From Clostridia bacterium (GTDB lineage Bacteria > Bacillota > Clostridia > Oscillospirales > Acutalibacteraceae): DNA of 43,540 nt. Each line of letters starts with the position of its first letter. Position 1 is the stretch's first letter. Position numbers and translations under genes: made by a program. The notes beneath the pieces are model-generated. The model was not told the origin of the DNA, searched no databases, and saw only the letters and a list, made by a program, of their open reading frames with translations. Location of the stretch: positions 1 to 43,540 of the forward strand of contig JAFSEF010000023.1 of assembly GCA_017435865.1 (NCBI GenBank), in the 5' to 3' direction. Below are positions 1 through 43,540 of this stretch, piece after piece.

Positions 1-11
1 AGAGCCCATTG

Positions 12-106
12 TCGCCCGTCGCAACGGGCGAAATCCTTTTCCTTACAAAAGCGCAGGAAAGTTGTTAAGAAAACCCTCGCCGGGGGTTTTCTTAAGTGCG
101 AAGCAC
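12..106. repeat. cluster of short palindromes at left edge
   Basis: Three hairpin-capable palindromes lie in the first 110 bases. GCCCGT/ACGGGC is at about 14-29. A perfect 12-bp stem TTAAGAAAACCC/GGGTTTTCTTAA lies at 65-95 with a 7-nt loop. AGTGC/GCACT is just after it. No coding frame is convincing here, and the usual rplL neighbour rpoB is not visible. The 65-95 hairpin shares GAAAAC-N2-TCGCCG with the hairpin at 13013-13047, so both could belong to an interspersed palindromic repeat family. Alternatively it is a transcription terminator. Confidence 0.5.
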
Positions 107-171
107 TATTTCAATCTCCCCGACAAACCGCAATTTGTTTTCTACATTCTCTATCTTTCCGTAAAAAAGTA

Positions 172-205
172 CAAAAAAAGCTCCATCCCGTATGGGACAG
201 AGCTT
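172..205 (-). terminator. intrinsic terminator after rplL
   Basis: On the minus strand AAGCTCTGTCCC pairs with GGGATGGAGCTT (two G-T wobbles) around a 4-nt loop and is followed by a run of seven T. It lies 17 bases past the rplL stop, so it ends the ribosomal stalk operon before any rpoB. Confidence 0.9.
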
Positions 206-221
206 AAGGGTAGGTAAAAAC

Positions 222-599
222 TTATTTGAGTTCGACCTTTGCGCCGGCTTCTTCGAGCTTTGCCTTTGCTTCTTCAGCATCTTCCTTGGAAATGCCTTCT
301 TTGAGGGCCTTGGGAGCGCCTTCAACAGCAGCCTTAGCTTCAGCAAGGCCGAGACCGGTGAGTTCGCGGACAACCTTGATAACCTTGATCTTAGCAGCAG
401 CATCAAAGCCGGTAAGAACAACGTCAAATTCGGTCTTTTCGACAGCAGCTTCTTCAGCAGCAGCGGGAGCAGCAACAGCAACAGCTGCAGCAGCGGAAAC
501 GCCAAATCTGTCTTCTACTTCTTTAACAAGCTCTGCCAGTTCGAGAACGGAGAGAGCAGCAACGCTATCAACAATAGCAGTAATCTTTTCGGATGCCAT
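222..599 (-). CDS. rplL: 50S ribosomal protein L7/L12
   Basis: L7/L12 forms the multimeric stalk of the 50S subunit that recruits and stimulates translation GTPases. The 125-residue length is typical of the family. The N-terminal dimerisation helices (about residues 1-35) are followed by an Ala/Glu-rich hinge, and then by the conserved C-terminal domain starting near EKTEFDVVL and containing [12 protein letters not shown]. The ATG at 599 is preceded by AGGAGG at good spacing. It sits 38 bases downstream of rplJ, the normal stalk-operon order, and is followed by an intrinsic terminator. Expression should be controlled by the L10 leader upstream of rplJ. Confidence 0.98.
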
Positions 600-637
600 T
601 ATAATATCCTCCTAATAATAACTTAAAATTTACTTTC

Positions 638-1231
638 TTATTCTGCTGCGGGAGCTTCCTCAGCGGGAGCGGCAGCTTCTTCTGCAACTGCTTCTGCAGG
701 AGCAGCTTCTTCAGCAGGAGCAGCTTCTTCAGCAGGAGCACCTGCTTTGTCGGCAACAGCCTGGATGGCGCGTGCGAATGCGGCCATGGGTGCCTGGAAT
801 GCATAAACAACTGTAGCAAGGAGAGTTTCCTTGTTGGGAAGTTTAGCAAGGGAGTCAATCTTCTCAAGGGAGATCGGTTCACCATCGATGAAACCACCCT
901 TAACGGTGAAATTCTCGTGGCTCTTTGCGAACTCGGAGAGGATCTTTGCAGCAGCAACATAATCACTATCGCTGACTGCGAGTGCGGTAGTACCGTTGAA
1001 CAGGTCATCCATTTCAGCGAGCTTGGTACCTTCAACAGCGATACGCAGAAGGGTGTTCTTTGTGACTGCATAGTCAACACCTGCATTTCTGAGATCAGCA
1101 CGAAGTTTGGTATCATCAGCTACGGTGATGCCCTTATAATCAACAAGGATACCGGCGACTGCACTATCAAGCTTACCTTTGATAAGTTCGACCTGTGCTT
1201 TCTTTGCTTCTAAAACCTTTGCGCTTGGCAA
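638..1231 (-). CDS. rplJ: 50S ribosomal protein L10, TTG start
   Basis: L10 is the base of the ribosomal stalk; it binds 23S rRNA and anchors L7/L12 dimers. The start is placed at TTG 1231 (product begins MPSAKVLEAKKAQVELIK) because AGGTG sits six bases upstream and the homologous region begins there. A longer in-frame extension to 1318 would run through the leader hairpin. The product is 197 residues, longer than the usual 165-175, because of an Ala/Pro/Glu-rich tail of roughly 40 residues built from PAEEAAPAEE-type repeats. The order rplJ then rplL is standard. The operon has its own promoter and an L10 autoregulatory leader just upstream. Confidence 0.96.
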   Translation of the reverse strand: MPSAKVLEAKKAQVELIKGKLDSAVAGILVDYKGITVADDTKLRADLRNAGVDYAVTKNTLLRIAVEGTKLAEMDDLFNGTTALAVSDSDYVAAAKILSEFAKSHENFTVKGGFIDGEPISLEKIDSLAKLPNKETLLATVVYAFQAPMAAFARAIQAVADKAGAPAEEAAPAEEAAPAEAVAEEAAAPAEEAPAAE

Positions 1232-1239
1232 ATTTTTCA

Positions 1240-1377
1240 CCTGCCCTTTAAAATTATTATAGCCCTTCCGCTTGACCGCGGAAGGGCATACTTGTTCATT
1301 AAAAACAATTGTACGCACATTCCTCGGCAGGCGGTAAAAACCTTTATGCGATAACGCACCTGCTGTCTTTAGAACAG
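1240..1377 (-). ncRNA. L10 (rplJ) ribosomal protein leader
   Basis: Between the promoter at 1385-1413 and rplJ the minus strand carries the sequence typical of the Firmicutes L10 leader. AAAGACAGCAGGTGC (about 1370-1356) can pair with the CCTGCCGAGG segment (about 1332-1319). It is followed by a perfect 10-bp hairpin GCCCTTCCGC/GCGGAAGGGC at 1262-1287, close to the ribosome-binding site. In the known L10 leader family, the L10-L12 complex binds the leader and lowers expression. Family assignment is by recognised sequence; no covariance search was run. Confidence 0.85.
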
Positions 1378-1384
1378 CTTTGAT

Positions 1385-1413
1385 ATATTAACACACTTTT
1401 TGCAGTATGTCAA
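1385..1413 (-). promoter_or_regulatory. sigma-A promoter of rplJ-rplL
   Basis: TTGACA (1413-1408), a 17-base spacer and TAATAT (1390-1385) lie on the minus strand in the gap between the rplA stop and the L10 leader. Stalk genes can therefore be transcribed separately from the upstream rpmG-secE-nusG-rplK-rplA unit. Confidence 0.88.
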
Positions 1414-1435
1414 TAGTAATTTTGAAGTTTTTTAA

Positions 1436-2149
1436 TTATTCTGCTTCAACACCGGATGCAACAACCTTGCTGGGGTTCATGCGGACGCCGGGGCCCATGG
1501 TAGCAGCAACAACACAGGAACGGATGTACTGACCTTTTGCAGCAGCGGGTTTTGCTTTGATGATAGCATCAAGAAGGGTCTGGTAGTTTTCGATGAGCTT
1601 TTCTGCGCCGAAGGAAACCTTACCGATGGGGCAGTGGATGATGTTGGTTTTGTCAAGACGGTATTCGATCTTACCTGCTTTTGCTTCAGCAACAGCCTTT
1701 GCAATGTCAGGAGTAACGGTACCTGCCTTGGGGCTGGGCATCAAGCCACGGGGGCCGAGAACCTTACCGAGACGACCGACAAGACCCATCATGTTGGGAG
1801 CAGCGATACATACGTCGAAATCCATGAAGCCTTCGCCCTGGATCTTTGCGACGAGATCTTCAGCACCGACAACTTCTGCACCTGCTTCTTCAGCAGCCTG
1901 TGCATCGGGGCCCTTTGCGAAAACAGCAACGCGGACAGAGCGGCCTGTGCCGTTGGGAAGAACGACAGCACCTCTGACCTGCTGGTCAGCGTGACGGGAG
2001 TCAACGCCCAGACGGACGTGAATTTCGACGGTTTCGTCGAATTTTGCGGTTGCAGTCTTAAGAACAGTCTCAATAGCTTCGTTGGGATCGAAGAGATTCT
2101 GTCTGTCGTACTGCTTCATAGCATCTGTATATTTTTTTCCGTGTTTCAT
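1436..2149 (-). CDS. rplA: 50S ribosomal protein L1
   Basis: L1 forms the mobile stalk near the E site and helps release deacylated tRNA. In many bacteria it also represses its own L11-L1 mRNA. The 237-residue length fits the family. Recognisable segments are the N-terminal [14 protein letters not shown], the central [20 protein letters not shown] signature, and a C-terminal segment matching the family end (MGPGVRMNP). The ATG at 2149 follows GGAGG by a short spacer. rplK ends only 15 bases upstream, so the two are co-transcribed. Confidence 0.98.
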
Positions 2150-2164
2150 CGTTTAATCCTCCAC

Positions 2165-2590
2165 TCAGTCAACAACAGTAACGCCCATGGAGCGTGCGGT
2201 ACCGGCGATCATGCTCATAGCTGCTTCGACGGATGCTGCGTTAAGGTCGGGCATTTTCTGTTCAGCAATCTTTCTGACCTGTTCTGTGGTGATGGTGGCA
2301 ACTTTTGTCTTGTTGGGAACACCGGAACCACTTTCAATACCGCAAGCTTTCTTAATAAGAACAGCAGCGGGAGGAGTCTTGGTGATGAAGCTGAAGGTAC
2401 GGTCTGCGTAAATGGTGATGACAACGGGGATGATAAGACCGATGTCGTTCTTTGTGCGCTCATTGAATTCCTTTGTGAAACCCATGATGTTAACACCGTG
2501 CTGGCCGAGTGCAGGACCAACAGGGGGAGCGGGAGTAGCTTTACCCGCGGGGATCTGCAGTTTAACAAATCCGACTACTTTCTGTGCCAT
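2165..2590 (-). CDS. rplK: 50S ribosomal protein L11
   Basis: L11 binds the GTPase-associated region of 23S rRNA and takes part in factor binding and stringent response sensing. The product is 141 residues, the usual size. It contains the Pro-rich N-terminal signature [19 protein letters not shown] and the C-terminal RNA-binding domain with KMPDLNA and the GTARSMGV end. The ATG at 2590 is chosen because GGAGGTG lies directly upstream. A TTG further up at 2656 would add residues foreign to the family. It lies between nusG and rplA, the standard order. Confidence 0.98.
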
Positions 2591-2666
2591 AAGTGCACCT
2601 CCAAAAAAAATGTGGTAGTGGCGGGAAATTTCAGGTTCCCTCCCACGAACCGTCAAAGACGGCTAT

Positions 2667-2685
2667 AAAAAGCGGTAAAACCGCT
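2667..2685 (-). terminator. weak attenuator-like hairpin between nusG and rplK
   Basis: On the minus strand AGCGGT/ACCGCT with a 3-nt loop is followed by TTTT. A second small hairpin, GCCGTC/GACGGT, comes just after it. The 109-base nusG-rplK gap is larger than the other gaps in this block, so partial termination or processing here is possible. The stem is short, so this is tentative. Confidence 0.4.
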
Positions 2686-2699
2686 GATTACCTGAATAA

Positions 2700-3257
2700 T
2701 CAATCAAGTGCAGGCTCGACCTGGTCAAGACCGAGTTCAAGGGGTGTGTCGCGTCCCATCATGGAGATGATTACGCGGACAGTTTCGCTTTCGATGTCAA
2801 TGTTATCAACAACACCGGAGAATCCGTCAAACGAACCGCCGATAATCGTAACCAGATCGCCGACCTGGTAGCTGACTTCAACCGTACGTTTTTCGACGCC
2901 GAGTTTAAGCACTTCGGCTTCTGTCAGGGGAATGGGTTTGCTTTCGGGACCTACAAAACCCGTGACACCTCTTGTGTTGCGGATGATGTACCAGATTTCA
3001 TCGGTCATTTTGTTCTCTTTGACCTTGTCGTCATAAAAAACGGCGGTCTTGACAAGAACATAACCGGGGAAGAGCTTGCGCTCGACTTCTTTTCTCTGGT
3101 CATCTTTGACTTCGACAACTGTTTCAGTCGGTATACATACTTCGGGAAGCATATCCTGCAAGCCGCGGTTTTCAATGACCTTGATCAGGTTTGAAGCGAC
3201 TTTGTTTTCATACCCCGAGTATGTGTGAACGACATACCATCTGTATTCGTCGTACAT
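2700..3257 (-). CDS. nusG: transcription termination/antitermination factor NusG
   Basis: NusG binds RNA polymerase through its N-terminal NGN domain and couples transcription to Rho or the ribosome through its KOW domain. The 185-residue product shows the NGN start (WYVVHTYSGYENKVASNL), the LFPGYVLVK and VRNTRGVTGFVG-like segments (here IIRNTRGVTGFVG), and a C-terminal KOW motif around GDLVTIIGGSFDGFSG. It sits between secE (39 bases upstream) and rplK, the conserved bacterial order. Confidence 0.97.
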   Translation of the reverse strand: MYDEYRWYVVHTYSGYENKVASNLIKVIENRGLQDMLPEVCIPTETVVEVKDDQRKEVERKLFPGYVLVKTAVFYDDKVKENKMTDEIWYIIRNTRGVTGFVGPESKPIPLTEAEVLKLGVEKRTVEVSYQVGDLVTIIGGSFDGFSGVVDNIDIESETVRVIISMMGRDTPLELGLDQVEPALD

Positions 3258-3296
3258 GGTGTTCCTCCCGTAAAAAACTGTAAAATGTTGCGTGAA

Positions 3297-3914
3297 TTAA
3301 GCGGCAGCGCTTTCAGTTTCTTCGGTAACTTCTTCAGTAGCAGTTTCTTCAGTAGTGGCTGCTTCTGTGGTAGCTTCTTCAGTGGCTTCTTCTGTTGCTG
3401 CTTCGGTTTCTTCATCAGCATGGGTATGACCGTCTGCGATGTGACCGTGTTCATCAGTAGCAACTTCGGTAGCGGCTGTGGTAACAACCTGTGTTACAAC
3501 TTCGCCGTTTGCGTCGGTAACAGCTTCACCGTTTGCATCGGTGACGACTTCTGTTTCGACTTCTGCAAAGTATTCGCCTGCCTGAACAGCAAGATCCGAA
3601 ACACCGGAAAAAGCAAGGTTCAGAATCTGGTCAATACCGTATACAGCACCGCCGACTACGATAACAACAGCAAGAACGATACCTGCGTTTTTGAAGACGG
3701 TTTTTGTATCCGGCCAGCTGACCTTCTTTGCAACGCCTCTGAAATCCTTGAAGAATTTAGCAATACCATTGCCGGCTCTGGTGAAGACATTGCCTTCTTT
3801 TTTCGGCTTGCTGGCTTTGATGCGTTCTTCTTTGGCTTTCTGTGCGGCTTTTGCAGCTTCTTTAGCGGCTTTCATAGCCTCTTTGTCCATGTTTTTGTCC
3901 ATGTTGTCTGCCAT
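3297..3914 (-). CDS. secE: preprotein translocase subunit SecE with long acidic/His tail
   Basis: SecE clamps SecY in the membrane translocon. The conserved core is at about residues 45-105: an amphipathic segment with FFKDFRGVAKKVSWPD, then one transmembrane helix (AGIVLAVVIVVGGAVYGI). Bacterial SecE in Firmicutes is usually 60-75 residues. This one is 205 because of a charged N-terminal extension of about 40 residues rich in Lys/Ala and a C-terminal extension of about 100 residues after the membrane helix. The tail has VTDANGE repeats, a His-rich stretch (DEHGHIADGHTHADEE) and Thr/Glu/Ala repeats. Position between rpmG and nusG supports the call. The tail should lie outside the cytoplasm if the usual single-helix N-in topology holds. 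Its function is unknown. Confidence 0.93.
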   Translation of the reverse strand: MADNMDKNMDKEAMKAAKEAAKAAQKAKEERIKASKPKKEGNVFTRAGNGIAKFFKDFRGVAKKVSWPDTKTVFKNAGIVLAVVIVVGGAVYGIDQILNLAFSGVSDLAVQAGEYFAEVETEVVTDANGEAVTDANGEVVTQVVTTAATEVATDEHGHIADGHTHADEETEAATEEATEEATTEAATTEETATEEVTEETESAAA

Positions 3915-3976
3915 AAAGTCTCATTCCTTTCACAAAGCACAATTGATTTGCGTATGAAACGCAAGGTACAACCGAC

Positions 3977-4126
3977 TTACTTTGTTTCTCTGTGAGCAGT
4001 GTGCTTTCTGCAGAATCTGCAGTACTTGTTGAGCTCCACTCTGTCGGGTGTGTTTTTCTTGTTCTTCATGGTGTTGTAATTGCGCTGTTTGCACTCTGTG
4101 CAGGCAAGAGTGATTTTGACTCTCAT
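3977..4126 (-). CDS. rpmG: 50S ribosomal protein L33 (zinc-ribbon form)
   Basis: This is a 49-residue small 50S protein. It begins [17 protein letters not shown] and ends in [15 protein letters not shown], with a stop at 3977. The two CxxC pairs (CTEC and CRFC) make it the zinc-binding C-plus form; a C-minus form lacking them exists in many Firmicutes and replaces this one under zinc limitation. The ATG at 4126 follows GGAGGTG by seven bases. It is the first gene of the rpmG-secE-nusG-rplK-rplA transcription unit, which is a common arrangement. Confidence 0.96.
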
Positions 4127-4233
4127 TCTAACGGCACCTCCGATTTATTTGGCCTCCCTCTATTTGCTTTCCCGATTGCCTATTTTTCGGAAAAGAAGGG
4201 CACAAAAAAAGAACCCTCTACAGAGGTACGATA

Positions 4234-4262
4234 AATATACCACAAGCTTCCGATGAAGTCAA
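4234..4262 (-). promoter_or_regulatory. sigma-A promoter of rpmG-secE-nusG unit
   Basis: TTGACT (4262-4257), a 17-base spacer and TATATT (4239-4234) on the minus strand, about 110 bases before rpmG. It is divergent from the thrS leader promoter at 4302-4329, so the two units share a short intergenic region. Confidence 0.85.
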
Positions 4263-4301
4263 GCTTTTTTTTGAAAAAAACAGGGAACTGCGGAAAATCT
4301 A

Positions 4302-4329
4302 TTGACAAATCCGATAAAAGTTTTATAAT
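4302..4329 (+). promoter_or_regulatory. sigma-A promoter of thrS T-box leader
   Basis: TTGACA at 4302-4307, a 16-base spacer and TATAAT at 4324-4329. The predicted transcription start near 4336 places the whole T-box leader inside the transcript. Confidence 0.9.
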
Positions 4330-4335
4330 ATTATA

Positions 4336-4570
4336 CAACACGTTGACGGAGACGGCTTTTTCGTCCCGGTTTCTTTCAGAGAGCATCGTATTTTTTGCTG
4401 CAAACGGTGCAGAAACCTGTAAAAAGCAACCACTCCCGAGTGCGTACCGAAACAAGGACGCCGTAAAAACTGCGTTAAAGTTTGACGAGGTGGCGACACA
4501 ATGTCGCAAACCGGGTGGAACCGTGGAGCTTACAGCTTCATCCCGATGATGGGATGAAGCTGTTTTTTTT
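4336..4570 (+). promoter_or_regulatory. T-box riboswitch controlling thrS
   Basis: T-box leaders bind uncharged tRNA and switch from terminator to antiterminator. The conserved T-box core GGGTGGAACCGTGG is at 4513-4526; its TGGA pairs with the tRNA acceptor end. Directly after it is a strong terminator, with stem ACAGCTTCATCCC/GGGATGAAGCTGT at 4532-4563 followed by eight T. An AGAGAGC motif, typical of Stem I, is near 4378. ACC at 4446-4448 lies at a suitable place for a threonine specifier codon, though the exact specifier loop was not folded. A threonine specifier agrees with the downstream gene. Confidence 0.93.
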
Positions 4571-4610
4571 CATCCCGAAATACATACATTATATAGAAAG
4601 GAAGAATCCC

Positions 4611-6557
4611 ATGGCAAACATTACTCTCAAAGGCGGCATTGTCAGAGAATTTGACAACGGTCTGACGGCTGCCGAAATCTGCAAGCAGATCAGCATGGGG
4701 CTTTACAAAAGTGCCTGCTGCTGCCGCATCAACGGTGAAATCAAGGATCTTCGTACGGTCATTGATGCAGATTGCGAACTGCAGATCCTTACTTTTGAAG
4801 ATGAGGACGGTCAGAAAACCTTCCGTCATACCGCTTCCCATATTCTTGCACAGGCTGTCAAAAGACTGTATCCTTCTGCAAAGCTGACCATCGGTCCTGC
4901 TGTTGAAAACGGTTTTTATTATGACTTTGATGTCGATGTTCCGTTTACACAGGATGTGCTTGAAAAACTCGAAAAGGAAATGAAGAAAATCGTTTCCGAA
5001 AATTTGGCTCTTGAACGCATCGAAATGGATGCTGACGAAGCCACGTCTCTGATGAATGAAAAGAACGAACCGTATAAGGTTGAACTCATTGCAGAGCACG
5101 CCGGTAAAGGCGAAAAAATCACCTTCTACAAGCAGGGTGAATTCATTGAACTGTGTGCAGGTCCTCACTTGATGCAGACAGGTCTTGTCAAGGCATTCAA
5201 GCTGACCGCCTGTACGGGTGCTTACTGGAGAGGTGACTCCAAAAACAAGATGCTGCAGCGTGTATACGGTACTGCTTTCCCGAAGCAGTCCGAACTCGAT
5301 GCCTACATCACCCAGCAGGAAGAAGCACGCAAGCGTGACCACAACAAGCTCGGCAGAGAACTCGAACTGTTCACCACCAGTGAACTCATCGGTCAGGGAC
5401 TTCCCATCATGCTGCCCAAGGGTGCCAAGATCATTCAGACTTTGCAGCGTTTTGTGGAAGACACCGAAGCTGCACATGGCTGGCAGCTGACCAAGACTCC
5501 CTTCATGGCAAAGAGCGACCTGTACAAGGTTTCCGGTCACTGGGATCATTACCGTGACGGTATGTTCGTCCTCGGTGATCCCGAAAAGGATGACGAAGTA
5601 TTTGCACTTCGCCCCATGACCTGTCCGTTCCAGTATCAGGCATACCTCAACCGTGCCCGTTCTTACCGTGATCTTCCGCTTCGTTACAACGAAACATCCA
5701 CCCTGTTCCGTAACGAGGCCAGCGGTGAAATGCATGGTCTGATCCGTGTTCGTCAGTTCACCATTTCCGAAGGCCATCTGATGTGCCTGCCCGAACAGCT
5801 TGCAGATGAATTCCGCGGGTGCCTTGAAATGGCTATCTTTATGCTCAAGACCCTCGGTCTGTATGAAGACGTTTCCTACAGATTCTCACAGTGGGATCCC
5901 GATGACAAAGAAAAATACATCGGCACTCCCGAACAGTGGGACGAAGCACAGGGCATCATGAAGAACATTCTCGATGATATCGGACTTGAATATAAAATCG
6001 GTATCGGTGAAGCCGCATTCTACGGCCCGAAGCTTGACATTCAGATCCGCAACGTATTCGGTAAGGAAGACACCCTCATCACCATTCAGATCGACCAGAT
6101 GCTTGCTGAAAAATTCGGCATGGTCTATGTGGATGCTGACGGTGCAAAGAAGAATCCGTACATCATTCACCGTACTTCCATCGGTTGCTATGAACGTACG
6201 CTTGCTTTGTTGATCGAAAAATACGCAGGTGCATTCCCGCTGTGGCTCGCACCCGAACAGATGCGTATTGTTCCCATTGCAGATCGTCACCACGATGCAG
6301 CCGAAGCTCTCGAAAAGAAACTGGCTGCCCTCGGTTTCCGCGTGACGACCGACTACAGAAACGAAAAGCTCGGTTACAAGCTGCGTGAAGCACAGCTGCA
6401 GAAGCTGCCTTACATGCTTGTCATCGGTGACAAGGAAGCAGAAGAAGGTACTGTTTCTGTCCGTCGCAGAGCAGAAGGCGACATCGGTTCCATGCCGATT
6501 GACGACTTCATTGCCGTTGCAAAGGACGATCTGGATACCAAACGTATCCGTCCGTAA
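4611..6557 (+). CDS. thrS: threonyl-tRNA synthetase
   Basis: ThrRS attaches threonine to tRNA-Thr in the cytoplasm. The product is 648 residues, the usual full length. The order is an N-terminal TGS domain (about 1-62), an editing domain with HTASH at residues 73-77 and CAGPHL near 181, the class II catalytic core with RPMTCPF near 333 and MHGLIRVRQFTISEGH, and a C-terminal anticodon-binding domain (about 540-648). The ATG at 4611 follows AAAGGAAG. An upstream in-frame codon at 4482 is inside the T-box and is not used. It is controlled by the T-box leader and ends at the terminator at 6571. Confidence 0.98.
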   Translation: MANITLKGGIVREFDNGLTAAEICKQISMGLYKSACCCRINGEIKDLRTVIDADCELQILTFEDEDGQKTFRHTASHILAQAVKRLYPSAKLTIGPAVENGFYYDFDVDVPFTQDVLEKLEKEMKKIVSENLALERIEMDADEATSLMNEKNEPYKVELIAEHAGKGEKITFYKQGEFIELCAGPHLMQTGLVKAFKLTACTGAYWRGDSKNKMLQRVYGTAFPKQSELDAYITQQEEARKRDHNKLGRELELFTTSELIGQGLPIMLPKGAKIIQTLQRFVEDTEAAHGWQLTKTPFMAKSDLYKVSGHWDHYRDGMFVLGDPEKDDEVFALRPMTCPFQYQAYLNRARSYRDLPLRYNETSTLFRNEASGEMHGLIRVRQFTISEGHLMCLPEQLADEFRGCLEMAIFMLKTLGLYEDVSYRFSQWDPDDKEKYIGTPEQWDEAQGIMKNILDDIGLEYKIGIGEAAFYGPKLDIQIRNVFGKEDTLITIQIDQMLAEKFGMVYVDADGAKKNPYIIHRTSIGCYERTLALLIEKYAGAFPLWLAPEQMRIVPIADRHHDAAEALEKKLAALGFRVTTDYRNEKLGYKLREAQLQKLPYMLVIGDKEAEEGTVSVRRRAEGDIGSMPIDDFIAVAKDDLDTKRIRP

Positions 6558-6570
6558 ATTGAATCACAAA

Positions 6571-6603
6571 AAAAGCCGGTGCATTCGCTGCATCGGCTTT
6601 TTG
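6571..6603 (+). terminator. terminator between convergent thrS and lipoprotein gene
   Basis: GCCGGTGCA/TGCATCGGC with a 5-nt loop at 6575-6597 has A-runs before it and T-runs after it. It can end transcription of thrS on the plus strand and of the lipoprotein gene at 6618 on the minus strand. Confidence 0.88.
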
Positions 6604-6617
6604 ATATATTCGGTTGA

Positions 6618-8333
6618 TCAGTTTGCCGTGGTGGTGGGAACGGTTGCACCCGTGCTTTCAAGGATTGCAAGCATGAAGCTCATGAGATCGGTCTGGGTGT
6701 AATCTGCAGGCGGAGTTTTCATGTTGGCGGGGACATTGCCGCTGATGCTTGTAAGGTCAAGCAGGTTGACCTGGGAACCGGACTTGCTGTAATCTTCAAT
6801 GCGAAGCAGATTGCCCTTGTTATCGACCCAATGCTTCTGCTGTTCACCTGTGGAAGCTTCAAAAGTGTAAACGGTGACAGCTTTGCCGTTCATGGTTCTG
6901 CTTTCGGTTGCGGTCGGCTGTGCGGAAGCATCAATTTCTACCATGAGTTCGGAGAAGCTGATGTCGCCGAACATTTCTTCTGCACTTTCAACACCGAGCA
7001 TCTGCATGGTGGCATCGTCCATGAGACAATAGGTTTTGCTGTTTTCTTCAATCAGATAGTAACCGTCTTTGGTAGAGAGGAAGCCCATCATGGTTTTGCC
7101 TGTGGAACCCATACCCATTTCTGCGCCGAAGTCAAATTCAGCGGCTGCATACATGGTGTCTTTGGTGACGGCAAGAACGGTGGAAACAGATTCTGTGCCT
7201 TCGCCCATGGTGCCTTCGATCAGATAGTTGCCGGAACGGAAGATCTTGGACTGTGCAAGCATATCAATGGCGCCGCTTGCATCCGTGATGGGTTCAGGCT
7301 TCTTTGTGGTTGTGGTGGGATCGGGCTTTTTATTGGTTGTGGGTTCGGTTTTTTTTGTGGTTGTAACTTCAGGTTTTTCGGTAGTTGTGGGTCTTGTGGA
7401 AGGCTTGGTTGTGGGTGTTTCGTTCTTCTTGGTGGTGGTTGCAGGATCATCATCTTTTGCAGGAGCAGTTGTGGTGATCTGTGTATCCTTGTCAAGTGTT
7501 TCCTTTGCAGCGGTTGTTGATTCTTCAGGCATGGATTCAACTTCGTCTTTGCCGCCTTCTTCTTCCTTGACAACTTCACCGTTCTGCGTGACGGTTACTT
7601 TGAAAGAGCCGTCTTCATTATAGGTGTATTCGGTGCGTTCGGTTTCGCTGCCGTCAACGCCGTACTTAACGAAAGTCATAAGACGATTGTCTTCATAGGA
7701 TTTGAAAGTGTAGGAGCCGTCTTCTGCATATGCGTAATCGGAACGGGAAGTGACTTTGTTGTCCTTGTCATAGTTGACAGTGGAAACAAGCTTGCCGTTT
7801 TCGGAGGTGACAAGAGAATAAGAACCGTCTTCATTGTAAGTGTAGACGCGGCTGCTGACAGTGATGCCGATTTCGTTGCGGACTGTTTCGTTGAGCAGTC
7901 TGCCTTCTTCGTCATAAGTGTAGGATTCGGTAGAGAGCATATCGCCTGTTTTGGGGTCGGTGTAGGTGACGCCGATCAGACGGTTTTCAGTGTCGCGTGC
8001 ATACGCAATGTAGCGGATGCATTCCTTGGTTTCAATATTATATTCGCGACCTGCAGTATAGGTGCCAAGACGATAGCTGTCTTCATTGTCGGCAAGAATA
8101 GCAAGGAAAGTGCCGGCTTTTTTGTCGATTTCAATGATGATATATTCCTTGTCTATGGTTGCACCGAGCTCAACAACAACTTCAGCTTCGGTTGTGTTTT
8201 CTTCTGAAACATTTTCAGAGACGTTGCCGTCGGTAAGAGTCTGTTCGGGATCATCTTTTCCGCAGGCAGCAAAACAACCTGCAATAAGTACCAGACAAAG
8301 CAAAAGGGATGCAATACGGATAATGGGTTTCAT
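6618..8333 (-). CDS. lipoprotein with YD-like repeats and Thr/Lys-rich linker
   Basis: This is a 571-residue predicted lipoprotein. The signal peptide ends in lipobox IAGC (Cys near residue 19). Residues about 120-265 hold a degenerate repeat of about 30-40 residues built around YTYNEDGSY and Y-x-E-D-G-S-Y, resembling Rhs/YD-type or MORN-like beta repeats. A low-complexity linker (about 270-360) rich in TTTKKPEP units follows. It connects to a C-terminal domain (about 365-571) whose strands and WVDNKGNLLRIEDY segment resemble LolA/LppX-type lipoprotein folds. The function is not known; a surface sensor or substrate-binding role is a guess. A consensus promoter lies just upstream, and it is transcribed alone, convergent with thrS. 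Confidence 0.8.
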   Translation of the reverse strand: MKPIIRIASLLLCLVLIAGCFAACGKDDPEQTLTDGNVSENVSEENTTEAEVVVELGATIDKEYIIIEIDKKAGTFLAILADNEDSYRLGTYTAGREYNIETKECIRYIAYARDTENRLIGVTYTDPKTGDMLSTESYTYDEEGRLLNETVRNEIGITVSSRVYTYNEDGSYSLVTSENGKLVSTVNYDKDNKVTSRSDYAYAEDGSYTFKSYEDNRLMTFVKYGVDGSETERTEYTYNEDGSFKVTVTQNGEVVKEEEGGKDEVESMPEESTTAAKETLDKDTQITTTAPAKDDDPATTTKKNETPTTKPSTRPTTTEKPEVTTTKKTEPTTNKKPDPTTTTKKPEPITDASGAIDMLAQSKIFRSGNYLIEGTMGEGTESVSTVLAVTKDTMYAAAEFDFGAEMGMGSTGKTMMGFLSTKDGYYLIEENSKTYCLMDDATMQMLGVESAEEMFGDISFSELMVEIDASAQPTATESRTMNGKAVTVYTFEASTGEQQKHWVDNKGNLLRIEDYSKSGSQVNLLDLTSISGNVPANMKTPPADYTQTDLMSFMLAILESTGATVPTTTAN

Positions 8334-8366
8334 AAGATATACTCCTGTCTTTTATGGAATGACATC

Positions 8367-8395
8367 AGTTTACCACACCTTGTTTGTCTTGTCAA
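8367..8395 (-). promoter_or_regulatory. sigma-A promoter of lipoprotein gene 6618-8333
   Basis: TTGACA (8395-8390), a 17-base spacer and TAAACT (8372-8367) on the minus strand, 34 bases before the ATG. Confidence 0.85.
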
Positions 8396-8436
8396 TTACA
8401 GATTCAATTCAGTTTTTATCTTTTTGACATATTAAG

Positions 8437-8471
8437 ACAAAAAAAGAACCTGTCCCGTGGGACAGGTTCTT
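8437..8471 (-). terminator. intrinsic terminator after lipoprotein gene 8480-9454
   Basis: Minus-strand AAGAACCTGTCCC/GGGACAGGTTCTT forms a nearly loopless 13-bp stem followed by a run of T. It lies directly behind the stop at 8480. Confidence 0.92.
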
Positions 8472-8479
8472 GCAGTTTC

Positions 8480-9454
8480 TTAGTAGTTGAAGTTGTAGTA
8501 CTTACAGGTGTTGGTCAGGTTAGCACTCTTGTCCTTGATGGTAGCAATCAAGATCTTAGCGGAACCGATCTCGATGTGGATGTTACCGACATGATCCATG
8601 GATACGAACTGACCGTCGGGAGTGATTTCAGCGGTTACGGTGTAGCCGGTGTAGATAACATGAACGCCGTCGTAAGCGGTAAGGATCTTGGTAACGGTGG
8701 GATCTTCCTTGAGAGTCTTTTCAAGATCTTCCCAGTAGATGAGGGACTGTGTTACCTGACCGAGCTTGCTGGAACCGTCCTTGCGAGGTGTGTCTTCATC
8801 TGCACAAACCATCTTAATGACGTAGTTGCCTGCGGCATTGGTGGTGCATTCTGCACTTACGATGAAGCTGTTGTCAGTAAGAGTGAAAGCGGGGAAACGA
8901 TTCTTGGCATCATCAGTGCCCTTTTCGTTGATCTGTTCGCCTGCTTCGTCTTCAGTGGTCATGAAGCCTGCAACAACGCCTTCAACAGCAGAGTTGATCA
9001 TGTCAGCACCGATGTTGATTTCGCTGATGTACTGCCATTCTTTCTTGGTGTAACCTGCAGCGCCGTCGTTCTTGACCTTGTCAGCAGCAGCCTTGTAGAA
9101 AGCAATGATTTCATCCTTGGTTGCGGGAGCACCTGTGGGAGCAGCAGCGGGAGCATCAGCAGAAGGAGCTGTTGTGTCAGCAGCAGGAGCATCAGATGCG
9201 GGAGCATCGGTAGCAGGAGCTGCGGTGGTATCCTGTGCAGGAGGATTGGTTACGGGAGCAGAGCTGCCGCCGTTGGAAGCGGAGCCGGAGCTGTAAACGT
9301 TGACAGTGCCGGTGCCGATGTTTTCAAAAGGATTGTACACATCGCCGTTGGAGTCAACAAATGCGATTTGGATGGTCTGCGTGCAAGCAGCCATAGCACT
9401 CATCATTGCGATGAGGCAGACGATAGCAATGATTTTGCTGATATGTTTTTTCAT
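8480..9454 (-). CDS. lipoprotein, paralogue of 9618-10547
   Basis: This is a 324-residue predicted lipoprotein of unknown function. The N-terminal signal (MKKHISKIIAIVCLIAMMS) ends at a Cys in AMAAC. A short beta-type segment with TIQIAFVDSNGDVYNP follows, then a low-complexity Ala/Pro/Thr/Asp linker (about 65-110, APATDAPASDAPAAD type). The globular C-terminal domain (about 112-324) starts at TKDEIIAFYKAAADKVK. The next gene upstream has the same architecture and alignable segments (VTAEITPDGQF here versus AKATISADGTP there), so they look like a duplicated pair. The ATG at 9454 was chosen because a signal peptide starts there and AAAGGGG lies upstream. It has its own promoter and terminator. 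Confidence 0.82.
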   Translation of the reverse strand: MKKHISKIIAIVCLIAMMSAMAACTQTIQIAFVDSNGDVYNPFENIGTGTVNVYSSGSASNGGSSAPVTNPPAQDTTAAPATDAPASDAPAADTTAPSADAPAAAPTGAPATKDEIIAFYKAAADKVKNDGAAGYTKKEWQYISEINIGADMINSAVEGVVAGFMTTEDEAGEQINEKGTDDAKNRFPAFTLTDNSFIVSAECTTNAAGNYVIKMVCADEDTPRKDGSSKLGQVTQSLIYWEDLEKTLKEDPTVTKILTAYDGVHVIYTGYTVTAEITPDGQFVSMDHVGNIHIEIGSAKILIATIKDKSANLTNTCKYYNFNY

Positions 9455-9530
9455 TTCAGGACAAACCCCTTTCGTTATTGCCGGATAACCCGGTTGACGT
9501 GCTGCACGAGACAATGTGCAATACATGAAT

Positions 9531-9559
9531 AATTTACAACATAAACTTGCGATTGTCAA
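9531..9559 (-). promoter_or_regulatory. sigma-A promoter of lipoprotein gene 8480-9454
   Basis: TTGACA (9559-9554), a 17-base spacer and TAAATT (9536-9531) on the minus strand, about 75 bases before the ATG. Confidence 0.83.
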
Positions 9560-9617
9560 TAGCCTAATTCAAAAAAAGTTAAAAAAGGCCTGTAAAAAAT
9601 CGAAAAGACCGGTTTTT

Positions 9618-10547
9618 TTACCATTGGAAATCGGTAAATAAAGTTGTGCTCGACAGTACAATGCTCAGGTCCGTTGTGAAGCCTTTGATTTTTCCTTCGG
9701 TCAGTCGCATGGTGCCGTTGACATAGGTTTCATATTCAATCGGTGTGCCGTCTGCGGAGATGGTGGCTTTTGCATAGCAGCCCGCAAAATCAAAAAACAC
9801 ATTCTCACGTTCAACCGTTGCATTCATGTTGGGTGCGTATGTGTTCATGATGTCATCCACCGTAATGAATTCAAAGATCTTTGCATAGGCACTGTTTTCT
9901 TTGTCAGGGTTGGTGGCATCTGCAAGACGGACGGTGATGACAAAATTTGCACCGCTTTGTTCGCAGGTGATGCTGCTGCAATCGGCAAGTGTGAGAGCGG
10001 AAACATAGTCTTTTCCGGGGGGATACATAATATCAACGGAGGAATCCCCCTTGTTGACAACGGTTTCGGTTGTGTCATTCGGGAGCAGGGAATCTTTCAG
10101 GGCACTCGCAACAGCATTGACCAATGCGTTTGAAAGGGTCATATCCGTACCGAGTGTCTGTTTTGCTTTTTTGAAACCTGCATTCTGTGCTTTGATTCTG
10201 TTGAGGGAGCTGTTGAAGAAATCAAGTTTTGCCTGGTCTGTGCTCAGGGAGTCAAGGGTGGCGGGCAGGCTGACAGCAGGAGCCTGTGTTGTCGGTGCTG
10301 CGGTCGGCTGTGTAACTGCGGCAGACGGTGCAGCGGTACCCGGATCGGCTGTGATTCCGGTCGGGGCTGTGTTCAGGTTATAGTAATTGACCTGATACCC
10401 GTTGACGGGATCTGCTTTTGTGACCACGTTGCCTGCAGGATCGGTTGCAACGACGGGAATGGTGCTGTTGATGCTTACGCAACTGCACATAAGCAGGCAG
10501 ATACTCAGCATGAGCGCTGATAACATACAGAAACGTCTGTAGTTCAT
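9618..10547 (-). CDS. lipoprotein, paralogue of 8480-9454
   Basis: This is a 309-residue predicted lipoprotein of unknown function. It has a hydrophobic signal (FCMLSALMLSICLLMCSC) with the lipidated Cys probably in MCSC. A short N-terminal motif, IPVVATDPAGNVVTKADP, parallels that of its paralogue. A Thr/Ala/Pro linker (about 60-95) precedes the C-terminal domain beginning near STDQAKLDFFNSSLNRIK. The ATG at 10547 follows AAGGAG at normal spacing. No strong terminator is visible after the stop, only an A/T-rich weak hairpin around 9592-9615. The adjacent paralogue is 163 bases downstream and has its own promoter. Confidence 0.8.
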   Translation of the reverse strand: MNYRRFCMLSALMLSICLLMCSCVSINSTIPVVATDPAGNVVTKADPVNGYQVNYYNLNTAPTGITADPGTAAPSAAVTQPTAAPTTQAPAVSLPATLDSLSTDQAKLDFFNSSLNRIKAQNAGFKKAKQTLGTDMTLSNALVNAVASALKDSLLPNDTTETVVNKGDSSVDIMYPPGKDYVSALTLADCSSITCEQSGANFVITVRLADATNPDKENSAYAKIFEFITVDDIMNTYAPNMNATVERENVFFDFAGCYAKATISADGTPIEYETYVNGTMRLTEGKIKGFTTDLSIVLSSTTLFTDFQW

Positions 10548-10581
10548 AAGTATTCTCCTTATTAAAATGTAATACAAATTC

Positions 10582-10610
10582 AGTTTACATGAATTTACAG
10601 ACCCTGTCAA
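10582..10610 (-). promoter_or_regulatory. sigma-A promoter of lipoprotein gene 9618-10547
   Basis: TTGACA (10610-10605), a 17-base spacer and TAAACT (10587-10582) on the minus strand, 34 bases before the ATG. The spacing to the start resembles that of the promoter at 8367-8395. Confidence 0.85.
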
Positions 10611-10727
10611 CAGCCTTTTTTTGTTTCTGTGTTGCATTGTCGGTATTTTTGAAAAAGATGAAAGTTAATTTAAGGATTAATTTTCATAATTACACAGAGT
10701 ATTCCTGTTTTACCGCAGTTCCTTTAC

Positions 10728-10756
10728 TTGACAGTCGGGCAGAACCTAAGTATAAT
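10728..10756 (+). promoter_or_regulatory. sigma-A promoter of Ig-like/dockerin gene
   Basis: TTGACA at 10728-10733, exactly 17 bases, and TATAAT at 10751-10756. This is a near-perfect consensus promoter 42 bases before the ATG at 10799. Confidence 0.9.
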
Positions 10757-10798
10757 GGAAATATATTAAATAAAAATCAGTTATTGTTGGTGAAGATA

Positions 10799-12310
10799 AT
10801 GAAAATACAAATGAAAAGAGCCTGTGTTCTGTTTCTGATTTCTGTGTTGTTTTTTGCAGCGATTCCTGTCAGGGCAGCACAGACCGGCACTTACATCGTG
10901 GCACCTTACAGCACACCCATGCGTGAAACACCCGAGGAAAACGGCAATATCGTCTGCGATGTTTTCAAGGGGACCATCCTCAATGTTACCGACATCCGCA
11001 ACGGATATGGATACATTTACCGTAACTCGCTTGCTTGCGGCGGTTGGGTTGATATGAATGATGTCGAACTGATCGACGGGGAGAAATACAGTGCCGAGAC
11101 GATCACAAGACTGATGATCATGCCGCCTGACAAGCTGACATACATTGCAGGTGAAGAAGCCTTTGATGACAAAGGGATGTCAGTCTGGGCAGTGTTTGAG
11201 GACGGTGTACGCAAGCAGATCGAAGGCTATGCATTGTATCTGCCGTCACTGAACACGGTCGGCAACAAGACGGTGTATATCTCTTACACGCCCGAAAATT
11301 CCACAAAGACATTTTCCGTTTCTTTTCAGATCACCGTCCTGCAGGTGCCCGTCAATACACTTTCCTTTGAAGGCTCCATGCAGACGGAATACGTAAAAGG
11401 GCAGAAAGTGTCGCTTGACGGACTGCTTATGCGTGTGTCTTATCTTGATTCCCGTCCCGACGCACTTTTTACAAAAGATGAAATCCTGAAAGAGGGCAGC
11501 GGTTTTACACTGACGGATTGCTGCGGTGAGCTTTCGGGAGCACCGCTGACAGTCGGACAACACAGCATTACCGTCACATACCTGTATCCGTATTGCACGG
11601 CAGTGATTCCGATTACGGTTGTGCCCAGTACACCGAAAAGACTTGAAATACTGACTCTGCCGCATGATACCACGTTCTTTTCGGATACCAAAAAACCAAA
11701 TCTTGCAGGTATGCTGGTGGCGGTTTATTATGACAACGGCGAAATCGAATATCTGAACCATCTGGAGTGCACGTATTCATTTGATGAGGAGAATGCGGTA
11801 TACGGCAGAAACGAAATCACGATTCATTGCCGCGGCATCAGCACCGTTCTTGGAATGACAATGGTGGATCCTGCTCTGGTCGGCATTGAAGTTGTCGAAG
11901 TCGGTAAAAGTGTGTATGCACTGCAGGAAAGTTTTGCTTCGGAAACCCTTGTTGTAAACGGTCTTTATGAAAGCGGACAAGCACGTCCGGTTTACGGATG
12001 GACATTTTCCGGATATGACAAAACAAAAACCGGAGAGCAGACCGTTCAGATCAGTCTTGACGGCTTTACGGACAGTTGCATCGTCTATGTGACTCTCGGC
12101 GGATACCTGCCGGGGGATGTAAACCTCGATCAAAAAATTACGGCAGCGGATGCACGTCTTATTCTGCGTTGTTCGGTCGCACTTGAAAATCTGACAGGTG
12201 CATCCCTGTTGGCTGCAGACCGCACAAATGACGGCAAAATCGAAGCTGCCGATGCAAGAAGCACACTGCGTGCCGCCGTAAAACTGGAACCGCTGTTGCC
12301 GGTTGCATAA
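10799..12310 (+). CDS. secreted Ig-like repeat protein with C-terminal type I dockerin
   Basis: This is a 503-residue secreted protein. The signal peptide (residues 1-27, ending IPVRA-AQ) is followed by an SH3-like module (about 28-85) with GTYIVAPYSTPMRETPEENG and GWVDMNDVEL. Three to four bacterial Ig-like (Big_3-type) domains follow, each containing a Y-x-x-G motif such as YIAGEEAFDDKGMSV and YVKGQKVSLDGLLMRV. The C-terminus (about 438-500) is a type I dockerin with two calcium-loop/F-hand repeats: GDVNLDQKITAADARLILR and DGKIEAADARSTLR. A dockerin implies docking to a cohesin elsewhere. No catalytic domain is visible, so a binding or scaffold role is likelier. The ATG at 10799 has only a weak GGTGAAG site. 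It stands 45 bases before the DUF1292 gene with no terminator between. Confidence 0.87.
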   Translation: MKIQMKRACVLFLISVLFFAAIPVRAAQTGTYIVAPYSTPMRETPEENGNIVCDVFKGTILNVTDIRNGYGYIYRNSLACGGWVDMNDVELIDGEKYSAETITRLMIMPPDKLTYIAGEEAFDDKGMSVWAVFEDGVRKQIEGYALYLPSLNTVGNKTVYISYTPENSTKTFSVSFQITVLQVPVNTLSFEGSMQTEYVKGQKVSLDGLLMRVSYLDSRPDALFTKDEILKEGSGFTLTDCCGELSGAPLTVGQHSITVTYLYPYCTAVIPITVVPSTPKRLEILTLPHDTTFFSDTKKPNLAGMLVAVYYDNGEIEYLNHLECTYSFDEENAVYGRNEITIHCRGISTVLGMTMVDPALVGIEVVEVGKSVYALQESFASETLVVNGLYESGQARPVYGWTFSGYDKTKTGEQTVQISLDGFTDSCIVYVTLGGYLPGDVNLDQKITAADARLILRCSVALENLTGASLLAADRTNDGKIEAADARSTLRAAVKLEPLLPVA

Positions 12311-12355
12311 GCGGAAAAGAAAGGTTATAAATGTAAAAATAAAGGAGTAAAAGAA

Positions 12356-12667
12356 ATGAGCAAAAAAGACCACAGCAATGCCCCTCTTGATGAACAGGAA
12401 CAGGGGAATGTAATCGTTCTTACAGATGAGGACGGCAAAGTCGAACGTTTTGAATTCATCGACACCGTAAGCTATGAAGGCCGTGACTTTGCAATTCTGC
12501 TTCCGTTGCCCGAAGAGGGAGAACCGAACGAAGAACTTCTTTTCGTGCTTGAGATCGTGGAAGATCTTGATGACCCCGAATACGACAACTACATCGGCAT
12601 TGAAGATGACGAAACCATTGATGCCGTATTTGAGATTTTCAAAAAGAATTACTTCAAAGAGGATTAA
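12356..12667 (+). CDS. DUF1292 family protein (YrzB-like)
   Basis: This is a 103-residue acidic protein of the DUF1292 family, which is widespread in Firmicutes and has no settled function. The typical features are present: NVIVLTDEDGKVERFEFIDT, a YEGRDFAILLPL strand pair, and the EELLFVLEIVED segment before an acidic C-terminus. The ATG at 12356 follows AAAGGAG. In many Firmicutes this family sits with yrzL/ruvX (IreB, Yqgf) genes; here it instead follows a dockerin protein. Its last four bases overlap the end of the convergent gene at 12664. Confidence 0.88.
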   Translation: MSKKDHSNAPLDEQEQGNVIVLTDEDGKVERFEFIDTVSYEGRDFAILLPLPEEGEPNEELLFVLEIVEDLDDPEYDNYIGIEDDETIDAVFEIFKKNYFKED

Positions 12668-12885
12668 TTTTTCTCATATTTGTCATACAACATACGAGCG
12701 AACTGACAGTGTCCGCCATCCGCAAGAAAGCAGCAGGTCTGCATGTGGATGGCGGCACTTTTTTTGTCGGGAAAGGACGTGATCATGCACGTTCCTTTTA
12801 TGTACCCCTCACAGCAGATGCGTTGTGCTGAGGACCGAAGATAAAACGGACAACGGATATTTGCTTCTTCATTTTTATTTGACAC
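12664..12885 (-). CDS. small Cys-rich hypothetical protein, GTG start
   Basis: This is a 73-residue protein with a Cys pattern suggesting metal binding: RCPFY, ICCEG, GTC, TCC and GHC, seven Cys in total. The layout CPFY...I-C-E-G...C...C resembles small phage- or mobile-element-associated proteins of Clostridia, but I cannot name a function. The GTG at 12885 is well supported by AAGGAGG five bases upstream. It is convergent with DUF1292, with the two stop regions overlapping by four bases. No promoter with a good -35 is apparent; the palindrome at 12915-12961 lies directly upstream. Confidence 0.7.
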   Translation of the reverse strand: MSNKNEEANIRCPFYLRSSAQRICCEGYIKGTCMITSFPDKKSAAIHMQTCCFLADGGHCQFARMLYDKYEKN

Positions 12886-12914
12886 TGTTTCCTCCTTACG
12901 TGCAAAAAAGATAC

Positions 12915-12961
12915 TCTTTTTTTTACTTTATAGGAAACTGCGTTCCCATAAAGTAAAAAAT
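12915..12961. repeat. A/T-rich palindrome carrying TATAGGAAACTGC
   Basis: TTTTTTACTTTAT on the left pairs with ATAAAGTAAAAAA on the right, with inner arms GGAA/TTCC around ACTGCG. The left arm includes TATAGGAAACTGC (12929-12941), which recurs exactly at 13931-13943 at the other end of the XRE/HEXXH gene pair. Because T and A runs are part of the stem, it could act as a terminator in either direction, or be a short mobile palindromic repeat. Confidence 0.6.
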
Positions 12962-12971
12962 ATTGTATGTC

Positions 12972-13062
12972 CCTCCGAACGCACGCTTCACGTGCTCGGA
13001 GATGGACGAATCGAAAACGGTCGCCGCGTTACGGCGAAGCCGTTTTCTTGTTCTTTTTCTTG
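12972..13062 (+). terminator. two hairpins before the XRE promoter, the second terminator-like
   Basis: The first hairpin is TCCGA..GCACG/CGTGC..TCGGA at about 12975-13001. The second, at 13013-13047, has an outer stem GAAAACGG/CCGTTTTC and an inner stem CGCCG/CGGCG, and is followed on the plus strand by T-rich sequence. It may insulate the XRE promoter at 13124. It shares GAAAAC-N2-TCGCCG with the palindrome at 65-95. The 391-base gap at 12886-13276 holds only this, the neighbouring palindrome, the promoter and operators. Confidence 0.5.
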
Positions 13063-13088
13063 CTGCACGTTTCTGTTTATTGCAAAAA

Positions 13089-13219
13089 TACAGAAATCTG
13101 ACCTGTTGATTTGTCGAAAAAGCTTGACAAATACAGAATTATGTACTATAATGATAATGCAATAGAATATATTACAGATTTCTGTTGTTATAAGATTGAT
13201 AATAATACAGAACTCTGTA
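13089..13219 (+). promoter_or_regulatory. four TACAGA-N2-TCTGTA operators
   Basis: Dyad sites start at 13089 (TACAGA-AA-TCTGAC), 13132 (TACAGA-AT-TATGTA), 13173 (TACAGA-TT-TCTGTT) and 13206 (TACAGA-AC-TCTGTA, perfect). Site 2 fills the spacer between the -35 and -10 boxes and sites 3-4 lie in the transcribed leader, a typical layout for autorepression by the XRE protein encoded just downstream. The regulator-operator link is inferred from position. Confidence 0.75.
13124..13152 (+). promoter_or_regulatory. sigma-A promoter of XRE/HEXXH pair
   Basis: TTGACA at 13124-13129, a 17-base spacer and TATAAT at 13147-13152, giving a leader of about 115 bases before the XRE start. Confidence 0.9.
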
Positions 13220-13276
13220 AATGTCAAGTCTTTTTTTTAAAAAATCGTTTTTTTGGGGAAAATACGAGGGATTTTT

Positions 13277-13615
13277 ATGGAATCAACCTACGCAAGAATC
13301 AAAAACCTGTGTGACAACAGGGGAATCAGAATGTCCGTTCTGGCTTCCGACATCGGCATCCGCAGCTCCGTTTTTACGGAACTGAAAATGGGCAGAACCA
13401 AACAGCTCAGTGCAAAAACGTTGCGTTCCATTGCTGCTTATTTTGATGTGTCGCTGGAGAGTCTGTTGCCTGAAAGTGAAGATGAACAGGTGGATGCAAT
13501 GTGCGATGAACTGTATCGCAAACGTCGGTTGTTGTTCGATCTGTCCGCAAAAGCAAGTGCGGAAGACCTTGATACCATTTTAAAAGTGGTCAATGCACTC
13601 ATCAGCGTGTCTTGA
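13277..13615 (+). CDS. XRE-family transcriptional regulator (ImmR/Cro-like)
   Basis: This is a 112-residue DNA-binding protein. The N-terminal half (about 5-65) is a helix-turn-helix of the XRE/Cro type: YARIKNLCDNRGIRMSVLAS, then SSVFTELKMGRTKQLSAKT as the recognition region, and IAAYFDVSLESLL. The C-terminal 45 residues are helical and charged, probably for dimerisation. The ATG at 13277 follows GAGGG. The next gene, a HEXXH protein, starts 19 bases after the stop. This pairing matches ImmR/ImmA-type modules, in which a metalloprotease cleaves the repressor to release mobile-element or stress genes. Four operator copies in front suggest autoregulation. Confidence 0.88.
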   Translation: MESTYARIKNLCDNRGIRMSVLASDIGIRSSVFTELKMGRTKQLSAKTLRSIAAYFDVSLESLLPESEDEQVDAMCDELYRKRRLLFDLSAKASAEDLDTILKVVNALISVS

Positions 13616-13634
13616 ATAAAGAAAGGAGAAACTG

Positions 13635-13865
13635 TTGAACGAAGTTATTGTTCGTCTGATGCCGCTGCCTGTCGGTGTGCGTGCCTTTACAATTCCGGAT
13701 GCGGATGGCGATTATAATGTATACCTCAACTGCCGTCTTTCTGCCGAGCAGCAACGACGCAGCCTGCAGCATGAACAACTGCACATCAGCAGAGATGATT
13801 TTTACAAAGATTGCCGTGCAACTGTCATTGAGCGAAACATGGCAGAATCATTGCAGAGTGTATAA
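13635..13865 (+). CDS. small HEXXH metallopeptidase-like protein (ImmA/IrrE-like), TTG start
   Basis: This is a 76-residue protein with HEQLH at about residues 46-50, the zinc-binding HEXXH motif, within RRSLQHEQLHISRDDFYK. It matches the core of ImmA/IrrE (M78-like) proteins, preceded by the usual YNVYLNCRLSAEQQ segment. It is much shorter than full ImmA (about 130-170), so it may be a minimal version or have lost C-terminal helices. The TTG at 13635 is supported by AAAGGAG seven bases upstream. It is co-transcribed with the XRE regulator and ends before a strong terminator. Proteolysis of the partner repressor is the likely job but is inferred. Confidence 0.75.
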   Translation: MNEVIVRLMPLPVGVRAFTIPDADGDYNVYLNCRLSAEQQRRSLQHEQLHISRDDFYKDCRATVIERNMAESLQSV

Positions 13866-13900
13866 TATTGAAAAACAGCCTTGGCTGCTGTTCAATCTGA

Positions 13901-13926
13901 AAACAGGTGAAAACCTGTTTTTTTTT
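13901..13926 (+). terminator. terminator of XRE/HEXXH pair
   Basis: AAACAGGT/ACCTGTTT with GAAA tetraloop at 13901-13920, followed by T-run. A second hairpin (ACAGC/GCTGT region, about 13870-13895) precedes it. Confidence 0.92.
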
Positions 13927-13930
13927 ATTA

Positions 13931-13969
13931 TATAGGAAACTGCTCGCGATTGTGAGCAGTTTGCATATA
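13931..13969. repeat. palindrome carrying second copy of TATAGGAAACTGC
   Basis: AAACTGCTC/GAGCAGTTT forms a 9-bp stem, bordered by TATA on both sides. The left arm repeats TATAGGAAACTGC found at 12929-12941, 1002 bases away, in the same orientation. The two copies bracket the XRE/HEXXH gene pair. No T-run follows, so it is not an obvious terminator. Confidence 0.55.
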
Positions 13970-14115
13970 ACAAAAAACACCTTTTCACCCCAGATTGGGG
14001 GACGGGGGGTTGATATAGAATATTTTTTTATTGCTTTTATTTTGTCGGTATGTTATATTTATTATAATGTCATTTTTTCGTTTGCGATTTGATTGTTTTA
14101 CAGTGAGTGAAGTAT

Positions 14116-15177
14116 ATGGATTATTTTACGGTTCCCCATGAAAATACGGCAGCAGCCCTTGTTGCATGGTATCGGGAAAACGCAAGGGAGCTTCCCTGGC
14201 GGAAAGACGTGACCCCGTATCGTGTGTGGGTGTCTGAAATCATGCTGCAGCAAACACGGGTCGAGGCCGTAAAACCGTATTATCACCGCTTTCTTGCAAC
14301 TTTCCCGGATGTGTTCAGTCTTGCCTGTGCGGATGATGAATTGCTGCACAAAATGTGGGAAGGTCTTGGCTATTACAACCGTGTGCGGAACATGAAAAAG
14401 TGTGCACAGCGTGTTGTTGCGGAGTTTGACGGTCAGTTTCCGAAAGAGCCTGCCGTATTGCAGACACTGCCCGGAATCGGAAGTTATACCGCCGGTGCGG
14501 TTGCCGCGATTGCTTACGGAGTACCTGCTCCTGCGGTGGACGGCAATGTATTGCGAGTGCTTGCACGGCTTACGGATTGCAATGCGGATATTTCGCAGAC
14601 AGCAGTCAGGAAAGATGCCGAAAAAACAATCATGCAGATCATTCCGCGTGATGCTGTTTCTGCGTTTACGCAGTCGCTTTTTGAGCTTGGTGCCATGATC
14701 TGTCTGCCCGGCAGTGACGCAAAATGCGACCGTTGTCCCGTTGCAGCTTACTGTCTGGCCAAAAAGAACACAACGTCGGCACTGTTGCCGGTGCATTCCG
14801 CAAAGCCCGAACGTAAAAAAGAACAGAAAACGGTTTTTCTTTTGCGTGAAGACGGGATGTATCTGTTGCACAAAAGACCCGACAAGGGTTTGCTTGCAGG
14901 CTTGTGGGAGTTTCCGAATGTCAACGGACATATCGACGAAGCACAGGCGATCGTGCAGGCACGCAAATGGGGATTTGATCCGCTTCGTGTGCAGAGTCTG
15001 CCGACGGCTGTCCATATTTTTACACATAAGGAATGGCATATGCAGGCTTTTCTGATGGACGGCAATTTCACGGCAGCCTTGAACGGTGTGAAAGCGGATG
15101 TGCGTGAGATGAAAGAAGTGTATGCATTGCCTTCTGCATTTGCAGCCTACCGCAGCATTGCCTGCGGCGAAGATTGA
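14116..15177 (+). CDS. mutY: A/G-specific adenine glycosylase
   Basis: MutY removes adenine mispaired with 8-oxoguanine in base excision repair. In this 353-residue product the catalytic Glu is in WVSEIMLQQTRVE (Glu41), the helix-hairpin-helix is LPGIGSYTAGAV (118-129), and the catalytic Asp is in VDGNVLRV (Asp142). An iron-sulfur cluster is formed by Cys196, Cys204, Cys207 and Cys213, spaced x7-x2-x5 (one residue longer in the first gap than in E. coli). The C-terminal 120 residues are the NUDIX-like 8-oxoG recognition domain (FLLREDGMYLLHKRPDKGLLAGLWEFPN). The start may be ATG 14116 or GTG 14107; a weak GTGAG site favours 14116. The membrane-protein gene follows 31 bases later. Confidence 0.95.
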   Translation: MDYFTVPHENTAAALVAWYRENARELPWRKDVTPYRVWVSEIMLQQTRVEAVKPYYHRFLATFPDVFSLACADDELLHKMWEGLGYYNRVRNMKKCAQRVVAEFDGQFPKEPAVLQTLPGIGSYTAGAVAAIAYGVPAPAVDGNVLRVLARLTDCNADISQTAVRKDAEKTIMQIIPRDAVSAFTQSLFELGAMICLPGSDAKCDRCPVAAYCLAKKNTTSALLPVHSAKPERKKEQKTVFLLREDGMYLLHKRPDKGLLAGLWEFPNVNGHIDEAQAIVQARKWGFDPLRVQSLPTAVHIFTHKEWHMQAFLMDGNFTAALNGVKADVREMKEVYALPSAFAAYRSIACGED

Positions 15178-15208
15178 ATATGATGAATCATCTTGTGAGG
15201 TGTTGATC

Positions 15209-16429
15209 TTGAAAAATAATAAATTACCCGTTGCCGGTACCGTACCTGCCATTACGGTGATCTGTGCGGTTTTGTCTGTATTTTTGGTCGCTTTTGAATT
15301 CGGCTACACGGCGGACCCCGGTTTGTATATCCGTCTGTCACCCGATTTTTTTGAGGGCGGTTTTCGGCTGATGCTGCGGCTGGTTGCCATCTCCGTTCCT
15401 GTTTCCATGTTGTTCATGTCCGTGTTTATCCGCAAGGCGGACCCGCGTCTGATGATGTTGCCAACGGCCATGAGCATTGTGTACGGCATTGAACTGTTGG
15501 CTTATTATATCCGTATGGAAATGTTTACGGGAACAACGATTGCCCTGTGGGTGGTCTGCCGCTATCTGCTGCCGCTTGCGTTTGCTTTTATACTGTTCCT
15601 GACCCTCAACGGAACGCTGAAAAAGCCGTTTGTATCTGCTCTTGCAAGTGCAGGTGCATTGCTGCTCAGCTTTGTGACAAGAGTCATCTGTGCCATCATC
15701 GACCGTTCCGTGACGAGTGAATTTTTGCCCGAAGCACTCTATTACCTTGCCATGGCTGCGTTTGTGATGTCGCTCGAATTTCCGCATGTCGAAAAAGAAG
15801 TACAGTTCCGTTATTTTGCAGGCACACCCGACCAGTTCTGCCCCGAATGGGAAGACGGCGACCTGCCCGAAGAGCTTTGTGAGCATGAAGACATCACCGC
15901 CTGTGTGCTGATCTCCGTGATGACTCTGGGATTGTATCAGCTTGTCTGGCTGCACCGTCTTTGCAAAAAAGTGAAATTGCTCGCAGGGGAGCCCAAGGAC
16001 AGCAAAAAAGAGCTTGCCATGATTGCATTGGTGCCGTTTTATCTGCCTTACTGGATGTTCACACGCGGCAAAAAACTGTCCGAGAATGCAAAAAAACTCA
16101 ATATCCACCTGAGCAACAACGGTGCATTTTATATGCTGTTCTCCCTGTGCGGCTTGTCCGTGTTTGCCGTCGCCATGATGCAGAAGGACTTCAACCGCAT
16201 CGCACGCAGACTTGAACAGACCGTTTCTGCAGCCGCACTGAAAAACGAAGAAGACCGCCGACAGGGAATCGAAACACCTGCCGACCGCACCGCAAATGCC
16301 GAAAAGGAAGAAAAACAGGCATTCGACACCGTGACCCTGCTGCAGTCCCTCAAACAGCTTCGCAGCATGGACATCCTGACCGAAGAAGAATACAAAGAAA
16401 AGAAACAGAAACTGCTCAATCAGTTTTAA
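15209..16429 (+). CDS. membrane protein with DUF4234 and SHOCT domains, TTG start
   Basis: This is a 406-residue membrane protein. The first half (about 8-195) has roughly six hydrophobic helices. The second half contains a DUF4234-like unit (EDITACVLISVMTLGLYQLVWLHRLCKKV) with two further helices. A charged linker then leads to a C-terminal SHOCT motif (LKQLRSMDILTEEEYKEKKQKLL), a short domain often found at protein ends and thought to mediate oligomerisation or membrane-associated contacts. The TTG at 15209 is supported by GAGGTG six bases upstream and gives a natural MKNNKLPVAG start. It is probably co-transcribed with mutY and ends at the terminator at 16444. The function is unknown. Confidence 0.82.
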   Translation: MKNNKLPVAGTVPAITVICAVLSVFLVAFEFGYTADPGLYIRLSPDFFEGGFRLMLRLVAISVPVSMLFMSVFIRKADPRLMMLPTAMSIVYGIELLAYYIRMEMFTGTTIALWVVCRYLLPLAFAFILFLTLNGTLKKPFVSALASAGALLLSFVTRVICAIIDRSVTSEFLPEALYYLAMAAFVMSLEFPHVEKEVQFRYFAGTPDQFCPEWEDGDLPEELCEHEDITACVLISVMTLGLYQLVWLHRLCKKVKLLAGEPKDSKKELAMIALVPFYLPYWMFTRGKKLSENAKKLNIHLSNNGAFYMLFSLCGLSVFAVAMMQKDFNRIARRLEQTVSAAALKNEEDRRQGIETPADRTANAEKEEKQAFDTVTLLQSLKQLRSMDILTEEEYKEKKQKLLNQF

Positions 16430-16443
16430 TGTGAATATATGAA

Positions 16444-16487
16444 CAACCGCCCCGATTTTTGACAAGTCAGGGCGGTTGATTTTTTTG
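16444..16487 (+). terminator. terminator after DUF4234 gene
   Basis: CAACCGCCC/GGGCGGTTG stem (16444-16452 and 16470-16478) followed by a T-run. It lies a few bases before the convergent Abi_2 stop, so it separates the two units. Confidence 0.85.
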
Positions 16488-16492
16488 TTGGA

Positions 16493-17341
16493 TTATTTTT
16501 TTAATTTGCACAACCAGTTTTCAGGAAATGCTATATGGAACAGATTGATATCATCTTTGTATTCTTCAAATAGCGCTTCAACATTCGGTAAAAACTCATT
16601 GTTCCATTTTTCGGCTGACGGATACACTGCTTTCAAAGCAAGAACGGCTCCCCATAATCTCCGTTTTTCACGATCAGGCAAGTCGAATCCTGCAGGGGCG
16701 GCAGAAAAAATCCGATAATACAGTCTTCCGTAATGTGCACAAATATTCCTCAAGTCAGTGCAGCAACGAAGCCAACTGATTGCATTCTCATAGTTCTGTC
16801 CGAATAATATTTTTTTATCTGCTGTTTTTAAATCATTGTAAAAGTATGAGATCATTCCGAACGTAAATAACTCACTTGCTACCCACAACGGAAACTGACC
16901 GTCATAGTTTTCAAGGTGATGTTTTACAAACGGAACCTTGGCATTGTTCTGTATTTCCCTTTGAAGGTTTTCTTCAAATTTTTCAGCATTATGTTTTTCG
17001 TTAAAATTATCAGGTTCTTTGTAGCCGAGCGCACCATACTTCATGGTATGAAAATATGCAAATGAAGAACGCAGGTATATTTCAACAACTTCTATCTGGG
17101 TAAAAAGCAAGGAACGAAGTTTGCGGTCAAATTCATAAATTCTGTAAATTCGATTAAAATCAGTATCGTTTGCAAATGTTCCGCTTGCTGTTTTAAATGG
17201 AAGAAAATATGCCGAAAGCCTGTAATAACCGATTTCGGATAATATTTTCTCACATGCAACTTCATCACGAATCATACATCCGCCATTGCGAAGTTTTTGT
17301 ATCTGACTCTTATAATCAGCAGGTTGTTTTACTTCTTTCAT
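16493..17341 (-). CDS. Abi_2 (AbiD/AbiF-like) HEPN abortive-infection protein
   Basis: This is a 282-residue protein of the Abi_2 family (AbiD/AbiF type), which acts as an abortive-infection or toxin-like factor in phage defence. It shows the family pattern: an N-terminal YKSQIQKLRNGGCMI segment, ILSEIGYYRLSAYFLPF, YEFDRKLRSLLFTQIEVVEIYLRS, and the HEPN RNase motif R-N-x3-H (Arg198, Asn199, His203 in DLRNICAHYGRLYYR). The start is set at ATG 17341 because GGGGA lies just upstream. An ATG 12 bases earlier is also in frame. It directly follows a short structured RNA candidate that ends in a T-run terminator, an arrangement reminiscent of type III toxin-antitoxin loci. RNA cleavage is inferred from the HEPN motif. 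Confidence 0.9.
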   Translation of the reverse strand: MKEVKQPADYKSQIQKLRNGGCMIRDEVACEKILSEIGYYRLSAYFLPFKTASGTFANDTDFNRIYRIYEFDRKLRSLLFTQIEVVEIYLRSSFAYFHTMKYGALGYKEPDNFNEKHNAEKFEENLQREIQNNAKVPFVKHHLENYDGQFPLWVASELFTFGMISYFYNDLKTADKKILFGQNYENAISWLRCCTDLRNICAHYGRLYYRIFSAAPAGFDLPDREKRRLWGAVLALKAVYPSAEKWNNEFLPNVEALFEEYKDDINLFHIAFPENWLCKLKK

Positions 17342-17352
17342 AAAAATCCCCA

Positions 17353-17405
17353 TAAAAAAATGTCTCCCCTGGGACACATCGTTGAGAGGTGCGGGGAGTC
17401 CTGTT
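17353..17405 (-). ncRNA. small structured RNA with possible pseudoknot, upstream of Abi_2
   Basis: From a promoter at 17412-17439 the minus strand would give a transcript of about 50 nt ending in seven T (17360-17354), just before the Abi_2 ribosome-binding site. Segments in order are GGAC (17401-17398), CUCCCC (17398-17393), GUCC (17375-17372) and GGGGAG (17369-17364). GGAC can pair with GUCC and CUCCCC with GGGGAG, an H-type pseudoknot. The 3' part can alternatively fold as an intrinsic terminator. A published RNA motif named abiF sits beside genes of this family; whether this is a member needs a covariance search. Confidence 0.6.
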
Positions 17406-17411
17406 ACTATT

Positions 17412-17439
17412 ATTATATTCATAAATTAAAAAAATGCAA
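17412..17439 (-). promoter_or_regulatory. proximal promoter for small RNA/Abi_2
   Basis: TTGCAT (17439-17434), a 16-base spacer and TATAAT (17417-17412) on the minus strand. The predicted start near 17405 is at the first base of the structured RNA candidate. Confidence 0.7.
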
Positions 17440-17470
17440 CCTTTTTTTGCAAATTTTTATGCCATTTTTT

Positions 17471-17555
17471 GTGACTAAAATACGATACAATCTTATTTTA
17501 GTCACAAAAATGCCCATTGTCAAGGCTAAAATGCGATGCAATCTTATTTTAGCCA
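17471..17555. repeat. twin near-identical palindromes upstream of Abi_2
   Basis: The first palindrome has a perfect 12-bp stem GTGACTAAAATA/TATTTTAGTCAC at 17471-17505. The second, at 17524-17554, has GGCTAAAAT/ATTTTAGCC. The 25-base cores (17476-17500 and 17527-17551) differ at two positions and both contain CAATCTTATTTTA. They are spaced 51 bases start to start. One overlaps the -10 of the distal promoter and the other lies upstream of its -35, so they look like paired operators. Confidence 0.75.
17495..17523 (-). promoter_or_regulatory. distal promoter overlapping the twin palindromes
   Basis: TTGACA (17523-17518), a 17-base spacer and TAAAAT (17500-17495) on the minus strand. The -10 is inside the first palindrome arm. 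This could drive a longer Abi_2 leader under repression by whatever binds the palindromes. Confidence 0.7.
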
Positions 17556-17656
17556 AGATTTTTAATTAAATATCATATTCAATTGCATATTATCGTATGT
17601 TTTTTCATCCTGCAAGCAGTCGGGATTATCGTTTTGAAAGAAATAACTAACAGAGT

Positions 17657-17875
17657 TCAGAAGATAGGATCGGGCGTGTCGATGATGCCCAACAGATAAT
17701 CGGCGGATACGTTGAAAAAGACGGCTAATTTTTTAATCTGCACTGCTGTCATGGGGTGCACACCGCGTTCATATTTGCTGTAATAACTCTGATCCGTGCC
17801 GAGCAGAGCCGCCATTTCACTTTGTTTTATTTCGCGATCTTCGCGGATTTCTCTTATTCTTTCTTAATTTTCCAT
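17657..17875 (-). pseudogene. XRE/Cro-type regulator with stop at codon 4
   Basis: On the minus strand ATG GAA AAT TAA starts at 17875, and the same frame then stays open for 69 codons to TGA at 17657. The frame encodes a typical XRE domain: ERIREIREDREIKQSEMAAL, then DQSYYSKYERGVHPMTAVQI and FFNVSADYLLGI. Relatives usually read MxNLxRIRE, so the TAA at codon 4 looks like a TTA-to-TAA change (or an assembly error). AGAGG lies before the ATG. No good alternative start exists upstream of the helix-turn-helix. It is divergent from the LRR gene and near the Abi_2 locus. Confidence 0.7.
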
Positions 17876-17912
17876 AATTATTTTACCTCTGTTTTGTTGT
17901 TATGTGACAAAT

Positions 17913-17933
17913 TTAACATAGGTAAAATGTTAA
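17913..17933. promoter_or_regulatory. inverted repeat TTAACAT-N7-ATGTTAA
   Basis: A perfect 7-bp dyad lies between the divergent XRE remnant and the LRR gene, four bases before the -35 box of the latter. A related pair, TTAGG..CCTAA, spans the promoter spacer (17943-17962). It is a likely operator, with the XRE protein as candidate binder, but this is inferred. Confidence 0.5.
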
Positions 17934-17936
17934 CTA

Positions 17937-17965
17937 TTGACTTTAGGGAATATGTTACCTAAAAT
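17937..17965 (+). promoter_or_regulatory. promoter of BspA-like LRR gene
   Basis: TTGACT at 17937-17942, a 17-base spacer and TAAAAT at 17960-17965, followed by AAGGAGG and the start at 18000. Confidence 0.75.
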
Positions 17966-17999
17966 AATTATTATAATGTCCTTAAGGAGGAATTGTATT

Positions 18000-20648
18000 T
18001 TGAAAAACACAATGAAAAAACTGTTGTTTTTGTTTCTGTTGATAGCACTGCTGTTCGCGGTGGCAACAACTGCAAATGCGGAAACAACTGCAGACGGTCT
18101 GGAGTATTTTGTGAACGATAACGAAGTAACCATCTCCGATTACACAGGCAACGCAACGGATCTCAACATTCCGGCTGAAATTGACGGTTTACCAGTGACT
18201 TCCATCGGCGAATATGCGTTTGGAGATTGCGTAAGCCTTACAGACATCACCATCCCGGACAGCGTAACTTCCATCAGCGATTATGCGTTTTTTTATTGCT
18301 ACAGCCTTACAGACATTACCATTCCGAACAGTGTGAGAAGCATCGGTGAATATGCGTTTTGTTGTTGCCGTAGCCTTACAAGCATCACCATCCCGGATAG
18401 CGTGACTTCCATCGGTGAGCGTGCGTTTTATAGATGCGAAAGCCTTATAAGCATCACCATCCTGGACGGTGTGACTTCCATCGGCGAATATGCGTTTGGA
18501 GATTGCGTAAGCCTTACAGGCATCACCATCCCGGACAGTGTGACTTCAATCAGCGTTCTTGCGTTTTATAGATGCCTCAGCCTTACAAGCATCACCATCC
18601 CGGACAGCGTGATTTCCATCGGCGATGGTGCTTTCTTAGCTTGCGAAAGCCTTGTAAGTATCACCATCCCGGACAGCGTGACTTCTATCGGCTATGCTGT
18701 GTTTGCATATTGCGACAGCCTTGTAAGCATCACAGTGGATGAGAATAATGCATACTACAGCAGTGATGAATACGGGGTTTTGTTCAACAAAGATAATACA
18801 ACGCTGATTCAATATCCTGCCGGCAAGGAAAAAACAAGTTATACCATCCCGGACAGTGTGACTTCTATTGGTGAATATGCGTTTGCAGGATGCCACAGAC
18901 TTACAAGCATCACCATTTCGGACAGTGTAACTTCCATCGGCAAAAATGCGTTCAGAGATTGCGAAAGCCTTACAAGCATCACCATCCCGGACAGTGTAAC
19001 TTCCATCGACCATAATGCGTTTGCAGATTGCGTAAGCCTTGTAAGCATCACCATTCTCAATCCGGATTGTGAGATTTATGATGATGAAGACACCATTTCC
19101 GATACAGCTACTATTTATGGCCATGTCGGCTCTACCGCACAATCTTATGCCAAAGAATACGACCGTACGTTTTTGGAAACCTCTATGGTTGCTTTCGGCA
19201 CCTGTGGAGATTCACTCACATGGATGCTTGACACTGACGGCATCCTCACCATTGCCGGCACAGGAGAGATGGATGATTATGAATATGCCGAGTCTCCGTG
19301 GCATGTATACAAAAATGAAATCATAACTGTAATGATAGAAAACGGTGTGACTTCTATTGGTGAATATGCGTTTGCAGAATTCTACAGCCTTACAAGCATC
19401 ACCATCCCGGACAGTGTGACTTCCATCGGATTTGCTGCGATCGGAGCTTGCGAAAGCCTTATAAGTATCACCATCCCGGACAGCGTGACTTGCATCGGCG
19501 ACGGTGCGTTTGTACTTTGTGAAAGCCTTATAAGCATCACCATCCCGGACAGTGTGACTTCCATCGGCTATTCTGCGTTCGGATCTTGCTACAGCCTTAC
19601 AAACATCACCATCCCGGACAGCGTGACTTCTATCGGCGAGCTGGCATTTATAGAGTGCAACAATCTTGCAAGCATCACAGTGGATGAGAATAATGCATAC
19701 TACTGCAGTGATGAATACGGGGTTTTGTTCAACAAAGACAAAACAACGCTGATTCAATATCCTGCCGGCAAGGAAAAAACAAGTTATACCATCCCGGACA
19801 GTGTGACTTCCATCGGCTATGCTGCGTTTGCATATTGCGGCAGCCTTGTAAGCATCACCATCCCGGATAGTGTAACTTCCATCGGCGATGCTGCTTTCGG
19901 AGTTTGCGAAAGTCTTATAAACATCACCATCCCGGACAATGTGACTTCTATCGGCGAATATGCGTTTGGAGATTGCTACAACCTTACAAGCATCACCATT
20001 CTCAATCCGACTTGTGAGATTTATGATGCTGAAGACACCATTTCCGATACAGCCACTATTTATGGCCATGTCGGCTCTACCGCACAATCTTATGCCGAAA
20101 GGTACGGTCGTACATTTGTGCCGCTTGTACCGCCCCACAGTCATTCTTTCACTGCATCTGTCACCACCCCCGCTACCCACACAGCAACCGGTGTAATGAC
20201 TTACACTTGCTCCTGCGGTGACTCTTACACAGAAGTCATTGAAAAGACCGCGGATCACAGTTATACTGCATCCGTTACCACCCCTGCCACCCACACAGCA
20301 ACCGGTTTGATGACTTACACCTGCTCCTGCGGCGACACTTACACAGAAGTCATAGCAAAAACCACCAAACACACCTACACTTCCGCTGTGCTTGAAGAAC
20401 CGGATTGTCTGAACGCCGGCAAAAAGTTGTACACTTGTGAATGCGGTGACAGTTATATCGAAACCCTCCCCGCATTGGGTCATGTTGACAAGGATGGCAA
20501 CGCAAGTTGTGACCGCTGCGGTACCACGGTCTGCGATCACCTTTGCCACAAAGACGGCATCCTTGGTTTCTTCTGGAAGATTATCAGAATTTTTCAGAAA
20601 CTCTTCGGCATGAATCCCGTCTGTGAATGCGGTGCAGCTCACTATTAA
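18000..20648 (+). CDS. secreted BspA-like leucine-rich repeat protein with Cys-rich C-terminal tail, TTG start
   Basis: This is an 882-residue surface/secreted protein. A signal peptide (MKNTMKKLLFLFLLIALLFA, cleavage near TANA-ET) is followed by two blocks of 23-residue LRR_5 repeats of the type ITIPDSVTSIGEYAFGDC. Each block contains a VDENNAYY...YPAGKEKTSY island and ends in ILNPxCEIYD...YGHVGSTAQSYA. Between the blocks is a cap motif, LTWMLDTDGILTIAGTGEMD. Two copies of a Cys-rich unit (ATHTATGxMTYTCSCGDSYTEVI) follow, then HVDKDGNASCDRCG. The last 38 residues are CDHLCHK..GFFWKIIRIFQKLFG..CECGAAHY, nearly matching the tail of the protein at 43082. BspA-like proteins commonly bind host or microbial surfaces. 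The TTG at 18000 is placed by AAGGAGG nine bases upstream; an ATG at 18012 is the alternative. Confidence 0.9.
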   Translation: MKNTMKKLLFLFLLIALLFAVATTANAETTADGLEYFVNDNEVTISDYTGNATDLNIPAEIDGLPVTSIGEYAFGDCVSLTDITIPDSVTSISDYAFFYCYSLTDITIPNSVRSIGEYAFCCCRSLTSITIPDSVTSIGERAFYRCESLISITILDGVTSIGEYAFGDCVSLTGITIPDSVTSISVLAFYRCLSLTSITIPDSVISIGDGAFLACESLVSITIPDSVTSIGYAVFAYCDSLVSITVDENNAYYSSDEYGVLFNKDNTTLIQYPAGKEKTSYTIPDSVTSIGEYAFAGCHRLTSITISDSVTSIGKNAFRDCESLTSITIPDSVTSIDHNAFADCVSLVSITILNPDCEIYDDEDTISDTATIYGHVGSTAQSYAKEYDRTFLETSMVAFGTCGDSLTWMLDTDGILTIAGTGEMDDYEYAESPWHVYKNEIITVMIENGVTSIGEYAFAEFYSLTSITIPDSVTSIGFAAIGACESLISITIPDSVTCIGDGAFVLCESLISITIPDSVTSIGYSAFGSCYSLTNITIPDSVTSIGELAFIECNNLASITVDENNAYYCSDEYGVLFNKDKTTLIQYPAGKEKTSYTIPDSVTSIGYAAFAYCGSLVSITIPDSVTSIGDAAFGVCESLINITIPDNVTSIGEYAFGDCYNLTSITILNPTCEIYDAEDTISDTATIYGHVGSTAQSYAERYGRTFVPLVPPHSHSFTASVTTPATHTATGVMTYTCSCGDSYTEVIEKTADHSYTASVTTPATHTATGLMTYTCSCGDTYTEVIAKTTKHTYTSAVLEEPDCLNAGKKLYTCECGDSYIETLPALGHVDKDGNASCDRCGTTVCDHLCHKDGILGFFWKIIRIFQKLFGMNPVCECGAAHY

Positions 20649-20666
20649 GTTTTTACCACCAAAAAA

Positions 20667-20706
20667 CAAAACCGTATCGGAATAAATCCGGTACGGTTTG
20701 TTTGCA
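20667..20706 (+). terminator. terminator-like hairpin after LRR gene
   Basis: AAACCGTATCGGA pairs with TCCGGTACGGTTT (one wobble) around ATAAA at about 20669-20699. The downstream T-run on the plus strand is interrupted (GTTTGC). Confidence 0.7.
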
Positions 20707-20716
20707 TTCTCTGTTT

Positions 20717-20840
20717 TTTTGAAAATGTGTTTTGAAAAATGATTTCTGTTTTTTGAAAAAATGCAAGTAGTGTTTTGAAAAATGGCCTTTGTTTTTTGAA
20801 AAAACTTGACTTTTGTTTTGAAAATTGTTAATATTGAAAA
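20717..20840 (+). promoter_or_regulatory. phased array of TTTTGAAAA sites upstream of AlbA_2 gene
   Basis: The 9-bp palindrome TTTTGAAAA occurs exactly six times, starting at 20717, 20730, 20751, 20773, 20794 and 20816, plus a one-mismatch copy (TATTGAAAA) at 20832. Four successive intervals are 21, 22, 21 and 22 bases, two helical turns, so sites face the same side of the DNA. One copy fills the -35/-10 spacer and the last overlaps the -10. It is probably an autoregulatory operator array for the downstream protein, which has a C-terminal winged-helix-like segment. Confidence 0.75.
20806..20834 (+). promoter_or_regulatory. sigma-A promoter of AlbA_2 gene
   Basis: TTGACT at 20806-20811, a 17-base spacer and TAATAT at 20829-20834, embedded in the TTTTGAAAA array. 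Confidence 0.85.
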
Positions 20841-20858
20841 CAAGAGGTGTTGTTTTTT

Positions 20859-22304
20859 ATGACTGAATCGGAATTGAATTATTTGATAGTGCAAATATGC
20901 AGTCAGAAATGTGAAAAACAGAGAATTGAATTAAAAAAAGCCGCAAAGGGAACCCCCGAAAGACTTTATGACACTTTTTCTTCGTTTGCAAATCAGACCG
21001 GCGGCGGAATTATCATTTTCGGAATTGATGAAAAAAACAATTACGAAGTATGCGGTGTGCATGATGCACAGGCTTTGCAGGTGCAGGTCACCAATGCAGC
21101 GTTGCAGATGGAGCCTGTTGTTCGTCCTGTCTTCACTGCGACGGAATATGAAAAAGGTAAAATGGTTGTCAGTGCGGAAATTGCGGAATGCGATCCCGAA
21201 TGCAAGCCTTGTTTTTACAAAGCGGCAGGCAGAATCCGCGGTTCTTTTGTAAGGGTCGGGGATGCTGATATTCCCATGACAGAATATGAAGTATACAGCT
21301 TTGAGGTTTATAAACGAAAAATACGCGATGAATTGCGGCAGGTTGAACGTGCAACAACGGATGATTTTAATGCCGATATTCTGAATGGTTATTTTTCAAA
21401 ACTCAGACTTGAAAAACCGCAACTTGCCAGGCACAACGAAGACCGCATCATGCAATTACAGGGATTGACCGACCACGGCATTCCTACGGTAGCCGGTCTT
21501 ATGCTCTTCAGCGACTATCCGCAGGCATTTTTTCCGCAGATGAGCATTACTGCCATGGTCGTTGACGGTACGCAGATCGGCAGCGTGGGAAGTGGCGGCG
21601 AACGCTTTGCGGATAACAAGCGTTTTGAAGGAACCATTCCGCAGATGCTTGAAGATACCCTTGCATTTGTAAGAAGAAATATGAAGAATGCCGTTGTCAT
21701 CGATGAAAACGGTAAACGAGCAGACAGACCCGAATATCCGCCGGTTGCTGTCAGAGAAATTATTCTGAATGCACTTGTGCATCGTGATTACAGTGTGCAT
21801 ACAGAAGACTCACCGATTCGTGTCATTTTGTACAAGGATCGTCTGGTTGTGGAAAATCCGGGCGGACTTTACGGCAGACTGACAGTAAAAGATCTCGGCA
21901 AAATGCCTGCTGATACAAGAAATCCTTTCATTGCAGGCAATCTGGAAGTGTTAATCAGCACCGAAAACCGATTCTCCGGCATTCCCACTATATGTGAAGA
22001 AATGAAAAATGCCGGTTTACAACCACCTGTGTTTGAAAGCTTCCGGGGAAATTTCAGAGTAACTTTGTTTAATGAAAGAAAAAAGCTGGTATCTGTTGCT
22101 GCTTCTCAAAACGGTATTGAAGAAGCAATTCTGCAGTTTTGCAGTACCCCGAAAAGCAAAGAAGAAATTGCAGCACAGTTGCATATCAGCACAGCATATT
22201 ACATTGTAAGCAAGTATCTGAAACCGCTTGTGGAGGCCGGAAAGATGGCAATGACCATACCGGAAAAACCAAAAAGCAAATATCAGAAATATTATACTCT
22301 TTGA
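20859..22304 (+). CDS. AlbA_2 / HATPase domain transcriptional regulator (Schlafen-like)
   Basis: This is a 481-residue protein of the COG2865 type. The N-terminal AlbA_2 (Schlafen AlbA-like) domain (about 15-140) contains IELKKAAKG, TFSSFANQTGGGIIIFGIDE and GSFVRVGDADIPMTEYE. A linker leads to a C-terminal ATPase-like domain (HATPase_c_4 type, about 285-405) with VREIILNALVHRDYS, VENPGGLYG and NRFSGIPTICEEM. The last 65 residues (about 415-481) form a winged-helix-like segment, KSKEEIAAQLHISTAYYIVS. Family members are annotated as predicted regulators; some are linked to nucleic-acid or defence roles. The ATG at 20859 follows AAGAGGTG. The promoter is covered by seven TTTTGAAAA sites, suggesting autoregulation. 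Confidence 0.88.
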   Translation: MTESELNYLIVQICSQKCEKQRIELKKAAKGTPERLYDTFSSFANQTGGGIIIFGIDEKNNYEVCGVHDAQALQVQVTNAALQMEPVVRPVFTATEYEKGKMVVSAEIAECDPECKPCFYKAAGRIRGSFVRVGDADIPMTEYEVYSFEVYKRKIRDELRQVERATTDDFNADILNGYFSKLRLEKPQLARHNEDRIMQLQGLTDHGIPTVAGLMLFSDYPQAFFPQMSITAMVVDGTQIGSVGSGGERFADNKRFEGTIPQMLEDTLAFVRRNMKNAVVIDENGKRADRPEYPPVAVREIILNALVHRDYSVHTEDSPIRVILYKDRLVVENPGGLYGRLTVKDLGKMPADTRNPFIAGNLEVLISTENRFSGIPTICEEMKNAGLQPPVFESFRGNFRVTLFNERKKLVSVAASQNGIEEAILQFCSTPKSKEEIAAQLHISTAYYIVSKYLKPLVEAGKMAMTIPEKPKSKYQKYYTL

Positions 22305-22310
22305 GCAATT

Positions 22311-22352
22311 GCCGCACCGTTCTCCGTTTTCGGTGCGGTTATTGTTTTTGTT
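22311..22352 (+). terminator. terminator after AlbA_2 gene
   Basis: GCCGCACCG/CGGTGCGGT stem (22311-22319 and 22331-22339) with an 11-nt loop, followed by T-rich sequence. Confidence 0.85.
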
Positions 22353-22361
22353 TTAAACCAC

Positions 22362-22390
22362 TTGATTTTTACTGTCAACATCTGTATAAT
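22362..22390 (+). promoter_or_regulatory. sigma-A promoter of lysyl-tRNA synthetase gene
   Basis: TTGATT at 22362-22367, a 17-base spacer and TATAAT at 22385-22390. The leader of about 35 bases is too short for a T-box, in contrast to thrS. Confidence 0.83.
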
Positions 22391-22431
22391 ATATAAGTTA
22401 TATTATGTCTTCTTTTAAGGAGTGTTTTATT

Positions 22432-24447
22432 ATGCATTGGTCAGAAGAGATCGCAAGAGAATTAATCCGCAGAAAGCCCGATAAGGAAGAATATGTCTGT
22501 GCTGCAGGTATTTCTCCGTCCGGCTCCATTCATATCGGCAACTTCCGTGACGTTGCCACGGCTCTGCTTGTCACAAGAGCATTGCGCAAACTCGGTAAAA
22601 AGGCAAGACTTCTGTTTTCATGGGACGAGTTTGACCGTATGAGAAAAGTTCCCGTCAACGTTGCAGCCGCAACCGAAGGCTACGACAAGTACATCGGCTA
22701 TCCTTATGTTGACGTTCCCAATCCGTTCCCGGCAGACGGACTTGCAACCTATGCCGATCATTTTGAGGCTGAATTCATGGCATCCATGGAAAAATTCGGC
22801 ATCACCATGGACTACCGCCGTCAGGCTGAAATGTACAGAAGCGGCAAGTATGTCGAACATATTCTGACTGCACTGAAAAAGCGTGGCGAAATTTTTGATA
22901 TTCTTGATTCCCACCGTACCCAGACCGCAGCCGAAGGTGAAAGAGAAGCCTATTATCCCGTTTCCGTCTACTGCCCCGAATGCAAGCGTGACACCACCAA
23001 AATCGTGTCCCTGAGCGACGATTGCACCGTTGCACAGTATGAATGTGCCTGCGGTCATTGCGGCAGCTTTGATTTCACCAAGGACTTCAACTGCAAGCTT
23101 GCATGGAAGATCGACTGGCCCATGCGTTGGATGTATGAAGGCGTTGACTTTGAACCCGGCGGAAAAGACCATGCATCTCCCCACGGTTCTTATGACACCA
23201 GTAAAGACATTGCCCGTGCCATCTTCGGCTATGAACCGCCCATGTTCCAGGGTTATGAATTCATCGGCATCAAGGGCTCCACAGGCAAAATGAGCGGATC
23301 GAGCGGTCTGAACCTGACTCCCGATACGCTTCTGAAGCTCTATCAGCCCGAAGTCATTCTGTGGCTGTATGCCAAGACCGAACCCCTCAAGGCATTTGAT
23401 TTCTGCTTCGATGACGGTATTCTTCGTCAGTATTTTGAATTTGACAAGATGCTGGGCGAAGTCAACAACGGCACTGCCAACGAATATACACAGTCCGTCA
23501 TGGACTTTGCAAAGGTCGGCGACCGTGAAGTCAAACCCGTTCCCATGGGACTTCTTGTGCAATTGGGCAGCGTTGTTGACTTCAACGTTCCCATGCTCGA
23601 AGTTGTGTTCGACAAAATCGGCACGCCCTATAAGTACGAAGATTTTGCAGACAGACTCGAAAGAGCAAAATTCTGGCTTGAACAGTGTGCTCCCGAAAGT
23701 GTCAACCGTCTGCGTGTGACCCGTAACTGGGATGTATACGAAACCCTTTCCGACATCGAAAAGAAAGAAATCGAACTGCTTCGTGTCTGCATTCAGAACG
23801 GCGGGTATGACCTGGATGGTCTGCAGACTGCGATCTATGCCATCCCCGGTCAGGCAAGAGAAGAAGAACTCGACAAGAAAGCCCTCAAAGAAGCACAGGG
23901 CAAGTTCTTCAAGAATGTTTACCGCCTGCTCATCGACAAAGAACAGGGACCGCGTCTGTATCTGTTCCTGTATGCCATCGAAGCGGACAAGTACCTCGGT
24001 CTGCTTGATTTCTCCACACCCAAGACCGAAGCCGAACTTTATGTTCCCGTCGAAGAACCTGTGGTTGAAGAAAAGCCTGCCAAGGTTTACGGTGATCCCG
24101 ATCCCGTACAGCCCATCAAGGAAGAAATCGACATCGATTACTTCGGAAACATCGACCTGCGTGTGTGTCAGATCGTCAAGGCACAGGAAATCCGCAAGTC
24201 TCACAACTGCCTGAAGCTCACACTCAATGATGGTCTTGATGAACGTGTGATCGTTTCGAGCATCAAGCATGACTACACCTGCGAAGAACTCGTAGGCAAG
24301 AAGATCATCGTCATTGCCAACCTCAAGCCTGCCCGTTTCAGCGGCGTGCAGTCCAACGGTATGCTGCTTGCAGCCACCAACAATGCCTGCGGATGCCAGG
24401 TCATCTTTGTGGATGATTGCGTTCCCGTGGGTACTCAGATCAAATAA
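22432..24447 (+). CDS. lysK: class I lysyl-tRNA synthetase fused to C-terminal tRNA-binding domain
   Basis: Attaches lysine to tRNA-Lys. It is a class I enzyme: HIGN is at residues 34-37 (in GSIHIGNFRD) and KMSGS is at about 286-290, unlike the common class II LysRS. A CPEC...CACGHCG zinc-knuckle-like insert lies near residues 185-215. The core ends near residue 540. After an acidic/Pro linker (VPVEEPVVEEKPAKVYG), residues about 566-671 form a tRNA-binding OB-fold of the Trbp111/MetRS C-terminal type (DYFGNIDLRVCQIV, GVQSNGMLLAA, VPVGTQIK). Class I LysRS is about 500-530 residues, so the extra domain is an appended module. The ATG at 22432 is set by AAGGAG; an upstream in-frame ATG at 22405 lacks a site. 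The MFS gene follows after a terminator. Confidence 0.93.
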   Translation: MHWSEEIARELIRRKPDKEEYVCAAGISPSGSIHIGNFRDVATALLVTRALRKLGKKARLLFSWDEFDRMRKVPVNVAAATEGYDKYIGYPYVDVPNPFPADGLATYADHFEAEFMASMEKFGITMDYRRQAEMYRSGKYVEHILTALKKRGEIFDILDSHRTQTAAEGEREAYYPVSVYCPECKRDTTKIVSLSDDCTVAQYECACGHCGSFDFTKDFNCKLAWKIDWPMRWMYEGVDFEPGGKDHASPHGSYDTSKDIARAIFGYEPPMFQGYEFIGIKGSTGKMSGSSGLNLTPDTLLKLYQPEVILWLYAKTEPLKAFDFCFDDGILRQYFEFDKMLGEVNNGTANEYTQSVMDFAKVGDREVKPVPMGLLVQLGSVVDFNVPMLEVVFDKIGTPYKYEDFADRLERAKFWLEQCAPESVNRLRVTRNWDVYETLSDIEKKEIELLRVCIQNGGYDLDGLQTAIYAIPGQAREEELDKKALKEAQGKFFKNVYRLLIDKEQGPRLYLFLYAIEADKYLGLLDFSTPKTEAELYVPVEEPVVEEKPAKVYGDPDPVQPIKEEIDIDYFGNIDLRVCQIVKAQEIRKSHNCLKLTLNDGLDERVIVSSIKHDYTCEELVGKKIIVIANLKPARFSGVQSNGMLLAATNNACGCQVIFVDDCVPVGTQIK

Positions 24448-24452
24448 TTTTC

Positions 24453-24488
24453 AATCGGGTGACTCGATCCGACCGTCACCCGATTTTG
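24453..24488 (+). terminator. terminator after lysK
   Basis: AATCGGGTGAC/GTCACCCGATT stem (24453-24463 and 24475-24485) followed by TTTGC and T-rich sequence. The short T-tract may allow read-through into the MFS gene, which has no clear promoter of its own. Confidence 0.75.
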
Positions 24489-24516
24489 CATTTCAATAAA
24501 AAGAAGGAGCGATACT

Positions 24517-25884
24517 ATGCAACGATCCAAATTAGGCAAACGCACATGGTTCAATCTGATTCTGTTCGGTACGGCAGGTCAGATCGCATGGAATGTCGAA
24601 AACATGGTTTTCAATACATTCCTCTACAACTCCATTTACGGCAATGTCAGCGATCAGGCTGCCATCGACAATGCCATTCCGTTCAGCACCGCCATCAGCA
24701 ACATGGTAGCACTCAGTGCTGTTGCCGCATTCATTTCAACCCTTCTTCTCGGCACCCTCAGTGACCGCATGAACCGCCGTAAGATTTTCCTGTCGGCAGG
24801 CTACATCGCATGGGGTATCGTCACGGCACTGTTCGGATTCATTTCTCTTGAAAACACAGCCGCCATGCTGCAGACGGTCGATACTTTGCGGATTCTGACC
24901 GTTACGGTATGGATGGTCATCATTATGGACGTCATCATGACATTCATGGGTTCGCTGAGTAATGACGCAAGCTTCAACGCATGGGTCACGGACGTTACCG
25001 ACGAAACCAACCGTCCCATTACCGAGTCTGTTCTTGCAGTTCTTCCGCTTGCCGCTACGGGCATTGTTATGGGACTTATGGCAGTTGTCGGCAAAATCGG
25101 GTATTCCAATTTCTTCATCATTCTCGGTGCTGCGGTTACACTTTGCGGTGTCATCGGTCTGTTCAGCCTGAACGAATCCAGAAGCGGTATCCGTCAGGTC
25201 AACAACAATTACTGGTCTGATGTTGTTTACGGCTTCCGTCCGTCTGTTGTCAAGCAGAACAAAATGCTGTACCTTTTGTTGGCTGCGGTCTGCATTTTCA
25301 ACATCAGCGTGCAGATCTGGTTCCCGTATCTGTTCATTTATCTTGAACACGTCATCATTGCCAATACACCCGAACTGATCTGTGCAAAAACCATCATCGG
25401 TGTCGTGATTGCACTTGCCATCATTGTGCCCGGTCTTATCATCCTGATCACAAAACAGGATAAAATCGGCAGAACAAAGGTATTTTTCATTGCCGCTGCA
25501 GCCTTTACGGTCGGCCTGTTCCTCGTCTTCCTGTTCGGCAGAGATGTCGGCAGTGCACTGCCTTGTATTGCACCGGCATTGGTCGGTTATGCGGTGCTGT
25601 CCATTCTGCTGAATGCATCGGTGCGTGACCACACACCCGAAGACAAAGTCGGTCAGTTCCAGGGCATCCGCATGGTGTTCTTTGTTCTCATTCCCATGGT
25701 TGTCGGCCCGTATATCGGCGACATGGCTATTTCCAACTCCACCAGAACCTACCTCAACGAGTTCAATGTTGAAACACCGCTGCCCACCGAAAACATGTTC
25801 CTTGCAGCCGCCATCATTTCCGTGTTCGTGTTTGTTCCGATCCTTCTGCTTTGGAAAGAATCAAAGAAAAACAAAAAGGCATAA
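24517..25884 (+). CDS. MFS transporter
   Basis: This is a 455-residue inner-membrane protein with about 12 hydrophobic segments. The conserved major-facilitator loop between helices 2 and 3 reads GTLSDRMNRRK (about residues 78-88). The overall pattern resembles GPH/sugar-type MFS members: an N-terminal FNLILFGTAGQIAWNVENMVFN segment, a long central loop before NNNYWSDVVYGF, and a late VRDHTPEDKVGQFQGIRM motif. Sugar transport is plausible but the substrate cannot be read from the sequence. The ATG at 24517 follows AAGGAG. It ends in a Lys-rich tail and a strong terminator. Confidence 0.88.
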   Translation: MQRSKLGKRTWFNLILFGTAGQIAWNVENMVFNTFLYNSIYGNVSDQAAIDNAIPFSTAISNMVALSAVAAFISTLLLGTLSDRMNRRKIFLSAGYIAWGIVTALFGFISLENTAAMLQTVDTLRILTVTVWMVIIMDVIMTFMGSLSNDASFNAWVTDVTDETNRPITESVLAVLPLAATGIVMGLMAVVGKIGYSNFFIILGAAVTLCGVIGLFSLNESRSGIRQVNNNYWSDVVYGFRPSVVKQNKMLYLLLAAVCIFNISVQIWFPYLFIYLEHVIIANTPELICAKTIIGVVIALAIIVPGLIILITKQDKIGRTKVFFIAAAAFTVGLFLVFLFGRDVGSALPCIAPALVGYAVLSILLNASVRDHTPEDKVGQFQGIRMVFFVLIPMVVGPYIGDMAISNSTRTYLNEFNVETPLPTENMFLAAAIISVFVFVPILLLWKESKKNKKA

Positions 25885-25910
25885 AAGTTAATGCATCATT
25901 GTCTGATTTT

Positions 25911-25943
25911 CAACCGCTTCCTGTCGAGGCGGTTGATTTTTTT
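25911..25943 (+). terminator. terminator after MFS gene
   Basis: CAACCGC/GCGGTTG stem at 25911-25935 followed by A and seven T. Confidence 0.88.
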
Positions 25944-25992
25944 CACAAAAAGTAAATGAAAATATGGGTATTACAAAAAGCAAATCTTGCTA

Positions 25993-26021
25993 TTTACAAT
26001 ATCTTGTGTTAAAGTAATAAT
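25993..26021 (+). promoter_or_regulatory. probable promoter of LRR-lipase gene
   Basis: TTTACA at 25993-25998, then AATAAT at 26016-26021 (17-base spacer) or TAATAA one base earlier. It is weaker than other promoters in the window. Confidence 0.55.
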
Positions 26022-26058
26022 GTGATATATTTATTCTTTTTATAAAGGAGATTGAATC

Positions 26059-29000
26059 ATGAAAATGCTCAAAAAATCCTTGTCGGTATTGCTTGTTGTT
26101 GTGATGCTGCTGACCGCAGCACCGCTGTCAGGCTTTGTCGGGATGGAATGGCCGGAAGTGAATTATTCGGATTTGAATTTGCCGGAGTGGAACCTTCCTA
26201 AGCTCGATTTCAGCAACATATTTGCATCGAAAGCAGAAGCTGCAACATCCGGCACCTGCGGAACAAACCTGACTTACACCCTCGACAGCGACGGTGTGCT
26301 GACCATTTCGGGTACAGGGGAAATGACGAATTATTCATCACCTTCGTCTGTTCCGTGGTATTCAAACCGTGCATCCATCAAAAAGGTGGTCATTGAAAAT
26401 GGTGTGACGAGCATCGGAGGTTCTATGTTCTACAACTGCACCTCGCTGACCTCGGTCACTATCGGAGACAGTGTGACGAGCATCGGGAGTTCTGCGTTCC
26501 GTGACTGCACCTCGCTGACTTCGGTCACCATTGGAGACAGCGTAACAAGTATCGGGGATTTTGCGTTTTACAAATGCAAATCACTGACCGCGATCATTAT
26601 CCCGGGCAGCGTGAGAATCATCGGAGGATCAGCTTTCTATTACTGCACCTCGCTGGCCTCAATCACCATCCCGGACAGCGTGACAAACATCGGGGATTAT
26701 GCATTTTACGATACTGCATATTATAAAAATCAATCCAATTGGGTAAATAGTGTTTTGTATATCGGTAATCATCTGATTGAAGCCAGTACAAAGATTACAG
26801 GATCCTATGCAATCAAATTCGGAACAAAAACGATTGCAGTTTCTGCGTTCCTCAACTGCACCTCGCTGACCTCGGTCACTATTCCGGACAGTGTGATGAG
26901 CATCGGGAATAAAACGTTTGACTACTGCAACTCACTGACCTCGGTCACTATCCCGGACAGTGTCACGAGCATCGGAGATTATGCGTTCGCCCATTGCGGT
27001 TCACTGACCTCAGTCACTATTCCGGACAGTGTGATGAGCATCGGGAATAAAACGTTTGCCTACTGCAACTCACTGACCTCGGTCACTATCCCGGACAGTG
27101 TGACGAGTATCGGGGATGCTGTGTTCTCCGAATGCCACTCACTGACCTCGGTTATCATCGGAGACAGTGTGACGAACATCAAGGAGAAAACATTTTATGA
27201 ATGCACCTCGCTGACTTCGGTTACCATCGGTGACAACGTAACGAGCATTGGGGATGGTGCGTTCTACTACTGCACAAAGCTTACCTCAGTTACCATCCCG
27301 GACAGCGTGACGAGCATAGGGGAGGATGCGTTCGCCGGCTGTAAATCACTAACCACAATCACTTTTTCCACAAACAGCCGATTGATAAGCATCGGGGATT
27401 ATGCGTTTATAAACTGCACCTCTCTGACCTCAATTACCATTCCGGACAGCGTAACGAGCATCGAATATATGGCATTTTACAATTGCACTTCGCTGACCTC
27501 GGTCACCATTGGTGACAGTGTGACGAGCATCGGGAGACAAGTGTTCTGCGGATGCGCCTCGCTGACTTCGGTTACCATCGGAAATAGTGTGATGAGCATC
27601 GGGGATGATGCGTTTAAATATTGCACCTCGTTGACTGTGGTTTATATAACGGATCTTGCTGCGTGGTGTAATATAGATTTTTACGTTTATACTTCCAATC
27701 CGCTATCTTATGCTCACAATTTGTATCTGAACGGCACGCTTGTAACGGAGTTGACGTTTCCGAATACGATTACTGAAATCAAAAACTATGCATTCTATGG
27801 TTGCTCCTCTCTTATTTCAATTACCATTCCGAATAGCGTAACGAGCATCGGATATTCTGCGTTCAAAGATTGCACCTCGCTGAACTCAATCACTATCCCG
27901 GACAGCGTAACAAGCATCGGGTCTTCTGCGTTCTACAACTGCACCTCGCTGACCTCGGTCAGCATCGGAGACAGCGTAACGAGCATCGGGTCTTCTGCGT
28001 TCAAAAACTGCACCTCGTTAGCCGATGTGTATTATGCCGGAAGTAAAGAAGATTGGAAAAAGATAACGATTGGTAGTTATAACGATTGCCTTACCAAAGC
28101 AAAGATTCACTATGAATTAATCCGTGGCAAACTCGATAATGTTATAGGGGTAAATTATACCTTCACATATAGTGATAAGTATTTCGATGAAAGTGCTTAT
28201 ACATACAATCATGACCTTGCCATTATGTCCAATTGCCTTGCCATAACTGTCATGGTGGAGCCGGAGAAAAACGCATTGCCCGTAACTGCTGAAAAGTTTT
28301 TTGAAAAAATACAGTTCACAAACTATAAGCAATACGGTTACGGTGTAACACCGCAGATAAACTCCATCGCCTGTGTTATTGCAAGTAAAAACTTTGATGA
28401 CGAAAATGAAACGCTTATTGCAATCGGTATCCGTGGCGGCGGATATGATGCCGAGTGGGGTGGTAATTTCAATGTCGGAACAGATGAGGAACACAGAGGT
28501 TTCAGACTTGCAAAAGAAGGTGTTCTGAACTATCTTTCTTCATATATTGCCGCACACAAAGCTGATTTCAACGACAACATAAAATTCTGGATTTCAGGTT
28601 ATTCAAGGGCTGCCGCCACATCCAATCTTGTAGCAGCTACGCTGGATGAAGGTGCAAGTGCTTACAGTGAAATTTCTGCACTTAATTACGAACCTGAAGA
28701 TGTATATGCTTACACATTTGAAACACCCATTCCGACAAGGGATCCGAATACCAAAAACAGTCTTTATAAAAATATCTACAACATAATAAACCGGATTGAC
28801 TATGTCCCCAAGGTAGCTCCTGAAGCATGGGACTATTCCCGTTATGGTGTTGATTGTTTCCTTCCTTCCGCCGAAACATACGGTAATTACGGGGATTTAT
28901 TAGGAAAAATGAAAACAACGTACAAAAGCATGATGGGTGAAGAATATAGTGAAAACTTTACTTATTATGATGCAAAAATTTCGATCGAGATTAGCGGACT

Positions 29001-30594
29001 TCATATAGTACCGGTGTATAAAGTTTCTTTTGTTGAACCGAATTATAATATTACACAAAGCAGATTTCTTGATGAATTGATTACTCTTTTGGCAAATGAT
29101 GTACTCAAGAGTGTTGAAAACTATGATGCCAATTATCAAAGCTCTGTGCAGAAACTGATGGTTGCCGTATTGGGTGGTGGTTTTAAAGACGATGTGCAGA
29201 TCCCTGCAAACACAATGAAAGAAATCGAAACAGCATTGATTGCATGGATAAAAGAAAAAATTCTGAATCCGAATAGCATTAGTGCACGAAAAAGTCTTGC
29301 TGTCGTTCTTTCATCAATAGACGACTTGGAATTAACGTATATAGATGCCTACAACTTATTGGGCATTGTTGATGAACTGTTGGTTACAAGCATCGGTGCA
29401 TATAATTATGTCTATACGCTCATTGAAAACGGTGCGGATATAAAGCCTGCCCACTACGCAGATATGAATTTTGCATGGGTTGCAGCCATGGATGGAGAAG
29501 AGTATACACAAACCATTGGAAAATATGGAGGATATTGGTGCAGAACCTATCGTGTCATAAAATTCAACTGCCCGATTGATATCAAACTTTACGATGACAA
29601 CAACAATCTTTTGGCTGAAATGAATGGCGATGAAGTGAATATTGCAGAAGACTGTTATCTGAGTATCTATATTGATGCAGACGGACAAAAATGTTTCTGT
29701 CTGCCGGAAGATACGCAGTACAGATTTGAAATAACAGGCAATGACAAAGGCACAATGAACTGTTCTTTCAGTACCTATGATTTCACAACAGGTAAAAATA
29801 CGGAAACTGTTAATTATTATGACATTCCTGTTGAAAACGGAGAACAATTCTTTGTTGATGTGCAGAAAAAAGCAGACGACGGAAGCAATGCTGACGTAAG
29901 CCTCAAAGAAGAAATTATTATCACTGATGAAAATGCTGAAGTAATCATATCAGATGAACTGCTTGAAGAAGAAAAAATTATTCAGGTAGAAGTGGAATCT
30001 GAAAGTGTAAACAGCATTGCTATCGGTGGCGGAAGTTGCAAAAAAGGTGAATTTGTAAAGGTAGAAGCTTTTGTTGCAGACGGTGAAACCTTCAAAGGTT
30101 GGTATATTGATGATGAACTTGTCTCAGCAGAAACAATCTATCGTTTTGCACCTGAAAAAGATTGCACAATAATCGCAAAATGGGAAACGTATTGCAGCAT
30201 AAACGGTCATACGGAAGAGGCTGTTCCTGCAATTGATTCCACCTGCACCCAAACTGGTCTGACAGAAGGTAAAAAATGTTCTGTTTGCGGTGAGATTCTT
30301 GTTGCGCAGGATGAAATACCAATGATCCCCCATACCGATGCAGACAGTGACGGTAGTTGCGATATCTGCAAGCAAGATGTAACACCTGCTTACACCCTCG
30401 GTGATGTGGATGAAAACGGAAAGATCGAAGCTGCGGATGCAAGACTTGCGTTGAGAGCAGCGGTGAATCTTGAATTATTGACCGAAGCACAGCTCTCTGC
30501 TGCCGATTCCGACAAGAACGGCAAAATCGAAGCTGCCGATGCACGACTGATTCTGCGTGCTGCGGTCGGATTGGAAACGCTGCAAGAATCATAA
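26059..30594 (+). CDS. large secreted LRR-lipase-like-dockerin protein
   Basis: This is a 1511-residue secreted multidomain protein. A signal peptide (about 1-30) is followed by an N-terminal cap with CGTNLTYTLDSDGVLTISGTGEM, then about 20 LRR_5 (BspA-like) repeats of the type LTSVTIGDSVTSIGSSAF up to about residue 690. An alpha/beta-hydrolase domain follows (about 695-1100). Its nucleophile elbow GYSRA (in WISGYSRAAATSNL, Ser near residue 855) and IGIRGGG strand resemble lipase class 3-like domains. An InlB-type repeat comes next (FKGWYIDDELVSAETIYRF), then Cys pairs (CSVCGEIL, CDICKQ). A C-terminal type I dockerin has two DxNGKIEAADARLxLR loops. The ATG at 26059 follows AAAGGAG. The architecture suggests adhesion plus esterase/lipase activity delivered to a cohesin-bearing structure. 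Confidence 0.88.
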   Translation: MKMLKKSLSVLLVVVMLLTAAPLSGFVGMEWPEVNYSDLNLPEWNLPKLDFSNIFASKAEAATSGTCGTNLTYTLDSDGVLTISGTGEMTNYSSPSSVPWYSNRASIKKVVIENGVTSIGGSMFYNCTSLTSVTIGDSVTSIGSSAFRDCTSLTSVTIGDSVTSIGDFAFYKCKSLTAIIIPGSVRIIGGSAFYYCTSLASITIPDSVTNIGDYAFYDTAYYKNQSNWVNSVLYIGNHLIEASTKITGSYAIKFGTKTIAVSAFLNCTSLTSVTIPDSVMSIGNKTFDYCNSLTSVTIPDSVTSIGDYAFAHCGSLTSVTIPDSVMSIGNKTFAYCNSLTSVTIPDSVTSIGDAVFSECHSLTSVIIGDSVTNIKEKTFYECTSLTSVTIGDNVTSIGDGAFYYCTKLTSVTIPDSVTSIGEDAFAGCKSLTTITFSTNSRLISIGDYAFINCTSLTSITIPDSVTSIEYMAFYNCTSLTSVTIGDSVTSIGRQVFCGCASLTSVTIGNSVMSIGDDAFKYCTSLTVVYITDLAAWCNIDFYVYTSNPLSYAHNLYLNGTLVTELTFPNTITEIKNYAFYGCSSLISITIPNSVTSIGYSAFKDCTSLNSITIPDSVTSIGSSAFYNCTSLTSVSIGDSVTSIGSSAFKNCTSLADVYYAGSKEDWKKITIGSYNDCLTKAKIHYELIRGKLDNVIGVNYTFTYSDKYFDESAYTYNHDLAIMSNCLAITVMVEPEKNALPVTAEKFFEKIQFTNYKQYGYGVTPQINSIACVIASKNFDDENETLIAIGIRGGGYDAEWGGNFNVGTDEEHRGFRLAKEGVLNYLSSYIAAHKADFNDNIKFWISGYSRAAATSNLVAATLDEGASAYSEISALNYEPEDVYAYTFETPIPTRDPNTKNSLYKNIYNIINRIDYVPKVAPEAWDYSRYGVDCFLPSAETYGNYGDLLGKMKTTYKSMMGEEYSENFTYYDAKISIEISGLHIVPVYKVSFVEPNYNITQSRFLDELITLLANDVLKSVENYDANYQSSVQKLMVAVLGGGFKDDVQIPANTMKEIETALIAWIKEKILNPNSISARKSLAVVLSSIDDLELTYIDAYNLLGIVDELLVTSIGAYNYVYTLIENGADIKPAHYADMNFAWVAAMDGEEYTQTIGKYGGYWCRTYRVIKFNCPIDIKLYDDNNNLLAEMNGDEVNIAEDCYLSIYIDADGQKCFCLPEDTQYRFEITGNDKGTMNCSFSTYDFTTGKNTETVNYYDIPVENGEQFFVDVQKKADDGSNADVSLKEEIIITDENAEVIISDELLEEEKIIQVEVESESVNSIAIGGGSCKKGEFVKVEAFVADGETFKGWYIDDELVSAETIYRFAPEKDCTIIAKWETYCSINGHTEEAVPAIDSTCTQTGLTEGKKCSVCGEILVAQDEIPMIPHTDADSDGSCDICKQDVTPAYTLGDVDENGKIEAADARLALRAAVNLELLTEAQLSAADSDKNGKIEAADARLILRAAVGLETLQES

Positions 30595-30598
30595 TTTT

Positions 30599-30633
30599 AA
30601 GGGATTGTCCGTTGTGCGGACAATCCCTTTTTT
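30599..30633 (+). terminator. strong terminator after LRR-lipase gene
   Basis: AAGGGATTGTCCG/CGGACAATCCCTT 13-bp perfect stem with a 5-nt loop, then T-run on the plus strand. It also lies just past the stop of the convergent MATE gene. Confidence 0.95.
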
Positions 30634-30656
30634 GAGGTTGTATTGTGTTTTGTTTT

Positions 30657-32027
30657 TTATAAACTCGTTGTAAGTCGGGATTTGGTTTTTTTGTTCAGGC
30701 GGTGCTGTGCGTACAGGTAGTAGCAGGTCTGTGCGACAAAGGTCAGTGCCCATGAAACAGGGTAGGACCAATAAAGCATTGTCAGCGTACGGTTCAGCGG
30801 CAGAATCAGGAACACCCACAACAAGCGGCTGCCGCAGGCACCGAGAAGGGAAATGACCATCGGTTCGACCGATTTTCCCATACCGCGGACCTGACCTGCG
30901 GTGACATCCATCAGGGAACAGAAGAAATAAAACGGCAGAATCAGTGTCAGACGGTCAGCACCGATGGCAATGACCTCCGCTTCATCCGAAAACAGACCGA
31001 CAATGGGTTGCCGCAGGAAAAATGCGATGATGCTCAACACGGCAGAAGCGACAAATGCGGTTGACAGGCAGTAACGGTATACCTTTGAAACATTTTCGTA
31101 CTTTTGGGCACCGATGTTTTGTGACGTGAAGTTCATAGCGGTCTGTGCAACGGCATTGGTGCAGGTGAATATGTAACCGTCCACGTTGGAGCCGGCAGCA
31201 ATGCCTGCCATGGCGACCGTGCCGAAGGAGTTGACGGTGGACTGAATGATAACATTCGAGATTGAAAACAGGGCACTCTGGATTCCTGCCGGCAGGCCGA
31301 TGCGTACAATTTCAAGGAATGCGCGTTTGTGAAAACGCAGTTTGCTGATTTGCAGGCGACAGGCATTTTCAAGTCGCAGCAGTCTCCATACAATGCAGAT
31401 GGCGGAAAGGTATTGTGCCGTGATGGTGGCAATGGACACACCTGCAACATCCAGGTGAAACACAATCACAAGCAGCAGGTTCAGTGCGACATTGACAAGA
31501 CCTGTCAGTCCAAGAATCACAAGCGGTCTTTTTGTGTCACCCGTGGCACGCAAAACGGAAGCTCCGAAATTATAGAGCAGCGAACCCGGTGCACCTAAAA
31601 AATAAATTTTCAGATACAGTGTTGCCTTGTCAAGAACATCTTCAGGGGCGTTCATAAGAATCAGCAGATCGCGTGAAAACACAAAGCCGACAAAGGTGAC
31701 AAAAAAGCCTGCACACAGGCTGATGCACATGGCAGTGTGTGTGCATTTGTGAATTTTTTCTTCATCCTGTGCACCGATGTAACGGGCGACCATGACACCC
31801 GATCCCATAGACAAGCCGATGAAAACATTCAGAATCAGGTTGATCAGTGAGCCTGTTGAGCCGACGGCTGCAAGGGCGGTTTTGCCTGCGAATTTGCCGA
31901 CCACAACCACGTCAGCCGTGTTGTACAGCAACTGCAGCAACCCCGTCAGCACCATCGGAATGGCAAAAATGAAAATCTTTTTCAGGAACGGTCCTGTTGT
32001 CATGTCAAGTTCATATCGTTTGTTCAT
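30657..32027 (-). CDS. MATE family efflux transporter
   Basis: This is a 456-residue membrane protein of the MATE family (DinF/NorM superfamily), which exports drugs or metabolites using Na+ or H+ gradients. Twelve hydrophobic segments arranged as two six-helix halves are visible. The N-terminal signature IPMVLTGLLQLLYNTADVVVVGKFAG and ALAAVGSTGSLINLI are typical, as are the equivalent second-half segments IGLPAGIQSALFSISNVIIQ and AMAGIAAGSNVDGYIF. The ATG at 32027 follows GGAGGG. It has its own consensus promoter and is monocistronic. The substrate is not predictable. Confidence 0.93.
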   Translation of the reverse strand: MNKRYELDMTTGPFLKKIFIFAIPMVLTGLLQLLYNTADVVVVGKFAGKTALAAVGSTGSLINLILNVFIGLSMGSGVMVARYIGAQDEEKIHKCTHTAMCISLCAGFFVTFVGFVFSRDLLILMNAPEDVLDKATLYLKIYFLGAPGSLLYNFGASVLRATGDTKRPLVILGLTGLVNVALNLLLVIVFHLDVAGVSIATITAQYLSAICIVWRLLRLENACRLQISKLRFHKRAFLEIVRIGLPAGIQSALFSISNVIIQSTVNSFGTVAMAGIAAGSNVDGYIFTCTNAVAQTAMNFTSQNIGAQKYENVSKVYRYCLSTAFVASAVLSIIAFFLRQPIVGLFSDEAEVIAIGADRLTLILPFYFFCSLMDVTAGQVRGMGKSVEPMVISLLGACGSRLLWVFLILPLNRTLTMLYWSYPVSWALTFVAQTCYYLYAQHRLNKKTKSRLTTSL

Positions 32028-32053
32028 GTAATTCCCTCCGATAATCCTCAAAT

Positions 32054-32082
32054 ATATTAATACTTTTTTTCCAAACTGTCAA
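32054..32082 (-). promoter_or_regulatory. sigma-A promoter of MATE gene
   Basis: TTGACA (32082-32077), a 17-base spacer and TAATAT (32059-32054) on the minus strand. It is divergent from the flavin reductase promoter, whose -35 lies 29 bases away. Confidence 0.87.
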
Positions 32083-32110
32083 TTTGTTTTGTGTTGTTTT
32101 TTCAGTTTAC

Positions 32111-32139
32111 TTGCACAGAAGAAAAAAATGATGTATACT
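32111..32139 (+). promoter_or_regulatory. sigma-A promoter of flavin reductase-PLC pair
   Basis: TTGCAC at 32111-32116, a 17-base spacer and TATACT at 32134-32139. Confidence 0.82.
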
Positions 32140-32183
32140 GATATCAATATAACGATATAATGGGTATTAAAGGAGTGTTTGAG

Positions 32184-32690
32184 ATGGCATTTAAACAGAT
32201 CGATCCCAATGCATTTACCGCAAAACCTTTTGCGGATCTCGGCAAAAACTGGGCTTTGCTGACTGCAGGGAAGGAAGACGCATTCAATTCTATGACCGTC
32301 AGCTGGGGTGCTGCGGGTGAATTGTGGGGCAAGCACGTGGTGTTTGTTTTTGTTCGTCCGCAGCGGTATACTTATGAATTTTGCGAAAAGAACGACTATA
32401 TGTCCCTGAGCATCATGCCCGACGGCTATCAGAAACAGCTTGGAGTCTTCGGCAGAAAAAGCGGCAGAGATTGCGACAAATATGCCGAAACGGGACTCAC
32501 CGCTGCATTTTGCGACGAAACCGCTTACTGTGAAGAAGCACAGAGCGTATTTGTGCTGAAAAAAATAGCAGCGTTCGACTTTGATCCCGATTCTTTTATC
32601 GACAAATCGATCATCCCCGACTGTTATCCGAACCATGACTTCCACCGCGTGTATGTCGGCGAAATCACAAAGCTGCTTGTCAAAGAATGA
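32184..32690 (+). CDS. flavin reductase-like domain protein
   Basis: This is a 168-residue protein of the flavin reductase/FMN-binding split-barrel family. The early NSMTVSWGAAGELWGKHVVFVFVRPQRYTYEF stretch corresponds to the flavin-contacting strands and loop, followed by DYMSLSIMPD and LGVFGRKSGRDCDK. Members bind FMN and reduce flavins or act as small oxidoreductases; the substrate is unknown here. The ATG at 32184 follows AAGGAG with nine bases between. The stop overlaps the start of the PLC gene (ATGA at 32687), so the two proteins are translationally coupled. Confidence 0.85.
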   Translation: MAFKQIDPNAFTAKPFADLGKNWALLTAGKEDAFNSMTVSWGAAGELWGKHVVFVFVRPQRYTYEFCEKNDYMSLSIMPDGYQKQLGVFGRKSGRDCDKYAETGLTAAFCDETAYCEEAQSVFVLKKIAAFDFDPDSFIDKSIIPDCYPNHDFHRVYVGEITKLLVKE

Positions 32691-33571
32691 ACACGGTACA
32701 GGATGTAAAAATCGGCTTGTCGGCATTGCCTGATTCCGTTTGCATTACGCAATTGAATATTCCCGGAACGCACAACAGTGCAGCACGGTTTGTGGCTGCA
32801 TCGTGGATCACAAAATGTCAGCACACATCCGTCGCACAACAGCTTAACATGGGCGTGCGGCTGCTTGATCTGCGTTTTGAGTACAAAAACAATGCGTTTG
32901 TGCTTGTGCATTCGGTGATCGATTGCCGCAAAAAAAGGTTGCCGCTGACAGAAAAAATCACCTTTGCGGATGTGTGGCGGGATTGCACGGATTTTCTTGA
33001 CAAACATCCGCAAGAAACGCTGCTGCTGAGCATCAAGGAAGATGACGGCAGAAACGGCGATGTGTTTTTTGCCCGATTTTATGAAAAACACATTGCACCG
33101 TACAAGGAGCGTTGGTTCACGGAAAACCGTTTTCCGACCCTCGGAGAATGCAGAGGAAAAGCCGTGTTGCTGCGTCGTTGCGGACGCGGTGACTTTAACG
33201 GACAGGGTGACACGGGACTTGATTTATCCCGTTGGCCCGATCAGGGCAACCGCGAAAGCTGTGAGCCGAAAACCTGCGACATGGGGAACAATGCCGATAC
33301 GGTGATCATTCAGGATCGGTATTCGCATCTGCAAAAGCAGAAATGGCAGAATTGCATTGTGCCTGCTTTGCAAAAAGCTGCCCCCGATGCACACACAGCA
33401 TACCTGCACGCAACGAGCACCGCAGGCGGACTGTTGCCGTATGTGTCGTCGCGGTACATTAACCGCCGTCTGCTGTCGTATCTTGACGAAAACAAACGGA
33501 TTTACGGCTGGTTCATGGCAGATTTTATCACGCCTGCCATTTGTGAAGCGATCTATAAAGCAAATCAATAA
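32687..33571 (+). CDS. phosphatidylinositol-specific phospholipase C-like protein without signal peptide
   Basis: This is a 294-residue protein with the bacterial PI-PLC X-domain pattern: IPGTHNSAAR with catalytic His29, GVRLLDLRFE (Asp61, Arg63), LVHSVIDC with second His75, then LLLSIKED. A C-terminal part has IIQDRYSH and a late LHATSTAGG segment. Bacterial PI-PLC cleaves phosphatidylinositol or GPI anchors and is normally secreted. This one starts directly at MNTVQDVKIG with no hydrophobic leader, so it is predicted cytoplasmic. It overlaps the flavin reductase stop by four bases. An intracellular lipid or cyclic-phosphodiester substrate would have to be assumed. Confidence 0.88.
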   Translation: MNTVQDVKIGLSALPDSVCITQLNIPGTHNSAARFVAASWITKCQHTSVAQQLNMGVRLLDLRFEYKNNAFVLVHSVIDCRKKRLPLTEKITFADVWRDCTDFLDKHPQETLLLSIKEDDGRNGDVFFARFYEKHIAPYKERWFTENRFPTLGECRGKAVLLRRCGRGDFNGQGDTGLDLSRWPDQGNRESCEPKTCDMGNNADTVIIQDRYSHLQKQKWQNCIVPALQKAAPDAHTAYLHATSTAGGLLPYVSSRYINRRLLSYLDENKRIYGWFMADFITPAICEAIYKANQ

Positions 33572-33576
33572 ACACA

Positions 33577-33618
33577 GAAAACGGCAGAGAGCCAAAACAA
33601 ACTCTCTGCCGTACTTTT
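33577..33618. terminator. bidirectional terminator between PLC and XRE-TPR genes
   Basis: ACGGCAGAGAG/CTCTCTGCCGT 11-bp perfect stem (33581-33591 and 33602-33612), with T-rich sequence on both strands outside the stem. Confidence 0.85.
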
Positions 33619-34537
33619 ATGCCTTGTGTAACAGTTTGTCCGCTTCTGCCTGTGCCATCTGCGCTTCCACGTCAAAACCGCGGTTTTGGAGAAGTGCTGC
33701 GATCTCACTGTATTCCCGTGCTGCCGCTGCGGTATCTCCGAGATCTTCATACAAGCTTGCCTTGCAGTATTTTTCGTCACAGAAATACGTGCCGATTTCG
33801 CCTGCCTTGTCGTAATAAAGCATGGCTTCGTCATATTTTTGCAGCTTTGCACAGATATCTCCGCCTAAAATATACAAAATCCAGTCATCGGCAAATCGTG
33901 CAGCAGCTTGTGTAAAACAGTCATACGCATCCTCATACAATGCACCGTATATCAGCGTTTCTATATACAACTGCCATGCACGCGGATCATTTTTGTGCTG
34001 CTGCAGGTTTTCTTTTTGTATGGCGACAATTTCGTCCCCTTTGCCGATGGCATAATACAGAGAAATGCGGCAGGAGCAGGCACGGTAATAAGAGTGCAGA
34101 TCATCCGTCGGACCGTTTCTGACAATGCGGTCGAACAGGTCGAGTGCTTTTTCTTTGCAATCCTTGAGCATAAAATAATAAAGCATTGCCACATTCCATT
34201 GATCGGCAACGGACAACTCCGTTTGCTGCATCATTTTTTTATACTCGTCAAGTGCCTGCAAAAAATCAGCAGGATCTCTCGTTTTTTCATAGACCGCGGC
34301 AAGCCGTTGTGCATAGTGATCATACGCTGCCGTGTTTTTTTTATAAAAATCATCCGTCGTCACGCCGTACAGTTTAGCAATCTGCGGCAGCATGAGGACA
34401 TCGGGCAGCGTTGTGCCGCATTCCCAACGTGATACGGTCTGTGCATTCACGCCGAGTGCCTGTGCGACCTGCTCTTGTGTCAGTTGTTTTGCAATGCGGA
34501 ATATTTTCAAATTTTCAAAAAAGACAGTCTGCTCCAT
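33617..34537 (-). CDS. XRE regulator with C-terminal TPR-like repeats
   Basis: This is a 306-residue transcriptional regulator. The N-terminal helix-turn-helix (about 8-65) reads LKIFRIAKQLTQEQVAQALG, VNAQTVSRWECGTTLPDVLML and IAKLYGVTTDDFY. The rest (about 75-300) is all-helical with TPR-like repeats such as ALYEDAYDCFTQAAARFAD and QKYDEAMLYYDKAGEIGT. XRE-TPR proteins in Firmicutes often sense peptides or small ligands (Rgg/PlcR-like), but no peptide gene is visible beside it. The ATG at 34537 follows GAGGTG. Its target genes are unknown. The stop falls inside the shared terminator. Confidence 0.9.
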   Translation of the reverse strand: MEQTVFFENLKIFRIAKQLTQEQVAQALGVNAQTVSRWECGTTLPDVLMLPQIAKLYGVTTDDFYKKNTAAYDHYAQRLAAVYEKTRDPADFLQALDEYKKMMQQTELSVADQWNVAMLYYFMLKDCKEKALDLFDRIVRNGPTDDLHSYYRACSCRISLYYAIGKGDEIVAIQKENLQQHKNDPRAWQLYIETLIYGALYEDAYDCFTQAAARFADDWILYILGGDICAKLQKYDEAMLYYDKAGEIGTYFCDEKYCKASLYEDLGDTAAAAREYSEIAALLQNRGFDVEAQMAQAEADKLLHKA

Positions 34538-34638
34538 GTCGGTTCACCTCATCGGAATTGTTATGATGAGAGTATAACACAGGCAGCAGACTGAAATAAA
34601 CATCTTATTTTGTGATGAAACTCTTGAATTGTGTACAG

Positions 34639-35283
34639 TTATTTGGGGATGACACGGTTTTCTCCGAGAATATCGGGTTTGTTCTGCATACTGTCCTCCT
34701 GCGTAAGCACGCGGATGACTCTGCACGGCACACCAGCCGCAAAGGTATCGGACGGAATGTCCTTTGTAATCACACTGCCGGCACCGATGACAACACGGTC
34801 ACCGACCGTGACCCCGGGGCAGACCGTGACGTTGGCACCGAACCAGCAATCATTGCCGATGGTCACGGGTTTTGCATAGCAGAAACGTCTGACATTGCCG
34901 TCTTTGTCGAGCATGGCTTTGCGTTCATCGGCAAGCATCGGGTGCAAAGGTGTAACAATGGTCACATTCGGTCCGAAGTTGCAATCGTCCCCGATTTTTA
35001 CGGCTGCATCGTCCTGCACGGTGAAATTGAAATTGATGAAGGTGCGTTTGCCGATGGTTGTGTGCTTACCGTAATGAAAGGTGATCGGACCCTGCAAAAA
35101 AGTTCCCTCACCGATCGCACCAAGCATTTTCTGCAGAATGCGGTTGCGTTCTTCGGTCTGATCCTCATACAGGCGGTTGTAATCGATATTGAGATTGTGC
35201 GTACGCAGCTTGATGGCTTTGAGTTCGGGATCTCCCGGACAGAACAGCTCTCCTGCAAAGATTTTTTCTTCTTCTCTTGTCAT
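34639..35283 (-). CDS. sugar O-acetyltransferase (maltose/galactoside type)
   Basis: This is a 214-residue LbH acetyltransferase that transfers acetyl from acetyl-CoA to a sugar hydroxyl. The N-terminal Mac domain (about 4-58: EEKIFAGELFCPGDPELKAI) is followed by left-handed beta-helix hexapeptide repeats (about 70-185) such as TTIGKRTFINFNFTV, VKIGDDCNFGPNVTI, VTIGNDCWFGANVTV and VTVGDRVVIGAGSVI. The conserved catalytic His is probably in TPLHPML. The ATG at 35283 follows AAGGAGG at correct spacing. It lies between the anti-sigma gene (71 bases upstream) and the XRE-TPR gene. It may be read through from the sigma operon, since no terminator is apparent between them. Confidence 0.93.
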   Translation of the reverse strand: MTREEEKIFAGELFCPGDPELKAIKLRTHNLNIDYNRLYEDQTEERNRILQKMLGAIGEGTFLQGPITFHYGKHTTIGKRTFINFNFTVQDDAAVKIGDDCNFGPNVTIVTPLHPMLADERKAMLDKDGNVRRFCYAKPVTIGNDCWFGANVTVCPGVTVGDRVVIGAGSVITKDIPSDTFAAGVPCRVIRVLTQEDSMQNKPDILGENRVIPK

Positions 35284-35354
35284 GGCAAAAACCTCCTTAC
35301 CGCTCCATGATACCACAAAAATCACGGACAATAAAGAGGTTTTGTCTGAAAATT

Positions 35355-36245
35355 TTATTTCTCGTATCCGTTGAAGTTTTCAAGGAATCTGTCTTTTTTG
35401 AATTCTTCCTGTGCGGCTTTGTCGGCAAACTTGTCGTCGATTTTGCAACGCAGCAGCACCACGGTTTCGGGGGCGGTGTCTTTGAGTTCGATTGTGCCCT
35501 CGGCATCGGCATACAGATACGTGTTGTCGGCTGCATATTGCGATTCGAGATCAACGGGTGCGAACACAAAATCACGGTCTGCGAACATCATCATGTCGTT
35601 GATGACCACGGCTGTCCACCGTTTGCCGTCTTCATAAACGCTGAACTCGCCTGCACCCTCCAGACACATATTCATCATGAACGGATTGTAGCCTGCCACA
35701 TAGCGGTGCCAATGGAAAAACGGATCGCTTCCTTCATGCATCGGAAAACCGTCCGTGCGGCTGATTGCAAAGATGGCAAACCATGCATCCGTGACCTGCC
35801 ATTCAAATTTCAGATTTTCAACATCGGCAAGCGAGCCGCTGACAATTTTGTTGCGAAGCCACTGTGCAGGGACGATGCTGTCGAGTGTGAAAACATAATC
35901 GCCGCCCTGCTGTGAAACGCCGATTTCAATGGCTTTGTCATAGTTCATCAGCACGGGATAATTTTCATCTTTCGCAAACATATCATCGCTTGCGGCAAGT
36001 TTTTCTTTGAATTCGTCAACTCCGATTGCTTTTTCTGCATTCTGTGCATTGTGGATGAGTTCATTTCTCCATTCGGGGCTGAACACGGCAAATTTTGCTG
36101 CAGCACCTGCGGCAACGGCAAGGCAGACAAACACCGTCAGAACGGAAACAAGGGTAAGTGCTGTTTTTCTTTTGGATTTTTGCTTTGCAGTATGCATCTG
36201 CACCGCATTTGTGACCTCTTCGATCATCTGTTTATTCGTTTTCAT
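35355..36245 (-). CDS. single-pass membrane protein, probable anti-sigma factor
   Basis: This is a 296-residue protein with a short cytoplasmic N-terminus (MKTNKQMIEEVTNAVQMHT, Lys/Arg-rich), one transmembrane helix (about 29-51) and a 240-residue extracytoplasmic domain of unknown fold (WRNELIHNAQNAEKAI at the start, several Trp and Met-rich stretches). Its gene overlaps the ECF sigma gene end by 14 bases, so both are translated together; this is the standard arrangement for an ECF sigma and its membrane-bound regulator. The anti-sigma role is inferred from context and topology; no recognised zinc anti-sigma motif is visible. AGAAGGATGG serves as ribosome-binding site. Confidence 0.78.
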   Translation of the reverse strand: MKTNKQMIEEVTNAVQMHTAKQKSKRKTALTLVSVLTVFVCLAVAAGAAAKFAVFSPEWRNELIHNAQNAEKAIGVDEFKEKLAASDDMFAKDENYPVLMNYDKAIEIGVSQQGGDYVFTLDSIVPAQWLRNKIVSGSLADVENLKFEWQVTDAWFAIFAISRTDGFPMHEGSDPFFHWHRYVAGYNPFMMNMCLEGAGEFSVYEDGKRWTAVVINDMMMFADRDFVFAPVDLESQYAADNTYLYADAEGTIELKDTAPETVVLLRCKIDDKFADKAAQEEFKKDRFLENFNGYEK

Positions 36246-36789
36246 GCAAATAACCATCCTTCTGTAATTGTTTTTTCAGTGCAGCTCTTGCACGGGAAAC
36301 AAGACTCTCAATGCTGTGCACTTTTTTGCCGAGCAGCAGTGCACTTTCCTTGTTGGATAAGCCTTCAAAATAAGTCAGCCACAGTATCTCCCTGTATTCG
36401 GGTTTCAGTTTACCCAACACGGTGTGGACATTGATTTTCTGTTCGTCTGCAAAATACTGCTCTTCGGGTGTAAGGGCATCGTCGGGAATCAGCACGGCAT
36501 CCTCATAGGACAACGGCATTTGCTTTTTCTGTTTTTTCAGATACCGCAGTGCACTGTTTTTGGCGATCGTATACAGCCATGTTCTGAAGGATGCGATCGG
36601 TTTATAGTGCGGCTTTTTTGTAAAAAGCTTCACAAATGTGTCCTGCGTGAGTTCTTCTGCCGCATCTGCATCCCCGACAAGGGTCATCAGGTACAGTTCG
36701 AGTCCCGTTCTGTATTCATTGATCAGATCTGCAACGGCAGCGTTGTCACCGTCCAGAAAACGGCGGTAGTACAGTGCCCCTTTGTCCAA
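36232..36789 (-). CDS. ECF-type RNA polymerase sigma factor, TTG start
   Basis: This is a 185-residue sigma-70 family member of the ECF group. Region 2 spans about 20-80 (LYLMTLVGDADAAEELTQDT, FRTWLYTIAKNSALRYLKK). Region 4 is at about 120-175 (LKPEYREILWLTYFEGLSNK, LLLGKKVHSIESLVSRARAAL). The TTG at 36789 is chosen because AGGAGGG lies six bases upstream and the protein then begins MDKGALYYRRFLDG. Longer in-frame starts would run through an 18-bp palindrome. The membrane regulator gene overlaps the end. The regulon and inducing signal are unknown. Confidence 0.92.
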   Translation of the reverse strand: MDKGALYYRRFLDGDNAAVADLINEYRTGLELYLMTLVGDADAAEELTQDTFVKLFTKKPHYKPIASFRTWLYTIAKNSALRYLKKQKKQMPLSYEDAVLIPDDALTPEEQYFADEQKINVHTVLGKLKPEYREILWLTYFEGLSNKESALLLGKKVHSIESLVSRARAALKKQLQKDGYLHENE

Positions 36790-36804
36790 GTGAATCCCTC
36801 CTTT

Positions 36805-36822
36805 GTGAAAAGTACCTTTCAC
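36805..36822. promoter_or_regulatory. palindrome GTGAAAAGTACCTTTCAC upstream of sigma gene
   Basis: GTGAAA/TTTCAC with a 6-base centre, 16 bases before the TTG start of the sigma gene. Position fits an operator or a leader hairpin. No consensus sigma-A promoter is clear here, so the gene may use an ECF-type promoter. Confidence 0.45.
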
Positions 36823-36860
36823 CCATTCAACACACAAAAGTCAAAAACCTCACAGTCAGG

Positions 36861-36889
36861 ATAAAAAAAAGGATTGCACACAGCAATCC
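36861..36889 (-). terminator. terminator of glycosidase-like operon
   Basis: Minus-strand GGATTGC/GCAATCC stem with a 5-nt loop followed by eight T. It lies directly after the stop at 36899. Confidence 0.9.
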
Positions 36890-36898
36890 TTTCTGTCT

Positions 36899-39064
36899 TT
36901 ACGGTATCAGCCTTGCATTGCGGAATGCTTCTTTCAGTCCCGGTTCCGACAGCTGTGTGCACAGATACCGTCTGCCTGCAACGGGAAGCAGAACACCGTT
37001 TTCGGTCGTTTGCACACGGATATAATCACGGTCGATTGCATCCGAATAGCGGATATCCTGTTGTGCAACGGGCAGCAGCAAAGTGCCGTTTCCCGTATTG
37101 TGCCACAAAACAGCACACTGTCGGCCCTCCCGTTCGAAACGGTACGCCGTTATGTTTTCGTCTGCGGTCTGCAGGCGTTCGTATTCTCTTAGCTCATATT
37201 CATGATCGGCATTCAGCAGCAGAATATGCTCTTTCCCTGCGGTACGCAGCTGTTGTTTTTGTGCTTCGGTCAGTAAATTTTTCGCACGGACATCTTCCCA
37301 ACGACGCATGACTTCAAAAATATCATCGGTTCTTGCATGGGTTTTGAACAAATCGGTATTGCTCATCACGGTGACGGGACAGTCGTATCCTGCCGCACGG
37401 GATGTGCCGTATTCGTATGTGTCGGGTTGCGTATCGGCGTAAAATGCCCACCAGCCGAAATTCAGTCGTGTGTGATCCTGCCGCTGCAGCGGTGCTTCAT
37501 GCAGCGGATATTTGTCGATCATCGACTTAAAAACAGCGGTCGGGAAAACATCAAATGCGTTGCCGCCGCTGAGCATATGCCAGCTGAAATGTCCCTTTGC
37601 CGCCCCTGCACAGAACAAAGGGGACGGCTGCAGTTTTTTATAAACGCGGTACTGTGCAAGCGGAACATAGTTTTCAAACGGCGGATTGGAACCCTCCGAG
37701 CCGTCAAAATAAACAAAGCGGAACCCCTGATTGTAAATGGCGGCAATTTTGTCTGCCGCTTCATCGGGCAGGTCGGTGTTCTGATCGGCATAAACACTTG
37801 AACCGCCGTATTCGCTGACCCACACAACACCGCCGGATGTGCCGCGTTCGTGTGCAGTGGCAGCGGTGTCATTGTAACCGCGGATACAACCTGTGTAGCG
37901 GTAGGGCGGCTCATCCGAGCAGGATTCATAGCGGATAAGTTCTTTCCCGAACCGCAGCAGACGGCAGACTTCCGGCAATTGCGTTTCACAGGGGCACTGG
38001 TCGGTATACAGCACCGTATCCGTTGCCGAAGCCGGTCGGGACAGTGTCAGTGTCTGCCTGTGCAGCACGCGGTAATCCGCTTCGGGCGTCATGTAACGGC
38101 TGCGCATGCCGATGTGTGTCTGCAAAAAATGAAAGCCGGGTGTGATGCCTGCCGCTTTGATTTTGTCAAGCATTGCTTTGACATCCGCAAGTCCGTTCGG
38201 GTATTCTTCACGGAACTCATAATTGCCGTTGTATGCGTAACCGCCGTATTCTTTGCAGATGGCGGTGTAATAAATGAGCATCAAGCTGAATCCGCCTTTT
38301 TTTGCAAAGGCAATGTGCTCGTCAACATTCTGCAGATTGATTTCGGCTGTCCAGTAGACGGAACGGTTGATAAAATCTCCCTTGCGGCTTTGTGCCCCCA
38401 AGGGCAGACCGAAATCCTTTTCGAAGCTGTCGATTTTTTCCGTAATGCATGCACTCTCACTGACAAACAGGGCAGCGACAGCCCCTTGCAGGCATAAACC
38501 GCGGTTGGCATCGGCAGTAAAAATATAAGCCGTGTCGGTTTCTTCAGCATCGATGGTAACCATGGGGGATGCCGCCATGGTGCAGACGCTGACTTTGTCA
38601 TCAGACACAATGTTCATCCATGCACCGAACTGCGTTCTTTTACGAACGGGCAGCTGCAAAAGGCGGAACGCATCCACGGGCGGTGCCTGCAGCTGCAGTC
38701 CCGGGTAGCAGTCATCAGCTACACGAAAACCGAGCAACGTAAAAACAATGTAATCCGCACGGTCCGTGATTCCGATAACCGCCTCCATGTGCAGTTCATC
38801 GAAGCCGATAATCAGTTTTTCATCCTCCGGGCGAACAGCATTTGCCTGTCTTGTTGTGCGTTTGCAGGTATGTATGAGCTTGTTCTCATTGTTATAAAAA
38901 CGCTGCTGCGTAACGCTGCACAGGGGAAGAAGCGATTGCGTATCAAGCATTTCTTCACCCGTCGGCATATGGATAAGACTGTGTGCTTTACCGTCTTTGC
39001 CGATGGTAAGCTGCAGTTGTGTGTTGGATACAATAATGTTTTGTTCGGTTTCTGAAAGCAGCAT
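36899..39064 (-). CDS. intracellular TIM-barrel glycosidase-like protein
   Basis: This is a 721-residue protein without signal peptide. An N-terminal beta-rich domain (about 1-230) precedes a region that looks like a TIM barrel: NRSVYWTAEINLQNVDEHI at its start, GFSLMLIYYTAICKEYGG, ITPGFHFLQTHIGMR, and GFRFVYFDGSEGSNPP with an Asp and Glu pair suitable for catalysis. A C-terminal beta domain (about 640-721) follows. I do not recognise the exact family; resemblance is to glycoside hydrolases acting on complex carbohydrates. It lies 15 bases downstream of a secreted glycosidase-like gene, so both probably process one glycan, one outside and one inside the cell. The ATG at 39064 follows GAGG. 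Confidence 0.72.
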   Translation of the reverse strand: MLLSETEQNIIVSNTQLQLTIGKDGKAHSLIHMPTGEEMLDTQSLLPLCSVTQQRFYNNENKLIHTCKRTTRQANAVRPEDEKLIIGFDELHMEAVIGITDRADYIVFTLLGFRVADDCYPGLQLQAPPVDAFRLLQLPVRKRTQFGAWMNIVSDDKVSVCTMAASPMVTIDAEETDTAYIFTADANRGLCLQGAVAALFVSESACITEKIDSFEKDFGLPLGAQSRKGDFINRSVYWTAEINLQNVDEHIAFAKKGGFSLMLIYYTAICKEYGGYAYNGNYEFREEYPNGLADVKAMLDKIKAAGITPGFHFLQTHIGMRSRYMTPEADYRVLHRQTLTLSRPASATDTVLYTDQCPCETQLPEVCRLLRFGKELIRYESCSDEPPYRYTGCIRGYNDTAATAHERGTSGGVVWVSEYGGSSVYADQNTDLPDEAADKIAAIYNQGFRFVYFDGSEGSNPPFENYVPLAQYRVYKKLQPSPLFCAGAAKGHFSWHMLSGGNAFDVFPTAVFKSMIDKYPLHEAPLQRQDHTRLNFGWWAFYADTQPDTYEYGTSRAAGYDCPVTVMSNTDLFKTHARTDDIFEVMRRWEDVRAKNLLTEAQKQQLRTAGKEHILLLNADHEYELREYERLQTADENITAYRFEREGRQCAVLWHNTGNGTLLLPVAQQDIRYSDAIDRDYIRVQTTENGVLLPVAGRRYLCTQLSEPGLKEAFRNARLIP

Positions 39065-39079
39065 GGTAATTCCTCTTCT

Positions 39080-41047
39080 TTATCGGAATAAGTAGTTCAT
39101 GAATTTTCTGAATTCTGCATAAAAGGATGCAAAACGCTGTGCAATGCGGTCAAACAGGGGAGAGACCGCCTTGTCGGTCGATTCTTCTGCAACGGCACTT
39201 GCAGCGGAATCGAAAACGAAAGTGAATCTTCCGCCGGGTGCACTGTCACCGTTCTGATAAAAAGCGAGTGCATCCGCACCCTGCAGGTTGTCGGACCATT
39301 TGAAGTTGAATCTGATGCGATCATCCGTCATGCCGATTGCCTGACGCGGAATCTGTACCTGCAGGACATTGTCATGGACACGGTATTGCACGTCGCAGAC
39401 CTTTTCAAAGTTGAGTCCGTCTGCTTTTTCGAGTGTTGCCGTACCGTTTTCGGGATTCTCACGGTTGAGGACATATTCAAATCCCTCCCAGTTGGGGGAG
39501 CAGCCGCTTGTGTCTGTGTCAAGCAGCAGACGCATCCAGTCGGGATCGGACTCACTTGTAAGGGTGTTTGCCGTGCGGACATAGAAATAAAGATTCGCAT
39601 CGTCATAGGCAACTTTTGCCTGTACAATGTCGTTGCGGAATGTGTTGTTTGTATAATGGTACCCTTTCCAACCGTCACTGTCGCGGTTTTCGCCGCCCGA
39701 ATAATGGTTGTATTCGGGGAAAACGCTGTCCCACTGAGAAATGTCACCGCTTATGTCAATGCTTTGTTCGGCTTTGCACGCATCGGCAGGTGCAGCACCC
39801 TTGAAACGGCGTACATTTTCGACAAGCTGATAATAATAGTGGTCTTTCAGAGGGCCTGCGGAAGGTTCAATGTCGCGGCTGAATTCGGCATTGAACTGAT
39901 CGGGGAATGCACATTCTGTTCCGAGCCAGTTTTCGAATCTGCCTGCGATCCATTCGTTGAAGCCTGTAACAAAGATCAGTTCGGGGTCTTTTTCGATGGC
40001 ATAATCCCATTGCTGCTGGAAGTTGAGTCCGTACAGGTATGCATCGTCCGTGTTGCTGTCGACGGTGATTTCTTTGCCGCCATACACATAGGAGTAGCTG
40101 AAATATCCTTCCGTGAACGCTCTGCCCTGCACGGTGCCTTCGGGACAATTCATGGCATTGAGTCCGTTTTCGTTGGCATTCTGTGCGACGGAAACACAGA
40201 TCTGTTCCGTACCGCCGAGCAGTTTTTTGCCGAACAATGCCTGCGGATATTCAGAGCACCATCCCCATGTATCTTTCATAATCGAAAAGTCATCGGTAAA
40301 ATAGGTGGCTTCGTTGTCGCGGAAGGTGAAGTAATTGTAAATCTCTCTGTCTTTTGCGTTGGTGAGATCCAGTGCTTTGAGGTCAGCCATAATCAGCGGT
40401 TTGCCGTCCCATTTGAAGAACATATCGTCATATCTGCCTGTGGAATACAGATTGTCATACAGATCCGTAAGCTGCGTATGCACATCGTCCTTGTTGAAGA
40501 AATTGAGCATGAACACAATCTGCGGTACGTCCACATTGTCTTTTTTCGCGTCACTCCAGACACGCAGCAAGGCTTCGTAACCGTCGGGGAACACATTGGT
40601 GGCATTTGTCGCATCAAAGAAAACCGCATCAATGTCTGCATCTGCGAGCAGTTCGGCATGCTTACGCAGAACATATGCATCCGTATTGGTATAAAAACCG
40701 TACAGCGGTTCACCCCAGAAATAGGGTCTGCCGTCCACGTCATTGGTCCATGCAAAGTGATCCCAGTCGTTGACAGCTTCGGGGTATTTGTCCAGAACAC
40801 TGCCTGTTGTCAGCGGTTCCCAATCTTTGATCCACGGATAGTGCCAGATCCAATAGAACATACCCACGAACCGATCCTGTTTTTCACCGCCGACACTGTC
40901 ATACTGTGACAAAGTCCGTCCGAGTCCGTCCGTGGCTGCCCATGTGGAGGGTTTGACAGCACCGTTTGCAGCGGCTGTACACGGCAAAACAGCGGTGCAC
41001 ACAAGAATGAGAGCAAGAATCAGACAAGCGAGTTTTTTCAGATACAT
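39080..41047 (-). CDS. secreted GH99/WbsX-like glycosidase with CBM9-like domain
   Basis: This is a 655-residue secreted protein. The signal peptide (about 1-26, ending CTA-AA) is followed by a TIM-barrel-like region (about 60-410) with VGMFYWIWHYPWIKDWE, DIDAVFFDATNATNV, KPLIMADLKALDLT and ITGFNEW-type FVTGFNEWIAGRF. The NEW motif recalls GH99/GH71/WbsX-like barrels, but the exact family is uncertain. Residues about 425-620 form a carbohydrate-binding-like beta domain similar to CBM9 (DISGDISQWDSVFPEY, DDANLYFYVRTAN, MRLLLDTDTSG). The C-terminus ends in an aromatic/basic helix (FASFYAEFRKFMNYLFR). It is the first gene of a two-gene operon with the 36899 gene, driven by the promoter at 41083. 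Confidence 0.75.
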   Translation of the reverse strand: MYLKKLACLILALILVCTAVLPCTAAANGAVKPSTWAATDGLGRTLSQYDSVGGEKQDRFVGMFYWIWHYPWIKDWEPLTTGSVLDKYPEAVNDWDHFAWTNDVDGRPYFWGEPLYGFYTNTDAYVLRKHAELLADADIDAVFFDATNATNVFPDGYEALLRVWSDAKKDNVDVPQIVFMLNFFNKDDVHTQLTDLYDNLYSTGRYDDMFFKWDGKPLIMADLKALDLTNAKDREIYNYFTFRDNEATYFTDDFSIMKDTWGWCSEYPQALFGKKLLGGTEQICVSVAQNANENGLNAMNCPEGTVQGRAFTEGYFSYSYVYGGKEITVDSNTDDAYLYGLNFQQQWDYAIEKDPELIFVTGFNEWIAGRFENWLGTECAFPDQFNAEFSRDIEPSAGPLKDHYYYQLVENVRRFKGAAPADACKAEQSIDISGDISQWDSVFPEYNHYSGGENRDSDGWKGYHYTNNTFRNDIVQAKVAYDDANLYFYVRTANTLTSESDPDWMRLLLDTDTSGCSPNWEGFEYVLNRENPENGTATLEKADGLNFEKVCDVQYRVHDNVLQVQIPRQAIGMTDDRIRFNFKWSDNLQGADALAFYQNGDSAPGGRFTFVFDSAASAVAEESTDKAVSPLFDRIAQRFASFYAEFRKFMNYLFR

Positions 41048-41082
41048 GAAGATACCCCTTTCCGTATAAAGACTATGTTTTC

Positions 41083-41111
41083 GTTATACCACAGTTGTGA
41101 AAAAGTGTCAA
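41083..41111 (-). promoter_or_regulatory. sigma-A promoter of glycosidase-like operon
   Basis: TTGACA (41111-41106), a 17-base spacer and TATAAC (41088-41083) on the minus strand, 35 bases before the ATG. Confidence 0.85.
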
Positions 41112-41148
41112 ATAAAAAAGAGATCGGCGAACCAATCTCTTTTTTGTA
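41112..41148 (-). terminator. terminator of alpha/beta hydrolase gene
   Basis: Minus-strand AAAAAAGAGAT..TTCG..ATCTCTTTTTT stem directly after the stop at 41152, with T-run. It abuts the -35 of the next operon. Confidence 0.9.
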
Positions 41149-41151
41149 TCG

Positions 41152-42927
41152 TTAAAATGCGGAATATACCTTGTTGACAACTCCGTTTACGCTTGCCATG
41201 AAGCGTGTGAAGAAGTTTTCGAATCCGGAAGGAGCCGTGTTTTCGATCACGCCTGCTTCAACAAGAGCAACGCGGAGAGCTTCTTCAGCAGCAAGCCAGT
41301 CCGCCGTCACAACAATCGTTTCACCGAGCTGCTTTTCGATTTCGGCAACAGCAGCTTCCGCATTCTGCAACTGTGCAGCGGAAAGCTTGCTCTTGTCGGC
41401 TTCTGCCCATGCAGCAAGATACAGATTGACGGTGTTGGTCAGTCTGCCTTCGTTGAACTGCGGATAAACATCGGGACGGGAATAAACGTCTTCAATATTT
41501 TCATCACACATGATGTCGAAAGCCATCTTCAGAACCACATCATTGAAAGGCAGTTTTTCGTGTGCCTGATTCTTGATGTACCATGTTCTGCAGGGCAGCA
41601 GACCTGCGGTGGGATCGACATTTCTGTCGGGGGAAATGTGGTTGTGGGTCGGGTCGGAACAGTAGGTGCCGTCAGCAACATACTCTTCGGGGAATTCTTC
41701 ACCGGGATTTGCAAAGGCAGCACCCATGGAAGCCGATTTTGCATGCACGATACCGTCGCCGTTGGTGGTAGCGTAGTCGGCACAAAGCGGGAACATTGTA
41801 CCGCCGTAGCAGACGATGTCAAACACTTCACATCCTGCAGCCTGCAGGGCAGCAAGGTTTTCTTCAAAGTCGGCACGTGCCTTGTCATAGGCATCCGCTT
41901 TTTCGAGAATTTCGGGATATTCACCGCTTGCAAGCCATTTTTCTCTGCCTTCTGCATAGTATTCGGCAGGACAAAGTGCCCACAGAATGGTGGTCGGAAC
42001 GATTGCGGTTTCCACAAGGCTGTCGGCAAGACCGCCGAGTGCGGATTTGAGAACATCGGTCGGCAGAATGCGAAGGACGATGTTCAGCAGGTAAGACAGC
42101 CAGCTGTCACCAAGCAGAGAAACAAGGAATTTGTTGTAAAGCATATCATCATCATTGAGAATGCTCAGGTTGCCGACGAGGAGGTCACCGATGATGGTCG
42201 AACCGTTGAGTGCGGGCACAACAAAGACCATGCGTTCAATGATGTCGTAATCTTCGGGATATCTGTCGAGGTAGTTGACAGCGATGGTGCCGCCGAGGCT
42301 GATGGGGCAGATGCGGACGGTATCCGAACCGGTCTGCGGCAGAACGACCTCGTGGATATAGCGGTTGAGTTTTTCGGTTTCGTACTGCACATCGCCGATG
42401 GAGTCATAACCGAAGTAATAAACATTCTCTTCACCGACGATTTCGGAAAGACCCTGCAAAGGCAGAAGTTTGTAATAATATGCCTTGAGTTCATCGGTCA
42501 TTTCGCTCATGGGGTATTCGTAGCAGGGAACTTCAATGGGAGTGAGGTAATTGCCCTGTTTGTCTTTATGAATGGCATAAAGAGCTTCGTAGGTACCCTT
42601 TTTCATGGCTTCCGTCAGACCCATGTCGCGGCGGAACAGAATGGACAGGAGCATTTCGGGCAATGCTTCTTTGACCAGTGCCATCACATCGATTTCAAGC
42701 GGCCAGCCGTTGATGTAACCGCCCTTGCCGTCTTCTTTCCATGTGCCGTCTTCGTTGAGTACATAGGTGTCGTTCTGGCTCATGCCGTGGACAATGACAA
42801 CGGGTGTGTCACGGTTGTAGGCAGGGGTGTAGCTTGTCTGTGCCTGTGCGGCAGTGGTCGGAATGCAGAATACCGACAGTACCATGGCTGCACAAAGAAC
42901 AATACTTACGATTCTTTTGAGTTTCAT
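41152..42927 (-). CDS. secreted alpha/beta-hydrolase (lipase/esterase-like)
   Basis: This is a 591-residue secreted protein. The signal peptide (about 1-27: LKRIVSIVLCAAMVLSVFC) is followed by the hydrolase core. Its oxyanion-hole segment is TPVVIVHGMSQND, and its nucleophile elbow is ICPISLGGTIAVNYL (Ser in P-I-S-L-G, a PxSxG variant of GxSxG). A candidate catalytic His is in GDGIVHAKSA. A C-terminal helical region with Ala-rich repeats (AAWAEADKSKLSAAQLQNAE) leads to an amphipathic end, FFTRFMASVNGVVNKVYSAF. A lipase or esterase function is likely and the substrate is unknown. The ATG at 42927 is chosen for the signal peptide and an upstream AAAGGAGAGAG site. It has its own promoter and terminator. 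Confidence 0.83.
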   Translation of the reverse strand: MKLKRIVSIVLCAAMVLSVFCIPTTAAQAQTSYTPAYNRDTPVVIVHGMSQNDTYVLNEDGTWKEDGKGGYINGWPLEIDVMALVKEALPEMLLSILFRRDMGLTEAMKKGTYEALYAIHKDKQGNYLTPIEVPCYEYPMSEMTDELKAYYYKLLPLQGLSEIVGEENVYYFGYDSIGDVQYETEKLNRYIHEVVLPQTGSDTVRICPISLGGTIAVNYLDRYPEDYDIIERMVFVVPALNGSTIIGDLLVGNLSILNDDDMLYNKFLVSLLGDSWLSYLLNIVLRILPTDVLKSALGGLADSLVETAIVPTTILWALCPAEYYAEGREKWLASGEYPEILEKADAYDKARADFEENLAALQAAGCEVFDIVCYGGTMFPLCADYATTNGDGIVHAKSASMGAAFANPGEEFPEEYVADGTYCSDPTHNHISPDRNVDPTAGLLPCRTWYIKNQAHEKLPFNDVVLKMAFDIMCDENIEDVYSRPDVYPQFNEGRLTNTVNLYLAAWAEADKSKLSAAQLQNAEAAVAEIEKQLGETIVVTADWLAAEEALRVALVEAGVIENTAPSGFENFFTRFMASVNGVVNKVYSAF

Positions 42928-42975
42928 CAGTTTCTCTCTCCTTTTGTCTTGCACTTTATTGCAATGCACCAATGA

Positions 42976-43005
42976 ATTATAGCACAACCAAAACCCATAA
43001 TACAA
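42976..43005 (-). promoter_or_regulatory. probable promoter of alpha/beta hydrolase gene
   Basis: TATAAT (42981-42976) with TTGTAT (43005-43000) at an 18-base spacer on the minus strand. Confidence 0.65.
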
Positions 43006-43040
43006 GTGGTAAATGCAAAGATTTGTAAACAATTCATAAT

Positions 43041-43078
43041 ACAAAAAACAGAGACCCGAATAAACGAGTCCCTGTTTG
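43041..43078 (-). terminator. terminator after right-edge gene
   Basis: Minus-strand AAACAGGGACTCG/CGGGTCTCTGTTT stem (wobble pairs) with T-run, just after the stop at 43082. Confidence 0.85.
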
Positions 43079-43081
43079 TCA

Positions 43082-43540
43082 TTAATAGTGTGCTTTGCCG
43101 CATTCGCAGTATTGCCTGAAGCCGAAAAGTTTCCAGAAGAAACGGGCGACAGGGTAGAAGAACTTGCGTACGAAAATATTTTTGTTATGGCACATACATG
43201 TGTGTGGTCCATATAAATCTGCTCCGTCGATATCGCAATAACCGTCATTGTCTTCATCTGTGTGGGGAAGTGACGGAATATCTTCAATTTCCCTATAACT
43301 GCAGCGATTGCAGTTGCGTATTTTTACACCATTTTCATAACATGTTGCCTCTTGTTGAATGCTCCAGTCTGTCAGATTGTGTCCCAAAGGAGAAGTTGCA
43401 GAGCCTGTTGTGATTGTTTTTGTACATATGTTACAAACTGTATCACCTGAATAACCGCTTGCGGTACAGGTTGCGTTCTTTTTGCCGGTGACGGTTGTGC
43501 TTTCATGATTGCAAATGTTTACTTTGCAGTCATCGTTATC
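43082..43540 (-). CDS. C-terminal part of secreted Cys-rich protein (runs off right edge)
   Basis: The minus-strand frame is open from the window edge (43540) to the stop at 43082, 152 residues with no start inside that is needed. Visible units are a Cys repeat (NATCTASGYSGDTVCNICTK, then GHNLTDWSIQQEATCYENG and CNRCSYREI), a calcium-loop-like HTDEDNDGYCD, and a final tail CMCHNKNIF..RFFWKLFGFRQYCECGKAHY. The tail matches the end of the LRR protein at 18000-20648, including the closing CECGxAHY. It is therefore the end of a larger surface protein whose main domains lie outside the window. Confidence 0.85.
   Translation of the reverse strand, partial: DNDDCKVNICNHESTTVTGKKNATCTASGYSGDTVCNICTKTITTGSATSPLGHNLTDWSIQQEATCYENGVKIRNCNRCSYREIEDIPSLPHTDEDNDGYCDIDGADLYGPHTCMCHNKNIFVRKFFYPVARFFWKLFGFRQYCECGKAHY

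What the first reader, a model, noticed from the sequence alone, without database searches (positions are those of the whole stretch)
17341..17439. Abi_2 (HEPN) gene behind a short RNA that can form a pseudoknot and ends in a terminator
In order on the minus strand there is a promoter, a transcript of about 50 nt with GGAC/GUCC and CUCCCC/GGGGAG pairing as an H-type pseudoknot, a T7 tract, then the Shine-Dalgarno site and ATG of a protein with the HEPN motif RNxxxH. Type III toxin-antitoxin loci such as ToxIN use the same layout of promoter, structured RNA, leaky terminator and toxin gene, but with a different toxin family. A conserved RNA motif named abiF is known beside genes of this family; this may be a member. 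That the RNA restrains the toxin is inference.
Basis: partly seen in the sequence, partly recalled or inferred. Interest (0 to 1): 0.82.

Follow-up and report, generated by a model that had tools for sequence, protein, structure and literature searches.

The report
RNA-leashed toxin; toxin-free phage copies
A gut bacterium carries a defence gene for a likely RNA-cutting toxin behind a 50-letter structured RNA that probably keeps it switched off, and many phages carry look-alike RNAs without the toxin, perhaps to disarm this kind of defence.

Summary
At 17353-17405 (-) a short RNA lies directly ahead of an Abi_2 (AbiD/F, HEPN RNICAH) gene. It has the abiF RNA core and structure but scores 20.6 bits, below Rfam's gathering score of 37. 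In the window and 37 relatives the outer stem covaries; the proposed GGAC/GUCC helix does not. By analogy with C. difficile AbiF-RCd22 and PbAbiF-AbiFr it is most likely a type III-like toxin-antitoxin defence module, a known kind. Rfam misses this RNA subfamily in 20 of 20 close loci tested.

New here: a core-pattern scan of viral contigs gave 120 records; arms are complementary at 81 of 120 places, 75 of them in records without Abi_2. 21 of 23 named phage loci tested carry the RNA and none of those records has Abi_2. Phage copies often abut tRNA genes, lie near terminase genes, or follow a T7-type promoter. My boldest reading: toxin-free antitoxin decoys against AbiD/F defence. Against it: solitary copies are common in bacteria too, and no activity was tested.

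The parts
16493..17341 (-). Abi_2 / AbiD-AbiF family protein, 282 aa, HEPN motif RNICAH (residues 198-203); likely RNase toxin
   Evidence: Pfam Abi_2 170 bits; PADLOC AbiD 304 bits; PDB 8vz6 Abi family protein, E 2.5e-24; motif conservation
17353..17405 (-). abiF-type RNA (predicted transcript body, AACAG... to the T tract); likely RNA antitoxin
   Evidence: start and end inferred from conservation and the -10 spacing, no transcript data
17393..17398 (-). outer stem, 5' strand CUCCCC
   Evidence: covariation, (5 of 6 pairs with changes on both sides in the wide set)
17364..17369 (-). outer stem, 3' strand GGGGAG; also a possible Shine-Dalgarno for the ATG at 17353
17389..17391 (-). inner stem, 5' strand CAC
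   Evidence: A-U to G-C double changes in 21 of 55 countable distinct rows
17375..17377 (-). inner stem, 3' strand GUG
17354..17360 (-). T7 tract, terminator-like (three bases after the stem)
   Evidence: not listed by the terminator scan
17412..17439 (-). promoter of the RNA: TTGCAT-16-TATAAT
   Evidence: a TATAAT-like box lies at a similar distance ahead of AACAG in many relatives, read by eye; not listed by the scan
17351..17353 (-). alternative in-frame start ATG (adds MGIF)
17466..17510 (.). palindrome 1, 21-nt arms, 95% complementary; overlaps the -10 of an upstream promoter-like site
17524..17554 (.). palindrome 2, 14-nt arms, 86% complementary, 51 nt from palindrome 1; abuts the -35 of the upstream promoter-like site
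17495..17523 (-). promoter-like TTGACA-17-TAAAAT between and overlapping the palindromes (11 of 12 consensus bases)
   Evidence: the scan found 6 such sites against a mean of 4.8 in shuffles, so the match alone is no evidence

Best explanation
The locus is an AbiD/F toxin-antitoxin defence module of the type III-like kind. One promoter makes a short folded RNA, most transcripts stop at the T tract, and some read through into the toxin gene. The RNA binds the HEPN protein and keeps its RNase off; stem 1 may also hide the toxin's ribosome-binding site. Upset of RNA supply, for example when a phage shuts off host transcription, would free the toxin. Shown here: gene family, conserved catalytic motif, RNA conserved in place with covarying stems, and module conserved as a unit between two genomes. 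Inferred from characterised relatives: RNA binding, neutralisation, readthrough, trigger. A second, separate inference is that phages carry toxin-free copies of this RNA as decoys.
For: Abi_2 170 bits, AbiD 304 bits, relative of PDB 8vz6, which the review PMC12737573 (passages) gives as the PbAbiF-ncRNA complex. RNxxxH: R, N and H identical in 89 of 89. RNA model R1 hits 82 of 91 relatives' loci (84 matches; 44 of the 53 sources that were not in its training). Of the 83 matches outside the window, 82 end 4-110 nt ahead of the first aligned Abi_2 residue; the exception is a solitary extra copy in L051. Outer stem 97.3% paired with both-side changes in 5 of 6 pairs, inner stem 99.4% paired. Rfam abiF above gathering in 8 of 20 remoter loci. 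Window and L002 share 88-100% DNA identity in every 60-column step from 17560 to 16482, but 25-43% upstream and mostly 57-80% downstream. C. difficile AbiF is toxic and RCd22 neutralises it (PMC12373285, sections read).
Against: No transcript, binding or toxicity data for this locus. Rfam score below gathering. The scan listed neither promoter nor terminator of the RNA. RCd22 has two motifs in about 100 nt; this RNA has one in about 50. 5 of 91 loci show no RNA by either model (L085, L089-L092), although L089 and L090 look RNA-like by eye.
Confidence: 0.85

Rival explanations
1. The RNA acts only in cis, as an attenuator and ribosome-binding-site mask of the toxin mRNA, and does not bind the protein.
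For: Stem 1 and the T tract sit at the start of the gene. In 11 of 37 rows (window + 36 loci; four of them Fibrobacter loci with the same RNA) the first in-frame ATG lies 2-6 nt after the RNA with no other Shine-Dalgarno on the script's list.
Against: Loop and flank letters are conserved far beyond what attenuation needs. Toxin-free copies exist in phages and bacteria. Relatives bind their toxin and act in trans (PMC12373285, sections read).
Confidence: 0.1
2. The reader's H-type pseudoknot (GGAC/GUCC plus CUCCCC/GGGGAG) is the functional fold.
For: Present in the window; 79.6% of cells paired in the close clade, with a double change at one pair in two Brachyspira rows.
Against: In the wide set 23 and 30 of 53 rows break two of its three pairs; covariation no better than shuffles, although cells paired (64.8%) exceed the shuffled mean (59.2%). 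L028 and L033 lack the UCC strand.
Confidence: 0.05
3. The toxin-free phage RNAs serve the phage itself (leader, terminator or tRNA-array spacer), or are debris of decayed Abi_2 loci, and are not anti-defence.
For: They often abut tRNAs or lead late genes. Solitary copies are common in bacteria too: 15 of 28 RNA places in 22 of 291 genomes have no Abi_2 beside them by my HMM, and a Pfam search of the 13 genomes that hold those 15 puts no Abi_2 match near any of them. L128 and L051 keep the RNA beside toxin remnants. Phage sk1, whose DNA was reported (title only) to protect a phage from AbiF, has no credible match.
Against: Both stems and the conserved core are kept in unrelated phages. Arms are complementary in 67 of 104 distinct viral places against 6.6% when re-dealt. 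Two related Aeromonas phages show a compensatory change at the same site.
Confidence: 0.4

Closest known systems
AbiF-RCd22 of C. difficile phi027 prophage (PMC12373285; abstract, results sections 6, 7, 11 and part 1 of the discussion read)
   Same: Abi_2 HEPN toxin, RNA with the abiF motif upstream, one promoter, terminator with readthrough
   Different: RCd22 has two motifs and 98-132 nt and lies in a prophage lysis module; here one motif, about 50 nt, between ordinary chromosomal genes (no prophage search was made), protein matching PADLOC AbiD
PbAbiF-AbiFr (PDB 8VZ6; review PMC12737573 passages read; the primary Cell paper was not read)
   Same: Same protein family (E 2.5e-24); an RNA bound to each subunit
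   Different: Its RNA was not compared here; no structure for this clade
Rfam RF03085 abiF RNA
   Same: Outer stem, inner 3-bp stem, CCUCUCAACGAUG core
   Different: Below gathering: window 20.6 of 37; 0 of 20 close loci tested (of 36 held) reach it
ToxIN type III toxin-antitoxin (layout recalled; PMC5449768 passages read)
   Same: Promoter, structured RNA antitoxin, terminator, RNase toxin
   Different: Unrelated toxin family and RNA; tandem repeats (recalled)
Phage PhiTE pseudo-ToxI (Blower et al. 2011, as described in PMC5449768 passages)
   Same: Phage-borne RNA mimic of a type III antitoxin
   Different: Expanded in escape mutants; the abiF-type copies are resident in public phage genomes of several groups
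abiF sRNA annotated in cyanophage S-CREM1 (PMC9964418 passages read)
   Same: abiF RNA in a lytic phage; no Abi_2 in that record; the paper also counts three phage genomes in Rfam
   Different: No anti-AbiF role stated in the passages read; the present set is wider and includes copies below Rfam's threshold (13 of 20 named loci)

Membership tests
Abi_2 / AbiD-AbiF toxins | Pfam PF07751 above cut-off; PADLOC AbiD/F | tested here: met
Abi_2 / AbiD-AbiF toxins | HEPN RNxxxH catalytic motif conserved | tested here: met
   R, N and H identical in 89 of 89
Abi_2 / AbiD-AbiF toxins | toxic RNase activity | not testable with these tools
   needs expression
Rfam RF03085 abiF RNA | score at or above gathering (37 bits) | tested here: not met
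   20.6 bits; absent from gathering scan
Rfam RF03085 abiF RNA | outer stem, inner stem and CCUCU...AUG core | tested here: met
   alignment
Rfam RF03085 abiF RNA | beside an Abi_2 gene | tested here: met
   window; 82 of 91 sources by R1, 4 of the other 9 by R2
Type III toxin-antitoxin | RNA encoded just upstream of the toxin on the same strand | tested here: met
Type III toxin-antitoxin | leaky intrinsic terminator between RNA and toxin | tested here: inconclusive
   stem plus T7 present; scan did not list it
Type III toxin-antitoxin | RNA binds and neutralises the protein | not testable with these tools
   known for relatives only

The most novel reading that the evidence does not exclude
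Phages of many unrelated groups (SPO1-like Bacillus, T7-like Aeromonas and Rhizobium, T4-like cyanophages, Lactobacillus Tybeckvirinae, Enterococcus and gut phages) carry toxin-free abiF-type RNAs as ready-made RNA inhibitors of AbiD/F defence. They are released either by tRNA processing in phage tRNA arrays or from late-operon and T7-type promoters. This would be a widespread RNA-based anti-defence class matched to the family from which Cas13 is thought to descend.
Probability: 0.5. Interest if true: 0.88.

Novelty: new variant of a known kind. Interest (0 to 1): 0.67.

Why it matters
It puts a branch of the AbiD/F toxin family, from which Cas13 is thought to descend, under a compact abiF-type RNA that Rfam's threshold misses, and it replaces the proposed pseudoknot by a two-stem fold with covariation. 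The toxin-free copies in laboratory-tractable phages (for example the SBSphiJ group on B. subtilis BEST7003) make a clear test possible: whether phages broadly use RNA antitoxin mimics against abortive infection. If true, Abi_2 defence strength would depend on RNA matching between host and phage.

Tried and rejected
Pseudoknot helix: rejected. Local terminator hairpin UGUCCC/GGAGACA next to the T tract: no change on both sides in any pair, not adopted. Palindromes as a dispersed repeat: rejected, only the two copies in the genome at up to 3 mismatches. Palindromes as a general part of these loci: of 12 relatives printed further upstream only L002 shows them, by eye. Phage sk1 decoy: no R1 match at E<=10; best R2 match 11.1 bits, E 0.7 in 28 kb. 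T7 gene 8-9 region as control: best R2 match 9.2 bits, E 0.42 in 4.5 kb, and not in the gap. Caulobacter phage RW: BLAST lead not confirmed by R2; Acinetobacter phage Acj61 only E 0.089. Of the BLAST leads only 23 loci were fetched; the rest are unverified. Weinberg 2017 not held. R2 was trained on matches from 37 of the 120 viral loci and 3 of the 23 named phage loci, and the scan pattern fixes the core, so R2 scores there are not independent; the arm-complementarity test is.

Full report
The gene. On the minus strand 17341-16493 encodes a 282-aa protein, Pfam Abi_2 170.3 bits against a cut-off of 25.6, PADLOC AbiD 304 bits. By sequence it is related to PDB 8vz6, 'Abi family protein', E 2.5e-24, which a review gives as the PbAbiF-ncRNA complex (PMC12737573, passages). 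The HEPN motif RNICAH stands at residue 198; R, N, A and H are identical in 89 of 89 aligned sequences. It is the only Abi_2 match in the window's genome, which is about 85% complete.

The RNA. Rfam at gathering thresholds lists no abiF in the window. With permissive filters RF03085 matches 17363-17398 (-), model positions 1-37 of 37, at 20.6 bits (gathering 37, E 0.32). Related proteins were sought in 84,980 species genomes: 229 stretches confirmed, the best 80 kept. In 150 genomes of the same family 10 had a match, the window's own included. Printed upstream regions show AACAG, a C-rich arm, GCACCUCU, a loop of variable length, GAUGUG, NCCCA, a G-rich arm, GACAU and a T tract ahead of the gene in the close clade. 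Model R1 (built from window, L002-L037 and L083) matches 82 of 91 sources at E<=1 (84 matches, weakest source L071 at 0.17), including 44 of the 53 not used to build it. Of 83 matches outside the window 82 end 4-110 nt ahead of the first aligned Abi_2 residue; the exception is L051:520-568. R2 adds L073, L078, L088 and, weakly, L087 (E 0.0078), and leaves L085 and L089-L092 without a match. Rfam at gathering finds abiF in 0 of 20 close loci (of 36 held) and 8 of 20 remoter loci (of 44 held). So the close clade is a divergent subfamily that Rfam's threshold misses.

The fold. In 31 distinct close rows the outer stem is 97.3% paired with both-side changes in 4 of 6 pairs; the inner stem is 98.9% paired without such a change. 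In 56 distinct rows of the wider set the outer stem is 97.3% paired with both-side changes in 5 of 6 pairs, and the inner stem 99.4% paired with A-U/G-C double changes in 21 rows; the covariation score is 0.491 against 0.180 shuffled, and at most 0.100 when slid. In a 78-row set with viral members it is 0.562 against 0.174. The last two alignments are fitted to the model and so lean towards it; the numbers of pairs and of pair types changed do not exceed shuffles in them. Loops vary in length and many can hold an extra hairpin (by eye).

Layout and dual use of the stem. The RNA's own promoter is TTGCAT-16-TATAAT. In 11 of 37 rows the first in-frame ATG follows the RNA by 2-6 nt and has no other Shine-Dalgarno on the script's list, so the 3' strand of the outer stem would be the ribosome-binding site (four of the 11 are Fibrobacter loci with the same RNA, and L036 looks the same but the script returned no start). 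Window and L002 have such an ATG at +4 nt and a second ATG with its own GGGG. This suggests, as inference, that folding also masks translation.

The module moved or was kept as one unit. Window against L002 (98% identical protein): DNA identity is 88-100% per 60-column step from 17560 to 16482 and 25-43% upstream of it. Downstream it is 87%, then mostly 57-80%, with a few gapped steps below that and two steps of 90-95%. The upstream edge coincides with two tandem palindromes, 51 nt apart, which overlap a second promoter-like site and occur nowhere else in the genome at up to 3 mismatches. They look like operators belonging to the module in these two genomes; that is inference.

Toxin-free copies in viruses. 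A pattern for the core (CRCCTCTYAAYRATGYGNNCC) in viral contigs gave 120 loci, L095-L214, before the scan stopped at its limit. Pfam Abi_2 was searched in the whole records: over the cut-off in 4 of 80 and 2 of 40, so 6 of 120; in 5 of these the gene is next to the RNA, and in L103's record it lies some 22 kb away. One more has a weak broken match; 113 have none at E<=1. Many records are fragments, so absence is not proof. Independent of the pattern, the arms on either side of the core are complementary (at least 5 contiguous Watson-Crick pairs) in 67 of 104 distinct places, against a mean of 6.6% (maximum 16.5%) when arms are re-dealt 1000 times. Without removing duplicates that is 81 of 120 places, 75 of them in records without Abi_2 over the cut-off. 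The other 39 places are weaker, and some may be chance matches to the core. R2 matches 120 of 120 loci at E<=0.1, but pattern and training make that partly circular. PHROGs identify terminase and portal genes in L120, L135 and L146, whose RNAs are close to the window's type (printed).

Named phages. BLAST leads were followed at 23 loci. R2 confirms 21 of 23 at E<=0.0017, of which 3 were in its training. They are Bacillus SBSphiJ7, SBSphiJ, phiNIT1 and P59; Aeromonas PT2, PZL-Ah8 and T7-Ah; Rhizobium Pasto and RHEph21; Lactobacillus P1, Lenus and SA-C12; Enterococcus phiSHEF4 and A40; Synechococcus S-CREM1 and S-SZBM1; Salicola CGphi29; Sulfurimonas SNW-1; Pseudanabaena Pan2; Streptococcus Javan129; and faecal phage MT835513. 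None of the 23 records has an Abi_2 match at E<=1. Rfam at gathering sees abiF in 7 of the 20 loci tested (of 23 held).

Placement in phages. 22 of 120 viral places lie within 200 nt of a same-strand tRNA (random positions 4.1%) and 12 of 120 abut one within 12 nt (random 0.57%). In named phages 7 of 21 end within 5 nt of a tRNA's start. Some, the Lactobacillus phages P1 and SA-C12 among them, lie between the small and large terminase genes; so does phiSHEF4's. In three T7-like Aeromonas phages the outer stem begins 14-17 nt after the last base of a promoter sequence (CCCTGACTATAGGG, 17-19 sites per genome at up to 2 mismatches, none for the reversed control), just ahead of the gene annotated as capsid assembly or scaffold. 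There PT2 and PZL-Ah8 differ by a compensatory change in the outer stem. T7's corresponding gap has no match. This placement suggests release by tRNA processing or strong late promoters; that step is inferred.

How it may work, and limits. PMC12373285 (abstract, sections 6, 7, 11 and part 1 of the discussion read) shows AbiF toxicity and neutralisation by RCd22 in cis and in trans by direct interaction. A phage that supplies such an RNA could keep the toxin off, as pseudo-ToxI does for ToxIN (PMC5449768, passages). Against this: no phage RNA was tested, and whether the hosts of these phages carry AbiD/F was not examined. Solitary copies are common in bacteria too: R2 found 28 places in 22 of 291 genomes of the class, the window included; 13 have Abi_2 beside them and 15 do not by my HMM, and Pfam in the 13 genomes holding those 15 finds Abi_2 over the cut-off in 7 genomes but next to none of the 15. 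One of the 15 lies 20 nt ahead of a RhuM gene; whether they sit in prophages was not tested. L128 and L051 show RNA kept beside toxin remnants. Phage sk1, known to me only from a reference title in PMC12737573, gave no credible match.

Prior art. PMC9964418 (passages) annotates an abiF sRNA in lytic cyanophage S-CREM1 and counts three phage genomes in Rfam; no anti-AbiF role appears in those passages. PMC12165695 (passages) notes AbiD/F with an RNA of unknown function. Ten searches of the open library listed no title or abstract start that describes toxin-free abiF RNAs as decoys; of PMC13096335, which treats phage tRNAs and an anti-ToxIN protein, passages were read. The primary Cell 2025 paper on PbAbiF was not read, and most subscription papers are not in the library.

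Noticed in passing
17465-17555: Two tandem palindromes 51 nt apart around a TTGACA-17-TAAAAT site, unique in the genome and shared with L002; possible operators of the module.
   Followed up: partly
1247-1390: Ribosomal protein L10 leader (RF00557) on the minus strand, 70.6 bits.
   Followed up: no
L051:520-568: Solitary abiF-type RNA followed by a few codons of an Abi_2-like start and a stop: RNA kept, toxin lost.
   Followed up: partly
L128:1628-1857: Window-like RNA in a viral contig followed by an Abi_2 remnant with N- and C-terminal pieces only.
   Followed up: partly
L234:1501-2557: abiF-type RNA about 20 nt ahead of a RhuM-family gene (PF13310, 348 bits) instead of Abi_2.
   Followed up: partly
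L263:1129-1249: In Bacillus phage P59 a skipping-rope RNA (RF02924) directly precedes the abiF-type RNA inside a tRNA array.
   Followed up: no
L063, L155, L180, L187: Two RNA matches in one locus, reminiscent of the two-motif RCd22; the second match in L063 is weak (E 0.4).
   Followed up: no
17937-20648: Long repetitive protein, leucine-rich-repeat-like by eye, next to the module; no family search made.
   Followed up: no
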